Shown: one piece after another, positions 1 through 64,000 of the stretch
Numbering within the stretch: the first letter of the stretch is position 1
Layout of the letters: every line of letters begins with the position of its first letter
NCBI GenBank assembly: GCA_009760855.2
Contig: WPIO01000013.1
Span: forward strand, 1,400,001-1,464,000
Length of the DNA: 64,000 nt
From: Cristatella mucedo
Taxonomy: Eukaryota > Bryozoa > Phylactolaemata > Cristatellidae
Direction of reading: 5' to 3'
Notes under the pieces: generated by a model
The model's database searches: none
Told to the model about the DNA's origin: nothing
What the model saw: only the letters and a program-made list of their open reading frames with translations
Made by a program: the position numbers and the translations under genes

Positions 1-414
1 TGTATCCCAACTTGTTAACACTTGGCACATTGAGGTACATTCGAGCAGCTTGTTGAGGTACATACTTGTGACTTTTTCAGGCACCTTCCTGTGCAGCCTG
101 TCTTTGTACTCGGCTACTAATCCACAGATCAAGGTGAAATTTGAAATGTGACTTCAGCTCTGCTTGTACCATTTATCTATTTAATTTCTGATTTCGGTTG
201 GATAATTCAATTCTGTCTCTAAGGCTACTTCCTGCTTCATATCAGTTGGGCCAGTGTCTACTTGAGAGCAGAAGGCGAGACTGCGTAGACCTACCGAAAC
301 CAAGGAAAAAACTTGTATGTAAAGTAACAAATAAAGAATTCGATTTTTTCAATACTCAAAATAGTTTTGTGTTGACTTGAATTGAGCTCGACGAGAATCT
401 TTCCTATTGCCTGT

Positions 415-660
415 CGATGGAATCTGATTGTCCTTTTCCAAAACGACCTTTATAGATGACCACATCAGCTTTATAGGGGTTACTTGGATAAGGATACACG
501 GCCAAGGTGGTCCTTGCATTTGTGACATTCCATCTAGACTTCTGTAAATCGCTACTGTATGTCTTCTGTACTTGTGAAATAAGATGCTTGCAGGTCGTAG
601 AAAACTCAGTGGTATTTGTGTTGCCTGTCAAGAACGTGGTCATGGCCTGTCTTGTAATTT
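415..660 (+). mobile_element. LINE family A fragment (degenerate)
   Basis: A decayed piece of the L2/CR1-like LINE whose best copy lies at 58.1-59.07 kb. The translation AFVTFHLDFCKSLL matches AFVTSRLDFCNSLL of that copy, and the upstream bases match its block encoding DDHISS. An internal part is missing relative to the better copy and the reading frame is broken. It has no 3' tail. It lies upstream of a KAT14 exon and is probably intronic. Confidence 0.6.
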
Positions 661-719
661 CACTGATGTGCCTAATTGTGTGGCATCAACTTAATAAGTC
701 ACAATTTCTGCATTTTAAG

Positions 720-791
720 GCAAAACGGGATGCGAGACTTCCATTGTTGGAGCTGACGGATTATATACTACCTCCGCGCCTAGGCACTGGT
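720..791 (+). CDS. KAT14: KAT14 (ATAC2) internal exon, probable
   Basis: An open segment of 24 codons, AKRDARLPLLELTDYILPPR..., preceded by a TTTTAAG acceptor and followed by a strong GTGAGT donor. From memory, vertebrate KAT14 has an AKRDRGLPLFDLD-like block between its acidic middle region and the GNAT domain, and this matches it. The segment is upstream of, and on the same strand as, four clear KAT14 exons, as expected for gene order. The 5' boundary rests on phase 0 and one AG. An alternative donor two bases upstream (GTGTGA) would change the phase. The preceding exons are not identified. Confidence 0.5.
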
Positions 792-1140
792 GTGAGTAGC
801 TGCTTCGGGCCGATGCTGGCAGTAAGGCTGGTAGAGTCACACGTTGCTTTTTGCACGGTTGCTGCAATCTGTGCCTACAGGTAGTGCTTCATCAGCCAAG
901 GTCAGACTAGGCATCACCGATGTTGTAGTCAGCTATAATGCCTAATTGAGGAATGCCCTAAAAAGGCTTTCAGTTCAGGCCAAGACAGGTATCTAACAGA
1001 TTTGGTGGCCACACATGACTCGAAGCGCATGCCCAAAGATCAGGCCACCAAATTGGGGGCCTCTTTGCAATTGGCCAGAAATTGAGCAGTTAGCCTGAAA
1101 GCCGCCTAACCTGCCCTGCGACATGGACGGCTGTTAGGGG
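792..1140 (+). other. Intronic stretch, nothing recognised
   Basis: Non-coding sequence between the probable KAT14 exon and a LINE fragment. No open frame, repeat match or RNA gene was seen. Confidence 0.5.
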
Positions 1141-1149
1141 GAGAGCCAT

Positions 1150-1490
1150 AGCTATCTTGTCATGTATCTCCGTCAGTAACTCCACAAAGTGATAAAGACC
1201 ATGTGGGTGTTACGCAGGAGAGTTTTGTATAGCGCACTCACAGCCTAAGCGGCTTTTGGTACGCATTCGGTAGCCAACAGACTTCGTCTCACGCAACAAA
1301 GAGAAAGTGGGAAGCATAGCAGAGTTAGGAGAGCAGTTGAGGTAGTGAGTAGCATAGAAGTAGCAGTTCAGGACCGCAGAAAAAGATGTGCCATAGTCGG
1401 CAGTTGGAGAGTAGATGTCGTTGTCGTTGCGTAAGATCTTGTCGGCAAGGCTGCTAGCGTATGTATTTTCTCCAAAGAAGTTTCCATGCA
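1150..1490 (-). mobile_element. LINE family B 3' end
   Basis: The minus strand encodes the C-terminal block NDNDIYSPTADYGTSFSAVL, followed by the conserved 3' end with GCGCTATACAAAACTC and the GGAGTTACTGACGGAGATAC tail. It is nearly identical to the copy at 28.9-29.2 kb and to the end of the plus-strand copy finishing at 49.08 kb. It is heavily 5' truncated and sits inside a KAT14 intron. Confidence 0.8.
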
Positions 1491-2004
1491 AGTCAAAATA
1501 TCAGAGCCCAGCCCCCCAGCTACTTCTTTCCGATTGTCCCGGCTGAACTGAAGCTATTTAGCTGTCTCTTCCTTCAATCTTTCCCATTCAAGTTACCGTT
1601 GCATCCGTTCTACACCATCACCAATGCAACACAGCCCTAAAAATGGTGTTGCTTTTCCTTAACATGTTAGGGCTGACGATATACACTGTATGTTTCCTTT
1701 GATCGACCGTTGTTGACCTTTAACGTTGATAGTTGCAGCCTAGTCTGACTGTGGCACAACAAGCATAGACTACCGTAACATTAATGAATACCGACTGACA
1801 TTTTTTCCACTTGTCTGCAGCTGCTGTTAATGCCCTGACTACTAACACTCCAAATGTCGAAATTCAAGGATATCACTCAGCAAATTCTGATGCAGAGAAT
1901 GGTCTCGGTGTTCTGATGGATTCTGTTAGTAAATGCTGTGCAATGATCGCCATGGCAGGACGACTGGGTAGCACACCCCAACACCTACTGCCAGTATGCA
2001 TTTT

Positions 2005-2660
2005 ATAAGTACCGATTTTGTAGGTGGACAGTCTAACGTGTCAAAAGCAGGGGCCTGCCATCTTGGATAGGTACCAGGTACGTTAAATTCTCATGTCTAA
2101 GCTTACCGTGGTTAACATGAGTGATATGCCGATCTTTGGAATTTCTTGCATGAGCTGTTGGGGTCATCAAGTTTGGTCACTGTATTCCTTTGCCTGGTGC
2201 AGGTTCAATGTTATTTCATATTTGGCAAGTTCCGATAGTTATTGTGTGTCTATGTCATACCCACGGTGACAAGCATAGGGACAGAACAACGAGGTAAACA
2301 ATAAAAAGTGCAGCGATGGATAGCATCGAGATCGTTAGCCTTTAGATGACCTCGGTGGATGCCTCATTGCTAAGAGGAGCACAGTCAGTTCGAGCAGCAG
2401 CAATGACTCAGTAGTAAAGTGCTTCGGCTTTGACCTGTTGCTATGCAGTTTATGGGCCAAGCACATTCTTTGTGAGCCTTACCACTGAAAGCCACTAATG
2501 CTTTGAGTTTGTTAACTCGGTAGTATTATAACCACTGAAACCTGACTTTATAGCGTTGCAGATGGAGCTACACAAAGGTGTATGCACACGCATGCGCGCG
2601 AGCACACATACAACATACACTCCACAACAGACTACATACATGACATATGTAGTGCGTGAA
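2005..2660 (+). other. Intronic stretch, nothing recognised
   Basis: No coding segment or recognisable repeat was seen. It ends in a short CA/CG-rich patch near 2580-2640. Confidence 0.4.
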
Positions 2661-2667
2661 TACAATG

Positions 2668-2790
2668 TACAGTCGTCCCTCGTTTGTCGAGGTTAATCAG
2701 TTCCAGACTCTGGCGTAACCCCCTCGACCGTAGACCGTAAGTACAAGATTGGGTTAAGGGCTGGAGACTGGCTCGACCAGTGCATTACTG
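2668..2790. mobile_element. Possible pogo/Tigger-like MITE end
   Basis: TACAGTCGTCCCTCG at 2668 followed by GGTTAATCAGTTCCAGAC resembles the ends of pogo/Tigger-type MITEs, which start CAGT(C/A)..CCCTCG next to a TA target. Only one end is clear, and the other boundary is a guess. It directly precedes a LINE A insertion. Confidence 0.35.
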
Positions 2791-2794
2791 TCAT

Positions 2795-3545
2795 AGGAGG
2801 TTGATGATGATTATGCACTTGATAAAGCGCCCTCAGAGAACTCAATCTCTTTCTAGGCGCTTTACATTTGCTGCAAAGGGAAATGCAATTGAATGGTGAG
2901 TAATATCATGTTTGATAAACAAACAACATGAATAACATGGTTAGGGGTGACATGCACAGGGTCAGCATGCAAATGTGGTTTGTGGCAGCATGCACAGTGT
3001 CAGCACGCATAAGCACATCAAGGACGAATCACAGGGACCCACTAAATGCTGTCCTAAATAGGTGTGTTTTTAAGTTCTTTTTAAATGTGGTCAAGTCAGG
3101 GGATGTTCTGACGGAAGTCGGGAGGGAGTTCCAGGCTTTGGGAGCATACAAACTAAATGCACGGTCTCCGAAGGATTTGAGGTTTGTGCGAGGTATTGGT
3201 AGACTGTTGGATTCCGAAAAGCGGGTGGTACGATGCTTGGCCTGGTGGGGAGTTGATCTGAGAGATAGGCTGGAGCCAAAGAATGAAGGGACCTAAAAGT
3301 GAGCAACAAAACCTTAAAGTCGATCCGTTACTTGACCGGTAGCCAGTGCAGGTCGGCGAGAAGTGGTGTGATGTGGCAACTGCGATGCTCACGACAGACA
3401 AGCCTAGCTGCGGAGTTTTGCACCAGCTGCAATCGCCTGATCGCACATGCTGGTAGGCCAGTAAGCAGTGAGTTGCTGAAGTCGAGATGGGATGTCACGA
3501 ATGGGTAACCAAACTGGGATATATGCACTGTTAAACAAGCGCTTT
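2795..3545 (-). mobile_element. LINE family A, 5'-truncated copy
   Basis: On the minus strand this reads from the RT C-terminal region (FVTSHLDFSNSLLTGLPACA, then SCHITPLLADLHWLPVK) through the end of the ORF to the 3' UTR. It ends in the AAAGCGCC...GGGCGCTTTATC hairpin tail and a short TAAT-rich end. A frameshift splits the frame after LHWLPVK. It is closely related to the plus-strand copy at 58.1-59.07 kb. It lies in a KAT14 intron in opposite orientation to the gene. Confidence 0.9.
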
Positions 3546-3559
3546 GGGCAGTGGTTTGT

Positions 3560-4310
3560 TTTCGGTCGAGTGCTTGGGTGTCTGACGTTCTGAAGGTCTA
3601 AGTAGACACATTCGGGCATGTTGCCTCCTGGTATGCGATGCAGGACTCTGTGCCATTTCTGCTGAAGTCTACGACTCTGTGCCATTTCTGCTGAAGCCTA
3701 CGTTGGGTCGCCGACACTATTAAGCCTTTGCTTGCAGTTCGAAAAGAGCATTTCCTCTTTGCGACTCGAGAGTCCAGACGAGTCTCATTTAATTACCTGT
3801 TGACCGTAGCAACGGTCTCATGCTTGTAGAGTATGAGCTTGAGCTTGAGCTTGTGAAAAGCTAAATGGTCCTTTAATGCATCCAACTTTAGGATGGTGCT
3901 TTCTCACCTAGTGGTAGCTAGTGGCAGGCCCGACTGAGAGGAGTTTTCGGGTACCAGTCTTCAATGCTTTCATCACGCTGTGTGTTACCGTACTCTCTGG
4001 TATTGATAAGAGTAGTAGCAATTTGACCGTACAAGTGTCCAGCCTCATTTAGTGCCGTACTTTTTATTTTACCCCTCACAAAGGTCAAGGCTACCTTCGG
4101 TGCAAATTCCTGTTCCGCCACGAAATAAATAATGCTCAACGGGTTCGAAGTATACTTCAGGTCGTGTGCTGCCAGCCTTAGGGTTCTTGCAGAAACAGAT
4201 GAATGTTTGTTTCTTGTAAAAGTTTCAAGGCTCGACTATTGCTAGGTAAGCACAATAACAACTTCTCCGACCAGGTTTTCTAGAGAAACTAGCTGTTATT
4301 TTTTCTTGTA
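3560..4310 (+). other. Intronic stretch
   Basis: No coding match. A duplicated CTGTGCCATTTCTGCTGAAG block at about 3648-3698 and a short (AGCTTG)n run near 3833-3855 are the only local structure. Confidence 0.4.
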
Positions 4311-4318
4311 CGGTGGTG

Positions 4319-4470
4319 CAGCAGTACCTGCTCGTGCAGAGGTTTTTAATACAATATATCGACCGTATTGAAGAGTCCCATAACACTCGAGGACTTCCCA
4401 GGGCTGTCAGCACATCCGGAATTCTTTTAAGGGGCTTGAATTGTCTAGGACGGCCAGTAGTTAAGGATGT
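4319..4470 (+). CDS. KAT14: Possible KAT14 exon, boundaries uncertain
   Basis: An open frame reading QYLLVQRFLIQYIDRIEESH, then NTRGLPRAVSTSGILLRGLN. It is weakly similar, in position and pattern, to the segment I remember in vertebrate KAT14 just before the GNAT domain (a ..ILDRYQ..SR.GF.. block). CAG acceptors precede it at about 4316 and 4338. No convincing phase-1 donor is visible to join the next exon at 4983. The order and strand fit the gene, but this is an inference. Confidence 0.35.
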
Positions 4471-4982
4471 GGAAGGTTTTGCCACCAGCCAGACATTCTC
4501 TTGAGAATATTGCTTCCGGCTGGGTAGTGGTTTGGGTGTGTATTATGAACCCGTCAAAGTTTTATGATGCCGTATAAGTCTTGATATTTATTTGATAATG
4601 AAAATTTTCTTAACTAAGTGGTAAACCCATATGAGTGCATTCTTACTGAGATCTTTATTTAATGATATGTAGAGCGATCATCATTTTCTTTACAATTTGT
4701 TGTGGCTAGATATGTGCCGTTCTGTTTGTCGTTCATGCTTACTGTTTTCGGACTGGTAGAGTTAGTTCTGGTAGTCACAAGCAAGGTTGCAATCATTGTT
4801 TAGGTACATTACTCTCATTGGAGATCTACTCCACTACTTTTCTCTGTCCGCCTGGTGGGATGCAGTGAAGATCAACACGAAATAATACGCAGCCCTTACA
4901 CTGCAAGGTAAATAGGATGTAGTGTATTAATGAGCTGTTGAGGTTTTTTCTGACTTGGAATGTGTCACCGTCATCCATGCAG

Positions 4983-5031
4983 AAACCTTGCGTGTATCTG
5001 GCCATCAATCTGTTATGCAGCACTTTACGAA
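4983..5031 (+). CDS. KAT14: KAT14 short exon, probable
   Basis: A 49-bp segment between a CCATGCAG acceptor and an AA|GTTAAG donor, encoding TLRVSGHQSVMQHFTK. Splicing out the 87-bp intron 5032-5118 gives HFTK-MLKPYIW. This parallels the YTSRILKPYI stretch I remember from vertebrate KAT14, and the phases (2 to 2) agree. The frame also stays open across the supposed intron, so a retained 29-codon insertion cannot be excluded without RNA. Confidence 0.5.
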
Positions 5032-5118
5032 GTTAAGCAAGCCGATTAATGAGCATGTCTCTCCCTACCTAGCCTGTGGTGCATTTACTGTACGTGTTTC
5101 ATCTGTGGTTGTCTTTAG

Positions 5119-5205
5119 GATGCTGAAACCATACATCTGGCGGAACTATGACTGCCTACCTGCCAGACTGAAGCTGTTGAATGAAATAATAGCATACCCA
5201 CACAG
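5119..5205 (+). CDS. KAT14: KAT14 exon upstream of GNAT domain
   Basis: Encodes MLKPYIWRNYDCLPARLKLL then NEIIAYPHR. This is the conserved LKPYI..DYE..P.KLQLL segment immediately N-terminal to the KAT14 acetyltransferase domain. The acceptor is GTCTTTAG and the donor is CACAG|GTGAAG. It ends in phase 2, and the next exon supplies the G needed to make the Arg of PHRSDP, so the junction is internally consistent. Confidence 0.8.
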
Positions 5206-5603
5206 GTGAAGATACAATTTTTCAAGTTTTTGTTATGTCCTATTGTTTTTCAGTACAGCTGTATGTGGCAAGAGTGTTTAGGAAGGTGAGGCACTTAGTT
5301 TGTGTGTGGTGGCCTTTTTAGTTCTCGGCATAGGGGTTAGACCATAGTGCTTACTTTTTAGCAGTTAAGAAAAAGAGGGAGTTATTGTTACGGCAACATT
5401 GTCCTTGCACACTGTTGCTTATAGTGGAGTGAGAGATGTTTTTCACCTGCAAATGCTATGGTTATTATTATTATTATGTCCCCTGCTGTCTGCTCTGGCT
5501 CCGTTCTGGGATGTAGATCTGGGTTCTGTGTCCTCTGTACCCGCATTCCAATATTTTGCATAACAATGATGCTTATAAGTGATAGGTACAACCTTATTTG
5601 TAG

Positions 5604-5722
5604 GTCCGATCCATCGTGGTGTCCACCAGCCCGGGTGCCTATTGATTTCTGCTACGTTAGACCCGAGCACATCCCGACTGTCAACGCCATGTGCCACCGC
5701 TTCTTCTGGCCAGGAATAGACC
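5604..5722 (+). CDS. KAT14: KAT14 exon, start of GNAT domain
   Basis: Encodes SDPSWCPPARVPIDFCYVRP, EHIPTVNAMCHRFF and WPGID, the very conserved entry to the KAT14 GNAT fold (PIDYCYVRP..IP..N.MC..FFWPGIDLSE in the family). The acceptor is TTATTTGTAG and the donor is C|GTAGGT. The last base, C, joins TT of the next exon to give Leu, restoring DLSECLQ. KAT14 is the catalytic-fold subunit (ATAC2) of the ATAC complex, which acetylates histones in the nucleus. Confidence 0.95.
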
Positions 5723-6134
5723 GTAGGTTTGCTTGAACGAGACTTTTTTCGTGTTGTGGTCTTGTATTTGTTACCATTTGCTGTAATTGCTGTAAAACAG
5801 TCTCATTGAGGCACAGACTTAGGTCACGCACTTGTATTGTATATATAATCTCAAACTGCTGAGCCGACTGTTGCATTTGGCAATTGTAGTAGAAACTGTA
5901 GTATCGGTAGCTCCATTGCTAAGAGAACTGGGTAATTAAGTTTTGAGGTTGTAGGATCGTCTCTGCACGAGGCAAAGAAATTTTTGATATTTAATCCCTG
6001 GCCAGACAGCCTTCTGACTTCCAGTATTTTGGAGATCTACTTTCCTTGGGCATCGGACTTGTCAGTGTGACAGTTTCATTACTGCCATTTAGGAGGGAAT
6101 GGTTGTTTTGAGTAAGCTTTGTCTTAGTAATGTA

Positions 6135-6480
6135 ATATATCTCCATGTGCAACCCCTCAAAGCCACAAAGACTAAGTTGGTGTTACTCTGGAGTTTTTTT
6201 TAGTGCACTCAAAGCCTAAGCAGCTGTCGATGCACAAACGGTAGCCAAGAGACTACATCTCAACCAACAAAGAGGATGTGAGAAGTGTAGCTGTGTCACC
6301 GGAGGCTTGTAGTCGATGAAGTGAGTAGCATGGAAATAGCAAAATACCATGACGGCTGCTATTTGATGTGCCACAGTCGGCTGCTGGAGAGAGGATGTCA
6401 TTACATTAGAATTTTGGAAGTGCGGTCCACATAGTTGTAATGGCTTTGTGGAGTTGGTGATATACACCTACTTGCTCGGA
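6135..6480 (-). mobile_element. LINE family B 3' end, old
   Basis: A diverged minus-strand copy of the LINE B terminal region, with the same order of motifs as the 1.15-kb and 28.9-kb copies (cysteine/tyrosine-rich C-terminus, then a tail beginning at the AAAGCCACAAAG...TGGAG region). Substitutions are frequent and the frame is open but altered. Confidence 0.6.
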
Positions 6481-7629
6481 CACATACTGATAGAGTGGTA
6501 CTTGCCGTGGTTTCACAAATCGGCAGATGTTATGTAATTCTGAGTGGTTGGAGTTCAGTCCCACTCTCAAGTTCCTATTAGCATAGCTTTGATTTCAGCC
6601 CCTATGTCAAACACACGAGGATCGTACCTGCTGTGCAAGCCTTCTTCAGACGACGGTGCAGCACCCAGATAGGTCCGTGCAGAGATGCTGTGTTGCTTCA
6701 AGATGGCTGAGGCCTTGTCTTGTCCACGAAGCTTTGCAGCGCTGGGTGCTAACATCCACTACAGCGAGGACGTCCGACTAAACACGGAAGCCGCAATGAC
6801 TAGCCACCCGACAGGAATGAAATAATGTGCAGCACCTTTGCTGAACCGGGTGATGAAGGTCGCCGGCGATGGTACTAGGTTCGGCTTGCGCATCCAGATA
6901 GATGACGACAGTACAGTTGTGTGGAATGCCGAAGTCACAACGACTTCGTTGCATGAATACAGCGGTGGCAGCCGTTAGGCCCGTGCTGTGTGCCTCGGCG
7001 AGTCGGGGTCAAAAAGGCTTGCCGCGCCGGTCTGTGTGCATGCGTGGTGGTATTGACTCGTGTGTTCGCCGATTACCTCGTTGTCTGGTCGATGCAACCG
7101 TACTTCTTTAACCGAGGCCAGCAGGAGAGGACCAGACCCGGGTCGTCAGCTTTGTGAGCAGCGGAAGTATACAGCAGAGGCTGCTGACATCCAGGGCTTG
7201 AGTAACCGGGCTGTCTACAGTAGCACCAGTAAAAGAAGCCCCAAGTTCTCTGAGCATTTGAGGCGAAGAAGGTGGGCGGAACAGCAGGCAAACCGATAGT
7301 TGCTACATGAGACGTTTCCATTGCAGACATTGCTTCTGGGAAGCAGTGTCTTACCTATAAACTCGGCTTCTGGCTCATTTGGAAATGACGAAATCGCAAG
7401 CACAATTCATCGAAATGGTATCCATTTGTTGGATGCATGATGTCTGGGCCATGTGGATAAAGAAACTTCGTCACTTGTATAATTGTATCCAACTTTTTTT
7501 TATAGTAATTGCCAGAACCGCTAATAATCTGTAGTGGGGAGGGAGGGATAGCAAGACTATGCCGACAAGATTATGGGAACTGTGTGCGCACACACATACA
7601 CACGGACGCTCAGGAGGGCATGCTAACGG

Positions 7630-7632
<3 letters not shown>

Positions 7633-7704
<72 letters not shown>
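7633..7704. repeat. (CA)n microsatellite
   Basis: About 72 bp of uninterrupted CA repeat within a KAT14 intron. The long His/Thr and Val/Cys open frames here are by-products of the repeat. Confidence 0.98.
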
Positions 7705-7707
<3 letters not shown>

Positions 7708-8223
7708 CACAAAGGGGTACTTGCGACAAACAACGAGCAAGGGACAATGTTTGGCCAATCAGATGGTGCTTTAGTAACGTCAACTTGCACTTTCACTTAT
7801 TCACAATGTGCTGCTAAAGTTTCACGCATGCATATGTTCGAGGCTGCATCGAGTTTTGTGCATTTAGTTAATTTGCTCGTTTTTGTAGAAACCTCTGTTG
7901 TGAAGCTGCTGACTCTATGTGAGCAATTCAGTTTCCAGACTTAAAAAAGATTTTCCAAGTGCACCGTCCTTATGAATAGTCATTGAGCTCGCTAAAAAAA
8001 TCAGTCATATCAAGCCATGGCTTGTTGCTATTGAATGCACGAGTTTTTGTTATGTTAGTTTTCATCTCTGCCGCCTGTCAAAGGATTTGATATCATGGGC
8101 TCAGTCAAACCAGTGGCTCTTCCTATGCATTTATGCAGCAACCTTGTGCATTCCATGTTGTCAGAGCAAACGAGCCTTTATAATAAGTACAAATATTGTG
8201 ACATTCACTGTTTGTTTTCGCAG

Positions 8224-8405
8224 TTTCAGAGTGCCTACAGTATCCAGACTTCAGCTGCGTAGTCTTGTACAGGAAGCTGATTATCGCCTTTGCCTTCATG
8301 GACCCCGATGCCAGCTTCAACGAAGCGTATGTTTCATTTATTTTCACCCACCCCGAGTGGAGAGGGGCTGGCATTGCATCGTTCATGTTGTATCATCTAA
8401 TACAG
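8224..8405 (+). CDS. KAT14: KAT14 exon, acetyl-CoA binding core
   Basis: Encodes SECLQYPDFSCVVLYRKLII, AFAFMDPDASFNEAYVSFIF and THPEWRGAGIASFMLYHLIQ. The last block is GNAT motif A: the HPEWRGAGIASFM loop-helix corresponds to the R/Q-x-x-G-x-G/A pyrophosphate-binding turn of acetyl-CoA. The acceptor is TTTTCGCAG and the donor is CAG|GTATGC. It enters with two bases and leaves in phase 0, matching both neighbours. Identity to the family is high along the whole exon. Confidence 0.97.
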
Positions 8406-8564
8406 GTATGCTGCTGTGCAGATGTCACTTCGACATGCATTGTTTTCCATGTCTTTTAAATGTTGTATTTAGTAAAAGTCATAATCCCTGTGATACGTTT
8501 ATATGCTGTACGATGGTAGTGCAGCTTGTTGGGCAAAGAGCTGGAAAATACCATTGCAATAATT

Positions 8565-9060
8565 AATGATAATAATAGATATTTCGTATAGCACCCTCAG
8601 GTTACTAAATCTTTATCCATGCACTGTACAACTGCGAAAGACTCAATAGCCTAATGTTAAAGACATGGACGATATCGTGCTTAGACAAACATACAGAAGC
8701 ACAACATTATCATGCTAAGACTAGCATGTGAAACTGGCTAGTGGGGCCCCTGGTTAGTTCCATGAACTGCGTGGTGCACAGGTAAGCATGTAAATCACAC
8801 AGGAACAAAAAACAACTTCACTCTGGCAAAGGAAAAGCTGGAAAGGACAGATGTGTATTCATCTGAGACTTAAAGGATGATGCAATGCGTGTGCGGGTGG
8901 TAGTGGCCGAAGCCGGGAGTTAGTTCCAGGCTTTTGGTGCATGCGAACTGAAGGCCCAATGACCACAAGATTGCAATTTAGTATGAGGGCGGTAAGGCGG
9001 CTGGAAGTCTTAAGTGACATGTGTAACACAGCAGCTAGTGAGTGTGTTGCCAGTCTGCTG
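8565..9060 (-). mobile_element. Degenerate LINE (family A relative)
   Basis: Begins on the plus strand with an AATAATAATAGATA end, then TAGCACCCTCAGG...CTAAATC, a diverged LINE A tail hairpin. It continues with the antisense of the ORF end (the GGGAGTTAGTTCCAGGCTTT block, opposite of KAWNSLPT). It shares specific wording with the copy at 15.6-16.4 kb (AAGGCCCAATGACC versus AAGGTCCGATGACC), so the two form a subfamily. Confidence 0.65.
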
Positions 9061-10469
9061 CTCTCCTTCCTCCTCCCCGACGAACGGCATACTATCACCG
9101 ACCCTCGAGGCCATTGGTCTTAGCAATCCCAAACGGTATTTAGATGCTTTCAGTGGATACCAATTCCCTACGTCCTTGTAAAAAGCAAACCTGCAGCTGG
9201 CAAAAAGAATTTCTTTCATATAGGTAGGCATTTTTAAGGGGGTGGGGCAAATTTTGCCCCTTAGGCTAGTTTACCGATCTTAAGGCAGCTGACGGCAGAC
9301 CGCTAGGTTTTGGTTGTTTAGTAAGCTAGGAACGACCGCACAGAATCAGCATTCTTTGAAGATTTTTGCCCGTAGCACTGATTTTTCTCATGCAGTACGT
9401 AGTTTTAGCTTTTTGACTGACTGCAAACAGAAGTTCAGAAAACTATTCTCATTTGCGTCCCTTGCAAAGCGGTAAGTTGTTAAGTTGTACAAACACAGCA
9501 CACATCACAGCTACCAACTCACCTGTACAGAGTAAATGTGACCGTCTTATTTTAAGCATAATGTGGAATCCGGCTAGCCTGCAGTCCTGTCTAATAAAAA
9601 CACGTGTCCCCTGGCATAGCATCAGCCGATAGTCCTAGCTCACCGAGTCCCTGGCATATTTCTGCTGTGTTGAAGGAGAAATGACGACCATGAAAAACCG
9701 TTCTACGATATTTTTTTCTTGGATCGATGATGCCATTTGCAATTGCTATAACATCTTCTTTGGCACACTTTGTGCACCTCGTGCTATAGATAGTCCTCTC
9801 TTAAACATAAGAGTTGAAGCAGCTCGGTGCCTTGTAAAGGAGTCCTTTACCAATGCTCTTGAAAGCTGCCGAATGCTCACGTAGACTTGTTGAGAGGTAC
9901 ACATAAGCCGATCTCCGTTGTAGCACATAGATTGTATTGAGTCTGTGCGTCTTTGCATTTGGCTAGCGGCATCTGCCTCGAGGAGCTCTATGGTTTTCCT
10001 GTTTGTGGTTGGTGCGCTAGCATGGCCGAGACTCGAGAAATAGTGCTGCGGGACAGACAGCTCGCCAGCCAGTCTCCTGGCGACCCATGGAAGTAACGGT
10101 GCAGCGATTGCTGCATTGCAACCTTGGAGAAAAGAAGAGCTTGAAGTAAAATATTTCTCGACTGAAGCTCGTGCAAAGTGCCGTATAAATAATCGTGTCA
10201 GCAAACGTCAGCCATGAAATTAAGTTAAAGATAGGCGAATCGCACAGAGCTCCTGGCTTCTCCAGCTGTCCCGGATTACCAAAAGCTGTTTTTCCCGGCG
10301 TTAATTTTTGACCGACTTCTTTTCCATGGACAATGACTTCTTGGTAGATAACAGAGCAGTGTGGAAATCATGCGACCATTTTGTGATATTTGAATTTCGT
10401 TTGTGCAGATTTTGGACTTCATGCAGATTCTACCTTTTCTTTACCGATTCCGTGTGGGCCTATTCTTAG

Positions 10470-10605
10470 CCCTGCAGCAAGGTGCTTGCACATCTGGGTT
10501 CAAGTCCTGCTGAAGGCGATTTTCCACTGTATGCTGCAAGTGTGGTGACGGCCGCTAATGCTGGTCAGGCGCTACATAAATGAGCCTGTTAAATCATCAG
10601 CACGC
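10470..10605 (+). mobile_element. SINE A, old copy
   Basis: Contains a B-box-like GGTTCAAGTCCTG, then a diverged body with AAGTGTGGTGACGGCCG and the GCGCTACATAAATGAGCCTG 3' part, in the same order as the clear SINE A copies. The head (A box) is not recognisable. Confidence 0.55.
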
Positions 10606-11688
10606 TAGGTTTTTATTCAGATGCGCCTCTTCCTCGGATAAACGGTAGCACTTTGGGGCTTCCACCCCCCTGCTTATGCAGTCTCTTGGATCACCTTAGG
10701 TTAACGAGAACGTTATTGCAGATGGATCTTAATTTTGCTTCATTTTTAGAAGACTGAAATCAGAGTCTGACTCAAAGTTTTATTGTGTAGCTCTGCCAAA
10801 CTCGTTGTTTGCCCTCTTCTGGGCACTATAAGTGCCCATTAAGATTAGTGTAAGGTATTTGCTTTGCTAGTTGTCAACTGCTTCGGATTATATGTCCACC
10901 CTTTCTCATGATGGTGAGAGGCAAGTGCTCAAGTGGTTGTCATGTTGTAAGCTACCTGTGTTCTGAATGGCACATCAATGGACACTAATGGTGCATGTCA
11001 AGCGTGTTGGCTCATGAGTGTGCTTGTTTAACATCTCTCCCGAGATTTTGAATGCTTGTAAGCGCATTCAGTGGTGTAAACAACAAACAAATAATTAGCA
11101 TGCTTCTCTTTATGTCCGACAAGCCTCCTGCCAAGCTACTGAATATGGCACTTGCACCTTTTGCTGTTACTTGGCGGAGAGAAACACGGGATCTCCTTTT
11201 CTCGAGTCCTGCATGGTTTGCACAATGTTGAGTATGATTTCAAGTCCGAAAGAAAACTGTATTACTAGCTGTAGATGCCACTGCTCAGTTTCTGAGCTTC
11301 GTCTTCTGGTGCTGTCTCTAGGAGAGCTAGGCTAGGCTAGGCATCACTGTGGTTTATGCTGCTGCAGCAGCGTCTTTCACGGATATGTGTTATATCGTTA
11401 GATGAGCTTTTTTGTCTCAACTCGATAATGTACTTCTGCCAGCTGTCTACAGCCTATGCCTGTCAGTACTTGTTTGCCCCGTATCAATCCTCGTCTACCC
11501 ATCTCAACGTATGTCAACCCGAACGTGTCAATGGGAATCGTTACCGATGCGGTGACCAGCCGTTTCGACTGGTACATTGGTTGTGCCGTGTTTACGATTT
11601 GCTCGTGTTATCATCAATGGCTCACGAGCCTCTTCGTTACCGAGTTGGTGCTATCTGTTCACGGTAGCTATTATTTCTGTCATTGCAG

Positions 11689-11862
11689 ACGTGCATGGGT
11701 AAAGATGTGAGCCTTCATGTGTCAGCTACAAATCCAGCCATAATGCTGTACCACAAGTTTGGATTCAAAGCACAGGAACTGATCTTAAACTTTTATGACA
11801 AATACCTTCCCCCAGAATCCGCCGATTGCAGGCATGCTTTGGCACTTAAACTGGAAAAGTAA
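11689..11862 (+). CDS. KAT14: KAT14 terminal exon
   Basis: Encodes TCMGKDVSLHVSATNPAIML, YHKFGFKAQELILNFYDKYL, then PPESADCRHALALKLEK and a TAA stop. It starts at CATTGCAG and continues the HLIQ-TCMGKDV junction typical of KAT14 in phase 0. NPAIMLYHKFGFK is GNAT motif B, and the FYDKY...C.HA..L tail is the family's usual C-terminus, so the 3' end of the protein is complete. Together the four clear exons give about 187 residues, the entire GNAT domain. The 5' half of the gene lies left of the window or in unrecognised exons. Confidence 0.97.
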   Translation, partial: TCMGKDVSLHVSATNPAIMLYHKFGFKAQELILNFYDKYLPPESADCRHALALKLEK

Positions 11863-12322
11863 CCCGCAGTCAAGAGATTTGTTTGCATCTTTAAACTCTC
11901 ATCAGCTATCGTCAGTTACTTGGCAGTCGGCTTACCGATGCTTTACACTACAGTTTGATTTTGAGTAATGTGTCTCTACCGAGAGCAATACTTGGCACGT
12001 CTGCTCTTGGACCGTCCCGACAAGTATTTTGGATTTTCGAGGCTTCCTGCAACACTCATACATATAAATGGAGCTGACATGAATAACTCCTGTTGGTAAA
12101 AGATAGTCCCCCACTGAGGCTTGCTTGGCTTGCAGGATATAAGACGCGGATGGTGATGCATCGTATCTACTCGTGTAAAGTCGATTGCTTCGGACGTATT
12201 TTCCTCTCTTTATCCAAGCCTGTGTTTTCATAGTGTACAATACACTTATTTTTGTACGTCGGCCAGTTTTTTATAATAATAATAATAATAATCAGCAGCT
12301 ACAGCTGGTGCAGCGCGGTACT

Positions 12323-12328
12323 AATAAA
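12323..12328 (+). promoter_or_regulatory. Possible KAT14 polyadenylation signal
   Basis: AATAAA 461 bp after the KAT14 stop codon, in otherwise non-coding sequence. It follows a short (AAT)n run at 12274-12291. It is one candidate only; no RNA evidence is available. Confidence 0.35.
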
Positions 12329-12399
12329 ACGAGCTACGACTGCCGAGATCGCGGGAGTTCGTCCTAGCAATCATACTTAAATAGCTGCCTAATGATATG

Positions 12400-13790
12400 C
12401 GCCAACTAGAAGAATTGTATAGGGAGTGATTCCTTGCTGTGTCTTTGTGTAGGTAGGGTCAGTCCACCGTTGTACTATGGTACGTTGTTACGGTCATGCT
12501 CAAGGTATAAGAATGTAAGAAATATAAGAATATAATATAATAGAAATATAAAAATGTAAGAATGCTAGGTATGCAGCTTATGAGCATAGCATGGACGTCT
12601 TTGGGTAACAGTGATAAGGAACAGTTAACGTAGTGGAGCAGGCTGGGGCCGTATCAATTGACATATATAAAAGGGCTTACGTCTTCATTGAAGCAGGACC
12701 ACGTACGCTGCTTTCTCTAACGCTTGGAGTGCATCCTAGCCTAGCAGGGATGAAGCTCGATATCGCGTCTATATCGCTCGAACGCTTATTGTACTTGAGC
12801 CTTAACTAACTTGCCACGAAGACCTATGCGTCGGTCTGTAGTCGAAATCGTCGAGCGAGATATCGCCAAACAACAGAATGAGAAAGTGCTGAGTTGTGTT
12901 CTACCGAAGCCAAGTATGCGCCTGGTGTGGAAGCAACCATTTGCCGAAGAAGACACAATAAACTCTGGAGAGGACGAACCATGAATGAGATGCAAACTAG
13001 TTCTCAAGCTAGACACATTGATAGCACATTATAAGCTGGACGTAAGGCTCGTTTTTAACGCCCTGTCGACATTATAGTGAATGTAGCCGAACTGCTCATA
13101 AAAACTATCATAAAGATCAAATATTTCTTTGAAATAATGAGCTGCACTGTTGAACTTCAGAATGAGATCGGTATCCGGCTGTTTTTTAATGCGATGGCAG
13201 CGGCGGTACACCGTATACTCAAGTTTCTACACGGTGCGGTCGCTGCACGCCTGCGCTCGCATAGAACGCGTCGAGACAGCGTTGTATGGGATGTGCGATA
13301 CGAGCAGCGTGGCGCTGCGGACGGTTGCATGTCGTGGCGTCAACGTAATATTCGTTTCGAGAATGACGTGGCTCCCTCACTGTCGAGCTGCATCGGCTCG
13401 GCCACTATAACGCCATCAGAAGCACACCTCTCGACGGGCGGCGGCGGTAGGGTACAGAGAGGGGGACTGGATGCACGCAGTCTGGGGGGTGGCGGCCCAA
13501 GCCTCCACCACCCCCCTGGCGTCGGCTCCCCCTGTTAGACAGGTCGCTATTCTCGCTCCCCGGCGGCACGCGGCTGCTCCGCCCCGAACACCTAGAAGTC
13601 GAACTTGTTACCAGCCACCAATTTTCCGTTGGGCAGCTGGCTCGGCGAGTACGGTAGAAGGGGTACACCGAGCGAGCAGGGCGGCCCGCTTCAAGATTCG
13701 CCCGCACCCGTCCATCGTGGGCTAGCGAGAGAGTGCAGTCAGCCCGCCCTTCGTCGCTGTCTACCTACCTATCTATGTCTGTACTTCCTA
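12400..13790. other. Intergenic, increasingly GC-rich
   Basis: Between KAT14 and a palindrome. The first kilobase is AT-rich. From about 13190 the sequence becomes CpG-rich, with overlapping open frames on both strands, which is a composition effect. No gene family was recognised. It could include the promoter of an unseen gene. Confidence 0.4.
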
Positions 13791-13796
13791 GTCGCT

Positions 13797-13834
13797 GGCA
13801 TCGAGGCCGCGCGAGCTCGCGCGGCCTCGATGCC
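13797..13834. repeat. Perfect 38-bp palindrome
   Basis: Arms of 19 bp with no spacer: GGCATCGAGGCCGCGCGAG followed directly by its reverse complement. It is very GC-rich and CpG-dense. Confidence 0.97.
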
Positions 13835-13859
13835 GTCTAGCTGGGCATCTAACCGACCT

Positions 13860-13962
13860 CAGGTCCTTTGGAGATTTCGCCTCCAGTTTTTACACGCCCC
13901 GTCTGACGTCACGTCGTCCAATGACCTGACGACGTTTAAGAAGAGCAATTTTCTTTGCTGAA
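13860..13962 (+). mobile_element. LINE family A ORF-end fragment
   Basis: SNDLTTFKKSNF matches the SPDLTTFKRNLKK end of the LINE A ORF, preceded by the diverged GD..L..F.PK.WN..P region. The fragment is short and has no 3' tail. Confidence 0.5.
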
Positions 13963-15210
13963 TTCATAGAGGGATTAGGATTTAGCTGCCTAGCAACAGA
14001 TCAGCTAGGGAGGCCAACTAGAGAAACAGAATATATTGGTCGTTTGGGTTAAGAGCCGAAGGAGTGGCTAAATTGGAGTCGCTAGCACAACTACGCAAGT
14101 AGAGCCGCTTCCTTTCCGCCGCCTTTCAGCTTCGAGTTGAGTGCCGGTCTGAAGCGAACTGGCTTTTCCTATCCTATTTTGTATGAATATACGTGCTACT
14201 ATTTAGCTAGACATGTTTGCGTTAAAGTCTGTTTATTCGTTTCTCCGGCCAGCTTATTAGATTTGCTTACTTCCCGCGCCTACCCTCTCGTCTGATAGTT
14301 TGACGATGCATCGCGTGGACCGTGCCTTCAATTGCTGTGTACTTGCTGTCAAATCCCTACCGACTGGTATAATACTAACGATAGGACATTATAGCACCCT
14401 AGAATAACCGAATCCCTTTTTGGACACTAACATGTAAGGGAATCGTAATAATTATATATCTATATATCCCGACATTCTCTCATTTTACAGCGATTTAATC
14501 AAAACTTATAACCAATCTGTTCACCACCGAATACGGTTCGTCCATTTGAATCGACTTCATGTTATTATGCAAGCTGCAATTGAGCATGTTACGAATCCTA
14601 TTACCAGTTGATATGCTTCTTTTTTCCGCCTATGTCAAGTGCCCATAAATAGTTTTGTTTTTCTTAGCGCCCTACGTTACAGTATTGCTATTGTTGCTTT
14701 ATCATCATTACTGGAGTGTCCCGTCGGCACCTGCTTTGACGACCCAACGCGCCAAAGCTTCCGGGTGGCCTTGTCGGGGGGGGGGCAAACGCCTCTTGCT
14801 CTCGCTGGCTGGTCGCATGCATCTCGGGGCATTTCTCGGCCGAGGTCTGCAGACCAACCGGTTCTTCGTGTTTATCTACAACAGGATCGCAAGATTTACA
14901 CAACGGTGGGCTGTTACGGGTGAGTTGGTATGGCTCTTGCTTCTTATGTTCAATTGCAGTCGACGACGACGTGACAAGTTCCTTTCATTCTATCGCTAGT
15001 GTTGATAGTACGAGTTAGTTAACACACGAGCATAGCAGCGACCACGTTTATTCAGGCACGGCCGGTTCCGGAAGCATGCGGTACGATGGACCTTCCGCAA
15101 CCGGGAGTTACACAGCAATGGGAGGGGCATCTGCATCTCTCAACCGCTAGGACATTCCAGTGGCTTATTAAGTGCTTTATGTAATCCGTTTGACGGAGCA
15201 GCTAGGTACA
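13963..15210. other. No gene recognised
   Basis: AT-rich sequence with an open stretch at 14639-14999 containing a poly-G run (14776-14786) and a GTGAGT site at 14919. The encoded peptides match no family I know. Confidence 0.4.
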
Positions 15211-15214
15211 GTTT

Positions 15215-15315
15215 TTTAATAAAAATTGTAATAACACATTTGACATAGCGCCCTCAGAGCACGCGATCTCTTTCTAGGCACTTTACATATGCTGCAGAGG
15301 AAATTTTTAGGGATT
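15215..15315 (-). mobile_element. LINE family A solo 3' tail
   Basis: The antisense tail: an AATAAAAATTGTAATAA end, then CATAGCGCCCTCAGAGCACG and TTTCTAGGCACTTTACATAT. About 100 bp, extremely 5' truncated. Confidence 0.7.
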
Positions 15316-15599
15316 ATACTAATTCAAGTTCAAAATGCATAGCGAGCAGAGCGCTACCGGAGGCAAAACCTGACGACGACGTTACAAGCTCCTTTCATTC
15401 TATCGCCAGGACATTCCTTTGAGATATTCAAACGCACAGCGATCGGAGGCCGTTTGTCGAGGAATTGAGCGCGTTCTACGTATGTGTTTCGCCTCAAGCG
15501 AGAGAGAACGATCAGAACGGTATTTTTCAAGTACCGCAGTATCGACATAATTGGAGTAGTAATAATAATAGTAATAGGTAGTTTGTATAGCATCAATGC

Positions 15600-16400
15600 T
15601 AAGAGTAGTAATCGTAATAGTATTAGGTAGTTTGCATAGCACCGCGAGAAAACTAAATCCGGGTACTTAAAAAAAATCGCTTCACGAGAATCGATAGCGA
15701 ACGGTTACCGCAAGGGTGCTCGGTATCGTGCTTAGACAAGCAAGCAAAAGCAAACTACTATCGTCCTGCTTAGGCCAGCTTACTAGACCGCATATTAAGA
15801 CACTCAGTGCTAACGGTTACTAGAGCCTCTGGCTTGTAGCACGCGCTGATTGACGTGCTCGGGCGAGCACGCCAATCAGCGCAGGAACGAAAGCAGACAG
15901 CCTGAAGGCCGCCCTGCTGAAGGAAAGGCTGAGCTGGAGCGGATGCGCCTTTCGCTGCGACTTGAAGGATGCAAAGTCATTGCAGAGAGTGACCAAAGCC
16001 GGAAGCGAGCTCCATACTTTCAGTGCCTACGAACTGAAGGTCCGATGACCGTTACATTTCAATGTGGTACGAGGGACCGTTTCATTTCAATTTAGTGTGA
16101 GGGATAGCATGACGACAGGAAGCCGAAAAACCGGTAGTGCTAGAGCACGTGACTGGAGGAGCAAGCAGGTAAAGGACAGGTGGACTGTTGCAAGCTCGCA
16201 AAAGGAACCGTGAGCGAGACTGAGGAGTTTGTGAAGTCGATTCAATGATTGGTGTGCAGTCAGTGAATCTCGGACCGAAGGGGCGATAATGTGATAACTA
16301 CGTCGTCGACGAAAAGCCAGACGAGCTGCTGAGTTTTGCACCGGTTGCAGACGGTTTAGGAAGGGCCAAGGCCGGTGGTCCCGAATAAAGGGAATTGCAA
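15600..16400 (-). mobile_element. Degenerate LINE (family A relative)
   Basis: A minus-strand LINE copy of the same subfamily as 8.56-9.06 kb. It has a tail remnant (GTTTGCATAGCACC...CTAAATCC) and the antisense of the ORF end. At 16260-16360 lies the antisense of QNSAARLAF..RRSYHI, which equals the NSAARLVCRE..SCHI block. The frame is broken throughout. An imperfect palindrome lies within it at 15843-15882. Confidence 0.65.
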
Positions 16401-16419
16401 TGAGCCAGACGCAATGTCA

Positions 16420-16895
16420 CGAACTCATGAGCCAGTTTGCTTGGTGGGCATGCTAGCTGCGCGCGCCGCTGGCCCGCTTGGTTTCGGCGGCTCTCAAGTT
16501 TCGCCAACGTGGAGAGGCACGCGGACGAGCGGACACACTCACGCGGCAAGCTGTTTGGCCGGAAGCTAGCAGCCAGTCGCTTCAGAAACCGCGCGAGAGG
16601 TCGCGGCAATCGCCGATGGCAAGTAGGCGCAGCAGCTGCGGCAGCCTAGTTCGAGACATTGCGAACAAACGATGCTCGTTGCAGCCTCACGTTGCTAGAG
16701 AGCGGGTGAGGCTTGCTGTCGCATTGGCTCACCCGCTGAAACGGCGGCGTGCTAAATCAGTCAGATTATAACAGATACGCATTATTCGAGATTGCCGAAT
16801 TATGATGGCTAGCAACCGACTTCGCGATAATCAACGGCCAAGGCTGCATAAAAGCTAAGCCATGTAACAGGCAACGAACTAGAGCCTTATCATAA
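16420..16895. other. GC-rich, no gene recognised
   Basis: CpG-rich sequence following a LINE. Overlapping open frames on both strands encode low-complexity Arg/Ala/Ser-rich peptides with no homology I can name. Confidence 0.4.
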
Positions 16896-17052
16896 GCTGA
16901 TTTAATAGTCTCATTTGTATAGCTGTACAAGAGCCTTACCGGCTATTGCAACCGCTTGCAGTTGGCAACAAAGGATCGCTCACTGTTGGATTCGAACCCA
17001 TAACCTCGGTCTTGTACAGCGAGCACCTTACCTGCCTGGCTATCACGGCCCA
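16895..17052 (-). mobile_element. SINE A copy
   Basis: The antisense SINE A. On the plus strand the order is 3' part (CTCATTTGTATAGC...AGAGCCTTACCGGC), core (AACCGCTTGCAG), B box complement (GGATTCGAACCC) and A box complement (TACCTGCCTGGCTATCACGG). This is a tRNA-like head with a non-tRNA tail, complete in outline and moderately diverged. Confidence 0.8.
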
Positions 17053-17054
17053 GC

Positions 17055-18385
17055 GCAGTGGCTCTGAGGAGCTGTGGCCCTCGGCTTCGAGCGGCGCAAG
17101 AGTTGCTGCGCGCAATGAGTGCATCCTGGAAGCTTGCAGCCCTCCGTCGCTGTCGATGTAGACCTCTCTGCGCTGCGGATGTGGACTTCTTATGCTATGG
17201 CTAAGGTTATGCTAAGGTTAAAGTGCGAGCGCGCTCTTCGCTGCTGCCGCGCATTCCGTCATTTCCGCCGGAAGGCAGGGCCGAGATTTCCAAAGAGGAA
17301 GCCGCGCATCGAGCTCAGAACTCTTACCAAACCGATCGGATCAGAGATCGGAACACTTTGTTGCGCAGTCGCACTTGCGGCGCTTGCTCGAGGCTCGCAC
17401 CAGTTTCGACGCTCGAGAGAAGGAGGAGACACATATGTAGTCAATCAACTCGGGTGGAATATCCTGAGGCTGAGGCTGCCTTCCTGAGCCTAGGCAGAAG
17501 GAGGAGGAACATGGTAGGAATAGTAGCGGCGGCGGCAAGCTAGCGGCAGTCAGCGAACTACTTCGAATGCAATTATGAATCTGATCGCAGTCGACTAGGA
17601 AGGCCAGATTGCGAGCACTCGAGTAAGGTGAGTTCGGCTTCTCGACTAAGCGTGGACGAAGCTTCGTCGTTTTGAAACTCAACCGGAAGAGCGTCTGCGC
17701 CATCGGAGGAGTGGCTCTAGAATGCTCGCTAGGGGGCAGAAACAACCGGAGGCAGCTGCATAAAATGAATCGTTCACTCGAGTTTACTCCCCGCCTTGGA
17801 TTGAGGCCTATCTGCGAAGAGAGTAGTCCAACAATCGGAGCTGGAGGATCGTAAGATGAGCTGTGGACGCCCTGCAGAAATCATCCGACAGCAGACGCCG
17901 ACGAGTTGATCGGTCGCTCTCACGGTACGGGCGTCTGAACCGAAGCACAGGGCGGGCGCGCGCTGCCAAATACGCGAAACTACGCGCTCTATGAAAAAAA
18001 TAAATCAAGGATCTCGCGCACTCACAGCACAGCCGTCACGGATGCCGAGAAGCGGCTGTGCCGCCAGTCGTCCGACTGACGCAGCGCTCCAGAGGTCGCA
18101 GGAGAGGGCTGCATGGATGCTCCAAGAAAATAAATGGCCGCATGTACGAGGATCGAGAAGAATGGCAGGAGATTAGTGTGCGCCTGGCTGCGTTTACCAG
18201 TCGGTGGTTCAAGTTTTTTCCCAATCGACTGCTGCTTCGTTATGATTTATGTATGTGGCGGTGCCGTTGTCTGCCTGAAGAGCTCGTCGCACGCGGCTGG
18301 TGTCCGCCACTCCAAAGCGGACAACGTGCGCGAGCGAGCCAAAAGACAAGCTATTCGAAGGTGTAACAGAACGTATATTTTCCAC
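17055..18385. other. GC-rich, no gene recognised
   Basis: A long CpG-rich stretch with many overlapping open frames, none with a recognisable domain or a matching splice structure. It may be an upstream regulatory region of a neighbouring gene. Confidence 0.4.
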
Positions 18386-18389
18386 CGGT

Positions 18390-18625
18390 CCTCCGTACTA
18401 GCAATAATAATACCAGCAGGAATGATAATGTATTTGCATAGCGCCACCGTCGGAGAACTGAATCTCTCTCTAGGCATTTTACAGAACTGCAAAGAAAGCA
18501 TCACCAAACGCTTGGTGGTAACATCTGCAAGCAGGAGGCATAGTGCAGGCAGGTACATGCACACAAAGGACGAATCGCAAAGACCCACCAAATGCTGTAA
18601 TAAACAGGTGCGTTTGCCGTCGTGC
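18390..18625 (-). mobile_element. LINE family A 3' end
   Basis: An antisense 3' UTR and tail: CATAGCGCCACCGTCGGAGA, TCTCTAGGCATTTTACAGA, and later CACACAAAGGACGAATCGCA matching the 3' UTR of the better copies. It stops abruptly at a GC-rich junction near 18625. Confidence 0.8.
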
Positions 18626-18733
18626 CCCGGCCGCCGGTGGTGCCGTCGCTCCGCCAGCAAGCAAGGGCCGGCACTTAATGTGCCTGCGACTGCGAGGCGG
18701 CAGCTGCTTGTGTTTGCGACGAGAAGTATTCAC

Positions 18734-18752
18734 CGCGGCGGCGGCGGCGGCG

Positions 18753-18826
<74 letters not shown>
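18734..18826. repeat. (GGC)n trinucleotide repeat
   Basis: About 90 bp of GGC with a single GAC interruption near 18752. It gives long polyGly, polyAla or polyArg frames depending on the reading frame. Nothing around it supports translation. Confidence 0.95.
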
Positions 18827-19209
18827 AGCGGTGGTCATGGCAAGACCTACTGGATGTGCTGCCGCCGTGCTCTCGAGCAGGCTTCCAGTCGTTTGACCGA
18901 TCGAGGCACGAGGCCTGCTCATACTGCCGCCGGTGGTAAAAGGCCTCCTTTCACTCGGCTCGGCTTCCGACTGTGAAGACGCCATTGACTGTCTGAGGGC
19001 CCCGAGAGTACATCCGTCAACATATAGCTCGACGCTGTTAGGCTCTTGTCGATAGCGCGTCTCCGGTCTGGCTAATGGCGAGTTCAGCGAGAGAGGGGGT
19101 CTCTCTCCGAGAGAATCGCTCGCCTCGGCGAGCGGCGAGCGAGCGCGGCGCGGATGTCTAGCCTCTCAGAGCCTCGCCGGGCATTGTGGCTATCGTTTAG
19201 CGCATGTTT

Positions 19210-19210
<1 letters not shown>

Positions 19211-19256
<46 letters not shown>
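19211..19256. repeat. (CT)n microsatellite
   Basis: A 46-bp pure CT run about 300 bp upstream of the chemoreceptor start codon. It could act as a GAGA-type element, but that is only a possibility. Confidence 0.95.
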
Positions 19257-19261
<5 letters not shown>

Positions 19262-19560
19262 CAACCCCGAGTCTGCGAGCGGATCGAATTAATCGTCCGA
19301 GCGAAGACTACAATTGCAGAGACACTGCACACTCGCTGTAGCGAGCCGCCTGATTGGCTTTTAGCTGCCGTTGATGGAGCGGCCTTCAAATTTCACGGTA
19401 ATTTCAGCTTGCTAACGAAGGCAGCAGCCCAGTAGGCCTAGCAGCACGAAGCGCGAAGTCGTCGTGCGCGGACGAGCCTTCCCGTCAGACAGTCCAGGCC
19501 TCAATAGCCGGCGAGCAGCGTCGCCACTGAGTAGGGTCGAGACCAGTCGTATTAGAAGCC

Positions 19561-20625
19561 ATGGAAGCAAACGATACTAGTATGCGAGTTGAAGCTTTGG
19601 AAGGCCGCCAATGTGGACAAGGACGCGTGCCGACCCCCCAACGACAAGCCGCCGTCATTCCCGGAGGCGTTCACAGGGCGTTCCTCTGCAGCATGGCCGT
19701 CTTTGGTCTGTTTCACCCGCTCCGCATGAGTACGTCGTGGAACAAGTGGCGACCTCTGGTGACTGCCTACGCGTGCTGCGTCATTCTCGTCCTCCTGACC
19801 AACGCGGTAAGACTGAGCGCGACTTGCTTCGAAGTTCGCGATCCGGGCACGGAGTCCACGCCCACGACGGTCATCCTGAAGGTAACGGTGGTCAGTTTTC
19901 ACGCGTACACCTTGCTCACCGTGGCCATACAGTTTGTCACGTGTTGCTCCGAGGAGAAGGGCTTTGCGAGCTACTACGGCAAGCTGAACGGCGCCTGGGA
20001 CGCAGCCGCGCTGGCGGGCATGCGCGTGCGGCATTCCTCCGTGCGAACGTTCGAGGCGGTAGGCTTGGCGGCCGCGTGGCTCCTCTTCGTCGCCAACGCG
20101 AGCTACTCGATTCTGTTCACGCTGGCCGAGGAGCGGCGGGGTAGCGACGCCGAAATGCTGCGATGGAGACGCGGCGGTGGCGGCGCCACCACCGAGGCGG
20201 AGCGCGGGGCCGCGGTCTACCTAGAGATGGTCGCGTCCATTTACGCGGGTAGCACGAACGTGTTTCCAGTGATCTACGTTCTCATCGTCTGCAAGCAGCT
20301 GTGCGAGCTCTGGAACGCCTTCAACCGGAAGCTCGACGAAGAGACGAAGGCGCGCCCCGAAGCTTTTCTCGGTCTCGTGGCGGCGTATCGGCAGCTGTAC
20401 TGCGAGCTGTGCGACGCCGTGGCGAGTGCCAACGCTTGCCTGGAGTACCTGATTGGCATGCACATGGGCGTAAACTTTCTGATGACGATGCTACAGGCCT
20501 ATCTCGTCGCAACGACAACCAACGCGGAGCTGCAGTCGATCCAGAGTTCTTTAAGCATTTTCCTCGTGTCGGCAGTGGCAGTCATGACAGCAGAATTTGC
20601 CGCCGGATGCGTCGTCGTCGATAAG
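19561..20625 (+). CDS. Gustatory-receptor-like (GRL) chemoreceptor, large first exon
   Basis: A 355-codon exon starting at GCCATGG, a good initiation context. Hydrophobic segments lie at about residues 65-85, 103-127, 164-188, 219-245, 292-318 and 326-352, giving six of the seven helices of the insect Gr/GRL fold. The segment before the fifth helix, FLGLVAAYRQLYCELCDAVA then SANACLEYL, is the family-like 'YR.L..L...N' intracellular block. The N-terminus is about 60 hydrophilic residues, as expected for an inverted 7TM receptor with an internal N-terminus. In animals these proteins are ligand-gated cation channels for tastants or small molecules; the ligand is unknown here. The exon ends at AAG|GTAGGA in phase 0, and TM7 must come from another exon. 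Codon use is GC-rich. A two-Gly/Ala loop (about residues 205-210) is low complexity. The family call is by fold and motif, not by close identity. Confidence 0.75.
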
Positions 20626-20746
20626 GTAGGACGCAGGCGACTGGGACCGGCTTTTGCGAGGACGAATGATTGTCATACGCGCGCAACACCACAGACTCTC
20701 CTTTCTCGCTTTTTTTCTGCCTACCCGCTGTGCCGACGGTCATTAG

Positions 20747-20825
20747 CACCGTCGTATCTAAACCGTACTCCAAATCGTACGCCTTGCTTCTGGCAGTTTT
20801 CGTACAGCTTGTGATGAACGGCTAG
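20747..20825 (+). CDS. Possible terminal TM7 exon of the GRL gene
   Basis: After a strong polypyrimidine tract (20698-20725) and GTCATTAG, one frame reads TVVSKPYSKSYALLLAVFVQ then LVMNG and a TAG stop. This is a hydrophobic helix with a short tail, as expected for the last exon of a GR-type gene. The difficulty is phase: the donor at 20626 is phase 0, but this acceptor needs a phase-2 donor. The exon may belong to an alternative donor, the copy may carry a frameshift, or the match may be chance. Confidence 0.35.
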
Positions 20826-20939
20826 CCGGGCGTCCAGTACTGAGTAAAATTTAAATAACCAATACCTAATAAATTTAAATTCATAAAAATAAATTAAAAT
20901 TCAAATAACTGTCAACACTCTGCATGATCACGTCTTTTA

Positions 20940-21030
20940 TACGCTTAGGCGTGCTGACATTGCATGGTACCACTAACCATGTTTGCATGTTGAAACTGTG
21001 CACGTTACCTCTAAGCATACGATCATTCTT
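20940..21030 (+). mobile_element. LINE family A 3' UTR fragment
   Basis: TTAGGCGTGCTGACATTGCA, ACCACTAACCATGTTTGCAT and TGTGCACGTTACC follow the repeated 'TGCTGAC...GTGCATG...CTAACCA' wording of the LINE A 3' UTR in sense orientation. It has no tail hairpin. Confidence 0.65.
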
Positions 21031-21645
21031 CCTTTAAAGGTTATGTAAGTGCTTAGCAATAGATTAGGTTCACTGAGGGTTCTGTACAAATATATCTCTG
21101 TTAATATAATTGTATTCTCATTTCAAGAAATCTTGAAAAGTGAAATTTACTTAACGCACAAACTTACATTTTTCTTAATAACAATGCGAAAAGGTCATTT
21201 GCACTAAGCCCTCGGAGTGCTAAATCTCAACTCGAGCGCTTAGGAACTCGCTGCCAGAGCCTCAACAACTAAGGTTTAGTGAGATGCAAGTTACCGTGCG
21301 TAGGCAAGATTTCGAAAGCGTTAAGTGTCATGCTTTGGCCAGTATGCAACAGCACTCAGTCATATATCCTCCCTACGCTGTGGCATCTTGTTAAGGGTTT
21401 CATGTGAGTTGCGGATTATAAGGAAATAGTAGCCAGACGTTGCCTAAGTCGTTCGATTTGTATTCAGGTTTAAAAAAAAGGTGCGCGCCTTTCTCTCTGA
21501 CTCACTAGGATTGTACAATATCTGCTCCACGGAAACACCAAAGAAATGCATTTTTGGTGCAGTAGGTGTCGTCAATCTTATCGGTATGTTCATTACTTGT
21601 CACATTAATCAACTCGCATGCTATAGGGACATGCGCACCGTGCTA
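21031..21645. other. Intergenic, no gene recognised
   Basis: AT-rich. A very diverged antisense LINE tail may lie at about 21190-21260 (TTGCACTAAGCCCTCGGAGT). Otherwise nothing was recognised. Confidence 0.4.
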
Positions 21646-21648
21646 ATT

Positions 21649-22030
21649 GGTGAGCCGTGATGGCGCACTAGGTAAGAGGTTGCTTTTCACTACCTCGGTC
21701 CTGAGGTTGTTGGTTCAAATCCTGTGGTGGGCGATCCTTTATTAATAGTAATAATGATAATTATAATAATGCACTTGATAAAGCGCCCTCAGAGAACTCA
21801 ATCTCTTTCTGGGTGCTTTACATTTGCTGCAAAGGGAAACGCAATTGAATGGTGAGTAATATCATGCTTGATAAACAACATGAATAACATAGTTAGGGGT
21901 GCATGCACAGGGTCCACATGCAATATTATTGCCGCTGCAAGCGGTGGTGATAGCCATAAAGGCTCTTCTGTCGCTATAAGAAAGAGACTTTTTAAATCAG
22001 CTAGTATTTTATTATTTTTGTATAATATAA
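21649..22030 (+). mobile_element. SINE A copy split by a LINE A tail
   Basis: The SINE head is at 21649-21746: the A-box region GCCGTGATGGCGCACTAGGT and the B box GGTTCAAATCC, ending GATCCTTTATT. The SINE tail is at 21926-22030 (GCTGCAAGCGGTGGTGATAG, then GGCTCTTCTGTCGC...). Between them sits an antisense LINE A 3' end (21747-21925). The bases TTATT occur on both sides of the insert and look like a short target duplication, so the LINE came later. Confidence 0.85.
21747..21925 (-). mobile_element. LINE family A 3' end inside SINE A
   Basis: Antisense tail: an AATAATGCACTTGATAAAGC end, the hairpin, TTGCTGCAAAGGGAAACGCA, then 3' UTR to ACAGGGTCCACATGC. It is closely related to the 2.8-kb and 56.7-kb copies. 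Confidence 0.9.
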
Positions 22031-22131
22031 GGCTAAGCCAAGATTTAGCTCACTAGGAGCGAGGGCTTGACCTTTACACGGCTAGCCAGTTATAGGACGG
22101 ACGAAGAAGCGTGTAGGAAGCCTGCCGCCGG

Positions 22132-22193
22132 ACAAACCTCCATGTTGGTCCAGCTGGGCCGGGGCCCGCCAGACCAACATGGAGGAGGTTTGC
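22132..22193. repeat. Imperfect hairpin
   Basis: CAAACCTCCATGTTGGTC and its reverse complement with a 3-bp insertion (GGAGGAGG) flank a GC-rich loop of about 21 bp. No terminator, tRNA or known RNA family is implied. Confidence 0.8.
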
Positions 22194-22724
22194 CCTCTTC
22201 TCTTTCGCCCATACATGCACTTGTACACATTCTTTGATATGGACGAGGTGTTGCATGGCGGCGCCTGCACTAGTGAGACGGTCCATTACGTTTTTACTCA
22301 AAAAAAGCACGTTTTCTTACCTTTTCCTAAGTCTACCGCAAGGAGGCAATGTGAGATAGGCATAGAAAATGACGACGCTAGGCCACTGTTTCAAATAAAA
22401 ATTTCCAGCTGTCAGGCGACTAAAACACAGGTAGTGTTCACCCACCGCCGAATATTAACACGACGCCGAATATTAACCGACACATCGCAGAATGTGTACA
22501 ATCAAAATGCATTCCCAAGGATCCACCCGCTTTAGATAGTAATTGGACGCTAGCGCAGCAGATGCCTTTGCGCCGCCAAAGTACTTTAAAGTAATGATTC
22601 CGAGTTGCGCTCATCAAATGCGCTCATTCTTAGGGCTGACGGCTTAAGCACCAAGGAGGATACAAGACGCGGCGCGTTGCAAGCAGTAGAAACACGCATC
22701 GCCAGCTGGTAGAATAATTGGTTT

Positions 22725-23070
22725 GGCCAGCTGTCATGGCGGTCAAGGCTCTCATCTATCTGCACGGACTCCCCAGCAAGCCGTCTACCGACTTCGAGGT
22801 TTTTTATCGCTCGCTTTTACGTCCTTTCATTCAATTGTTTCGGAATAGTTACTCGAAACGAATTTCCAATCCGGCTAGGTATCGTAACACCCGCTGTTCT
22901 GACTCAGCTGCAGCTCAGCTGTGCCTCTAACCAGCTTCAAATAGTTTGGCGAGCGCGACTGCAATTCGCATGCTCCCAACGCCTAGAGATAGCTTCCGAC
23001 GGACGTCATGACAACACTGATCTGCCCAGACTTATTAACATTTAAAAAGAACCAAAAAACAACCACCTGA
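22725..23070 (+). mobile_element. LINE family A ORF end, diverged
   Basis: LIYLHGLPSKPSTDFEVFYR lines up with TDLHWLPVKQRIDFKVLSLT of the LINE A protein. Further on, TTTAAAAAGAACCAAAAAAC lines up with the end of the ORF (DLTTFKRNLKKP). Diverged and frame-broken. Confidence 0.65.
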
Positions 23071-23074
23071 TTCG

Positions 23075-25480
23075 CTAAACGGCTTCTTAACTAATGTGAT
23101 TTGTTCCATATGCACTTGAGCGGAATGGAGTGAACACGATGATACGAGTACCGAGGCCACACTTCAAAACAGTAAATCTATATGTGAAGTGACTGAATAA
23201 AGATTACGTTCTTTTAGGGCGTTATACACATGAATTATATTTATTCATTATATTTAATCTATGCAGTTAATTATCGTATCTCTTTGTTGCTAAGTGACTT
23301 AGAGAGTGCGCTTTCGTTTTTCGTACGAGAACATATTACGGCTAGGGGTAAATAGGCCACTCCAGTCATTATTACAAATATTTAATAGGGCATTTAATTG
23401 TACATGGAGCCAGAGCTGAATTTACCGACTGCGCCACAGGCTGGCGTGTCAATAATTATTTTTGATTCACGGACTTTGATAACTTTTATGTTAGTGCAAT
23501 TGATTAATTTAATTCAAGAATGCATGAGATGAGGTTCACGAAAGTTATTAAAGTCGCGAAACTTTCAGAAGAGATTTAAAACACCGACCGGCAGTCCCGT
23601 ACGCAGGAATGCTTGGCAAGGAGGAGTATACTTTGATCATGAGGGGGCGGGCATGGGCGGATGCAATCGCAAGCTTCATGTCTTATCATGGTAGCTTAGC
23701 AACAGGAGATCAGATTTAGTTTCTCTCGAACGCACATAATTTACTGGAGAAAACTGAGAGGTTCTACGTCAGTAGCCTTCTTGAGGCGGTTTTCTAGAGG
23801 CAGTCTCCGTGCCTCAGCTACACTACTCAGAAAGAGTAATAATAAAGGGTGACAGCAAGAGCGAAAAGTATTCGCGATGAAACTTTATGAAAACTCTTGG
23901 TCATCAAAAGGAAGTTGTTCCAACGAGCAATTTACTTTTGCAGCACACTTGCAAGATAAATGCTCGTCTTCTCAGTGTTGCAGTGTCCTGCTAGAGAAAG
24001 AGAGAAAAGCAACTGAACACTAAAGCCTCAGACCTCAGGCTACGATTAGCTCCGGTTTTCCACCTGTTTTAAAGAATTTAAAGTGAGGTTTGCAAGGTAA
24101 TAATCAGGCAGCTCCGTGGCCACGGGGCTCCAGTAAAATATTTGGAATTTATTTGTATGGCGCCACCCGTTAAGTTAACCTGCATACAGCGCTTTGCATA
24201 AGCTGCAGACCATGAGCACACGACCTTGGTAGTCAAAGGCGAGCAGCGTCTTAAGCATCTGGTCCTAATTACGGCGGCAAAGGCTTTAGTCGTCTTCCGA
24301 GTGAGCTGCATTGGAATGGAGCGCTGAAAAAGCGCCTTCCAGAATTCTCTTTAGGTCTTCTCGGGTACGCTTCAATGACAGATATAGAAGTTGCGAAGGC
24401 GTGCAACCCGATAGGCTTTGTTAACTATCGATTAAAACCCGATTCAATTTCTTAAGAAACAGTAGCCTTTGGAGACGAGGCTCCACTCTACCCCTGGGTA
24501 AACGCGTCGGAGCGACTCGCCGGAGGAGCAGGCGCACCCACGAGCTCTTTGGCGTTCTCTGCGAAAATAGATACGCACCTCGATACATGCCTGCACACAC
24601 CCGTAGGGGGTCGTTTGAAGCCACGCGCCGAAGGCGTGCCACCCTTCAGACTCATGTAAGCCAATCTAAGCAAAAGCAGAGTTGGGTACTGTTCCAGACG
24701 GGGCGTAGCGGCTACCACATCCGTACAGAACGCAAGGCCGAGAGCTCGGCTCAAGTAAAGCTGCTAAAGTCCTGGCCGACGCGCGACGACTACTGAATAC
24801 TACGTCTGAAGCTCTGAACCTTAAACTATGAACCTTAAATGCTGGCTACTGGTAGGCGCAGCACCGATGCACGCTGCCGTGCCGGCAGTAGCAGAACCCG
24901 GCGGCGGTGAAGAGCACCTGCACCTCAAGATAATGTCCGTCTCTGTTGCGTAGAGAAGTCCCTTTGGCACCGACGTAGGTTTGAAGGCGTACAGTAGCGG
25001 CCATGACGCACATTTCCGAAGGCCTAGAGCTTTTAGAGCGCAACTCAGTTCAATTGCACAACCGACTACCCTATTGCAGTGCACCGATTTGGCGAGAGCC
25101 TGAAACTACGAGCCGAGTGCGCCATCTTTAGGTCCGCCCAGAAAGGATTATCTCTTGGCCCTCAAAAGATACGATCGCTGCTCTAGAAGTAAGACCAGAC
25201 GCTAAAAATGACAGCTTTTCCCGGAAGCTGCCACTAACGTGGAGTGCGGCTTCCGCGCACGGATAGAAGTAGATGGCAAACGAAGCCCTCGTGGCTCAGT
25301 GCTGGTCTAAGGCAGCGTGCGACGAACGCCGGTGACGCCCAGACGTTGTGCTATGTTTAGAGACTTGTAGTTGCAGCGCCAATGCACGCAGATATGCCTG
25401 ACGTAGCGAAACGCGGCACCGAAGAAGAGCTTAACGTACAAAGTCCATATCCATCACTTAGATGTCTATTCGGCAGCAAC
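23075..25480. other. Intergenic, no gene recognised
   Basis: Mixed AT- and GC-rich sequence. A diverged antisense LINE A tail probably lies at about 24130-24230 (TTTATTTGTATGGCGCCACC ... CAGCGCTTTGCATAAGCTGC). The open frames at 24421-25084 overlap on both strands and match nothing known to me. Confidence 0.4.
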
Positions 25481-25497
25481 GGAGGGTTACACACACA

Positions 25498-25624
25498 CTC
25501 TCTCTTTATCTCTCCTCTCAATCTCTCTCTCTTTCTCTCTCCTCTCAATCTCTCTCTCTCCCTCTCTCTCTCTCTCCACCTCTCACACACTCTCTCTCTC
25601 TTTATCTTTCCTCTCAACCTCTCT

Positions 25625-25677
<53 letters not shown>
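25498..25677. repeat. Compound (CT)n low-complexity tract
   Basis: About 180 bp of CT repeats interrupted by TTTATCT, CCTCTCAA and CACA blocks, ending in a pure CT run of about 50 bp. The Ser/Leu-rich open frames here are by-products. Confidence 0.95.
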
Positions 25678-25967
25678 ACCTCAGAAGCCCACAGTGACTC
25701 CTCTTTCCAGTCGGTGTTGCGCTCCTGAAGCCGTACCAGGCTGGGCATGCGCTCTGGCAGTTTAACATAAATAAATTAATGGCAATTATTTCTTTTGAAG
25801 CGTCTAATTGCAGGTCCTACCCCGAAGAGCTCAGGCTATTATTCTTTGGCAACGACGTTGCCTTCTCTCCCGCTGTAAATTCCAAATTTCTAGCCGTCAT
25901 TCGCTCCTCGTACTAGCTGCGTAATAATTCCGTAGAAATTATCCTAATTTACCTATACTTTCACTTT

Positions 25968-26458
25968 TTCTAAGTAGCATGAGATTAAGGGTAAATGTTG
26001 AGAAAATACTGAGAAGATTGGCCCAAAAATCTAATAACTGTTTAGGGTAACTTTAAAAAACACACTTTATAAATGTGACCTGAAGTTTTAATAGTGTCCA
26101 CGTACAAGGAAAGCATAAAAAAAGCGATGAGGAAAACCACGAATAGCCCGGAAGTAAATCGGAAGTAACATATTTATATGTACTAAGCTTCAACAAGTTG
26201 GACAACAAATTAGCTTATGCTGCAGAGATCGATAAATGTTTTAGTTGCAGATATTTTGCTACCGGTTAACTTCTAGGTTAAACATAATTGTCCTTATAAC
26301 GTTTGACTTGGTTTCTATAAATGTCAGCATTTTCAAAACTTCTGACCCCATTCGTAACATATTTGTCTTTTGAAAGGTACCCGATACAAGTGTTTGGTTT
26401 TTGGACCAATCTTCTCAGTATTTGCTAAACATGTACCCTAAATCTGTTGGCTAAGAAT
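25968..26458. mobile_element. Foldback/MITE-like element with long imperfect terminal inverted repeats
   Basis: The left end contains ATACTGAGAAGATTGGCCCA. The right end contains TGGACCAATCTTCTCAGTAT, its near-exact reverse complement. The match continues outward (AGATTAAGGGTA versus TACCCTAAATCT) and inward (CTGAAGTTTTAATAGTGTCC versus GCATTTTCAAAACTTC), giving imperfect inverted repeats of roughly 150 bp each around an AT-rich centre. No transposase frame is present. The total length of about 490 bp suits a non-autonomous DNA element. No target duplication was clear. Confidence 0.7.
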
Positions 26459-26459
26459 A

Positions 26460-27600
26460 GAAAGAAGCTCAGACTTTGAAAGCCCCATTGGAAGTTTCGC
26501 AGCGAGGCAACTACATAATCATCATAGCTATATGTCGTAGCGGGTGGAGACACATACACAAAGTGGCTGAGCCACAGAATGGGCGGGGGGGGGGCAATTC
26601 TCTTCCAACAGCAGGGCAGCGATCTGGGCCGTCCAATATTTATTCCTACCCATCCCCCCGACCGTCACCGATCACGAAATTATGTCTTAATTCCATTTGA
26701 TGAGTAACCACCGAGTTCGTGTTGAATAAGCACGACAATTTTGCACTATCAGTTTTTATTAATAGCGGAACTAGCCCCCTAAATAAAAATGTTGCAGGTA
26801 TTGCCCCCTTGGATGAGAATCCTGGCTCCGAAACTGCATTCACTAGCATATCTCTATGAACACATAGATGTGGCTCTATTTTGTGTGCATTGCTACTACA
26901 TAGTCGATGCCGAGTGGCAATGAATAAGTAAGTACCATCCTGCAAGCATACGAAATTACCTAGAAAATGTGTGTGTTAACTTATGCTTGATGAGTACAGG
27001 TGTGCAGATAATCGATCGTGCGATTTCGCTTGACCTTGTACCGACATGCAGTATAGAAACAAAAGGGGGGCCTGTATGGGTCGTCTGCAGCCCAACCCAT
27101 CAACCCAGGTAAGTCCAGGGGAGCTACGAATAACCTGGAATGGTAACTTTGACCCGCTTGTGGCTTGATATTTGATATTCTATTGGTATTACCTTGATAT
27201 TATTCAAGGTTGAATTAACGTTGAACTGAAGCGACTTATTTTTCATGTACAGATGCAAAAGTGTGAGGAATATTTGGAGCGCATTCCTTACGTCAGGGGG
27301 TCCAACGTGGACCCCGGGCAGTTGGCACAGGTATGTATCACGAGCAACGAATAAAGAGCTTAGAGCACATGAGTTCTGATCAATCATGGTCGTACGTGAC
27401 AGTTGCAGATATTTTATAACCAACTCAAGCGTGAAAGAGGATTTACGATATTTGGCTTATATCCTATCAGCAGAGCATCGTTACTTCCGGTAAGTCTTAG
27501 AGGCCTCGATTGAAGCCTACGTTACACTATAGGTATTAATCTGTCAATATCAGGATGTCTGCTCACAAACTCGCTCATGACCGCGTTGTAAGGTCATAAC
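26460..27600. other. Intergenic, no gene recognised
   Basis: Contains a poly-G run at 26584-26594 and short open frames with no family match. Confidence 0.4.
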
Positions 27601-27601
27601 A

Positions 27602-27603
<2 letters not shown>

Positions 27604-27682
<79 letters not shown>
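27604..27682. repeat. (CA)n(TA)n microsatellite
   Basis: About 65 bp of CA passing into TA. Confidence 0.98.
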
Positions 27683-27929
27683 TCGCAATATGTTTATAGC
27701 ATTGTGCGGTGGGGGTTACAAGTGGCATAATCATTAATGCAACCTGCTCTGCTGCTAACGTTTACACGCTACCAAGTAGATATCGAACGGAGTTAATGGA
27801 ACAAACATTTTTTGAAGTCACTGACAAGCGCTTCCCCTGAGACTGAGCACTAAAGCTAAATCACGAGTCATTAGGCGATTGGAAAGAATCTACGTAGTGC
27901 AGCTAAGCAGGCTGAAGGATAGCACGCCC

Positions 27930-27959
27930 TCTTTCTCTCTCTCTCTCTCTCTCTCTCTA
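27930..27959. repeat. (CT)n microsatellite
   Basis: About 30 bp of CT repeat. Confidence 0.9.
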
Positions 27960-28680
27960 TTTCTCGCTCTCTCACTCGAGACATGAAAAACCTTAAGAAT
28001 CTCAGGAGTTATAATCGAGATTCGCATTTTATTCTTCAGAAGGAGATTACATGAGCTTCGCAGTACGGAGCTTGTCCACTTCAGGGGAGTGAAGAGGCAT
28101 GGCATGCTGCTAGTTCTAGTGCTCCCACTGGTGGAGGACCTGAACCGCAGCTTTCCTTGGGCTGATACGGGAGGTCAGGGTTAGGCTCCTTTCAGCTCTC
28201 CTCTTACAAAAGAACAAGCGAGGTCCAGTTTACGAGCCCTTAACGAACTCCGAGTTAGCCGCACGTGAGCTACCCACTTCGAGTCGGTCAAGCTTCCAGG
28301 TTACCTATTTATGGATGCCTAATTTTCCAATCTATTCTGTGAAGTGTTTTGCACGACATCTGCGTTATGATAATGGTAATAATAATAAGGAATTTGCGAA
28401 GCACCTTATGAGAAACAAAATTAATTATAGTTGCTTGACATATTCTGGAAAGAAGCTCGCCTGTTCGAGACCCGAATCTAGCGAGCCGTCCAAGGTTAAT
28501 CTGCTTAGCGCGTATAGGATTACAAAGAACTTGCAATAGCGCCATAAGGGTCTGGACTGTGATGCCTCGAATGTGTCGAAAACAAGGAGGATCACGTCAT
28601 CGTGGTATTTATAAGCAGAAACTTTCCTTTTCGCATAGTGCACTTAGTTTTGATTTAGGATAGAAATAAAGCAAAGAGCG

Positions 28681-28850
28681 ACTGATTTAGAAGCCTCGTT
28701 CGCAGTGCGACAGAAAAAGCCTTACATGCTGGTGCCTCACTTGCAAGGTTAAAAGGGAATGGCAGGTCGCAGGAATCGAGCGCACGACCTCAGTGCCGAA
28801 GTGCGAGAACCATACCACCAGGGTAAGACCCAGTGCCGAGGCAAGCCTTA
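28681..28850 (-). mobile_element. SINE A copy, diverged
   Basis: Antisense SINE A order: GATTTAGAAGCCTCGTTCGC (3' end), CACTTGCAAGG core, GGAATCGAGCGCACGACCTC (B box complement) and ACCATACCACCAGGGTAAGA (A-box side). Confidence 0.65.
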
Positions 28851-28906
28851 CTCTGCCGAACGTGCACAGCAAAGAATCTCTATGCCCAGAGGCTGCTGGT
28901 AAGGCG

Positions 28907-29195
28907 AAATGTAATGTAATGTATCTCAGTCAGTAACTCCACAAAGTCATAAAGACCATGTGGGTGTTACGCAGGAGAGTTTTGTATAGCGCACTCACAG
29001 CCTAAGCGGCTTTCGGTACGCATTCGGTAGCCAACAGACTTCGTCTCACGCAACAAAGAGAAAGTGGGAAGCATAGCAGAGTTAGGAGAGCAGCTGAGGT
29101 AGTGAGTAGCATAGAAGTAGCAGTTCAGGACCGCTGAAAAAGATGTGCCATAGTCGGCAGTTGGAGAGTAGATGTCGTTGCGTAAGAAAGCCCTC
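28907..29195 (-). mobile_element. LINE family B 3' end
   Basis: Almost identical to the 1.15-1.49 kb copy, including the C-terminal peptide SPTADYGTSFSAVLNCYFYA and the tail with TGTAATGTAATGTATCTCAG at its end (antisense of the ACATT repeat). The 5' truncation point is near 29190. Confidence 0.9.
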
Positions 29196-29449
29196 TCCCA
29201 CACAGCGTTGAGGCGGCTACAGTATCGGGCTGCTAACACGTTGGATAATACGTCTGCAATTATCTGAGAGACGTGTGATGACTTGCAGTCCTACTGCTAA
29301 GCTTGCAAGGTAGTAGGAGGCTCGAAGCACGACATGCTTTCAAATTGCAAGAATTTCTTTGAGCTAAATTCACTGTTAGACTGGAAGCCGGCGGCAATCT
29401 TTTAAGTAGGGGTGACCCATTTGAAATTTAACAATAGTTACGATAAAAG

Positions 29450-29540
29450 TAACATATTCGCATAGCGCCCTCCAAAGAATTTGATCTCTTTCCAGGCAAT
29501 TTAAATATGCTGTAAGGGAAACATGATTATATCATATATT
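29450..29540 (-). mobile_element. LINE family A solo 3' tail, old
   Basis: CATAGCGCCCTCCAAAGAAT then TTTCCAGGCAATTTAAATAT, a diverged antisense tail hairpin. The flanking sequence up to 30.1 kb is AT-rich with nothing recognised. Confidence 0.6.
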
Positions 29541-30129
29541 ATAACTTTTGCTGCAACATTGAGAAGGTGAAGGGCGATAGAGCGATAGCGAATCTTTCCA
29601 ATACAACGCAAGAGACATAGATCGAAGTTAGAAATAAAGACCGGAGTTTCGCGCTAGGGTATATGGTTAAGAAAATTTCAAGAGCTGGTGTATGTCTTAC
29701 CGTCGAGTCCAATTATTTAGCTGAGCCTGCTCTCCGGAAATGTGTATAGCCATCTAATTTAAGACTGGTATTACTCGTGAATACAGGCTATTGCTCTATG
29801 GCTGCGCTAAAGTCAAGACATTTCTACATATTTCTTATGGCTAGTAGTTTCCTACTGTCGCACTGCCACTGCCACAGTTTGGGTTATATGGCTGACTTAA
29901 TGATTGATCGGTGCTCGTTTTTCTTTTTTAGATGATCGACGTTTGGATTACGTATTTATTGATCATATTGCAAAATGCTACGGCACCATCGACTGACGCA
30001 GCACATGCTTATATCAATTCGTCAGTTAACACGACGGCACGATCGACATAAAGCTAAGCAGTGATGAATCATTATGCGTTTCCTTTACAACCTGACCTAA
30101 AGATTAATGGCTAAGGATGAAAACTGGGA

Positions 30130-31540
30130 AATCCATTGTTAAATATGAATGTCCATGCTGCATTTGTGTGGATAGAAGCTGTAAAACGTACTTTTCTGAT
30201 CGTGTTCGATCTGTGTCGTTTGGCGGTCAAGTCTCATCTGCTAGACTTGTCGCCTGATGGACTCCCACAAAGGTCCGTCCTCGGTCTTTTGTTGTTCTCT
30301 AATTACCTCAACCTCTCGGAAATGTGGTTGGGCCCATGAAATCAGCTGTCGCTTCAATGCTGAAGGTAATCAGCTGTATTTGTCGCTTAAACCATCGGAA
30401 TCTGCTGCAGCGCCTGATTAACGACATGTTTTCCTTGCAGATATTCGATCCTGGATGTCCGAAAGTTTCTTTACACTAAATAACAATAAATGAACTCATA
30501 ATCGTGGGCCACTTCAAGAATGTGATCGGACTAGGAGACTTGGCCCTTCAAATTGGCGATGCTCTAGTGCGACCACCAGCATGTGCTCGGAATATGGGTG
30601 TCCTCTTTTATAACTGCTGTAGGTTAAAAAGCTTCATTAAGAAGACAGCTACCGCCGCTAATAATAAAATACTATCACTGTTTAATGAAAATGATTGTCT
30701 GCCACAATGGCGTTGTAAAAATCTAAATAGAGCCCAGGTTCTATATAGATTAGACTACTGCAATTCCGTTTTGGCCAGGCTACCGATAAAAGCCAAAAAG
30801 CTTGTGCAGATGGTGATGCATATGGCTGCAGGGTTAGTAAACCAAATCCCAGAGGCTCAGCCGCCTGTCGTCGCCTTTGCAGGAAGAGCTTCGTCTGCTC
30901 ATGGTTATAAAAACGTACTAGCTGATAAAGTAGCCTCGTTGGCATAGCGACAGAAGAGCCTTTACGGCTATCACCACAGCTTGCAGCGGCGATAAAGGAT
31001 CGCCCACCGCAGGAATCAAACCCACGACTTCGGTCCTAAGGTCGTGAAAAGCAACCTCCTTACTTAGTGGGCCATCGCGGCTAGTCAACGGATACGTGCA
31101 ACATTTTTACACTGAGCCACAAGGCTCGCCGAGCCTTGTTTCCCTAATACCTAGCTGAACTGGTACTCTAGTTTCAGCTTCCCCGTGCCCTCAGGTCCTC
31201 TATGGACAATAGACTTGCTGTTTCATTCCTACAGTTAAGGACCGTTGATGACAGAGGATTTTGATCTGAAGGTTCTAGACTGTGAAACTCGCTTCCATTA
31301 TTCTTACGCAAGGCATTTACTGTCCGGCTGCCGACTATAGCACATCCTTTCCAGCGGCGTTCCTAGGGTGTTACTTCTATGCTACTCACTTCTTCGACTT
31401 CTCTCCTGACTCAGCTATGCTTCTCACTTTCTCTTTATTGCGCGAGATGAAGTCTGCTGGCTGCCGCATGCGTACCGAAAGCCGAATAGGCTTTGAATGC
31501 GTTTATAGAAAACTCTTCTGTTTAACTCACTAAATTTGTG
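30130..31540 (+). mobile_element. LINE family B copy interrupted by SINE A
   Basis: A sense copy of the reverse transcriptase 3' half. A diverged DGLPQRSVLGLLLFS corresponds to the GVPQGSVLGPLLFS motif. LDYCNSVLARLPIKAKKLVQ follows, and the C-terminal CYFYATHFFDFSPDSAMLLT block sits at 31370-31440. An antisense SINE A interrupts it at 30919-31083. Stops and frameshifts make it non-functional. Confidence 0.85.
30919..31083 (-). mobile_element. SINE A copy
   Basis: Full-length-looking antisense SINE A inserted in a LINE B copy: TAGCTGATAAAGTAGCCTCG, CATAGCGACAGAAGAGCC, GCAGGAATCAAACCCACGAC (B box side) and CTTAGTGGGCCATCGCGGC (A box side). Confidence 0.9.
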
Positions 31541-31674
31541 TGGTTTTTTGAAATTAAAAAGCTAGAAAACTACATTAAGTTATAATAGATAAGCTCTTAT
31601 CATGTAGTGAGATTAAATGCCAAGTAAGCCAGTTTCCAGCTTATTTTGTAGGTTTTGCGGCTAAATTCCTGTCA

Positions 31675-31860
31675 GCCGCACCGGTTTCGCCCAGTGGTTA
31701 AGTTGCTCGCCCCGAAAGAGGTCAAGGTGAATGTAGTTGACGGCCCAGGTCGTGGGCTCGAGTCCTGTGGCACTTATGAAGGGCGTGAATAATAATAATA
31801 GTAATGCATTGATAAAGTGCCCTTAGAGAAATCAATCTTTTTCTAGGCGCTTAGAGATTC
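31675..31860 (+). mobile_element. SINE B (tRNA-like head) plus LINE A type tail
   Basis: The head has A-box-like CGCCCAGTGGTTAAG and B-box-like GGGCTCGAGTCCTG. After an AAT run comes an antisense LINE A tail (GATAAAGTGCCCTTAGAGAA), then AGCTATACAAATGAATTATG in sense. The last block matches the SINE B copy at 53.74-53.87 kb. An antisense LINE A tail probably inserted into a SINE B copy. Confidence 0.6.
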
Positions 31861-31959
31861 TAGGCGTTAGAGAAGTTCTCTTAGGGAGCTATACAAATGA
31901 ATTATGTATTATATATACAAGTTAATACATATATTTATAATGCATATGTATATATAATA

Positions 31960-31985
31960 CACACACACACACGCACGCACGCACA

Positions 31986-32043
<58 letters not shown>
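31960..32043. repeat. (CA)n(TA)n microsatellite
   Basis: CA repeats with CGCA interruptions passing into TA repeats. Confidence 0.97.
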
Positions 32044-32044
<1 letters not shown>

Positions 32045-32159
32045 CGATCTTATAACAGGAAGAGTGCATCTGGTCATTTCCAGCGGTGCTTACCCTTTAC
32101 TTTTTAATCATACATGTGCGACACATATTGAGAGATGTTATTAACGTCTACATTTGAAT

Positions 32160-34175
32160 TAGCCAGTGTTCACCCCTGAACAGGCCTTTGATCCTGTACA
32201 TTCAAAAGTAAGCCAGCCAATGCTTGTGCTGCGCACAGCCTCACCTTTAGCTTTGAGACTGACTTTGAAGTGGAGACTGCCTTTGAAATAGTTGCGGTAT
32301 GCACGCTTACGAGCAGTACGATATTTATATATGTTACGGGATTTGTGTTTGCCTTCCAACATTCCCTCGGCATCTGAGGCGAGAGAGAACGCGAGCGAAG
32401 CAGCTCTCTCTTTGGGCGGCCAGACGCTGTCGATCAGTGGTGAGTCATTGAGCTGAGAATTAGCTGCTCCAACGCTTGTAACGAGTCTGCCCGAAGTCAC
32501 CCACCTTACCGGATGTGATATGCAGCACTTTTTTGCGCTCCGAACTGCTCATGGCACTACTTGCGGAATTTTGAACACCGCGCCACCACCGCTTGGGATG
32601 CTATGAGCGACAGGTGTGTAAACACTCCACGCGCTGGACCAGTGAGGGTTTGCAGACATAACGCTGGGGTCGGAATTGGGAATGATTGTTTGAGTCATGC
32701 CCTTTGGCTGTTACCGTCATTTTCCATGGCCTCCGAAGTGGCGACTCCTGTTGGGGTTAGGCGTGCATAGTCAAAGCCTACTATCTGGTTGTCAGCATGC
32801 CTTCTTATTCGCTAAAAGCCTAGCTTATCGACGAGAGCGCGAAGTCCAAAACTTAGTCTGCGACGTGGCTCTGGCTCCCAGTAGACCGCGCCAGCCGCCG
32901 ACGCCATGCTCTACTTGAAATGGCTGATGCTTTAAAGAAATTTCCAAGTGCTTGCTGCCATTTTGCCTTATATGGAGTCTCGGCAGCGTTTCGTTGCTTA
33001 AAACGTGTCTCCGTTCTGGATGAGCTAGCGCCTCGTTTAGAGTATGTAGAGAAAGTATCCATCAGCCCAAAATAGTGTTGTTTGCATGAAGTCAAACAAT
33101 TTCAATAACAATACGGAAAGTAAAAATTTAATTAATTCAAGAGTAGCGCGGAGGAAATGAAAGCGAAGAGCTCTGCCACGCCGATAGACAAGAGTCGCTG
33201 GCACGCGGCGCGAGCCAGCGAGCGAGTCACAGCGAGAGGGGCGTGGACACACTAACCCGGGCTCAGCGAGTGTTGTGCCGTTTCAATGCTAATGCGATTG
33301 CCGTTCCAAGAATCCCTTGTAAAGGTAGCCGCTGGGCTGCCGATAAGACGATCGGGGATAAGCACGCAAGTTTCGGGCCGCAGGTCTTCAAAGACCCGCC
33401 AACGGAAGGCTAGTAGCGACGAGTCAAGGAGCTGATTGCGATAGGGTCGCGTGAGCTCTGACAACGAGGCTCAGCCGGCTGGCAGCGACGCGTAGCGGCG
33501 ATGCAAGGATGAGCAGCCATTCGCCGATGGGGGAGGACCGCCGGAAGGATAGTTTGGTATTCCGATACCTGTGTCGGAGAGGAGAGCCGAGGCGGTGATA
33601 CCTATTCATTCAGGTGCTGCAAAGTGGAACAATCGCCAGTGCCCGTGCGCGGCTGATTCGTGCGGCTGACGTCCGACGCCGATCAGGCCAAGCGCCTTGA
33701 ACTGCCAACTGAACGGGTCGCAATGCAGCTCTATCGTTGACAGCTTGTCACGTTTGGATTTTTTAAACTACGGGAGCTTTGTCTGCGCATCAAATGCCCG
33801 TTTTGGGCATTTGATGCGCACGCAAACGTGCAAAGAAGAAAAGCTACCAGGAAGAGTTTGACAGAATGGTAATAATTTACCGCTGTAATAGGCTATATTT
33901 TCTGGCTAATCCTTGGGTCGCTAAATCCATCAGTCTGTCACAGTCACTGACGGCACGTTTATAGTAAGTAATTCGTGATGTATTTGGAGTACTGGTATGA
34001 CGGTACATCAACGATGATTATCGAAAAGTGGAGATCGTTTAATAACTTGCATATGTAATTGGAACATGCACTCTCGTATTTGAAATTGAACGTTGAAGTT
34101 TTCACTTTACTATGAATTTAAAATAGCTTTTAAAATGATGGTCTTGACGTTCCAGCAGCAGGTTGCGCTCTCTGC
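32160..34175. other. No gene recognised
   Basis: GC-rich in 32.5-33.7 kb. A minus-strand open frame of 113 codons (32159-32500) and others match no family known to me. A perfect hairpin lies at 33784-33820. Confidence 0.4.
33784..33820. repeat. Perfect 16-bp-stem hairpin
   Basis: TGCGCATCAAATGCCC, a 5-base loop GTTTT, then the exact reverse complement. Confidence 0.95.
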
Positions 34176-34179
34176 AATA

Positions 34180-37100
34180 CGACCGTTGATGCCGCCGGAA
34201 TAGGCGACTGGCGCCCACTCAGCTTCCACCCGGACCGGATGAGTTCTCCCAGCGCTAGAGAGCGGCCCGGGCGACTCCTAGCGTGGTGTGAACCTTTACC
34301 TGATTTCTCCGTGACCCCTTCGGATATTCCGCTGCTATCTCCGCTGTGACTATTTATGAGCTGTCATCGGATATGCTACACAAAATAGGACCTGCTTAGC
34401 ATAAGGTGCGACGTCGCCATTAGTCGATACCTATGGCGGGCCTTCTTCGGCGGGTCGGTGAGAACCATCCTGAATCCTGGGTTCGCCCTATCAACTGCTC
34501 GGCTATCGAAGCCACGACCTGTAAGTTGAAAGCGCTGAAAAGTACTCGTTTCGGTAGTATCTCACCTGCCGTGCCTCAGCATGCTGTGAAACCTCGACCG
34601 GCGGCCGTTACTAAGGTCCAATTCGAATTCGAAGGGCCCCCGTCTGCCGGGCCGGCTATACGCCGCCTTGAATACAAGCCACTTCATCGGCGTCGCGAAG
34701 TTATTGGACAGCCTCGTAAATTCGGCCTACTAAATGTCCGCTCACTGAAAAACCAAGAGGTTACTCATCCGCGATCAGGTGGTCCAGGAGAAGCTAGATG
34801 AATTTCTGCTTACCGAAACTTGGATGACGCCTTGTTCCAGTAGCTGTATATCTGAGACCGCCCTACCCGGGTTCTCATTTTATCAGTCTATGCGTTCTGA
34901 CAAGGTTGGTGGCGGGGTTACAATTGTTGTTCGTGAATCGTTTGGCTATTAGATTCGCATTTTTTCGCATGGGCCATCGTTTGAATCGGTTGCAATCAGT
35001 TCTTCATCAAAGACTATGCCTCTCACCGTTGTGATATACCGACCTCCTTCTGGCTGTCTAAACTTGTTTATAGAGGATTTTTCGGAGTTCCTCACCAAAA
35101 TATTTGTGTGTGACAGGCCGTTACTGATTGCTAGAGACTTCAATATTCACGTTGACAACCATATCAACAGCCAGGTCCGCTCATTTCTTGACTGTATGGA
35201 GAATTTTGGTTTGGTCCAACACGTTAATCATACCACGCACGTAGGTGGACATATTCTTTATCTCGTGATCACTAAGGATGTCATCCTCACTGACCTTGTG
35301 GTGGGCCTGCTGACCCTCTCGGATCATTGTTTGGTCTTGTTTATTGTTCCTGCTCCCTTGTACGTACAGGGTAATGTCGAACTTGTCCAGCGACGTAACT
35401 TTAAAGCATTGACATAGACACATTTTTGAAATCCGTTTGCGATTTAGGTCTTCTTGATCTGCACCCAGACTCAACCGACAGCCTCGATACCCTCACTGAT
35501 GCAGTGAACGTGACACTTACGAGTGCTCTTGACAAGCATGCTCCCGTTCATTCTATCCTTTTACTGAGTCGTGGAGATTCCCCTTGCAATTTACATAAAA
35601 ACTTCAAAAGATGCGCCGTGTTAGGCGCAGGTTTCATCGTCGTTTTGAGAAACCCGGGTCTGATGCAGATCTAGTCGATTTCAAAAACTTCCTTAAAGTT
35701 TACACCCGGAAGCTTAAAAAGCCAGGGCTTTTATTCACTCGAAAACTGAATTCCTGCCAGTCGGATCCAAAACAGATTTATAAGACAGTAAACAATTTAC
35801 TGTCCAATGCTGAGAGGTCTGACTACCCAGATATTAAGGGCTCAGCCGAAAATTTTTCAGCCTTCTTTACTGAAAAAATTGTGCACATTCGTGCCTCCAT
35901 AAAGCTCGGTCCGAGTAAAAAATTGTGCACCACCACCTGTGACCTTAAAGGTTTTCCGAGGTTTCCGCATGCGATGTGGCTACCTTAATAACGTCGTGTA
36001 AAAAGAGCTCATCTCCTGAAGACCCTATACCATCATCTCTGTGGTCTTCACTGGCAGACCAACTTAGCCCTGCCATAACCTAGATTTTTAATGCTTCTTT
36101 GGAAAAAGGGGTTGTACCCAAGTCCTTCAAATTATTAGATCGGCACTCCTTAGACCGATACTTAGAAAGCACGGATTACATACAAGGGTACTTGCAAACT
36201 ATCGCCCAGTTTCCCTTCATCCTTTCTTGTCAAAGATTCTTGAAAAAATTGTCGCTCAGCAGCAGGTTTCACATATTGAAAAGAATAAAATGTAAGAAAA
36301 AATTCAATCAGGGTTCAAGCGGCAGCACTCTACTGAAACTACTCTGTTACCAATAAAATCCTACACAGCAACAATGGCGGCAATGTCGCTGCCCATAGCG
36401 CTTCTAGATCTATTAGCTGCATTCGACACCATCGATCGCGATGTCCTACTTGAGCGATTGAGAACAAAGATCGATCTGGCTGACGAGCCACTGGCGTGGT
36501 TTAAATCGCACTTGTCTGATCGTGTTCAATCCGTGTCGTGTCAGGTCTCATCCGCAAGACTAGTCACATGTGGAGTCCCTCAAGAGTCCGTCTTCGGTCC
36601 CTTGCTGTTCTCCGTTTATACTCAACCTCTGGAAAAAGTGATTAAGATCCACGAAATAAGACATCACTTTTATGCTGACAATACTCAGCTGTATTTGTCG
36701 TTTAAACGTCAGAATCCGCTACAGCAACAGATAAACTGAATGTTTGCCTTGCCGAAATTTGATCCTGGATGTCGGAAATTTCTTGAAACTAAACGGCGAT
36801 AAAATTGAACTGCTGCTCCTGCAGGATTAGAAGAATCTGCTCTTCTAACAGATGACGCTGTTGTGGGACCATCACCACGTGCTCGGGATTTAGGTGGGTG
36901 TCGTCTTCGACAACTGCCTAAATTTTAAAAGCTTCGTTCAGAAGACTCCTTCCACAGCTAGCCATCACGTCCGATCCTTACCCACGATTAGGAACTGTTC
37001 TCCACCGTGGCTTGCAAACAATTTAAGTAGCTCCTTATTTCTGTCTCGGCTTGATTATTGTAATTCCCATTTGACTGGGTTACCGAAAAAAGCGGCTAGG

Positions 37101-37690
37101 CCACCGCAGCTGGCTATGAAAATGACTGCGTCTAGTTTGCAAATCCCAGAGGTTTGATCACGTGTCTCCTTTGCTGGAAGAGCTAGAATGGCTGCCGGTT
37201 GATCAACAGATATAGAGAAAAGTTCTTACGCTGACCCACAAGGCCCGCTACGGCTTGGCTCCTCCATACCTAGCTGAACTGCTGCGCCAGTTTCAGCCTC
37301 CTCGTGCACCCAGGTCCAGTATTGACAATACATTAGCTGTTCCAATCCTCCGCTTATAGACCGTTGGCGACAGAGGCTTTAGCTTTGCTCGTTCTATACT
37401 GTGGAACTCGCCTGCACGATCCTTACGCAACGATAACTACTCTCCTGCTGCCGACTATGGCACTTCCTTTCCAGCGGTTCTGAGCTGCTACTTCTATTTC
37501 ACTACCTCAACTGCTCTCCTGACTCTTCTATGTGTCCCATCTTTTCTTTGTTGCGTGAGATGAAGTCTGTTGGCTGCCAAATGCGTACCGAAAGCCACTA
37601 AGGCTGTGAGTGGGCTATAAAAAACTCTCATGCGTAACACCCACACAGTCTTTGTGACTTAGTGGAGTTACATTTGGAGATACATTACAT
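34180..37690 (+). mobile_element. LINE family B, near-full-length but inactivated
   Basis: The longest LINE in the window. A possible 5' UTR precedes an ATG at 34433. The APE-type endonuclease follows: FGLLNVRSLKNQ, then after a frameshift near 34760 GGGVTIVVRESF, VIYRPPSG, ARDFNIHVDN and SDHCLVLF. The reverse transcriptase has LLDLLAAFDTIDRD, TCGVPQESVFGPLLFSVY and HFYADNTQLYLSF. The catalytic YADD is YADN in this copy, and stops and frameshifts separate the pieces. The C-terminal region and 3' UTR follow, ending at GGAGATACATTACAT. The L2/CR1-like assignment comes from the RT wording. Family B ends in ACATT repeats, unlike family A, which ends in ATT repeats. The exact 5' end is not visible. 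Confidence 0.85.
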
Positions 37691-37876
37691 TGGTGAGCCG
37701 TAATGGCTCACTAGGTAAGGCGGTTGCTTTTCACGACCTCGGCCCCGAGGTCGTGAGTTCGAATCCTGTGATGGGCGATACTTTATTGCCAATGCAAGCG
37801 GTGGTGACAGTCGTAAAGACTCCGCTGTCGCTATAAAAAAGAGGCTGTTAAACCAGCTAGTTATTTTTTATTTTGT
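37691..37876 (+). mobile_element. SINE A copy, intact
   Basis: A clean sense copy directly abutting the 3' end of the LINE B element: AGCCGTAATGGCTCACTAGG (A box side), GAGTTCGAATCCTGTG (B box), CCAATGCAAGCGGTGGTGAC (core), GTCGCTATAAAAAAGAGGCT and AACCAGCTAG, then a T-rich end. Confidence 0.92.
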
Positions 37877-37919
37877 TCTATTGTTACGCAGCGTTAACAC
37901 ACTTAAGCTTCACAAAGGA

Positions 37920-39690
37920 AAATTCATAAAGAACTAGCAAATCCTGTAAGAAAAAGGTGCGTTTTTAGCTTCCGTTTAAAATCCTTCAAGTCAGTCAGGA
38001 GTAAGTTCCAGGATTTGGGAGCTTACACGTTGAAGATACGGTCTCCCAAGGATTTGAGGTTGGTTCGAGGCACAGCTAAGCATTCTGTGCCAGTAGAGTG
38101 GGTGGCAAGATGCCAAGCAGATTATGGAGTAGCTCGGACAGGTAGGCTAGAGGGAGAAAATGAGAGGACCTATAAGTGAGTGGCAAAACCTTGAAGCTGA
38201 TACGTTTCTTGATGGTGAGCCAGTGCAGCTCAGTGAAAAGTGGGGTAATGTGGCAAATGGAACGTTCACGAAAGACAAGCCTAGCTGCAGAATGTTGCAC
38301 CAACATTAAGCGACTTTTAGCACATGGTGGAATACCTGTGTCTAGCGAGTTGCAGAAGTCGAGACAAGACGTCAATAATACATCTTGACTAACTTGGATA
38401 TTGCATCTCTGTTTAAGCAAGCCCACATTTTCCCCATGTTACTTAGCTGAACGTATACTTAACGTAACTTAACTGTAGACCTGATGTTCTTCTAGTAAAA
38501 GGTCACTTTGTAAAAGGGCGCCGAGATTTCGTGCAGATACTACAGGATACATGCTGGCAGCAACTGATTTTAAGGATAGGTTTACCAATGTGCGAGTCTT
38601 GCAAGGCTTGCGCACAGCAAGTCATTTGCTTTTAATGTCATTAAATTTGAGAAAGTATGCTGTCATCCAACTGCAAATGTCATCAATGCAAGCAGCAAGA
38701 GTTTAGAGGTTTTGATTCGTTGGAGGGCCGGGAGATTACAAAGCACAGGTACATCAGTACACGGTATATAGGTACAGTAGAGCCTCGTCTGCATAAGAAT
38801 TAATACCTCGAGTTTTGCTTGGAGATTACATCGCAAGAGAAAGAGAGGAGATTGGGAAAAGAACTGGATCTGACACGGAGCGCCTGGGTACTCTGTACTT
38901 CAGAGGTTCCTTGGAACATTGTTTCCCATTGGCATACACATGACTCTGGAGTCTCCTATTGAGATAGGACCTGGGATATTGCAGTACATTGCCAGCGATG
39001 GATGCCCAGGCGAGATGAGAGGAGGTAGAGGAGCGCTTGATGATCAATATTATCAAACGCTGCCGAAAGACCCAGCAAAACAAGAACACGGACTTCAATT
39101 AAGTTTGCAGAAAATACTAGCTGATTCAGCAGCCTCTTTTATATAGTGACAGAAGAGCCGTTACAGCTCACCATCGCTTGAAGTGGCAATACAAGATTGT
39201 ACACCGCAGGATTCGAACCCACGACCCGGGACCAAGATCGTGAAAAGAAACCGCTTTGCCCAGTGTGACATCACATCCCGGCATACCTGAGAAAGTCGTT
39301 ATGCGCCCGAAGCAATGCTGACTCTGCAGTGATAGCTCCAAAGCCTGACTTAAACGTTCTAGCTAGGCTTGAAGGCTGAAGGTAGGAGTTTAGCTGGTCT
39401 TCACTACTCGTTCGAGTGTCTTCAATTGGGATGGCAGTAGGAAGACGGATCGGAATTTACTTAAATCATCATTGTCTGGTGTCACCTTTTTTAAGGATAG
39501 GCCCAACAACTGCAAAGTGTGGAGGGACAAGACCTGAGGCTAAGGACGTATTTATTATGTTAGTAATGCATGGCACCAACGGGTATATGTTTCGTATTAG
39601 CAGGGCAGTGGTAGTATGGTCTAGAGGGCTATTAGTCTACTTTGACTGGAAGATAAACTTCAAAATGAGGTCAGAATGGCATGCTTGAAA
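37920..39690 (-). mobile_element. LINE family A copy interrupted by SINE A
   Basis: The minus strand reads from a degraded reverse transcriptase (RVPRRSVSDPVLFPISSLSL, equal to VPQGSVLGP.LF..Y.LPL) through LDFCNSLDTGIPPCAKSRLM and SAARLVFRERSICHITPL to the ORF end near 37970. A SINE A interrupts it at 39118-39281, and sequence upstream in the element (39290-39690) continues in LINE wording. It is frame-broken at many points, and the usual tail is absent at its 3' end. Confidence 0.8.
39118..39281 (-). mobile_element. SINE A copy
   Basis: Antisense SINE A: TAGCTGATTCAGCAGCCTCT, TATATAGTGACAGAAGAGCC, GCAGGATTCGAACCCACGAC and TTGCCCAGTGTGACATCAC. Confidence 0.88.
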
Positions 39691-39721
39691 ATGGGCATTG
39701 AGTGCTGCAAGGAACTGAGAG

Positions 39722-39746
39722 ATTAACGTCCAGTAGGGACGTTAAT
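39722..39746. repeat. Small perfect hairpin
   Basis: ATTAACGTCC, loop AGTAG, GGACGTTAAT. The motif CCAGTAGGG recurs about 30 bp downstream. Confidence 0.85.
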
Positions 39747-40330
39747 GCGGGAGGTCAGTCCAGTAGGGGGCGGTGCTGCATTAGGCATGGACTCTCTGAT
39801 CTTATCTGCCAAGCTGGTTTAGCCCAGCATTTAAGGTGCTCGCCTCAACTAATCGGATCGCTTGGCAATATCAAGATCAACGGATCGCTTGACAATTTCC
39901 AGAGTCATCTTCTCAGACCGGAACCGGTTAATGGAAGTGCGACTGCTCGCGAGCGGGAAAGCAAGCGAGAGCTATAAATCGAGCTGCATCGGACGCCCTT
40001 CCTTAGCACAAGCAAACTTACGCTGCTGGGCGGCACATGCGATTGCTAGCGGTTGGCGACGCCGCTGCGAATAACTAGAAAGCAAAAGCGGCAGCAGCAG
40101 CAGCGGGCCGGGCCGCTCGAGGCGCTCCTGCCTGCACCTCCCCCCACTTGCACTTGCGCCTGCTGAACGAGACGCTCCGACCCCCCCTCCCCAGTGCGAC
40201 CGGCGAGAGCACCTATTTCGATCGCAGCGATTTCCGGCCGCACCTCGGACTGCATCAATCCACTTCCGGATGTTTTCGCCAGAGAGCGCGAGCAGCTCGA
40301 TGTCACGCAACCACGCTTGCAGCTTTTTGC

Positions 40331-40912
40331 CTCCGTCGTCGCTGCCGCCGAGGGGTTGCTTTACCGGATTCCTATTTCTTCTTCACTTTCTCTTGATTCA
40401 ATTGCGCTTGGCCGCCATTTAATCGGGACTTCATTGCAGTGGAAATTCGAACGCTGGCGGGAGCTCAGCAACGGAGAGCGGACTGTGCAAGAATGCATTG
40501 ACGTCTGATGACATCGACTCACACATGCACGGCAGGTTCGGAGTGTAGTGCAGAGTGGACGAGCAATGCGAATGCAGACGAAAGTGGCGATCCAACATTG
40601 CACTCGCAGGGAATGCGTAGTATGGTGCTACAGCATCTGTTGCTGCTAGCTCGCCCATTAATTAAAGAGAGACGGGCTCGGTGAATGGATGACAAGCTGC
40701 GAGTGAGTGCGACGTGCCGTCTCGCCGGAAGTGGCGATTCGCCGCCATTCGTGGGCCCATTGGCTGCACCGGGAAGAATGTCTGTAGGTGGGATGGGTCG
40801 GCCGTGTAACTGTTTCTGTTCTTCGATCGCAAACCTTAGATCCTGGGTTCGAAGACCGCAGGCGGTAGGATAGCCGCCGATCATCATGACGCCTTCCATG
40901 GCCAGATTGTCA
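40331..40912 (+). repeat. Duplicated GC-rich segment, copy 1
   Basis: Similar along its whole length, in the same orientation, to 61795-62462. Shared anchors include TTGGCCGCCATTT, GAATGCATTGACGTC, ACATTGCACTCGCAGGGAAT, GCCCATTAATT, GAATGGATGA and TTCGAAGACCG. It contains YY1-like (GCCGCCATTT) and CRE-like (TGACGTC) motifs. The frame that stays open in copy 2 has a stop here (CTCGGTGAATGG), which argues against a conserved protein. Confidence 0.85.
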
Positions 40913-40914
40913 AC

Positions 40915-41530
40915 TGAACTGTGCTATCGCGGTAACTCGGGAAACACTGCAACCTGAACTGCACCACTACACGGCGCCCTGTTAGGGAGCCAAGCATCTA
41001 AAAAGCGAGTCATCGCCAGTGCATAAAGCCACCGAAGTCGCTTTATTTTTTTAAGGACTCCTGATAAACATGGCAGCAGAAATTGCACTGCTTCCGTTTA
41101 TCTGAATTTGTCTTTCGTGTGAGAAGTGTCTAATCAAGCTCGAACACATTTCATTGGTAGCGGTATTGGTCGCTGAAAACAGCGAGGGCTCGACCAGAAA
41201 CGCTTCGATTTAAACAGCAGCTGGCCGAACCGCTAAAAGCCTCGCGCCCGTAGTCACTCTCCGGCTTTGTGCAAAACGTGAGCAAGCGCTGCCGAACAAG
41301 CAATGAACGGTCGCCATTCTTTGCATGTCCTTGTGCATCAGCCCTCCAACCGCTGCCCCGAGACAGCAGCGTGAGCGAATCAGCAACTTGCATCGCCCAG
41401 AATCTAACCAGTCCTCTCGGCGCGAAAGCTAGTGACACCCACATTTTTGAGTAAGTTTTACCGAGGTGCTCTGGTGAGTATTAGTTTCGGTCTTCGGATC
41501 GGGAGTTGTCTCCACTCAGTAGGGCGTTTT
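40915..41530. other. No gene recognised
   Basis: Mixed-composition sequence without a clear repeat or coding match. Confidence 0.4.
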
Positions 41531-41532
41531 CC

Positions 41533-41602
41533 TATAATAATAATGCACTTGATAAAGCGCCCTCAGTGAACCCAATCTCTTTCTAGGTGCTTTACATTTC
41601 GT
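41533..41602 (-). mobile_element. LINE family A solo 3' tail
   Basis: Only about 70 bp: an AATAATAATGCACTTGATAA end, GCGCCCTCAGTGAACCCAAT, and TTTCTAGGTGCTTTACATTT. Confidence 0.88.
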
Positions 41603-41949
41603 GCACGTCTAAGACACTCACTCGTAGCTCTAGTTACCACAACTGAGCAGCCGCGCCCCTGACGGTAGCACAGACGGCGCTTCCTAAATTAAACTTTCAT
41701 AAATAAACTCCGAGGACCGCCGAGCACAGGAACTGCAGTAGCGGCAGACGGGCCTCAATGGGAATCAGTTCTGCTAGCACACGGCAGTAATTGATTGCCC
41801 GTATGACACAACTAACGACCTGTGTCGTGAATAGCGAGCATTACACTTGAGCTAAGACCTAGGGGCATGGAACTGCTCTGCTCTCTTCATAGTCGCTTGG
41901 TCTTATGCCAGGAGAAAAGGTGCTCGGAAGTGCAGGAAGTAGGATCAAA

Positions 41950-43440
41950 TGGTTAGTGGCAAAATGCATAATGTCAACAAATAAGATATGGTTAGTGGCA
42001 ACATGCACACTGTCATCATGTAAATATAGTTAGTGGTAACCTGCACAGTGTCAGCACGCATAATCATGCAAAGGCCACATCACAAGGACCCACGACATGC
42101 ATGATATAGGCAGGTGCGTTTTTAACTTTTTTAAATTTCGCCGAGTTAGGGGTTGTTATGACGTCAGTTGGGAGTGAGTTCCGCGCTTTGGGATCAAGCA
42201 GAGTAATGGCAAGTTATTCAAAGGACGTGAAGTTGATTCGAGGCACAGCTAAGTGGTTTGAGTATAATAAAAAAAGCGGCTGGTACAATGCCTATCCTGG
42301 TGGGGAGGTAGTTCTGATAGGTAGGCTGCAGCCAAAACATGAAGTGACCCACAAATGAGGGACCAAGACTTGAAGTCAATACGCTGCGTAATTGGGAACC
42401 AGTACAGGTCGGCGATAAGTGGTGATGTGGCAACTGAGATGTTTACGACAGACAAGCCAAATTGCAGAGTTTTTGCACCAACTGCAACCACCTGGTTTCG
42501 CAGGCCGGTGGACCAGCAAGCAGTGAGTACAGAAGTCAGGATGGGTTGCCACAAATGCACGGGTCAATTTGGATGTAGTGTCCTTGTTTGCGCAGACCTA
42601 CATTTTTTTTAAGGATGTTACGTAGCTAAAAGTAGGCGGACTTGACTGTGGAGCTAATGTGGTCGCCGAGTGACAGGTCAATTTGCAACAGGATACCCAG
42701 ATTTCGCGAGGAAGTTTCCGGAGATATGCTGGCAGAGCCGATTTTTAGTGTTGATGTTTCAATTTCCGAGTCATAATTAGCTAACCCATAACTAGTAAGT
42801 TGGTTTTTATCCTCATTCAATGAGAGACAGTTTTCTGCAATCCATGTGCGCATGCCAGCAACATATGCAGCAAGGGAGTTGAGAGAATCTGACTTACTGG
42901 AGATCTGCGAGGGATCAAAGCATATGTACAGCTAGTTGAGTAGACGTGAAAACGTAGATTGTGCTTGCCGATCACATCGGCAAGAGGAACAGTACCAATT
43001 ATGACAAGAAGCGGATAAAGCACATAGCTCTGAGGTACCCCGTACTTCAGTGGTTCTTCGGATGGTCGTTGTCCATTTACATCAGCATTCTAGAGCCTCG
43101 TATTGAGATAGGACCTACGCCATCACAGTGCATTGCTAGTGATGCCCAGGTGAGATGAGAACTGCTCGAGAAAGACTCAGTGATCACTAGTATCAAACGC
43201 TGCCGAAATATCAAGTAAAGAAAGCAGAGATACTTTACCCAAGTGTGCATACCTGAGAAGGTCTCTATGCACCTGAAGCAATGCTGACTCTCTGGGGTGA
43301 TTATCTCTAAAGCCAGACTGGACCTTGCTTGCTGGGTTCAAGGTTTCCTTGTAAGAGTTTAATTGGCTGTGATTTTGCTCACGAACCTAATCGTCGACAT
43401 GTTTCCCTACCTCAAACAATTCCTTTACGACGATGCTGCA
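41950..43440 (-). mobile_element. LINE family A copy, degraded
   Basis: The minus strand carries RT remnants (near 42830-43020), NCLSLNEDKNQL, TLKIGSASISPETSSRNLGI, LSLGDHISSTVKSAYF, then a decayed C-terminal region and 3' UTR (GTGTCAGCACGCATAATCAT on the plus strand). Multiple frameshifts. Confidence 0.8.
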
Positions 43441-43559
43441 ATTCAATTGCAGTAGCAGATAGCAATATGGCAATTTGAACAGCGATCGAGAAATCCTATT
43501 CCAGCCGAGTGACAGCTTAGCTCAGCACCACGAAACAATTCGATACAGCCATTTTTACC

Positions 43560-43668
43560 GTGTTCGCGTATGCGTGCTGACAATGTGCATGCTACTACTA
43601 CCCATATTATGCATGCTGACACTTGCATGTTACCACTAACCATATCTCCATGCTTCCTTTACAGCAGG
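43560..43668 (+). mobile_element. LINE family A 3' UTR fragment
   Basis: TTCGCGTATGCGTGCTGACA, TGCATGCTGACACTTGCATG, TTACCACTAACCATAT and CTTTACAGCA in sense. It lies head-on against the antisense copy that follows, so two LINE A pieces meet tail to tail. Confidence 0.75.
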
Positions 43669-43673
43669 CGCAC

Positions 43674-43945
43674 AGTAATAATAATACTCTTGATAAAGCG
43701 CCCTCATAGAACTCAATCTTTTTCTAGGCGCTTTAAATTTGCTGCTAAGGAAGCACGATCGAATGGTGAGTGGAAATATTATGCGTGATAAACAACACGA
43801 ATAACATGGTTAGGGGTGACATGAACAGGGTCAGCATGCAAGTATGGTTAGTGAGAGCATGCAATAGTGTCAGTACGCATAAGCACATAAAGGACGAATC
43901 ACAGGGATCCAAAAAATGCAGTCATAAATAGGTACGTTTCCAGAA
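43674..43945 (-). mobile_element. LINE family A 3' end
   Basis: Antisense tail (AATAATACTCTTGATAAAGC), TTTTTCTAGGCGCTTTAAAT, and the 3' UTR to AAATAGGTACGTTTCC. 5' truncated. Confidence 0.9.
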
Positions 43946-43997
43946 AAAGGATAAGCACTTTGAGGTTGCTATATAAATGTATTGTTATTATCATTAC

Positions 43998-44175
43998 AGT
44001 TGACTCCGCTTATAAGAATGCGTTCGGGCCTGAGAAAGGCCATTCTCATAAGCGGAGTGTTCCCATATGTGGAGTGAGGCTATGGCTACAGTAAGTCTGG
44101 GACGCGGAACTGCTATTCTTATAAGCGGAGTATTCCTATATCCGATATTCTCATGCACAAAGTCGAGTGTATTAT
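43998..44175. mobile_element. Possible pogo/Tigger-like MITE fragment
   Basis: TACAGTTGACTCCGCTTATA begins in the style of pogo/Tigger-type MITE ends. The related phrase CTTATAAGCGGAGTATTCC appears again near 44120, and CTCATAAGCGGAGTGTTCCC at about 44046. The second terminus is unclear. Confidence 0.4.
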
Positions 44176-44179
44176 CGTT

Positions 44180-45040
44180 ACCATACGAGCTACTCTAGTT
44201 CAGCTTGATGCCGACTCCCCAGCACACATCAGCTAACCGGAAGACTTCTGCAGACCAAAAGCTGAAATGGCACCGTCAAAGGGGTAAAGAAAAGTTGTCT
44301 ATGAGCTCGCAAGCAACCGAGTTTTCTTCGACAGAAACGAGTTTTCAAGAAGGGGCTATTGCGATGCCTCGCGATCACGTCCTTCGTGACTGGCCAATGG
44401 CTTGGAACTGGAGATCGCCTATGAGATGGCCGTGATGGCTTTTTAGCAGAACAGTATTTATTCACGCAATTTTTTTTAACCGACGTACGTCTGTACGACA
44501 TCCGTTCAGGCCCGTACAAAGCAGGTCTCTTTGGGCGACGGTCTGCCGGTCGCCTAGTTGTTTCGCTGAGCGCTAGCTGTTGTAAGCTTGCAGTGATTCC
44601 GCCTGAAGTTTCCTGCTGTTCCAACCGAAATACACAGGCAATACGCTTTCGCAAGCAGGGCTTAGCTGATTGACGAATTTAGAGTGCTCGGTCGTAACCC
44701 ATAACCCAGAGGTCAGCAAAGGTTTCAGACCACTAGGCCATTTCAGGAGGTCAAGAAGGCACACTGGGCCAGATGAAACCGCGCCCACTCCTCTTGCCCG
44801 CCGGAGTGGGCGTGGCCAGATGAACAAGCAAACAAAAACCCACAATTGACGAACACACACGTACGGCAGTTATAGGGGTAGACATTTATCACCCCAACCC
44901 GGTCATGCGCTTCTTTTCATACAAGCGCCTGACGTCAGTTCTAAAAATAAACACGCACAACAGTTTGAACTGCAACTAGCAGTAATGAAGGGGAACAAAA
45001 CCGCGACAATTCAATTACTAACTATTTGATCGGGCTTTTT
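44180..45040. other. No gene recognised; a tRNA-like patch
   Basis: Open frames on the minus strand (44229-44654, 44573-44860) match no known family. On the minus strand at 44680-44760, TGGCCTAGTGGTCTGAAAC and GGGTTATGGGTTACGACC look like the A and B boxes of another tRNA-derived repeat, weakly supported. Confidence 0.35.
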
Positions 45041-45044
45041 TTGC

Positions 45045-45122
45045 AACAAATGTAAAGCGCCTAGAAAGAGATTGAATTCTCTCCAGGGCGCTATATCAAA
45101 TTATTATTATTGTAATTATTAA
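45045..45122 (+). mobile_element. LINE family A solo 3' tail
   Basis: Sense tail: ACAAATGTAAAGCGCCTAGA, AAGAGATTGAATTCTCTCCA, GGGCGCTATATCAAATTATT, then ATT repeats. Confidence 0.88.
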
Positions 45123-45600
45123 TTAGGCCGGATCTAACAAAAAACAACTAGGGTGGCGTTGGGCCGGACTGCAGTGCTAGCTAGGGCCTATCTGGCACAA
45201 AGGCCGGATTTTGCCAACCTTTGCGTTCCCATTTTGTGGCGCAAATCCGTGACGGCTAAGGGCTGCCACCGCTAGCCGTGCTCAAAGCAAAGTCGCAGCT
45301 ATAAAATTATACTGCGAAACTCGCAAATCAAAATTAAGCGAAATAACAGTTAGATCTCAACTCAAAGTAAAAAGTGGCCTGGAGACGGCTCGTGCTTCGA
45401 AAACTCTTTAGTTGGGATACTCGTAAGTCAAGGTACCTCTTTAGTGAAGGGAGGAAAACTGCAACAACTCAATTAGGCCGGATCCATCAATAAATAACTA
45501 GGGGGCCGCTAGGCCGGACTGGAGCACTAGCTAGGCCGGATCTGGCCTAAAGGCTGAAGTTTGCCGACCTCTGCCCTAACCCTTAACCCCGCGTTCCAAG
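45123..45600. repeat. Two copies of a hAT-like repeat end
   Basis: 45123-45230 and 45474-45590 share TTAGGCCGGATC, AACTAGGG...GGCCGGACT, CTAGCTAGG and GGATCTGGC...AAAGGC. The second ends GCCGACCTCTGCCCTAAC. The wording recalls hAT-type element ends seen in many animals (GGCCGGATCTGGCC...TTTGCC..CC.CTG). This is a similarity from memory, not a proof. Confidence 0.45.
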
Positions 45601-45619
45601 CGTCAGGTCAATAACAATT

Positions 45620-46640
45620 GCACGTATCATGCCACTACCTATCTGAACTAGCAAGAGTAACGCGGAACGCAGATAAAACTATTATGTGCAGACGAATCTC
45701 TGCACTGCAGTGGCTTAAGCACTACATCAGTTGGGGATTTCCGAGCGTAGATGTCAATGGCCAACGGTCATTGGGCGAGTCTTTAAAGTATGGGGTACTC
45801 CAAAGATTTCTTTTCGGTCAATTTATTTTCATCCCCAATACACTCCCTCGGCTTTCACTTTTATGCAGATGAAACACAGCCGTATCTGCTCTTTGATCCC
45901 TCCCTGCTTCCAGCCAGTCAAACTCGAAAACTTTTGCTCGCTATGCTAAAGCAAACTTCGCTGCTGTGGTTAAACCTAATGCCACCCAGAAACTCGGAGA
46001 ACTAATTCTCGAAATGGGCTCGGCCAGAAAATCTCCGGTAATATATTTGCGAAATCTGGGTATATTGTTCGAAAATGACCTTTAAGTAAATGACCACATC
46101 AGCTCTACAGTCAATTCGGCGTACTTTCAGCTACGCAGTGTTTACAAATTGTAGGTTTAATTTATTAAGGATGCCGTGGCCCGGGTTGCCCGGCCATGCA
46201 TTTTTGACATCTCTCCGACACCTCTGTAACTAGCTACTTGCAGGTTTCTGTGATTTCGCTATAGGAAGCTCGCAGTCGGTGAACAAATCAGCAGCTACTT
46301 ATCTGTCGTGAGTATCATAACTACTGCACCCACCCGTCATACTTCCATCGACTTGCACTGGCTCCTGCTCATCATGCAGCGTATCGAATTCAAGATTCTT
46401 TCATTTATGTTTGATCCATTTATTTCTCGTACTTCCTATCGGAAGAACGTTCTCATTATGCCCGCTCTTCAGACTCAAGTCGCTTTGCTGTGCCTCTTAA
46501 CAACTTCAGTTCTTTAGAGAATGTGCCTAAAGGGCAATCGTGAAATGTGAAACCCCCATGTCATCCTCTATCATTATGATATTATTATTATTATTGTTAT
46601 TATATTATGATATTATGATATGATTTAAAAAGCCCATCGG
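45620..46640 (+). mobile_element. LINE family A relative, old
   Basis: Sense RT remnants: LKYGVLQRFLFGQFIFIPNT (GVPQGSVLGP.LF), GFHFYADETQPYLLF, and MGSARKSPVIYLRNLGILFE followed by DHISSTVNSAYFQL. It ends in an ATT-rich run at 46572-46620. The frame is broken repeatedly. Confidence 0.7.
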
Positions 46641-46937
46641 ATTCCTCAAAGTGTGTGCACGCCACATTTATGAATCGTCCTCTATGCGCGTATGCTCACT
46701 GAACACTAACACGAATCCTTTCCAAAACAGTTGAGCCGCCTAGACAGAATTAGCTCTCTTCGACACTATATAGTTTGCTATTGCGACACTGCTGTTAGGG
46801 TACCACAGACGCAAGCACGCCCCTGGTACGTAGGCCAGGGGTAAGGTGCTTAAACTTCATGATTCAGATCAGGGTTGGGGTTCTGCAGCAGGCATTCTTT
46901 TATCGCTTACTGAAAGCAGGGTGACAGCCGCTATGGC

Positions 46938-47185
46938 GCCGTGATGGAACACTAGGTAAGGCGGTTGCTTTCACGACCTCGGTCCCGAAGTCGTGGGTTC
47001 GATTCGTGCGGCGGGCGATCCTTTATCGCCACTGCAAGCGGTGGTAATGATAATAATAATAATGCACTTGATAAAGCGCCCCCAGAGAACTCAATCTCTC
47101 TCTAGGCGCTTTACATTTGCTGAGTGATAGCAGTAAAGGCTCTTCTGTCGCTATACAAAAAGAGGCTGTTAATCAGTTAGGATTT
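46938..47185 (+). mobile_element. SINE A with inserted LINE A tail (left arm)
   Basis: SINE head GCCGTGATGGAACACTAGGT and GGGTTCGATTCGTG, core CACTGCAAGCGGTGG. Then an antisense LINE A tail (about 47046-47122) is inserted, and the SINE resumes at GTGATAGCAGTAAAGGCTC. A second SINE A 3' fragment follows at 47200-47246. Confidence 0.9.
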
Positions 47186-47420
47186 ATTTATTTTATTTAT
47201 TAAGGCTCTTCTGCTGCTATACAAACGAGTCTATTTGATCAGCTAACCTGCACGATGCTCCAGAACAGCAAGCTCAGTGCCCGCTTGACTTTCGGCGTCT
47301 GCGTTCACAACTAGTTCCAAGGATGTGGCAACCTCATGATGGCCTGGGTAAAGTGAAGGTTAGCTGATCAAATAGACTCGTTTGTATAGCAGCAGAAGAG
47401 CCTTAATAAATAAAATAAAT

Positions 47421-47668
47421 AAATCCTAACTGATTAACAGCCTCTTTTTGTATAGCGACAGAAGAGCCTTTACTGCTATCACTCAGCAAATGTAAAGCGC
47501 CTAGAGAGAGATTGAGTTCTCTGGGGGCGCTTTATCAAGTGCATTATTATTATTATCATTACCACCGCTTGCAGTGGCGATAAAGGATCGCCCGCCGCAC
47601 GAATCGAACCCACGACTTCGGGACCGAGGTCGTGAAAGCAACCGCCTTACCTAGTGTTCCATCACGGC
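47421..47668 (-). mobile_element. SINE A with inserted LINE A tail (right arm)
   Basis: The mirror image of the left-arm element, base for base where compared, with the LINE A tail now in sense (GTAAAGCGCCTAGAGAGAGA). Confidence 0.9.
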
Positions 47669-47949
47669 GCCATAGCGGCTGTCACCCTGCTTTCAGTAAG
47701 CGATAAAAGAATGCCTGCTGCAGAACCCCAACCCTGATCTGAATCATGAAGTTTAAGCACCTTACCCCTGGCCTACGTACCAGGGGCGTGCTTGCGTCTG
47801 TGGTACCCTAACAGCAGTGTCGCAATAGCAAACTATATAGTGTCGAAGAGAGCTAATTCTGTCTAGGCGGCTCAACTGTTTTGGAAAGGATTCGTGTTAG
47901 TGTGCATGCTCTTTGGTTGCCCGGCTTAGAATAGGCTTCAACTTTTTAG

Positions 47950-49082
47950 AACGCAGCGTTCAAGCACTTGCCGACCAGATTTTACTAGGTCATCTAGCTA
48001 CCCTGCTCAACAAGTCTCTCTCAAAAATGAGTGGCTCGGCCGAAAGGCTTTCAGCCTTCTTCACTGGAAAAATTTTGCACATTCGTGCCTCCATAAAGCC
48101 CCCTCCGACTAAGGCAAGCAATTGCTGAATCGCAACCTGTGACCTTCATTAAAAGATTTTTTGAGGTTTTCACATACGATGTGGATATATTAATAAAGTC
48201 TATCGAAAAGAGCTCGTCTCCTGGAGACCCTATACCATCATCTCAATGGTCTTCACTGGCAGACCAACTTAGCCCAGCCATGGCTGAGCTTTTTAATGCT
48301 TCTCTGGAAAAAGAGGTTGTACCCAAGCCATTCGACTCGGCAATTGTTAGACCAATGATTCTTTCTTTTATGTCAAAAGATTCCTAAAAATTGTCGCTAA
48401 GCAGCTGGTAGCATTGAAAAGAATAAAATTTCATAAAGGTTTCAATCGGAGTTTCAGCTGCAGCACTCCACAGCACCTGCTATTTTCCGTGCAACCAATG
48501 ACATCCTATGCAGCAACGATTACGCGGAATGTCGCTGCCCCTAGCGCTTCTGGATCTATCGGCTGTTTTCGACGCCACTGATCACAAAATCCTACTTGAG
48601 TGATTGAGAGCAATGATCGGTCAGGAAGATTAGAAGCTGTCTCCCACAGTGGCGTGTAAAAAAATTAACTAGCTCTTTAGTTCTGTCTCGGCTTGATTAT
48701 TGTAATTCCCTTTTGGCTGGGCTACCAAAGAAAGCTATAATGCCACTACAGCGGACTATGAATATGGCTGCAAGGCTGTTTCTTTCTTACGCAACGACAT
48801 CTACTCTCCAACTGCCGACTATGGCACATCTTTTTCAGCGGTCCTGAACTGCTACTTCTATGCTACTCACTACCTCAACTGCTCTCCTAACTCTGCTATG
48901 CTTCCCACTTTCTCTTTGTTGCGTGTGACGAAGTCTGTTGGCTACCGAATGCGTACCGAAAGCCGCTTAGGCTGTGAGTGCGCTATACAAAACTCTCCTG
49001 CGTAACGCCCACATGGTCTTTATGACTTTGTGGAGTTACTGACGGAGATACATTACATTACATTACATTACATTACATTACA
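47950..49082 (+). mobile_element. LINE family B copy
   Basis: Starts near ERSVQALADQI and continues with SAERLSAFFTGKILHIRASI, matching the main copy's SAENFSAFFTEKIVHIRASI. Next come AMAELFNASLEKEVVPKPFD (RT N-terminal region), part of the finger domain, an internal deletion at about 48620-48790, and the C-terminal region SPTADYGT. It ends in an (ACATT)n run of about 30 bp at 49053-49082. Non-functional. Confidence 0.85.
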
Positions 49083-50400
49083 AGATGAAGCGCTGCCATA
49101 GTTTAGATCGTACCTGTCCGATCGTGTTCAATCCGTGTCATGTTGGATTAGGTCTCATCCACGAGACCAGTCACTTGAGGAGCCCCTCGAGGGTCTGTCC
49201 TCGGTCCTTTGCTGTTCTCCATTTATGCTCAAACTATGGGAGGTTACTAAGGCAATGGAATAGGATATCACTTTTATGCTGACGATACTCAGCTTTATTT
49301 GTCATTTAAACCGTCAAAAAACTAAACAGCGATGCAACGGAACTACTACTCATAGGACAAAAAAAAATCCTAGCTGATTAAACCGCCTCTTTTTGTATAG
49401 CGACAGAAGAGCCTTTACGGCTATCACCACCGCTTGCAGTGGCGATAAAGAATCGCCCACTGCAGGAATCGAACCCACGACCTCGGGACCAAGGTCGTGA
49501 AAGCAACCACCTTACCTAGTGTGCCATCACGGCTCACCAACCCAAGCATGTGGCTGCACTGGAAGGCTCAGCTCTTCTAATAGGTGATGCTGTTGCTCGA
49601 CCATCACCACGTGCTCGGAATTTAGGTGTTGTCTTCGACAGCTGCCTAAATTTTGAAGGCTTCGTTAAGAAGGCTGCTTCCACAGCTAGCCATCACGTCC
49701 GACCTCTATATTAGATTAGGAACTGTCTTCCACAGTGGCTGAAGAATTAAGAATAAAGAATAAGACTAGCTTCTTAGTTCCATCTCAGCTGTGTTGTTGT
49801 AAATCCCTTTTGGCTGGGCTACGAAAAAAAACCCTTTGGCTACTGCAGCTGGTGATGAATGTGACTGCATAGCTAGTTTACAAGTCCCAGAGGTTTGTCT
49901 ACGTGTCTCCATTGCTGAAAGAGCTTGGACGGCTGCAGGTTGATCAGCGGATAAGGAGCAAAGTTCGTACACTGACCCTCAAGGCCCGCCACGGCTGGGC
50001 TTATTCATATCTGAACTGCTGCACCAGTTTCAGCCTCCACATGCCCCCAGGTCCTGTATAGAAGATCAATCAGCTGCTCCATTCCTCCGCTTAAAGACCG
50101 TTGGCGACAGAAACTTTAGCTCTGCAGATCATAGATTGTGGAACTCACTTCCACGATTCTTACGCAAAGATGACTATTTTTCCTACTGCCGACAATGAAA
50201 TCTTTTTCAGCGGTCCTGAGCTGCTACTTCTATACTACTCACTACCTCAACTGCTCTCTTTACTCTGCTATGCCTCCCAATTTCTTTGTTGCGTGAGATG
50301 AGGTCTGTTGGCTACCAAATGCGTAGCGAAAGCCGCTTAGGCCGTGAGTGCGCTATACAAAACTCTCTTGCATAACAACCAGTCTTTGTGGAGTAAGTCA
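49083..50400 (+). mobile_element. LINE family B copy interrupted by SINE A
   Basis: Begins within the RT and encodes an intact YADD (TATGCTGACGATACTCAG, about 49275-49292). An antisense SINE A lies at 49369-49540. The copy continues with the C-terminal blocks and 3' end (GCGCTATACAAAACTCTCTT). Stops are frequent. Confidence 0.85.
49369..49540 (-). mobile_element. SINE A copy, intact
   Basis: TAGCTGATTAAACCGCCTCT, TTGTATAGCGACAGAAGAGC, ACCGCTTGCAGTGGCGATAA, GGAATCGAACCCACGACCTC and CTAGTGTGCCATCACGGCTC. One of the cleanest copies in the window. Confidence 0.93.
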
Positions 50401-50885
50401 ACAATTTAAATCTTCGTTAGGACTCCTTTAAAATGAGGTCTGTCAGGAAATATCCCATATACGTGAAAGTAATCGCTAAAAATCGACCGGGAAGCGAAAC
50501 ATATCTAGTTCTCTACACCGAACCAGATATTGCTGCTATAGCGGCACTGCTGTATCAGCTTTTCGGGCATTAATACTGCAGAAGGTTGCTTCACCAGTAA
50601 TATTTGTCAAGCAACTATACGAAATTGCATGCAGCCTGCGCTTTTTCTGTTCAAATATAGCCCTTTTAACGCTATATGCTACAGACCCAATAGCTTTTAA
50701 CTGCTAAGAACCAAAGAGCCTAGGTGCCAGTTATATACGGCACCACAACCGAACCCTCCCAGTGCTACTCTCACAAAATTACCTTGATTCCCTACACATG
50801 TAGCATAAATTAAGGCAAGCGCAATAAGCTATGTTGCTCGTAACTTATGAGACTTTTAGCAGTCAGGACAACTCTTAGTCGCCAA
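50401..50885. other. Intergenic, downstream of H2B
   Basis: AT-rich sequence between the LINE and the H2B 3' end. Nothing else was recognised. Confidence 0.5.
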
Positions 50886-50890
50886 TTGGT

Positions 50891-50906
50891 GGCCCTAAAA
50901 AGGGCC
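50891..50906 (-). terminator. Histone 3' stem-loop, H2B
   Basis: On the minus strand GGCCCT-TTTT-AGGGCC followed by ACCA, 28 bp past the stop codon. The usual metazoan loop is UUUC; here it is UUUU. A purine-rich element AAGAGTT follows about 15 bp downstream, as expected for the U7 snRNA binding site (HDE). Confidence 0.93.
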
Positions 50907-50933
50907 GGTCAGTGATACTAGCTTTCCGGAAGT

Positions 50934-51557
<624 letters not shown>

Positions 51558-51950
51558 ATGACAGGTCGTGGTAAAGGTGGCAAGGCGGCAGGCAAGTCCA
51601 AGTCGAGGTCGTCGCGCGCCGGATTGCAGTTTCCGGTAGGCAGGATCCACAGGCTGCTGCGCAAGGGCAACTACGCGGAGCGCGTGGGAGCCGGCGCGCC
51701 CGTCTACCTGGCGGCCGTGATGGAGTATCTGGCGGCCGAGGTGCTGGAGCTGGCCGGCAATGCGGCGCGCGACAACAAGAAGACGAGAATCGTGCCGCGC
51801 CACCTGCAGCTGGCTGTGCGCAACGACGAAGAGCTGAACAAGCTGCTGGCGGGCGTGACGATAGCGCAGGGCGGTGTGCTGCCCAACATCCAGGCCGTGC
51901 TGCTGCCCAAGAAGTCGGACAAGCCGGCGGCAGCTGCCAAGTCTGCTTAA
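51558..51950 (+). CDS. H2A: Histone H2A
   Basis: A 130-residue canonical H2A. The tail is [20 protein letters not shown], and the fold includes [20 protein letters not shown], the acidic patch region [19 protein letters not shown], and the docking domain [20 protein letters not shown]. The C-terminus [13 protein letters not shown] has no SQ(E/D) motif, so this is not H2A.X. I chose the MTGRGK start at 51558; the open frame extends upstream through the TATA box and cannot be coding there. Intronless, paired with H2B, ends at a histone stem-loop. Confidence 0.99.
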
Positions 51951-51976
51951 AATGAGCCGTTGCCTCCTTATGAAAC

Positions 51977-51992
51977 GGTCCTTTTCAGGACC
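51977..51992 (+). terminator. Histone 3' stem-loop, H2A
   Basis: GGTCCT-TTTC-AGGACC then ACCA, 26 bp after the stop. It has the standard loop. TTTTAAGAGTA about 12 bp downstream is the likely HDE. Confidence 0.97.
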
Positions 51993-52189
51993 ACCAATCG
52001 TGTTTTAAGAGTACCTTGTTTTCTACACAACACTTCGAGCGCTGTCGTATAGATACTGATCACTAGGTTATGATACCTAGGAAGATAAGCTGGGTATAAT
52101 ATTACACCGTTTGTTTGTAACGACGCTAGTGACGCCATGCTGCCATGAAACCGTGATACCGAAAATGCTGCCGTGAAACCGAGGATGCT

Positions 52190-52290
52190 AATACGGCACG
52201 CTAGCTAGCTACGGTGGTTGCTTTTCCCGACCGCGTTCCGGTCATTGATTAAAATCCGCTGCCACCGCGAGCGGTGGTGATAGCCTGATG

Positions 52291-52373
<83 letters not shown>

Positions 52374-52440
52374 CCCTATGGTGATAGCCCGTTACTGCTC
52401 TTCTGTCGTGCAAGAGGCTCTTAACTCAGCTAGTATTTTT
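52190..52440 (+). mobile_element. SINE A copy expanded by (TA)n
   Basis: ACGGTGGTTGCTTTTCCCGA (head), the core CCACCGCGAGCGGTGGTGAT and the tail CTCTTCTGTCGTGCAAGAGG. A TA run of about 79 bp (52294-52372) sits in the middle, flanked by a repeated GGTGATAGCC, so the TA tract grew within the SINE with a small duplication. Confidence 0.7.
52294..52372. repeat. (TA)n microsatellite
   Basis: Pure TA repeat, 79 bp, inside a SINE A copy. Confidence 0.98.
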
Positions 52441-52515
52441 TTATAGATGGGCGAGCAAGAGTGCTCGAATTGCATTAGAACAGCTGCCATTATTTTCTTA
52501 TTCTACTAGAAACCG

Positions 52516-52675
52516 GTCTACACTTAGAAGGTAAGATGCTTGCTCTTAATGACCGAGGTCGTGGGTTCGAATCCTGCACTTACACGATCCTTAATTGCCA
52601 GCTGCAAAAAGTGGTGCTAGCCGGTAAGGCTCTTCTGGCGCTATATAAATGAGGCTGTTTAATCAGCAACATTTT
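52516..52675 (+). mobile_element. SINE A copy
   Basis: AAGGTAAGATGCTTGCTC, GGTCGTGGGTTCGAATCCTG (B box), CACGATCCTTAATTGCCAGC, GGCTCTTCTGGCGCTATATA and GAGGCTGTTTAATCAGC. Confidence 0.88.
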
Positions 52676-52843
52676 TCTTAAGTTGTTAACTCAGTGCTGT
52701 ATGCTCTCCTTTTTCAGAACCTCAAACATAGGTCTCGATAATTTCGTTCTTACAAATCCATAAATGACGTGCAGTCGACCAGTTGTAGATGCTACAAGTT
52801 GTGCTACGCGACTACATTAGTAGGTATAGTATTGTAGTTAGCT

Positions 52844-53030
52844 TATGGTGAGCCGTCATGGCCCACTAGAAAGGCAGTTTCTTTTAACGAAACTGCTCTC
52901 GAGGTCGTGGATACGAATCCTGTGGTGGGCGATCTCCTGTATTGCAGCTGCAAGCTGTGGTGATAGCCTTATGGGCTATTCTGCCGCTATACGAAAGAGG
53001 CTGCTAAATCAGCTGATTATTTCTTTTATG
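52844..53030 (+). mobile_element. SINE A copy
   Basis: GGTGAGCCGTCATGGCCCAC (A box side), GTCGTGGATACGAATCCTGT (B box), GCTGCAAGCTGTGGTGATAG and GCCGCTATACGAAAGAGGCT. The head has a small internal repeat (GCAGTTTC... and GAAACTGC) forming a hairpin. Confidence 0.88.
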
Positions 53031-53335
53031 ACCACTCAACTCAACTGCTATAGTGAGATGGTGATGTATGCTTAAACTAATGTGGCTCACACAGTACCTT
53101 AGAATGACTGCCATTACTAGGCGGTTGTTAAGATAGTTTGCATGTATTAGCAACGTGTAAACAGAAGCTAAACCTGCAAATGCTTCTCGCAGCATTCGCT
53201 GGAGTCAAGCTAATTGTTCCTGGTGTTCTTTTGCCACTGCAGTATGAACATTAAGCAGTTGACCTACTTTATCAATTAAAAGTGAAAGTGCCTAAAAAGA
53301 GATGTACTCACTTGTCACACACTATCCAATTACTG

Positions 53336-53500
53336 GCTTATTGAACAGCCTCTTATTTAGCGACAGAAGAGCCTCGTAGGCCTATCACCACCACATGCAG
53401 CAGCGATAAATAATCAAGTCATCACAAGATGCCAACCCACGACCCCGGGACCGAGGTCGTGAAGGCAACCGCCTTACCTATTGTGCTATCAAAGCTAACC
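53336..53500 (-). mobile_element. SINE A copy
   Basis: CTTATTGAACAGCCTCTTAT, AGCGACAGAAGAGCC, CAACCCACGACCCCGGGACC and TTACCTATTGTGCTATCAAA in antisense order. Confidence 0.85.
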
Positions 53501-53734
53501 AAATAGCCTCAGTGCCACGATTACTATTACCTCAAATAAGATACACAGGGATATGGCCAAGCCACAATCAGCCCCCCCCCAGCTGCCGACATTACTATCA
53601 GGGAGTGTTTAGGGAACCATGGCAGCACGACGAAAGCTTTCTAAAAAGACAAAACTGCACGAGAGTACAATAGCAGAACAGTGTCGTGCAAATACAACAA
53701 ACCGACGGCTGGACCTGGCACTCGGTCGAACGAA

Positions 53735-53870
53735 TGTCCAGCAGTTAAGGTGCTCGCCCCGACCAAGGTCTGGCTGAGGTTGTGAGCTCGATCCCCGAGG
53801 CATACGTGAAGCACCCGAATAGAGATTGAAGCTCTCTTGGAGCGCTGTACAAATGAATTATGTAATGTCA
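53735..53870 (+). mobile_element. SINE B copy
   Basis: Head GTCCAGCAGTTAAGGTGCTC and TGTGAGCTCGATCCCCGAGG. The tail AATAGAGATTGAAGCTCTCT then TGGAGCGCTGTACAAATGAA has the same stem design as the LINE A 3' hairpin. A partial head of the same type is at about 39815-39850. Confidence 0.65.
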
Positions 53871-54055
53871 CTGCTCATATCGCCATGCTTCTGGAAAGGG
53901 ATGGAACACTTTGTTTAAAAAGAATTCTGTTGGTGACGCCTGGAAATTTATCCTCACCAGTGGGACACAGGCTTATTGACGGAGTTTATTTAATGGCGTT
54001 ATTTAATTAGTAGATGTGTACTTATATATGTGTATGTAGCTCCTGACCTTCCTGC

Positions 54056-54920
54056 AATAGTAATAATAATAATAATTATTATTATAAAGTAGTTATAGTG
54101 CGCTCAGAGAACACGATCTCCTTCTAGGCACTTTGCATTTGCCGCAAAGAAGCAAATATAGAATGGTTAAAGGTTGCATGCGCAGTGACAAGCATAAAAT
54201 GGTTTGAGGTGACATGCCCTACGGTCAGCATGCAAATAGGGTTAGTGGTGGCATGCACAATGTCAGCACCCGTACACACAAAGGACGAACCACAAGGATC
54301 CACTAAATGCTGTGACAAATAGATGCGTTTTGAGTTGCTTTTTAAGTGTGGTCAAGTCAAAGGATGTCGTGATGCCAGCCGCAAGTGAGTTTCAGGCTTT
54401 GGCAGCATATGAACTCAAGGCAAGGGCTCCAAAAGGATTTGTGGTACGTATGCGGTATAGGTAAAAAATCAGATTACGAAAAATTGGTGGTATGATGCTT
54501 AGCCTGGTGGGGGAGTAGATATGATAGGCAGGCTTGAGGCGAAGAAAGGAGGGACCTAAAAGTGAGTGACAAAACCTTTCGAGGTCGAGGTGTTGCTTGA
54601 CTTGGAGACAGTGGAGGCCGGCGAAGAGTTATGACAAGTGGCAACTGCAATGCTCACGAAGGACAAGCCTAGCTGCAGTTTTGCACAAGCTGTCAGTTGC
54701 TGATTGCACGCGCCGGTGGGCCAGCAAGCAGTGAATTACACTGGTCAAGACGGGTCTTCACAAATCACGGACCAATCGAGTTCTTTGAGGACGCTTTATC
54801 AAGCATAATCGGTCTACACAAGCACGAACTTCAGTAATGTAATGTAGCTGAAAGCAGGCTAGGCTGTAGGGCAGATGTGGTTTAGGGTGATATTGTGAGT
54901 CACAACGTACATACGTAGTC
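54056..54920 (-). mobile_element. LINE family A copy, degraded
   Basis: Starts with an AAT/ATT-rich end, then TAGTGCGCTCAGAGAACACG and CTTCTAGGCACTTTGCATTT (antisense tail). The 3' UTR repeats, the antisense of the ORF C-terminal half and part of the RT end follow. Small indels break the frame throughout. A second, solo tail remnant lies at about 54985-55060 (GCATACCACTCAGAACTGAA). Confidence 0.85.
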
Positions 54921-55365
54921 GGATCAGCTTAATTGCCTGCGACCTGCATGTGTTCCTCAGTGCATCTGTTGACCCAGTGTGAACAGTAATACATTTGCAT
55001 ACCACTCAGAACTGAATCTATTTCTAGGCACTTACAGAAGGTGTATAGTAAGCGTTACTAAATGCCAAATTGGCCTAGCACTTACAAAGCACACGCTAGC
55101 AGTTATTAAACAAGCTTGATTCAACTTGTAATAGCTAGTTTGGCAGAGCCACCGCCGTCTTAGCAGGTAATAACATCAATGATATGTTGGTGAACGAATC
55201 ACAACTCTCTCTAATCGACGATGAGATCACGTTAACAAGAAACGCAAGTATTCAGTAATGATTATTCAGGGTTAACGTAATGCACGGTCTTAAGGATTAA
55301 TTGTAACAAGTATCCTTTTTAGAGGGCAAAATGCTTTCGACTCAAGACACTCTTATCGAGCTGGT

Positions 55366-55381
55366 GGTCCTAAGAAGGACC
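55366..55381 (-). terminator. Histone 3' stem-loop, H4
   Basis: On the minus strand GGTCCT-TCTT-AGGACC then ACCA, 25 bp after the stop. The loop UCUU departs from the common UUUC. GATAAGAGTGTCTTGAG follows as the likely HDE. Confidence 0.92.
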
Positions 55382-55405
55382 GTTTGTTGACGAAAAGCTA
55401 GCTGC

Positions 55406-56378
<973 letters not shown>

Positions 56379-56400
56379 GTACGTGAGGCTGTTAAGAAAA

Positions 56401-56416
56401 GGCCCTTTTCAGGGCC
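56401..56416 (+). terminator. Histone 3' stem-loop, H3
   Basis: GGCCCT-TTTC-AGGGCC then ACCA, 22 bp after the stop. TTTTTAAGAGTAA downstream is the likely HDE, the same wording as after H2A. Confidence 0.97.
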
Positions 56417-56419
56417 ACC

Positions 56420-56730
56420 ACTTTGTTTTTAAGAGTAATTTGGTTCGTTAGTTGATAGGATTGTACGAATGATGTAATGGGTGTATTAATGAATGGGCTA
56501 AATGAGCGTAGCAGGATAATTCCACAACTTACCTCCGTCGGTTAACGCCGTCATCTTGGCGGTGTATTCATGAGCTGAGCTCGGATATCCTTGCAAGAAA
56601 GCAAGTCCTAGGGATACGATTTGATTAGAATTTACCTGGATGCTGAGTCCGCTCTATCGATAGCTCGGCCTGTATGTCGACGGACTTCATACTCGTTCTG
56701 GAAATAGCTCACTTCCCAGATTTCAGTTTA
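56420..56730. other. Intergenic, downstream of H3
   Basis: No coding or repeat match beyond the HDE. Confidence 0.5.
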
Positions 56731-56734
56731 GTAT

Positions 56735-57137
56735 AATAATAGTAATGCACTTGATAAAGCGCCCTCAGAGAACTTAATCTCTTTCTAGGCGCTTTACATT
56801 TGCTGCAAAGTGATACGCAATAGAATAGTAAGTAAAATCATGCTTGAAAAACAACATGGTTAGGGGTTACATGCACTGGGTCAGCATGCAAATGTGGTTA
56901 GTGGCAGCATGAACAGTGTCAGCACGCATAAGCACATCGAGGAAGAATCACAAGGACCCACTAAATGCTGTCCTAAATAGGTATGTTTTTAAGTTTCTTT
57001 TAAATGTGGTCAGGTCAGGGGATGTTCTGATGCAGGTCGGGAGGGAGTTCCAGGCTTTGGGAGCATACGAGCTAAATGCACGGTCTCCAAAGGATTTAAG
57101 GTTTGTACGAGGTATTTCTAGACTGTTGGATTCCGAA
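56735..57137 (-). mobile_element. LINE family A, 5'-truncated copy
   Basis: Antisense tail (AATGCACTTGATAAAGCGCC), 3' UTR and ORF end. On the plus strand it runs parallel to the 2.8-3.2 kb copy almost base for base and stops at GGATTCCGAAC. Confidence 0.92.
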
Positions 57138-57495
57138 CATGCACCACTAGCACTGGGGTTGCCCCACAGGCCACATGCCGCTTAGCATGTCTGTAGTTTA
57201 ATCGGCCTAATATGAACCTTTATTGAGATGTATTCGAAGACCAGTAAATGCACCTCTACCCGGAACTTAATTAATACAGTCGGCCTCCAAATTCCAACCA
57301 TTCTCGCCGCAGCACCCATTCCTCATCAAGCCTCAATCCTATCTCACAAATTAACCGCTTGCTCGCCCACTCACACCGCTCTCACTACTCTGATATCGAC
57401 CACTAAGCTGAATAATAAAAATACAGTTAAGTATAAGAGCTTGTTTCACACAAAAGCTATGCCACCCCCTGCTGCTTAATTCCTAAGCTTATACG
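57138..57495. other. No gene recognised
   Basis: A mixed-composition stretch of unknown origin between two LINE pieces. One open frame (57228-57479) has no family match. Confidence 0.4.
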
Positions 57496-57499
57496 AACG

Positions 57500-57760
57500 T
57501 AAGCGACAGAAGCTTTATCCTCTGCAGGTCCTAGACTGCGGAACTCAATTCCACAGCTATGAGATAACGAGACCAACCTTCATGCGGCGCATCATTATTA
57601 GTTGCCCGCCGCTACCATGCTGCTGACTACCTTGTTGCCATCCCGTCGCCGCCATGCTTCTCACTTCCTCTTTGCTGGATGAGAGGGACTCTGTTGGCTA
57701 GCTCAGATGCACTGAAAGTCGCCGAGGCATTGAGTACCCGTACGGAAAACTCGACATTGG
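57500..57760 (+). mobile_element. LINE family B 3' region, old
   Basis: AAGCGACAGAAGCTTTATCC, CTAGACTGCGGAACTCAATT, CCATGCTTCTCACTTCCTCT and TCTGTTGGCTAGC follow the LINE B C-terminal wording. The usual tail has decayed. Confidence 0.6.
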
Positions 57761-58129
57761 CACACGCGGCCTGTAGCGGGTTCCACGCTAGCGTCATTCG
57801 GTGAAAGTGGCGGCGCTAGCGGTGGCGCAAGTACTCTCCGACGCGGGAAAAATACCATCAAAGCCATAAGCCAGGAGGCGCGGCTAGCGACCTGTAGCTG
57901 CAGCACCGAAGCGCTCAGCTATGCTGTTATGCAGTAGCGGAGCCTGGTAGCGACGAAGAGCCGATTCCTTCAGATAAAAAAAAAAGTCCGCATCCGTAGC
58001 GTAGACAAGTCTATTTGACAGTGGCGGAGGGTTGCAAATATTCAGCATCGGCCGCGGCGCGTAGCTCGCATGATGCCCAGATTACAACTGAACTGCCTAC
58101 TGGGGCAAATGGGAAACTACCTACTATGG

Positions 58130-59066
58130 GCAAACCCAGTGCGATCCAGAGATTGGAAAGGCTGACTCTCAAAATTGGCTCTGCCAGCATATCTCCAGTT
58201 GAATCAGCTCGAAATCTAGGTGTCATATTCCAAAGCGACCTCTCGTTAGACGACCATATCAGCTCCACAGTCAAATCCGCCTATTTTCAGCTTCATAAAA
58301 TTGCTAAAATTTGGGCTTGTTTAGATAAAGATACCACGTCCAAGTTGGTCCATGCATTCGTGACATCCCGTCTCGACTTCTGCAACTCACTGCTTACTGG
58401 CCTACCAGCATGTGCGATCAGGCGATTGCAGCTGGTGCAAAACTCGGCGGCTAGGCTTGTCTGTCGTGAGCGTCGCAGTTGCCACATTACTCCACTTACC
58501 GACCTGCACTGGCTACCAGTCAAGCAACGGATTGACTTCAAGGTTTTGTCGCTCACTTTTAGGTCCCTTCATTCTATGGCTCCAGCCTATCTGTCAGATA
58601 TACTACCCCATCAGGCCAAGCATCGTACCACCCGCTTTTCGGAATCCAACAGTCTAGAAATACCTCATACAAACCTCAAATCTTTTGGAGACCGTGCACT
58701 TAGTTCATTTGCTCCCAAAGCCTGGAACTCCCTCCCGACCTGCGTCAGAACATCCCCTGACCTGACCACATTTAAAAGGAACCTAAAAAAACCTATTTAG
58801 GACAGCATTTAGTGGGTCCCTGTGATTCTTCCTTCATGTGCTTATGCGTGCTGACACTGTGCATGCTGCCACTAACCACATTTGCATGCTGACCCTGTGC
58901 ATGTCACCGCTAACCATATTATTCATTTCGTTTGTTTTTCAAGCATGATTTTACTTACCACTCAATTGCATTTCACTTTACAGCAAATGTAAAGCGCCTA
59001 GAAAGAGATTGAGTTCTCTGAGGGCGCTTTATCAAGTGAATTATTATTATTATTATTATTATTGCG
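58130..59066 (+). mobile_element. LINE family A, best-preserved 3' copy
   Basis: An open frame to 58800 carries TLKIGSASISPVESARNLGV, SLDDHISSTVKSAYFQLHKI, AFVTSRLDFCNSLLTGLPAC, RRSCHITPLTDLHWLPVKQR, FRSLHSMAPAYLSDILPHQA and DLTTFKRNLKKPI. This is the C-terminal part of an L2/CR1-like polyprotein, downstream of the RT catalytic core. The 3' UTR has repeated TGCTGAC..GTGCATG blocks, then the terminal hairpin (AAAGCGCC at 58991, GGGCGCTTT at 59022) and (ATT)n at 59041-59066. The intact frame and clean tail suggest a young insertion. 5' truncated at about 58130. Confidence 0.92.
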
Positions 59067-59069
59067 GTA

Positions 59070-61150
59070 GAGGCTGAACCATTGACGTCGATTGCCATGC
59101 GCTGCCGTCGATTGAATGCCCACAACGGGTGAAACGTATGCACGTACACAGGTACATGTTACGTGGAATGAGAGTTGCAGTTTATTGCAGCCAATCTTGT
59201 CAATTTTCCACGGATTTCACCTATTGGTCCCTACGATTCCTGTCGATTGCAGTGCATCGCTGACAGTTAACAAACAAAGCATCTTGAAAACTCCACGGTT
59301 TTACTTAGGATGCAGCGGAATGTTATATGTAATGACAATTGACTCTTCCATGCTACCAATTTCTCTTCAATTTGCTGGGTATTGGGGTATTGGCCCTGGA
59401 CATCGCTGTTGGTTGTCGTTCATTGCTCGTGATTGCAACAGTGAGATTGGTCGAAAGGATTTAGTTGCACTTTCAACACAGTGGGCGGTGACAGGTAGGA
59501 TATATTTGAACTTGGCTTAGTCACTTTCCAGCGATTTCCGATGGACCATAATGGATTGCCGTATTTGCCCGTGGCATTGCCGTCGATTGCCATGCAATGC
59601 CCAAGATTAAAAGGTCAGAGCTGGTTGAGAGGGTTGAAAGTATGTGCTCGAGCAGGGAGATGTTACGTGGAATGAGAATTGGAGCTTGGTGCAGCCTCGT
59701 CGATTTGCCGCGGATTTCGGTATTGATCCCTGCCATTGCTATCGACTGCCGTGCATTGTTGACAACTATCATGCAAAATAGCTTGAATGTCCTACGATTT
59801 CACTTTTAGCACAAAAAATTAGGAAATTCGATGACAATCGGCACTTCGCACAGCCAATTTAGTGTAGACTTGCCACGGATTGTAGTGGACTGCTGCTTTA
59901 AGCTGAGCCGAGCCGTTGCCGCAGATTGCTATACATTGCCCGAGATTGTGCGAGCGCAATTGCTTAAAATGATGTGGTGGACTTTAAAAAGTGTGCTTTG
60001 TAACATGCATTACAAATTGGAGCATAACGAGACTGATTTCAGGGCATTTTGCATCCGATCGCTGTAAATTGAGATATTGGCCCGTGCCAATGCAGTCAAT
60101 TACACTGCATTGCTGCCAAATGATCGTGGCGAATGTAATGAAATTGTGGGATTACACAATAGGAAAAAATTATAGCGACGTGCCATTACTATTACAGCTT
60201 AAAGTGTATTTACTCTCTTCGTTTTCGGCGGGTTGCGATACATTGACATACTGGCCCGGGCAGTTGCAGTCGATTGCAGTGCATTGTTTCAGAATGGCCG
60301 AGGCAATTACAGTGAAGTTATGCAAGCACACAATAACCGAAGAGTAGAGCAGCGTGATATGATAATTAGAGCTTCTAGTGAACGCATTCTGGTCGCTGTG
60401 TAGCAGATTGCAGCGTATTTCGGCGGATTGAGGTGGATCGTGGTATGGGACCGGGTCATTGCAGTCGATTGCAACTCATTGCATGAGAACGCGTGTGCAC
60501 AATGGAGCGAAATTTTGTGGATGCACTTTGAACTGAGTCTAGTCCTATATGCAATGCCAATTAGAGCTTCGCGACGGCGATTTGAGGATTATTTGCACTG
60601 GAATAGAGTTGATTGCGGTAGTTTTCCAGGTCATTTCAGGCGATTGCCGCCCATTGCCACAGTGCGAGGCTGAACAATATTTTTATTTTACGTGGTTGTG
60701 CACACAGCACGATGCACTTTAGTGTGCAATATAAACTGGAGCTCGGTGCAATGTATTTCGATTTTTATGCGGTGGATTCTGTTGATTGAAGTGGATTGCG
60801 GTATTGGCCCGGGCTACTGCATTCGATTGCAGCGCATTGCACGAGAACGGCCGGGCCAATGCAAGTGAAATATTTTTAATGCAATTATCGCATAGTTTTT
60901 TGTCATGTGCAATCAAAAAAGGAGGTTTTTGATCAGGATTTCTTTCGTTGCATGGTGGAATGCAGTAGATTGCGGTATTGACCTGGGCCATTGCAATCTT
61001 ATTTCAGTGGACTTCATGAGAACGTGTGAGCGGAATCACGTGAAATGTTCTGGGTATAATGTGCGTGTGGCGTAGTTTGATATTCCAGATTTTCTGGAGC
61101 TGTTCGCAGCCGATACGGGGTGGATTTGACGAGAACTAGAATGGATTGCG
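59070..61150. repeat. Degenerate tandem array, period about 160-200 bp
   Basis: The core phrase (GCCCGGGC)CATTGCAGTCGATTGCAGTGCATTG-like recurs near 59085, 59245, 59565, 59730, 59900, 60085, 60255, 60455, 60640, 60805, 60985 and 61145 in one orientation. A second phrase (GTTACGTGGAATGAGAATTG type) precedes it in several units. Units are strongly diverged. The array starts right after the LINE A ATT tail. Its open frames are not shared between units. Confidence 0.8.
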
Positions 61151-61154
61151 GTAC

Positions 61155-61790
61155 AGGGGTCCGGCGTCAAAGCTTATTTGCATAAGTGCGCGTTAACATA
61201 AGGGCATTGGCGATTACTAGCTGTTGGAGGCGTAGCTTTGCGTAACTAAAACCAAGCATGTTAGCAGCAAGTGACCGGGCCGCACGTCGCGCCGCTTCGG
61301 TTGCTCATCGTTCCGCGGAGAGAAGCCAAGCCCGCTTTGGCGCGCTGCATCGATTTTTTGGAGAGACGGCCTGGCCTCAGAGCGACGGAAACCAGAACTT
61401 AAAATGCCGACGAGTACAAAGCTCGAGCCAACGCGACCTAATTGCTGCTCTCGACGTGCTACGCATTAGAGCTTAGTGACATCAAGAAGCGACCGAGCAG
61501 CCAGCGAGCGTCGATTCATTTCCGGACGCTGAACCCTCGCGGTGCAATGCGAGAGGCGGGCGCTGAAATTTGAGCTCTTTTCGCGAAGCTCTCACGAAGA
61601 AGGCGCTAATGCAAGTTAAATTGTGCAACCGCTCTCTCGGGGATTTTTATTCGTAATGAATTCTGACGTAAAGCCGCCGACAGCACAGCGTACTGCGTTG
61701 CGACGCTCGAAAGCTCCCAGTGTCCTCGGAGGAGGCGAATGGTGCAGCTCAACGGCCTACGATAGCGTCCGTAGCCTTTGGCTGCCGCCA
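61155..61790. other. GC-rich, no gene recognised
   Basis: CpG-rich sequence between the tandem array and the duplicated segment. No recognised protein. Confidence 0.4.
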
Positions 61791-61794
61791 CAGT

Positions 61795-62462
61795 CGCCGT
61801 CGCCGTCGCCGCTGCCGGACGGTTGCTTTATCACACTCGTGTTTCCTCTTAGCTTCTCCCGATTGAGTTCCACTTGGCCGCCATTTCATCTAGCCTGCAT
61901 TGCGGCGAAAATCCGCACGCTGGCGCGTGCTCAGCGACGGGAAAGTGGACAGTGCGAGAATGCATTGACGTCAGACGGCAGCGACACGCACACGCAGGGC
62001 AAGTTCGAGCGTATGGCGGAGTGGACGAGTACTGCGAACGAAGAGGAAATTAGCGATTCGACATTGCACTCGCAGGGAATGCGTAGCATTATGCTGCTAC
62101 TGCCGCTGCTAGCTTGCCCATTAATTGAAGAGCGATGGGCTCGGCGAATGGATGATGAGCTGCGAGCGACGCGCCGTCTTACCGGATATTGCGATGCACT
62201 GCCATTCGTCGGCCCATTAGCTTCACCGGGAAGACTTCCTGTGAGCGGGAAGTGTCGGCAGTCTAATAGTAACAGTGATAATAATAATAAATTTAATATA
62301 GTATCCTCATAGAACTCAATCTCTTTCTAGGCACTTTACACTTGCTGCAAAATAAGCATGGTCGAATACTCTGCAATCGCTACCCTGAGATCCCAGCTTC
62401 GAAGACCGTGGGCTGTACTACTGTCGCTGTTAGTCACGACACCATTTATTACCAGACTGTAA
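61795..62462 (+). repeat. Duplicated GC-rich segment, copy 2
   Basis: Same order of blocks as 40331-40912, with a full CRE (TGACGTCA at 61965-61972) and TTGGCCGCCATTTCA. An antisense LINE A tail inserted at about 62270-62370 makes this copy longer. An open frame of 229 codons crosses it, but copy 1 lacks that frame. Confidence 0.85.
62270..62372 (-). mobile_element. LINE family A solo 3' tail
   Basis: ATAATAATAATAAATTTAAT end, CCTCATAGAACTCAATCTCT, TTTCTAGGCACTTTACACTT. It is inserted within the duplicated segment. Confidence 0.85.
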
Positions 62463-62508
62463 ATGTAGTAGAAATGCGGATGTAGATAGCTAGATGTACG
62501 GATAAATT

Positions 62509-62510
<2 letters not shown>

Positions 62511-62584
<74 letters not shown>

Positions 62585-62608
62585 CATATATATAGAGAGA
62601 GAGAGAAA
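62511..62608. repeat. (CA)n(TA)n(GA)n compound microsatellite
   Basis: About 55 bp of CA, then TA with one TACATA interruption, then a short GA run. Confidence 0.97.
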
Positions 62609-62859
62609 GAGAAAGGAAGATAAATCAAGTAACAAACTAGTAACATATAGGTTGACTTGTTTGACCTTATATTGTATTGAATGCATAAGCACTCTTTTGG
62701 CAAGTAATGAAATTGACCACACCAGAAATGACTCGCTGGACTGACGAATTACCATTGCTAAGTCTAACTTAATATACAAGTTGCAGCGACTAAAAAAAGG
62801 GGCCTCCTTCATTAGAATAATTTCGCTTCAGTACTCACATTTCAAAGCAGGTTAGCTGC

Positions 62860-64000
62860 GGAAAATGGATATTTTTAATGCTTCTCTAGAAAAAGTGGTT
62901 TTACCAAGTCCTTCAAGAAGGAAATTGTTCGACCGATACTTAAAAAGCCTGGATTAGAAACAAAGGTCCTTGCAAACTATCGCCCAGTTTCCATTCTTCC
63001 GCTTTTTGCCAAATACTCTTTAAAAAATTGTCGCTAAGCAGCTGGAAGCATACACTGAAAAGACTGAAATGTCAGGTTCAAATTTAAACTGGAGCTCAAG
63101 CGGTAGAACTCCACTGATACTGCTACCCTCCGTGTTACCAATGACATCTTAATCAGCAACGACGACAGGAATGTCACTGCGCTAGCGCTGCTACATCTAT
63201 CAGCTGCCTTCGACACCATTGCTCATGTCCTACTAGAACGATTGAGAACAACGATCAATCTGTAATCCACCAGACCAGTCACCCGTGGAGTCCCTCGCGG
63301 GTCCGTCCTCGACCCGTTGCCGTTTTTATACTCAACCTCTGGTTTAGCATCAACCTCTGGGAAGAGTGATTAAGACCCACGGAATAGGATATCACATTTA
63401 TGCTGACGATACTCAGCTTCAATTGTCATTCAAATAGTAGGAATCTACTACAGCAACTGATAAACTGAATGCTTGCCATGCTAACATTCTATCCTGGATA
63501 TCGGAAAATTCTTGAATCTAAGCGACAATAAAACTGAACTGCTGCTCATAGGAAAACCTAAGCGTGTGTCTGGATTAGAAGGCTTTAAATAAATAAATAC
63601 ATAAATCTTAGCTGATTAAAAAGCCTCTTTTTGTATAGCGACAGACGAGCCTTTACGGCTTTTACCACCGCTTGCAGTGGCGATAAAGGATCGCCCACCG
63701 CAGGAATCGAACCCACGACCTCGGGACCGAGGCGATGAAAGCAACCGCCTTACCTAGTGTGCCATCGCGTCTCGATGCTTTGCTCTTCTAATAGGTGATT
63801 CTATTGTGGGACCATCACCCGTGCTCGGAATTTAGGCGTCATTTTCGACGACTGCCTAAATTTTAAAAGCTTTATTCAAAGACTACTTCTACAACTAACC
63901 ATCACGTTCGATCCTTATCTAAGATTAGGAGCTGTCTTCCACGGAGGCGTGCAAACAATTTAAGTTGCTCCTTAGTCGTCTCTCGGCTAGATTATTGTAA
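62860..64000 (+). mobile_element. LINE family B copy, continues past window
   Basis: Sense copy from the RT N-terminal region (IFNASLEKVVLPSPS-like, then LANYRPVSILPL) through DAHVLLERLRTTI-like and TRGVPRGSVLDPLPF to an intact YADD near 63400-63411. SINE A interrupts it at 63609-63774, and the sequence resumes to LDYCN at the window edge. Frameshifts are present. Confidence 0.85.
63609..63774 (-). mobile_element. SINE A copy, intact
   Basis: TTAGCTGATTAAAAAGCCTC, TTGTATAGCGACAGACGAGC, GGAATCGAACCCACGACCTC and CTAGTGTGCCATCGCGTCTC. Very close to the 49.37-kb copy. Confidence 0.93.

Follow-up and report, generated by a model that had tools for sequence, protein, structure and literature searches.

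Inverted copies of DNA have been described as templated insertions, as short-range template-switch mutations and as fold-back inverted duplications. In the inverted templated insertions reported in the data of PMC8421209, microhomology of 2–12 bp was present at 80% of the junctions (mean 3.7), and at 95% when mismatches were allowed, and among the human fold-back junctions tabulated in PMC3907307, inverted microhomology of 2–8 bp was found in 13 of the 21 that were sequenced. In yeast, inverted duplications can arise by a Pol-delta-dependent route that begins at a break with fold-back annealing, as outlined in PMC10622511, and the inverted junctions summarised in PMC10766183 favour short interrupted inverted repeats (40–80 bp) with arms within ~100 bp. 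In the census results given in PMC13155455, which refer to perfect inverted repeats with spacers of 8 bp or less, human arms are at most 140 bp long.

The locus described here is an inverted repeat in a 64,000-nucleotide stretch of Cristatella mucedo DNA (positions 1400001–1464000 of its contig; the window, i.e. the whole stretch that was analysed). From the features given below we infer a real and recent event in the germline in which one of the arms is an insert made by a polymerase: probably, as read from the sequence, a single inverted templated insertion of 547 bp, lying 107 bp away from its template, no sequence having been detectably lost, whichever of the two arms served as the template. 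The arms were compared base by base, an alignment that the preliminary description had itself proposed, and were perfect reverse complements (547/547, 0 mismatches); the perfect symmetry and the 107 bp spacer claimed there are both upheld (Table 1). Beyond a single mismatch on each side the pairing resumes, with 2 pairs at the outer end and 3 at the inner end, which is why automated repeat finding gives arms of 554 bp with 99 bp between them. The inner junction has a 3 bp inverted match (CAC/GTG) beside one mismatch, and the outer junction a 2 bp match (TG) beside one mismatch, both of a length too short to exceed chance. The outer flanks (300 bp on each side) are unrelated, with alignment scores of 16 in direct and 11 in inverted orientation; in 100 shuffles per orientation the highest score was 19.

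Table 1. Features of the inverted repeat and of the repeats nested in its arms (positions in the window).
Feature	Position	Strand	Basis
Left arm, 547 bp, inverted copy and probable insert	46703..47249	+	0 mismatches to right arm; old-SINE 3′ tail cut at AGCTAACCT/GCACG
Spacer, 107 bp, present once in the assembly	47250..47356	.	Sole candidate and sole match is itself, in 572 Mb
Right arm, 547 bp, probable original	47357..47903	-	Old-SINE tail runs on into spacer as TCACTTTAC, resembling the family tail TTACTTT
Left flank at outer breakpoint	46692..46702	+	Join to spacer start would give a hairpin with 6 bp stem, TGCTCACTGAGCA
Right flank, outer end of right arm	47904..47911	+	300 bp flank alignment not above best of 100 shuffles, either orientation
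Non-SINE arm start (arm 1-116)	46703..46818	+	No match besides the two arms (40 of 62 candidates scored)
Old SINE, 5′ part (arm 117-235)	46819..46937	+	38 other own-genome matches, 72-85% (40 scored of 62 candidates)
Younger tRNA-type SINE, head (arm 236-346), with B-box-like GGTTCGATTC at 46996	46938..47048	+	Sequence comparison with other copies
LINE 3′ end (arm 343-420), nested in younger SINE	47045..47122	-	75-95% identity to the 3′ ends of LINE copies
Younger SINE, tail part (arm 422 to ~498)	47124..47200	+	Sequence comparison with other copies
Old SINE, 3′ part (arm 497-547)	47199..47249	+	Joined to 5′ part in other genome copies
Old-SINE tail TCACTTTAC, right-arm side only, within spacer	47348..47356	-	PWM +2.94 bits vs -5.85 bits at left-arm junction

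When the assembly (572 Mb, 688 contigs) was searched with the spacer, one candidate and one match were returned, i.e. the spacer itself, and full-length arm matches were found at these two places only, among 40 scored of 5108 candidates. The listing of inverted pairs in the window (at least 40 bp, partners within 3 kb) held ten entries, and the nine others were 82–96% complementary and no longer than 152 nt. Self-comparison of the window together with 200 kb from elsewhere (length 60 bp or more, identity 80% or more, partners no more than 4 kb apart) gave 15 partly overlapping rows, of which the 14 besides this repeat were 80.2–94.8% identical; the sample behind this base rate is small, consisting of two 100 kb blocks from two contigs of the same genome, with 5 kb of the 200 kb being N. 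A chance origin of the arm symmetry is excluded.

A transposon of Foldback or MITE type was considered and rejected, as it should occur in multiple dispersed copies, whereas the spacer is single-copy and arm positions 1–116 are matched by the two arms only (40 scored of 62 candidates). A target-site duplication flush with the outer ends is likewise absent: ATGCTC is present on both sides (at 46692 and 47906), 5 and 2 bases off the arms.

Old and diverged SINE and LINE pieces had been noticed inside the arms from the beginning, and this content was confirmed by other copies in the window, which match the SINE parts at 74–93% and the LINE tail at 75–95%. An exact 20-base pattern from the conserved SINE tail had no match in the collections viral_contigs and genome_contigs. 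The two parts of the old SINE were contiguous in three of six loci compared by BLAST, and in nearly all of the 26 aligned copies as judged by eye. For the head of the younger SINE, the best genome matches were 95–97% identical (among 40 scored of 5108 candidates). The LINE piece, which we take to be of the L2/CR1-like class, is missing from seven of the eight other window copies of the younger SINE, and the eighth (21640–22035) contains a longer LINE insert. In this copy and in the one at 46938–47200 the LINE 3′ end sits at nearly identical places within the SINE, which may be a preferred target for insertion. By eye, short repeats border both insertions, about TAAGGC for the younger SINE and TGATA for the LINE. 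Short runs of ATA and ATTT also have the same lengths in both arms. At least three insertions thus predate the duplication, and all of them are present in both arms.

The preliminary description had further argued that the symmetry must be far younger than the repeats enclosed in it. This was found to be the case: the arms differ at 0 of 547 positions, whereas other genome copies of the contained repeats are only 72–97% alike. The absence of differences sets a bound of 0.0055 on arm divergence (95% confidence), which corresponds to under ~one million generations if 2.8e-9 mutations per site and generation are assumed. Conversion between the arms would weaken this bound, and an older duplication could then look young.

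Such homogenisation by gene conversion, acting on an older inverted duplication or on an inverted pair of SINEs, has precedents, as the arms of mammalian sex-chromosome palindromes are kept alike through conversion in the cases treated in PMC7023750, and inverted repeat pairs of 80–95% identity exist in the genome sample (window plus 200 kb). At this locus, however, the identity also covers the part of the arm that is not SINE at its start, and at either end it breaks off sharply and not gradually, and we regard the conversion reading as quite improbable. Perfect identity is also what would be yielded by an artefact of library preparation or assembly, i.e. a fold-back, an amplification chimera or a local misjoin built into the contig. 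Fold-back reads amount to ~0.55–0.6% of ONT genomic reads in the data sets reported in PMC12870357, where the PacBio HiFi data examined contained virtually none, and palindromic reads are pervasive in the tardigrade data obtained after whole-genome amplification that are presented in PMC13265396. A fold-back read turns once and should mirror its outer flank, but the flanks here are unrelated, and two switches would be necessary to produce the locus as an artefact, of which the second would have to land on the right flank. Moreover, no second inverted repeat of more than 94.8% identity was listed in the 195 kb of other called sequence and the rest of the window, and the contigs examined are as long as 24.8 Mb, which suggests, without proving it, that long reads were used. 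Since the flanks are not mirrored and the spacer is genomic and single-copy, an artefact is unlikely. The interpretation given in the preliminary description is thus supported in part: of the two possibilities it offered, the recent inverted duplication, with template switching as a possible cause, is kept as the best reading, and the fold-back artefact is disfavoured. A different role for the repeat, as a selected hairpin-RNA locus producing small RNAs against SINEs, is very improbable. RNA from 46650–47950 is predicted to fold almost perfectly at -1173 kcal/mol, a value without a shuffle control at that length, and a hairpin transcript is physically possible. The B box of the younger SINE matches GGTTCGATTC in the left arm and by symmetry also in the right arm, both boxes facing inward to the spacer. 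Against such a role, the arms contain T runs, at which Pol III transcripts could terminate. Arm identity is accounted for by age alone, and no function or selection is needed, because perfect identity requires recency only.

Within the preferred reading, a recent inverted templated insertion, the arms can be told apart by the end of the old SINE. After AGCTAACCT, the 26 old-SINE copies (taken from the top of 38 non-self matches with one skipped, L034 and L037 looking like near-duplicates) mostly continue with TTACTTT-like sequence. The right-arm side reads AGCTAACCT/TCACTTTAC, and the left-arm side reads AGCTAACCT/GCACGATGC. With a matrix made from the 26 copies, the right-arm junction scored +2.94 bits, a level reached by 3.6% of the window 12-mers, and the left-arm junction -5.85 bits, which 72% of them reach. 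This gap of 8.8 bits, equal to about 440:1, suggests on sequence grounds an original right arm and an inserted left arm. The same event with opposite polarity, i.e. the left arm being original and the right arm inserted between the spacer and the right flank, would need an old SINE that lacked a TTACTTT-type tail and tail-like sequence standing at the right arm by chance, against which the same ratio counts; we consider it rather unlikely. In its favour, joining the spacer end to the right flank gives AGTGAGCAT; the left flank contains its reverse complement, ATGCTCACT, and the length of this 9 bp match was equalled in 36 of 20000 random triples (P 0.0018). The same join also contains a 10 bp palindrome, GAGCATGCTC, with a 5 bp half, a length reached in about 6% of random joins, and with the right arm as the copy there is better outer (return) microhomology, AGTG next to a single mismatch. 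The 9 bp match was given less weight because it was noticed post hoc and no mechanism known to us predicts it. If the left arm is the insert, as preferred, the insertion point lies within the potential hairpin TGCTCACTGAGCA, a structure at which a polymerase could stall; P is 0.019 for a stem of that length at a random join, again a post hoc observation. Target-site duplications of the old SINE were not detectable in the 26 copies (mean longest match 4.65 vs 4.56 in mismatched controls), and GCACG beside the left-arm junction therefore carries no weight for polarity.

With this polarity, the ancestral order would most likely have been left flank, spacer, right arm and right flank. A fork may have stalled, or a break may have occurred, at the point between the left flank and the spacer. 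The 3′ end would then have moved over to the opposite strand, used it as template for 547 bp, come off and rejoined where it had started. The short junction matches beside mismatches would be as in microhomology-mediated templated insertion. Template switching at a fork and fold-back repair of a break both fit and are indistinguishable here. That the whole insert was copied in one polymerase excursion of 547 bp in an animal germline, as a lossless there-and-back strand switch with return to the starting base, is possible at a little under even confidence.

The repeat is overlapped by no uninterrupted stop-to-stop frame of at least 130 aa, and ARAGORN reported no tRNA in the whole window. Beyond the right arm, an H2B gene was named by eye from its reading frame (50934–51308, minus strand), and its start presumably is of lophotrochozoan kind. 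It is divergent from H2A (51558–51950, plus strand), and an H3 gene of ordinary length, 136 aa, follows at 55968–56378 (plus strand), the starts of both H2A and H3 being placed by eye. A canonical histone 3′ stem-loop at 56396–56441 was the sole Rfam match in the window at gathering thresholds. These genes form a small histone group (50934–56441), in which H3 lies ~4 kb past the divergent H2B/H2A pair with repeat pieces in between. Elsewhere in the window, a 427 aa stop-to-stop frame (19531–20814) matched the 7tm_7 chemosensory receptor family with 24 bits, which is under the Pfam cut-off of 26.6. Copies of a repeat of ~265–283 bp at 1158–1423, 28908–29190 and 48782–49064 were 97.7–98.6% identical to each other, and this repeat was probably active recently.

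If real, the locus is a well-preserved record of an inverted templated insertion of middle size, and the old repeats nested in its arms help to distinguish template from copy. The frequency of germline strand switching at this scale could be measured in long-read assemblies by counting events of this kind that differ in their degree of arm divergence. The event creates a new perfect spaced palindrome, and long and similar arms raise instability. In the eukaryotic-cell experiments reported in PMC7999016, fork stalling was seen with a 12 bp spacer and not with a 52 bp spacer, and the 107 bp spacer may therefore be fairly stable.

Compared with the inverted templated insertions of microhomology-mediated break-induced replication (MMB-TI) as described in PMC8421209, the locus is alike in being an inverted copy of a nearby template, at 107 bp where the limit of the search in that work was 100 bp, and may resemble them in short junction microhomology with mismatches, the matches here being 3 bp and 2 bp and within chance. 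It differs in length, as 547 bp is beyond the reach of the published short-read search, which is limited by read length (PMC8421209), and in lacking an ancestral reference. The short-range template-switch mutations of the four-point model are similar in that an inserted inverted copy makes one perfect inverted repeat, and differ in having an ancestor for alignment, which this locus has not. In the ape gold-standard set of PMC7954356 their median length is 12 bp and the maximum 128 bp, which is exceeded by the 547 bp found here and speaks against our preferred explanation. Fold-back inverted duplications with a disomic spacer share with the locus a non-duplicated spacer, and may resemble it in short inverted microhomology at the spacer ends, according to the junctions described in PMC3907307. 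The human examples given there are, however, large, with sequenced spacers of 766–70,466 bp, and adjoin terminal deletions, translocations or rings, whereas the present event is local with no sign of loss (PMC3907307). The census of inverted repeats with spacers of 8 bp or less, as defined in PMC13155455, does not extend to spaced repeats such as this one. An arm of 547 bp is long for the template-switch class and short for the fold-back duplications, and the locus stands between the two. The event is probably ordinary in kind and somewhat long, a clean example of a known copying accident and not a new system.
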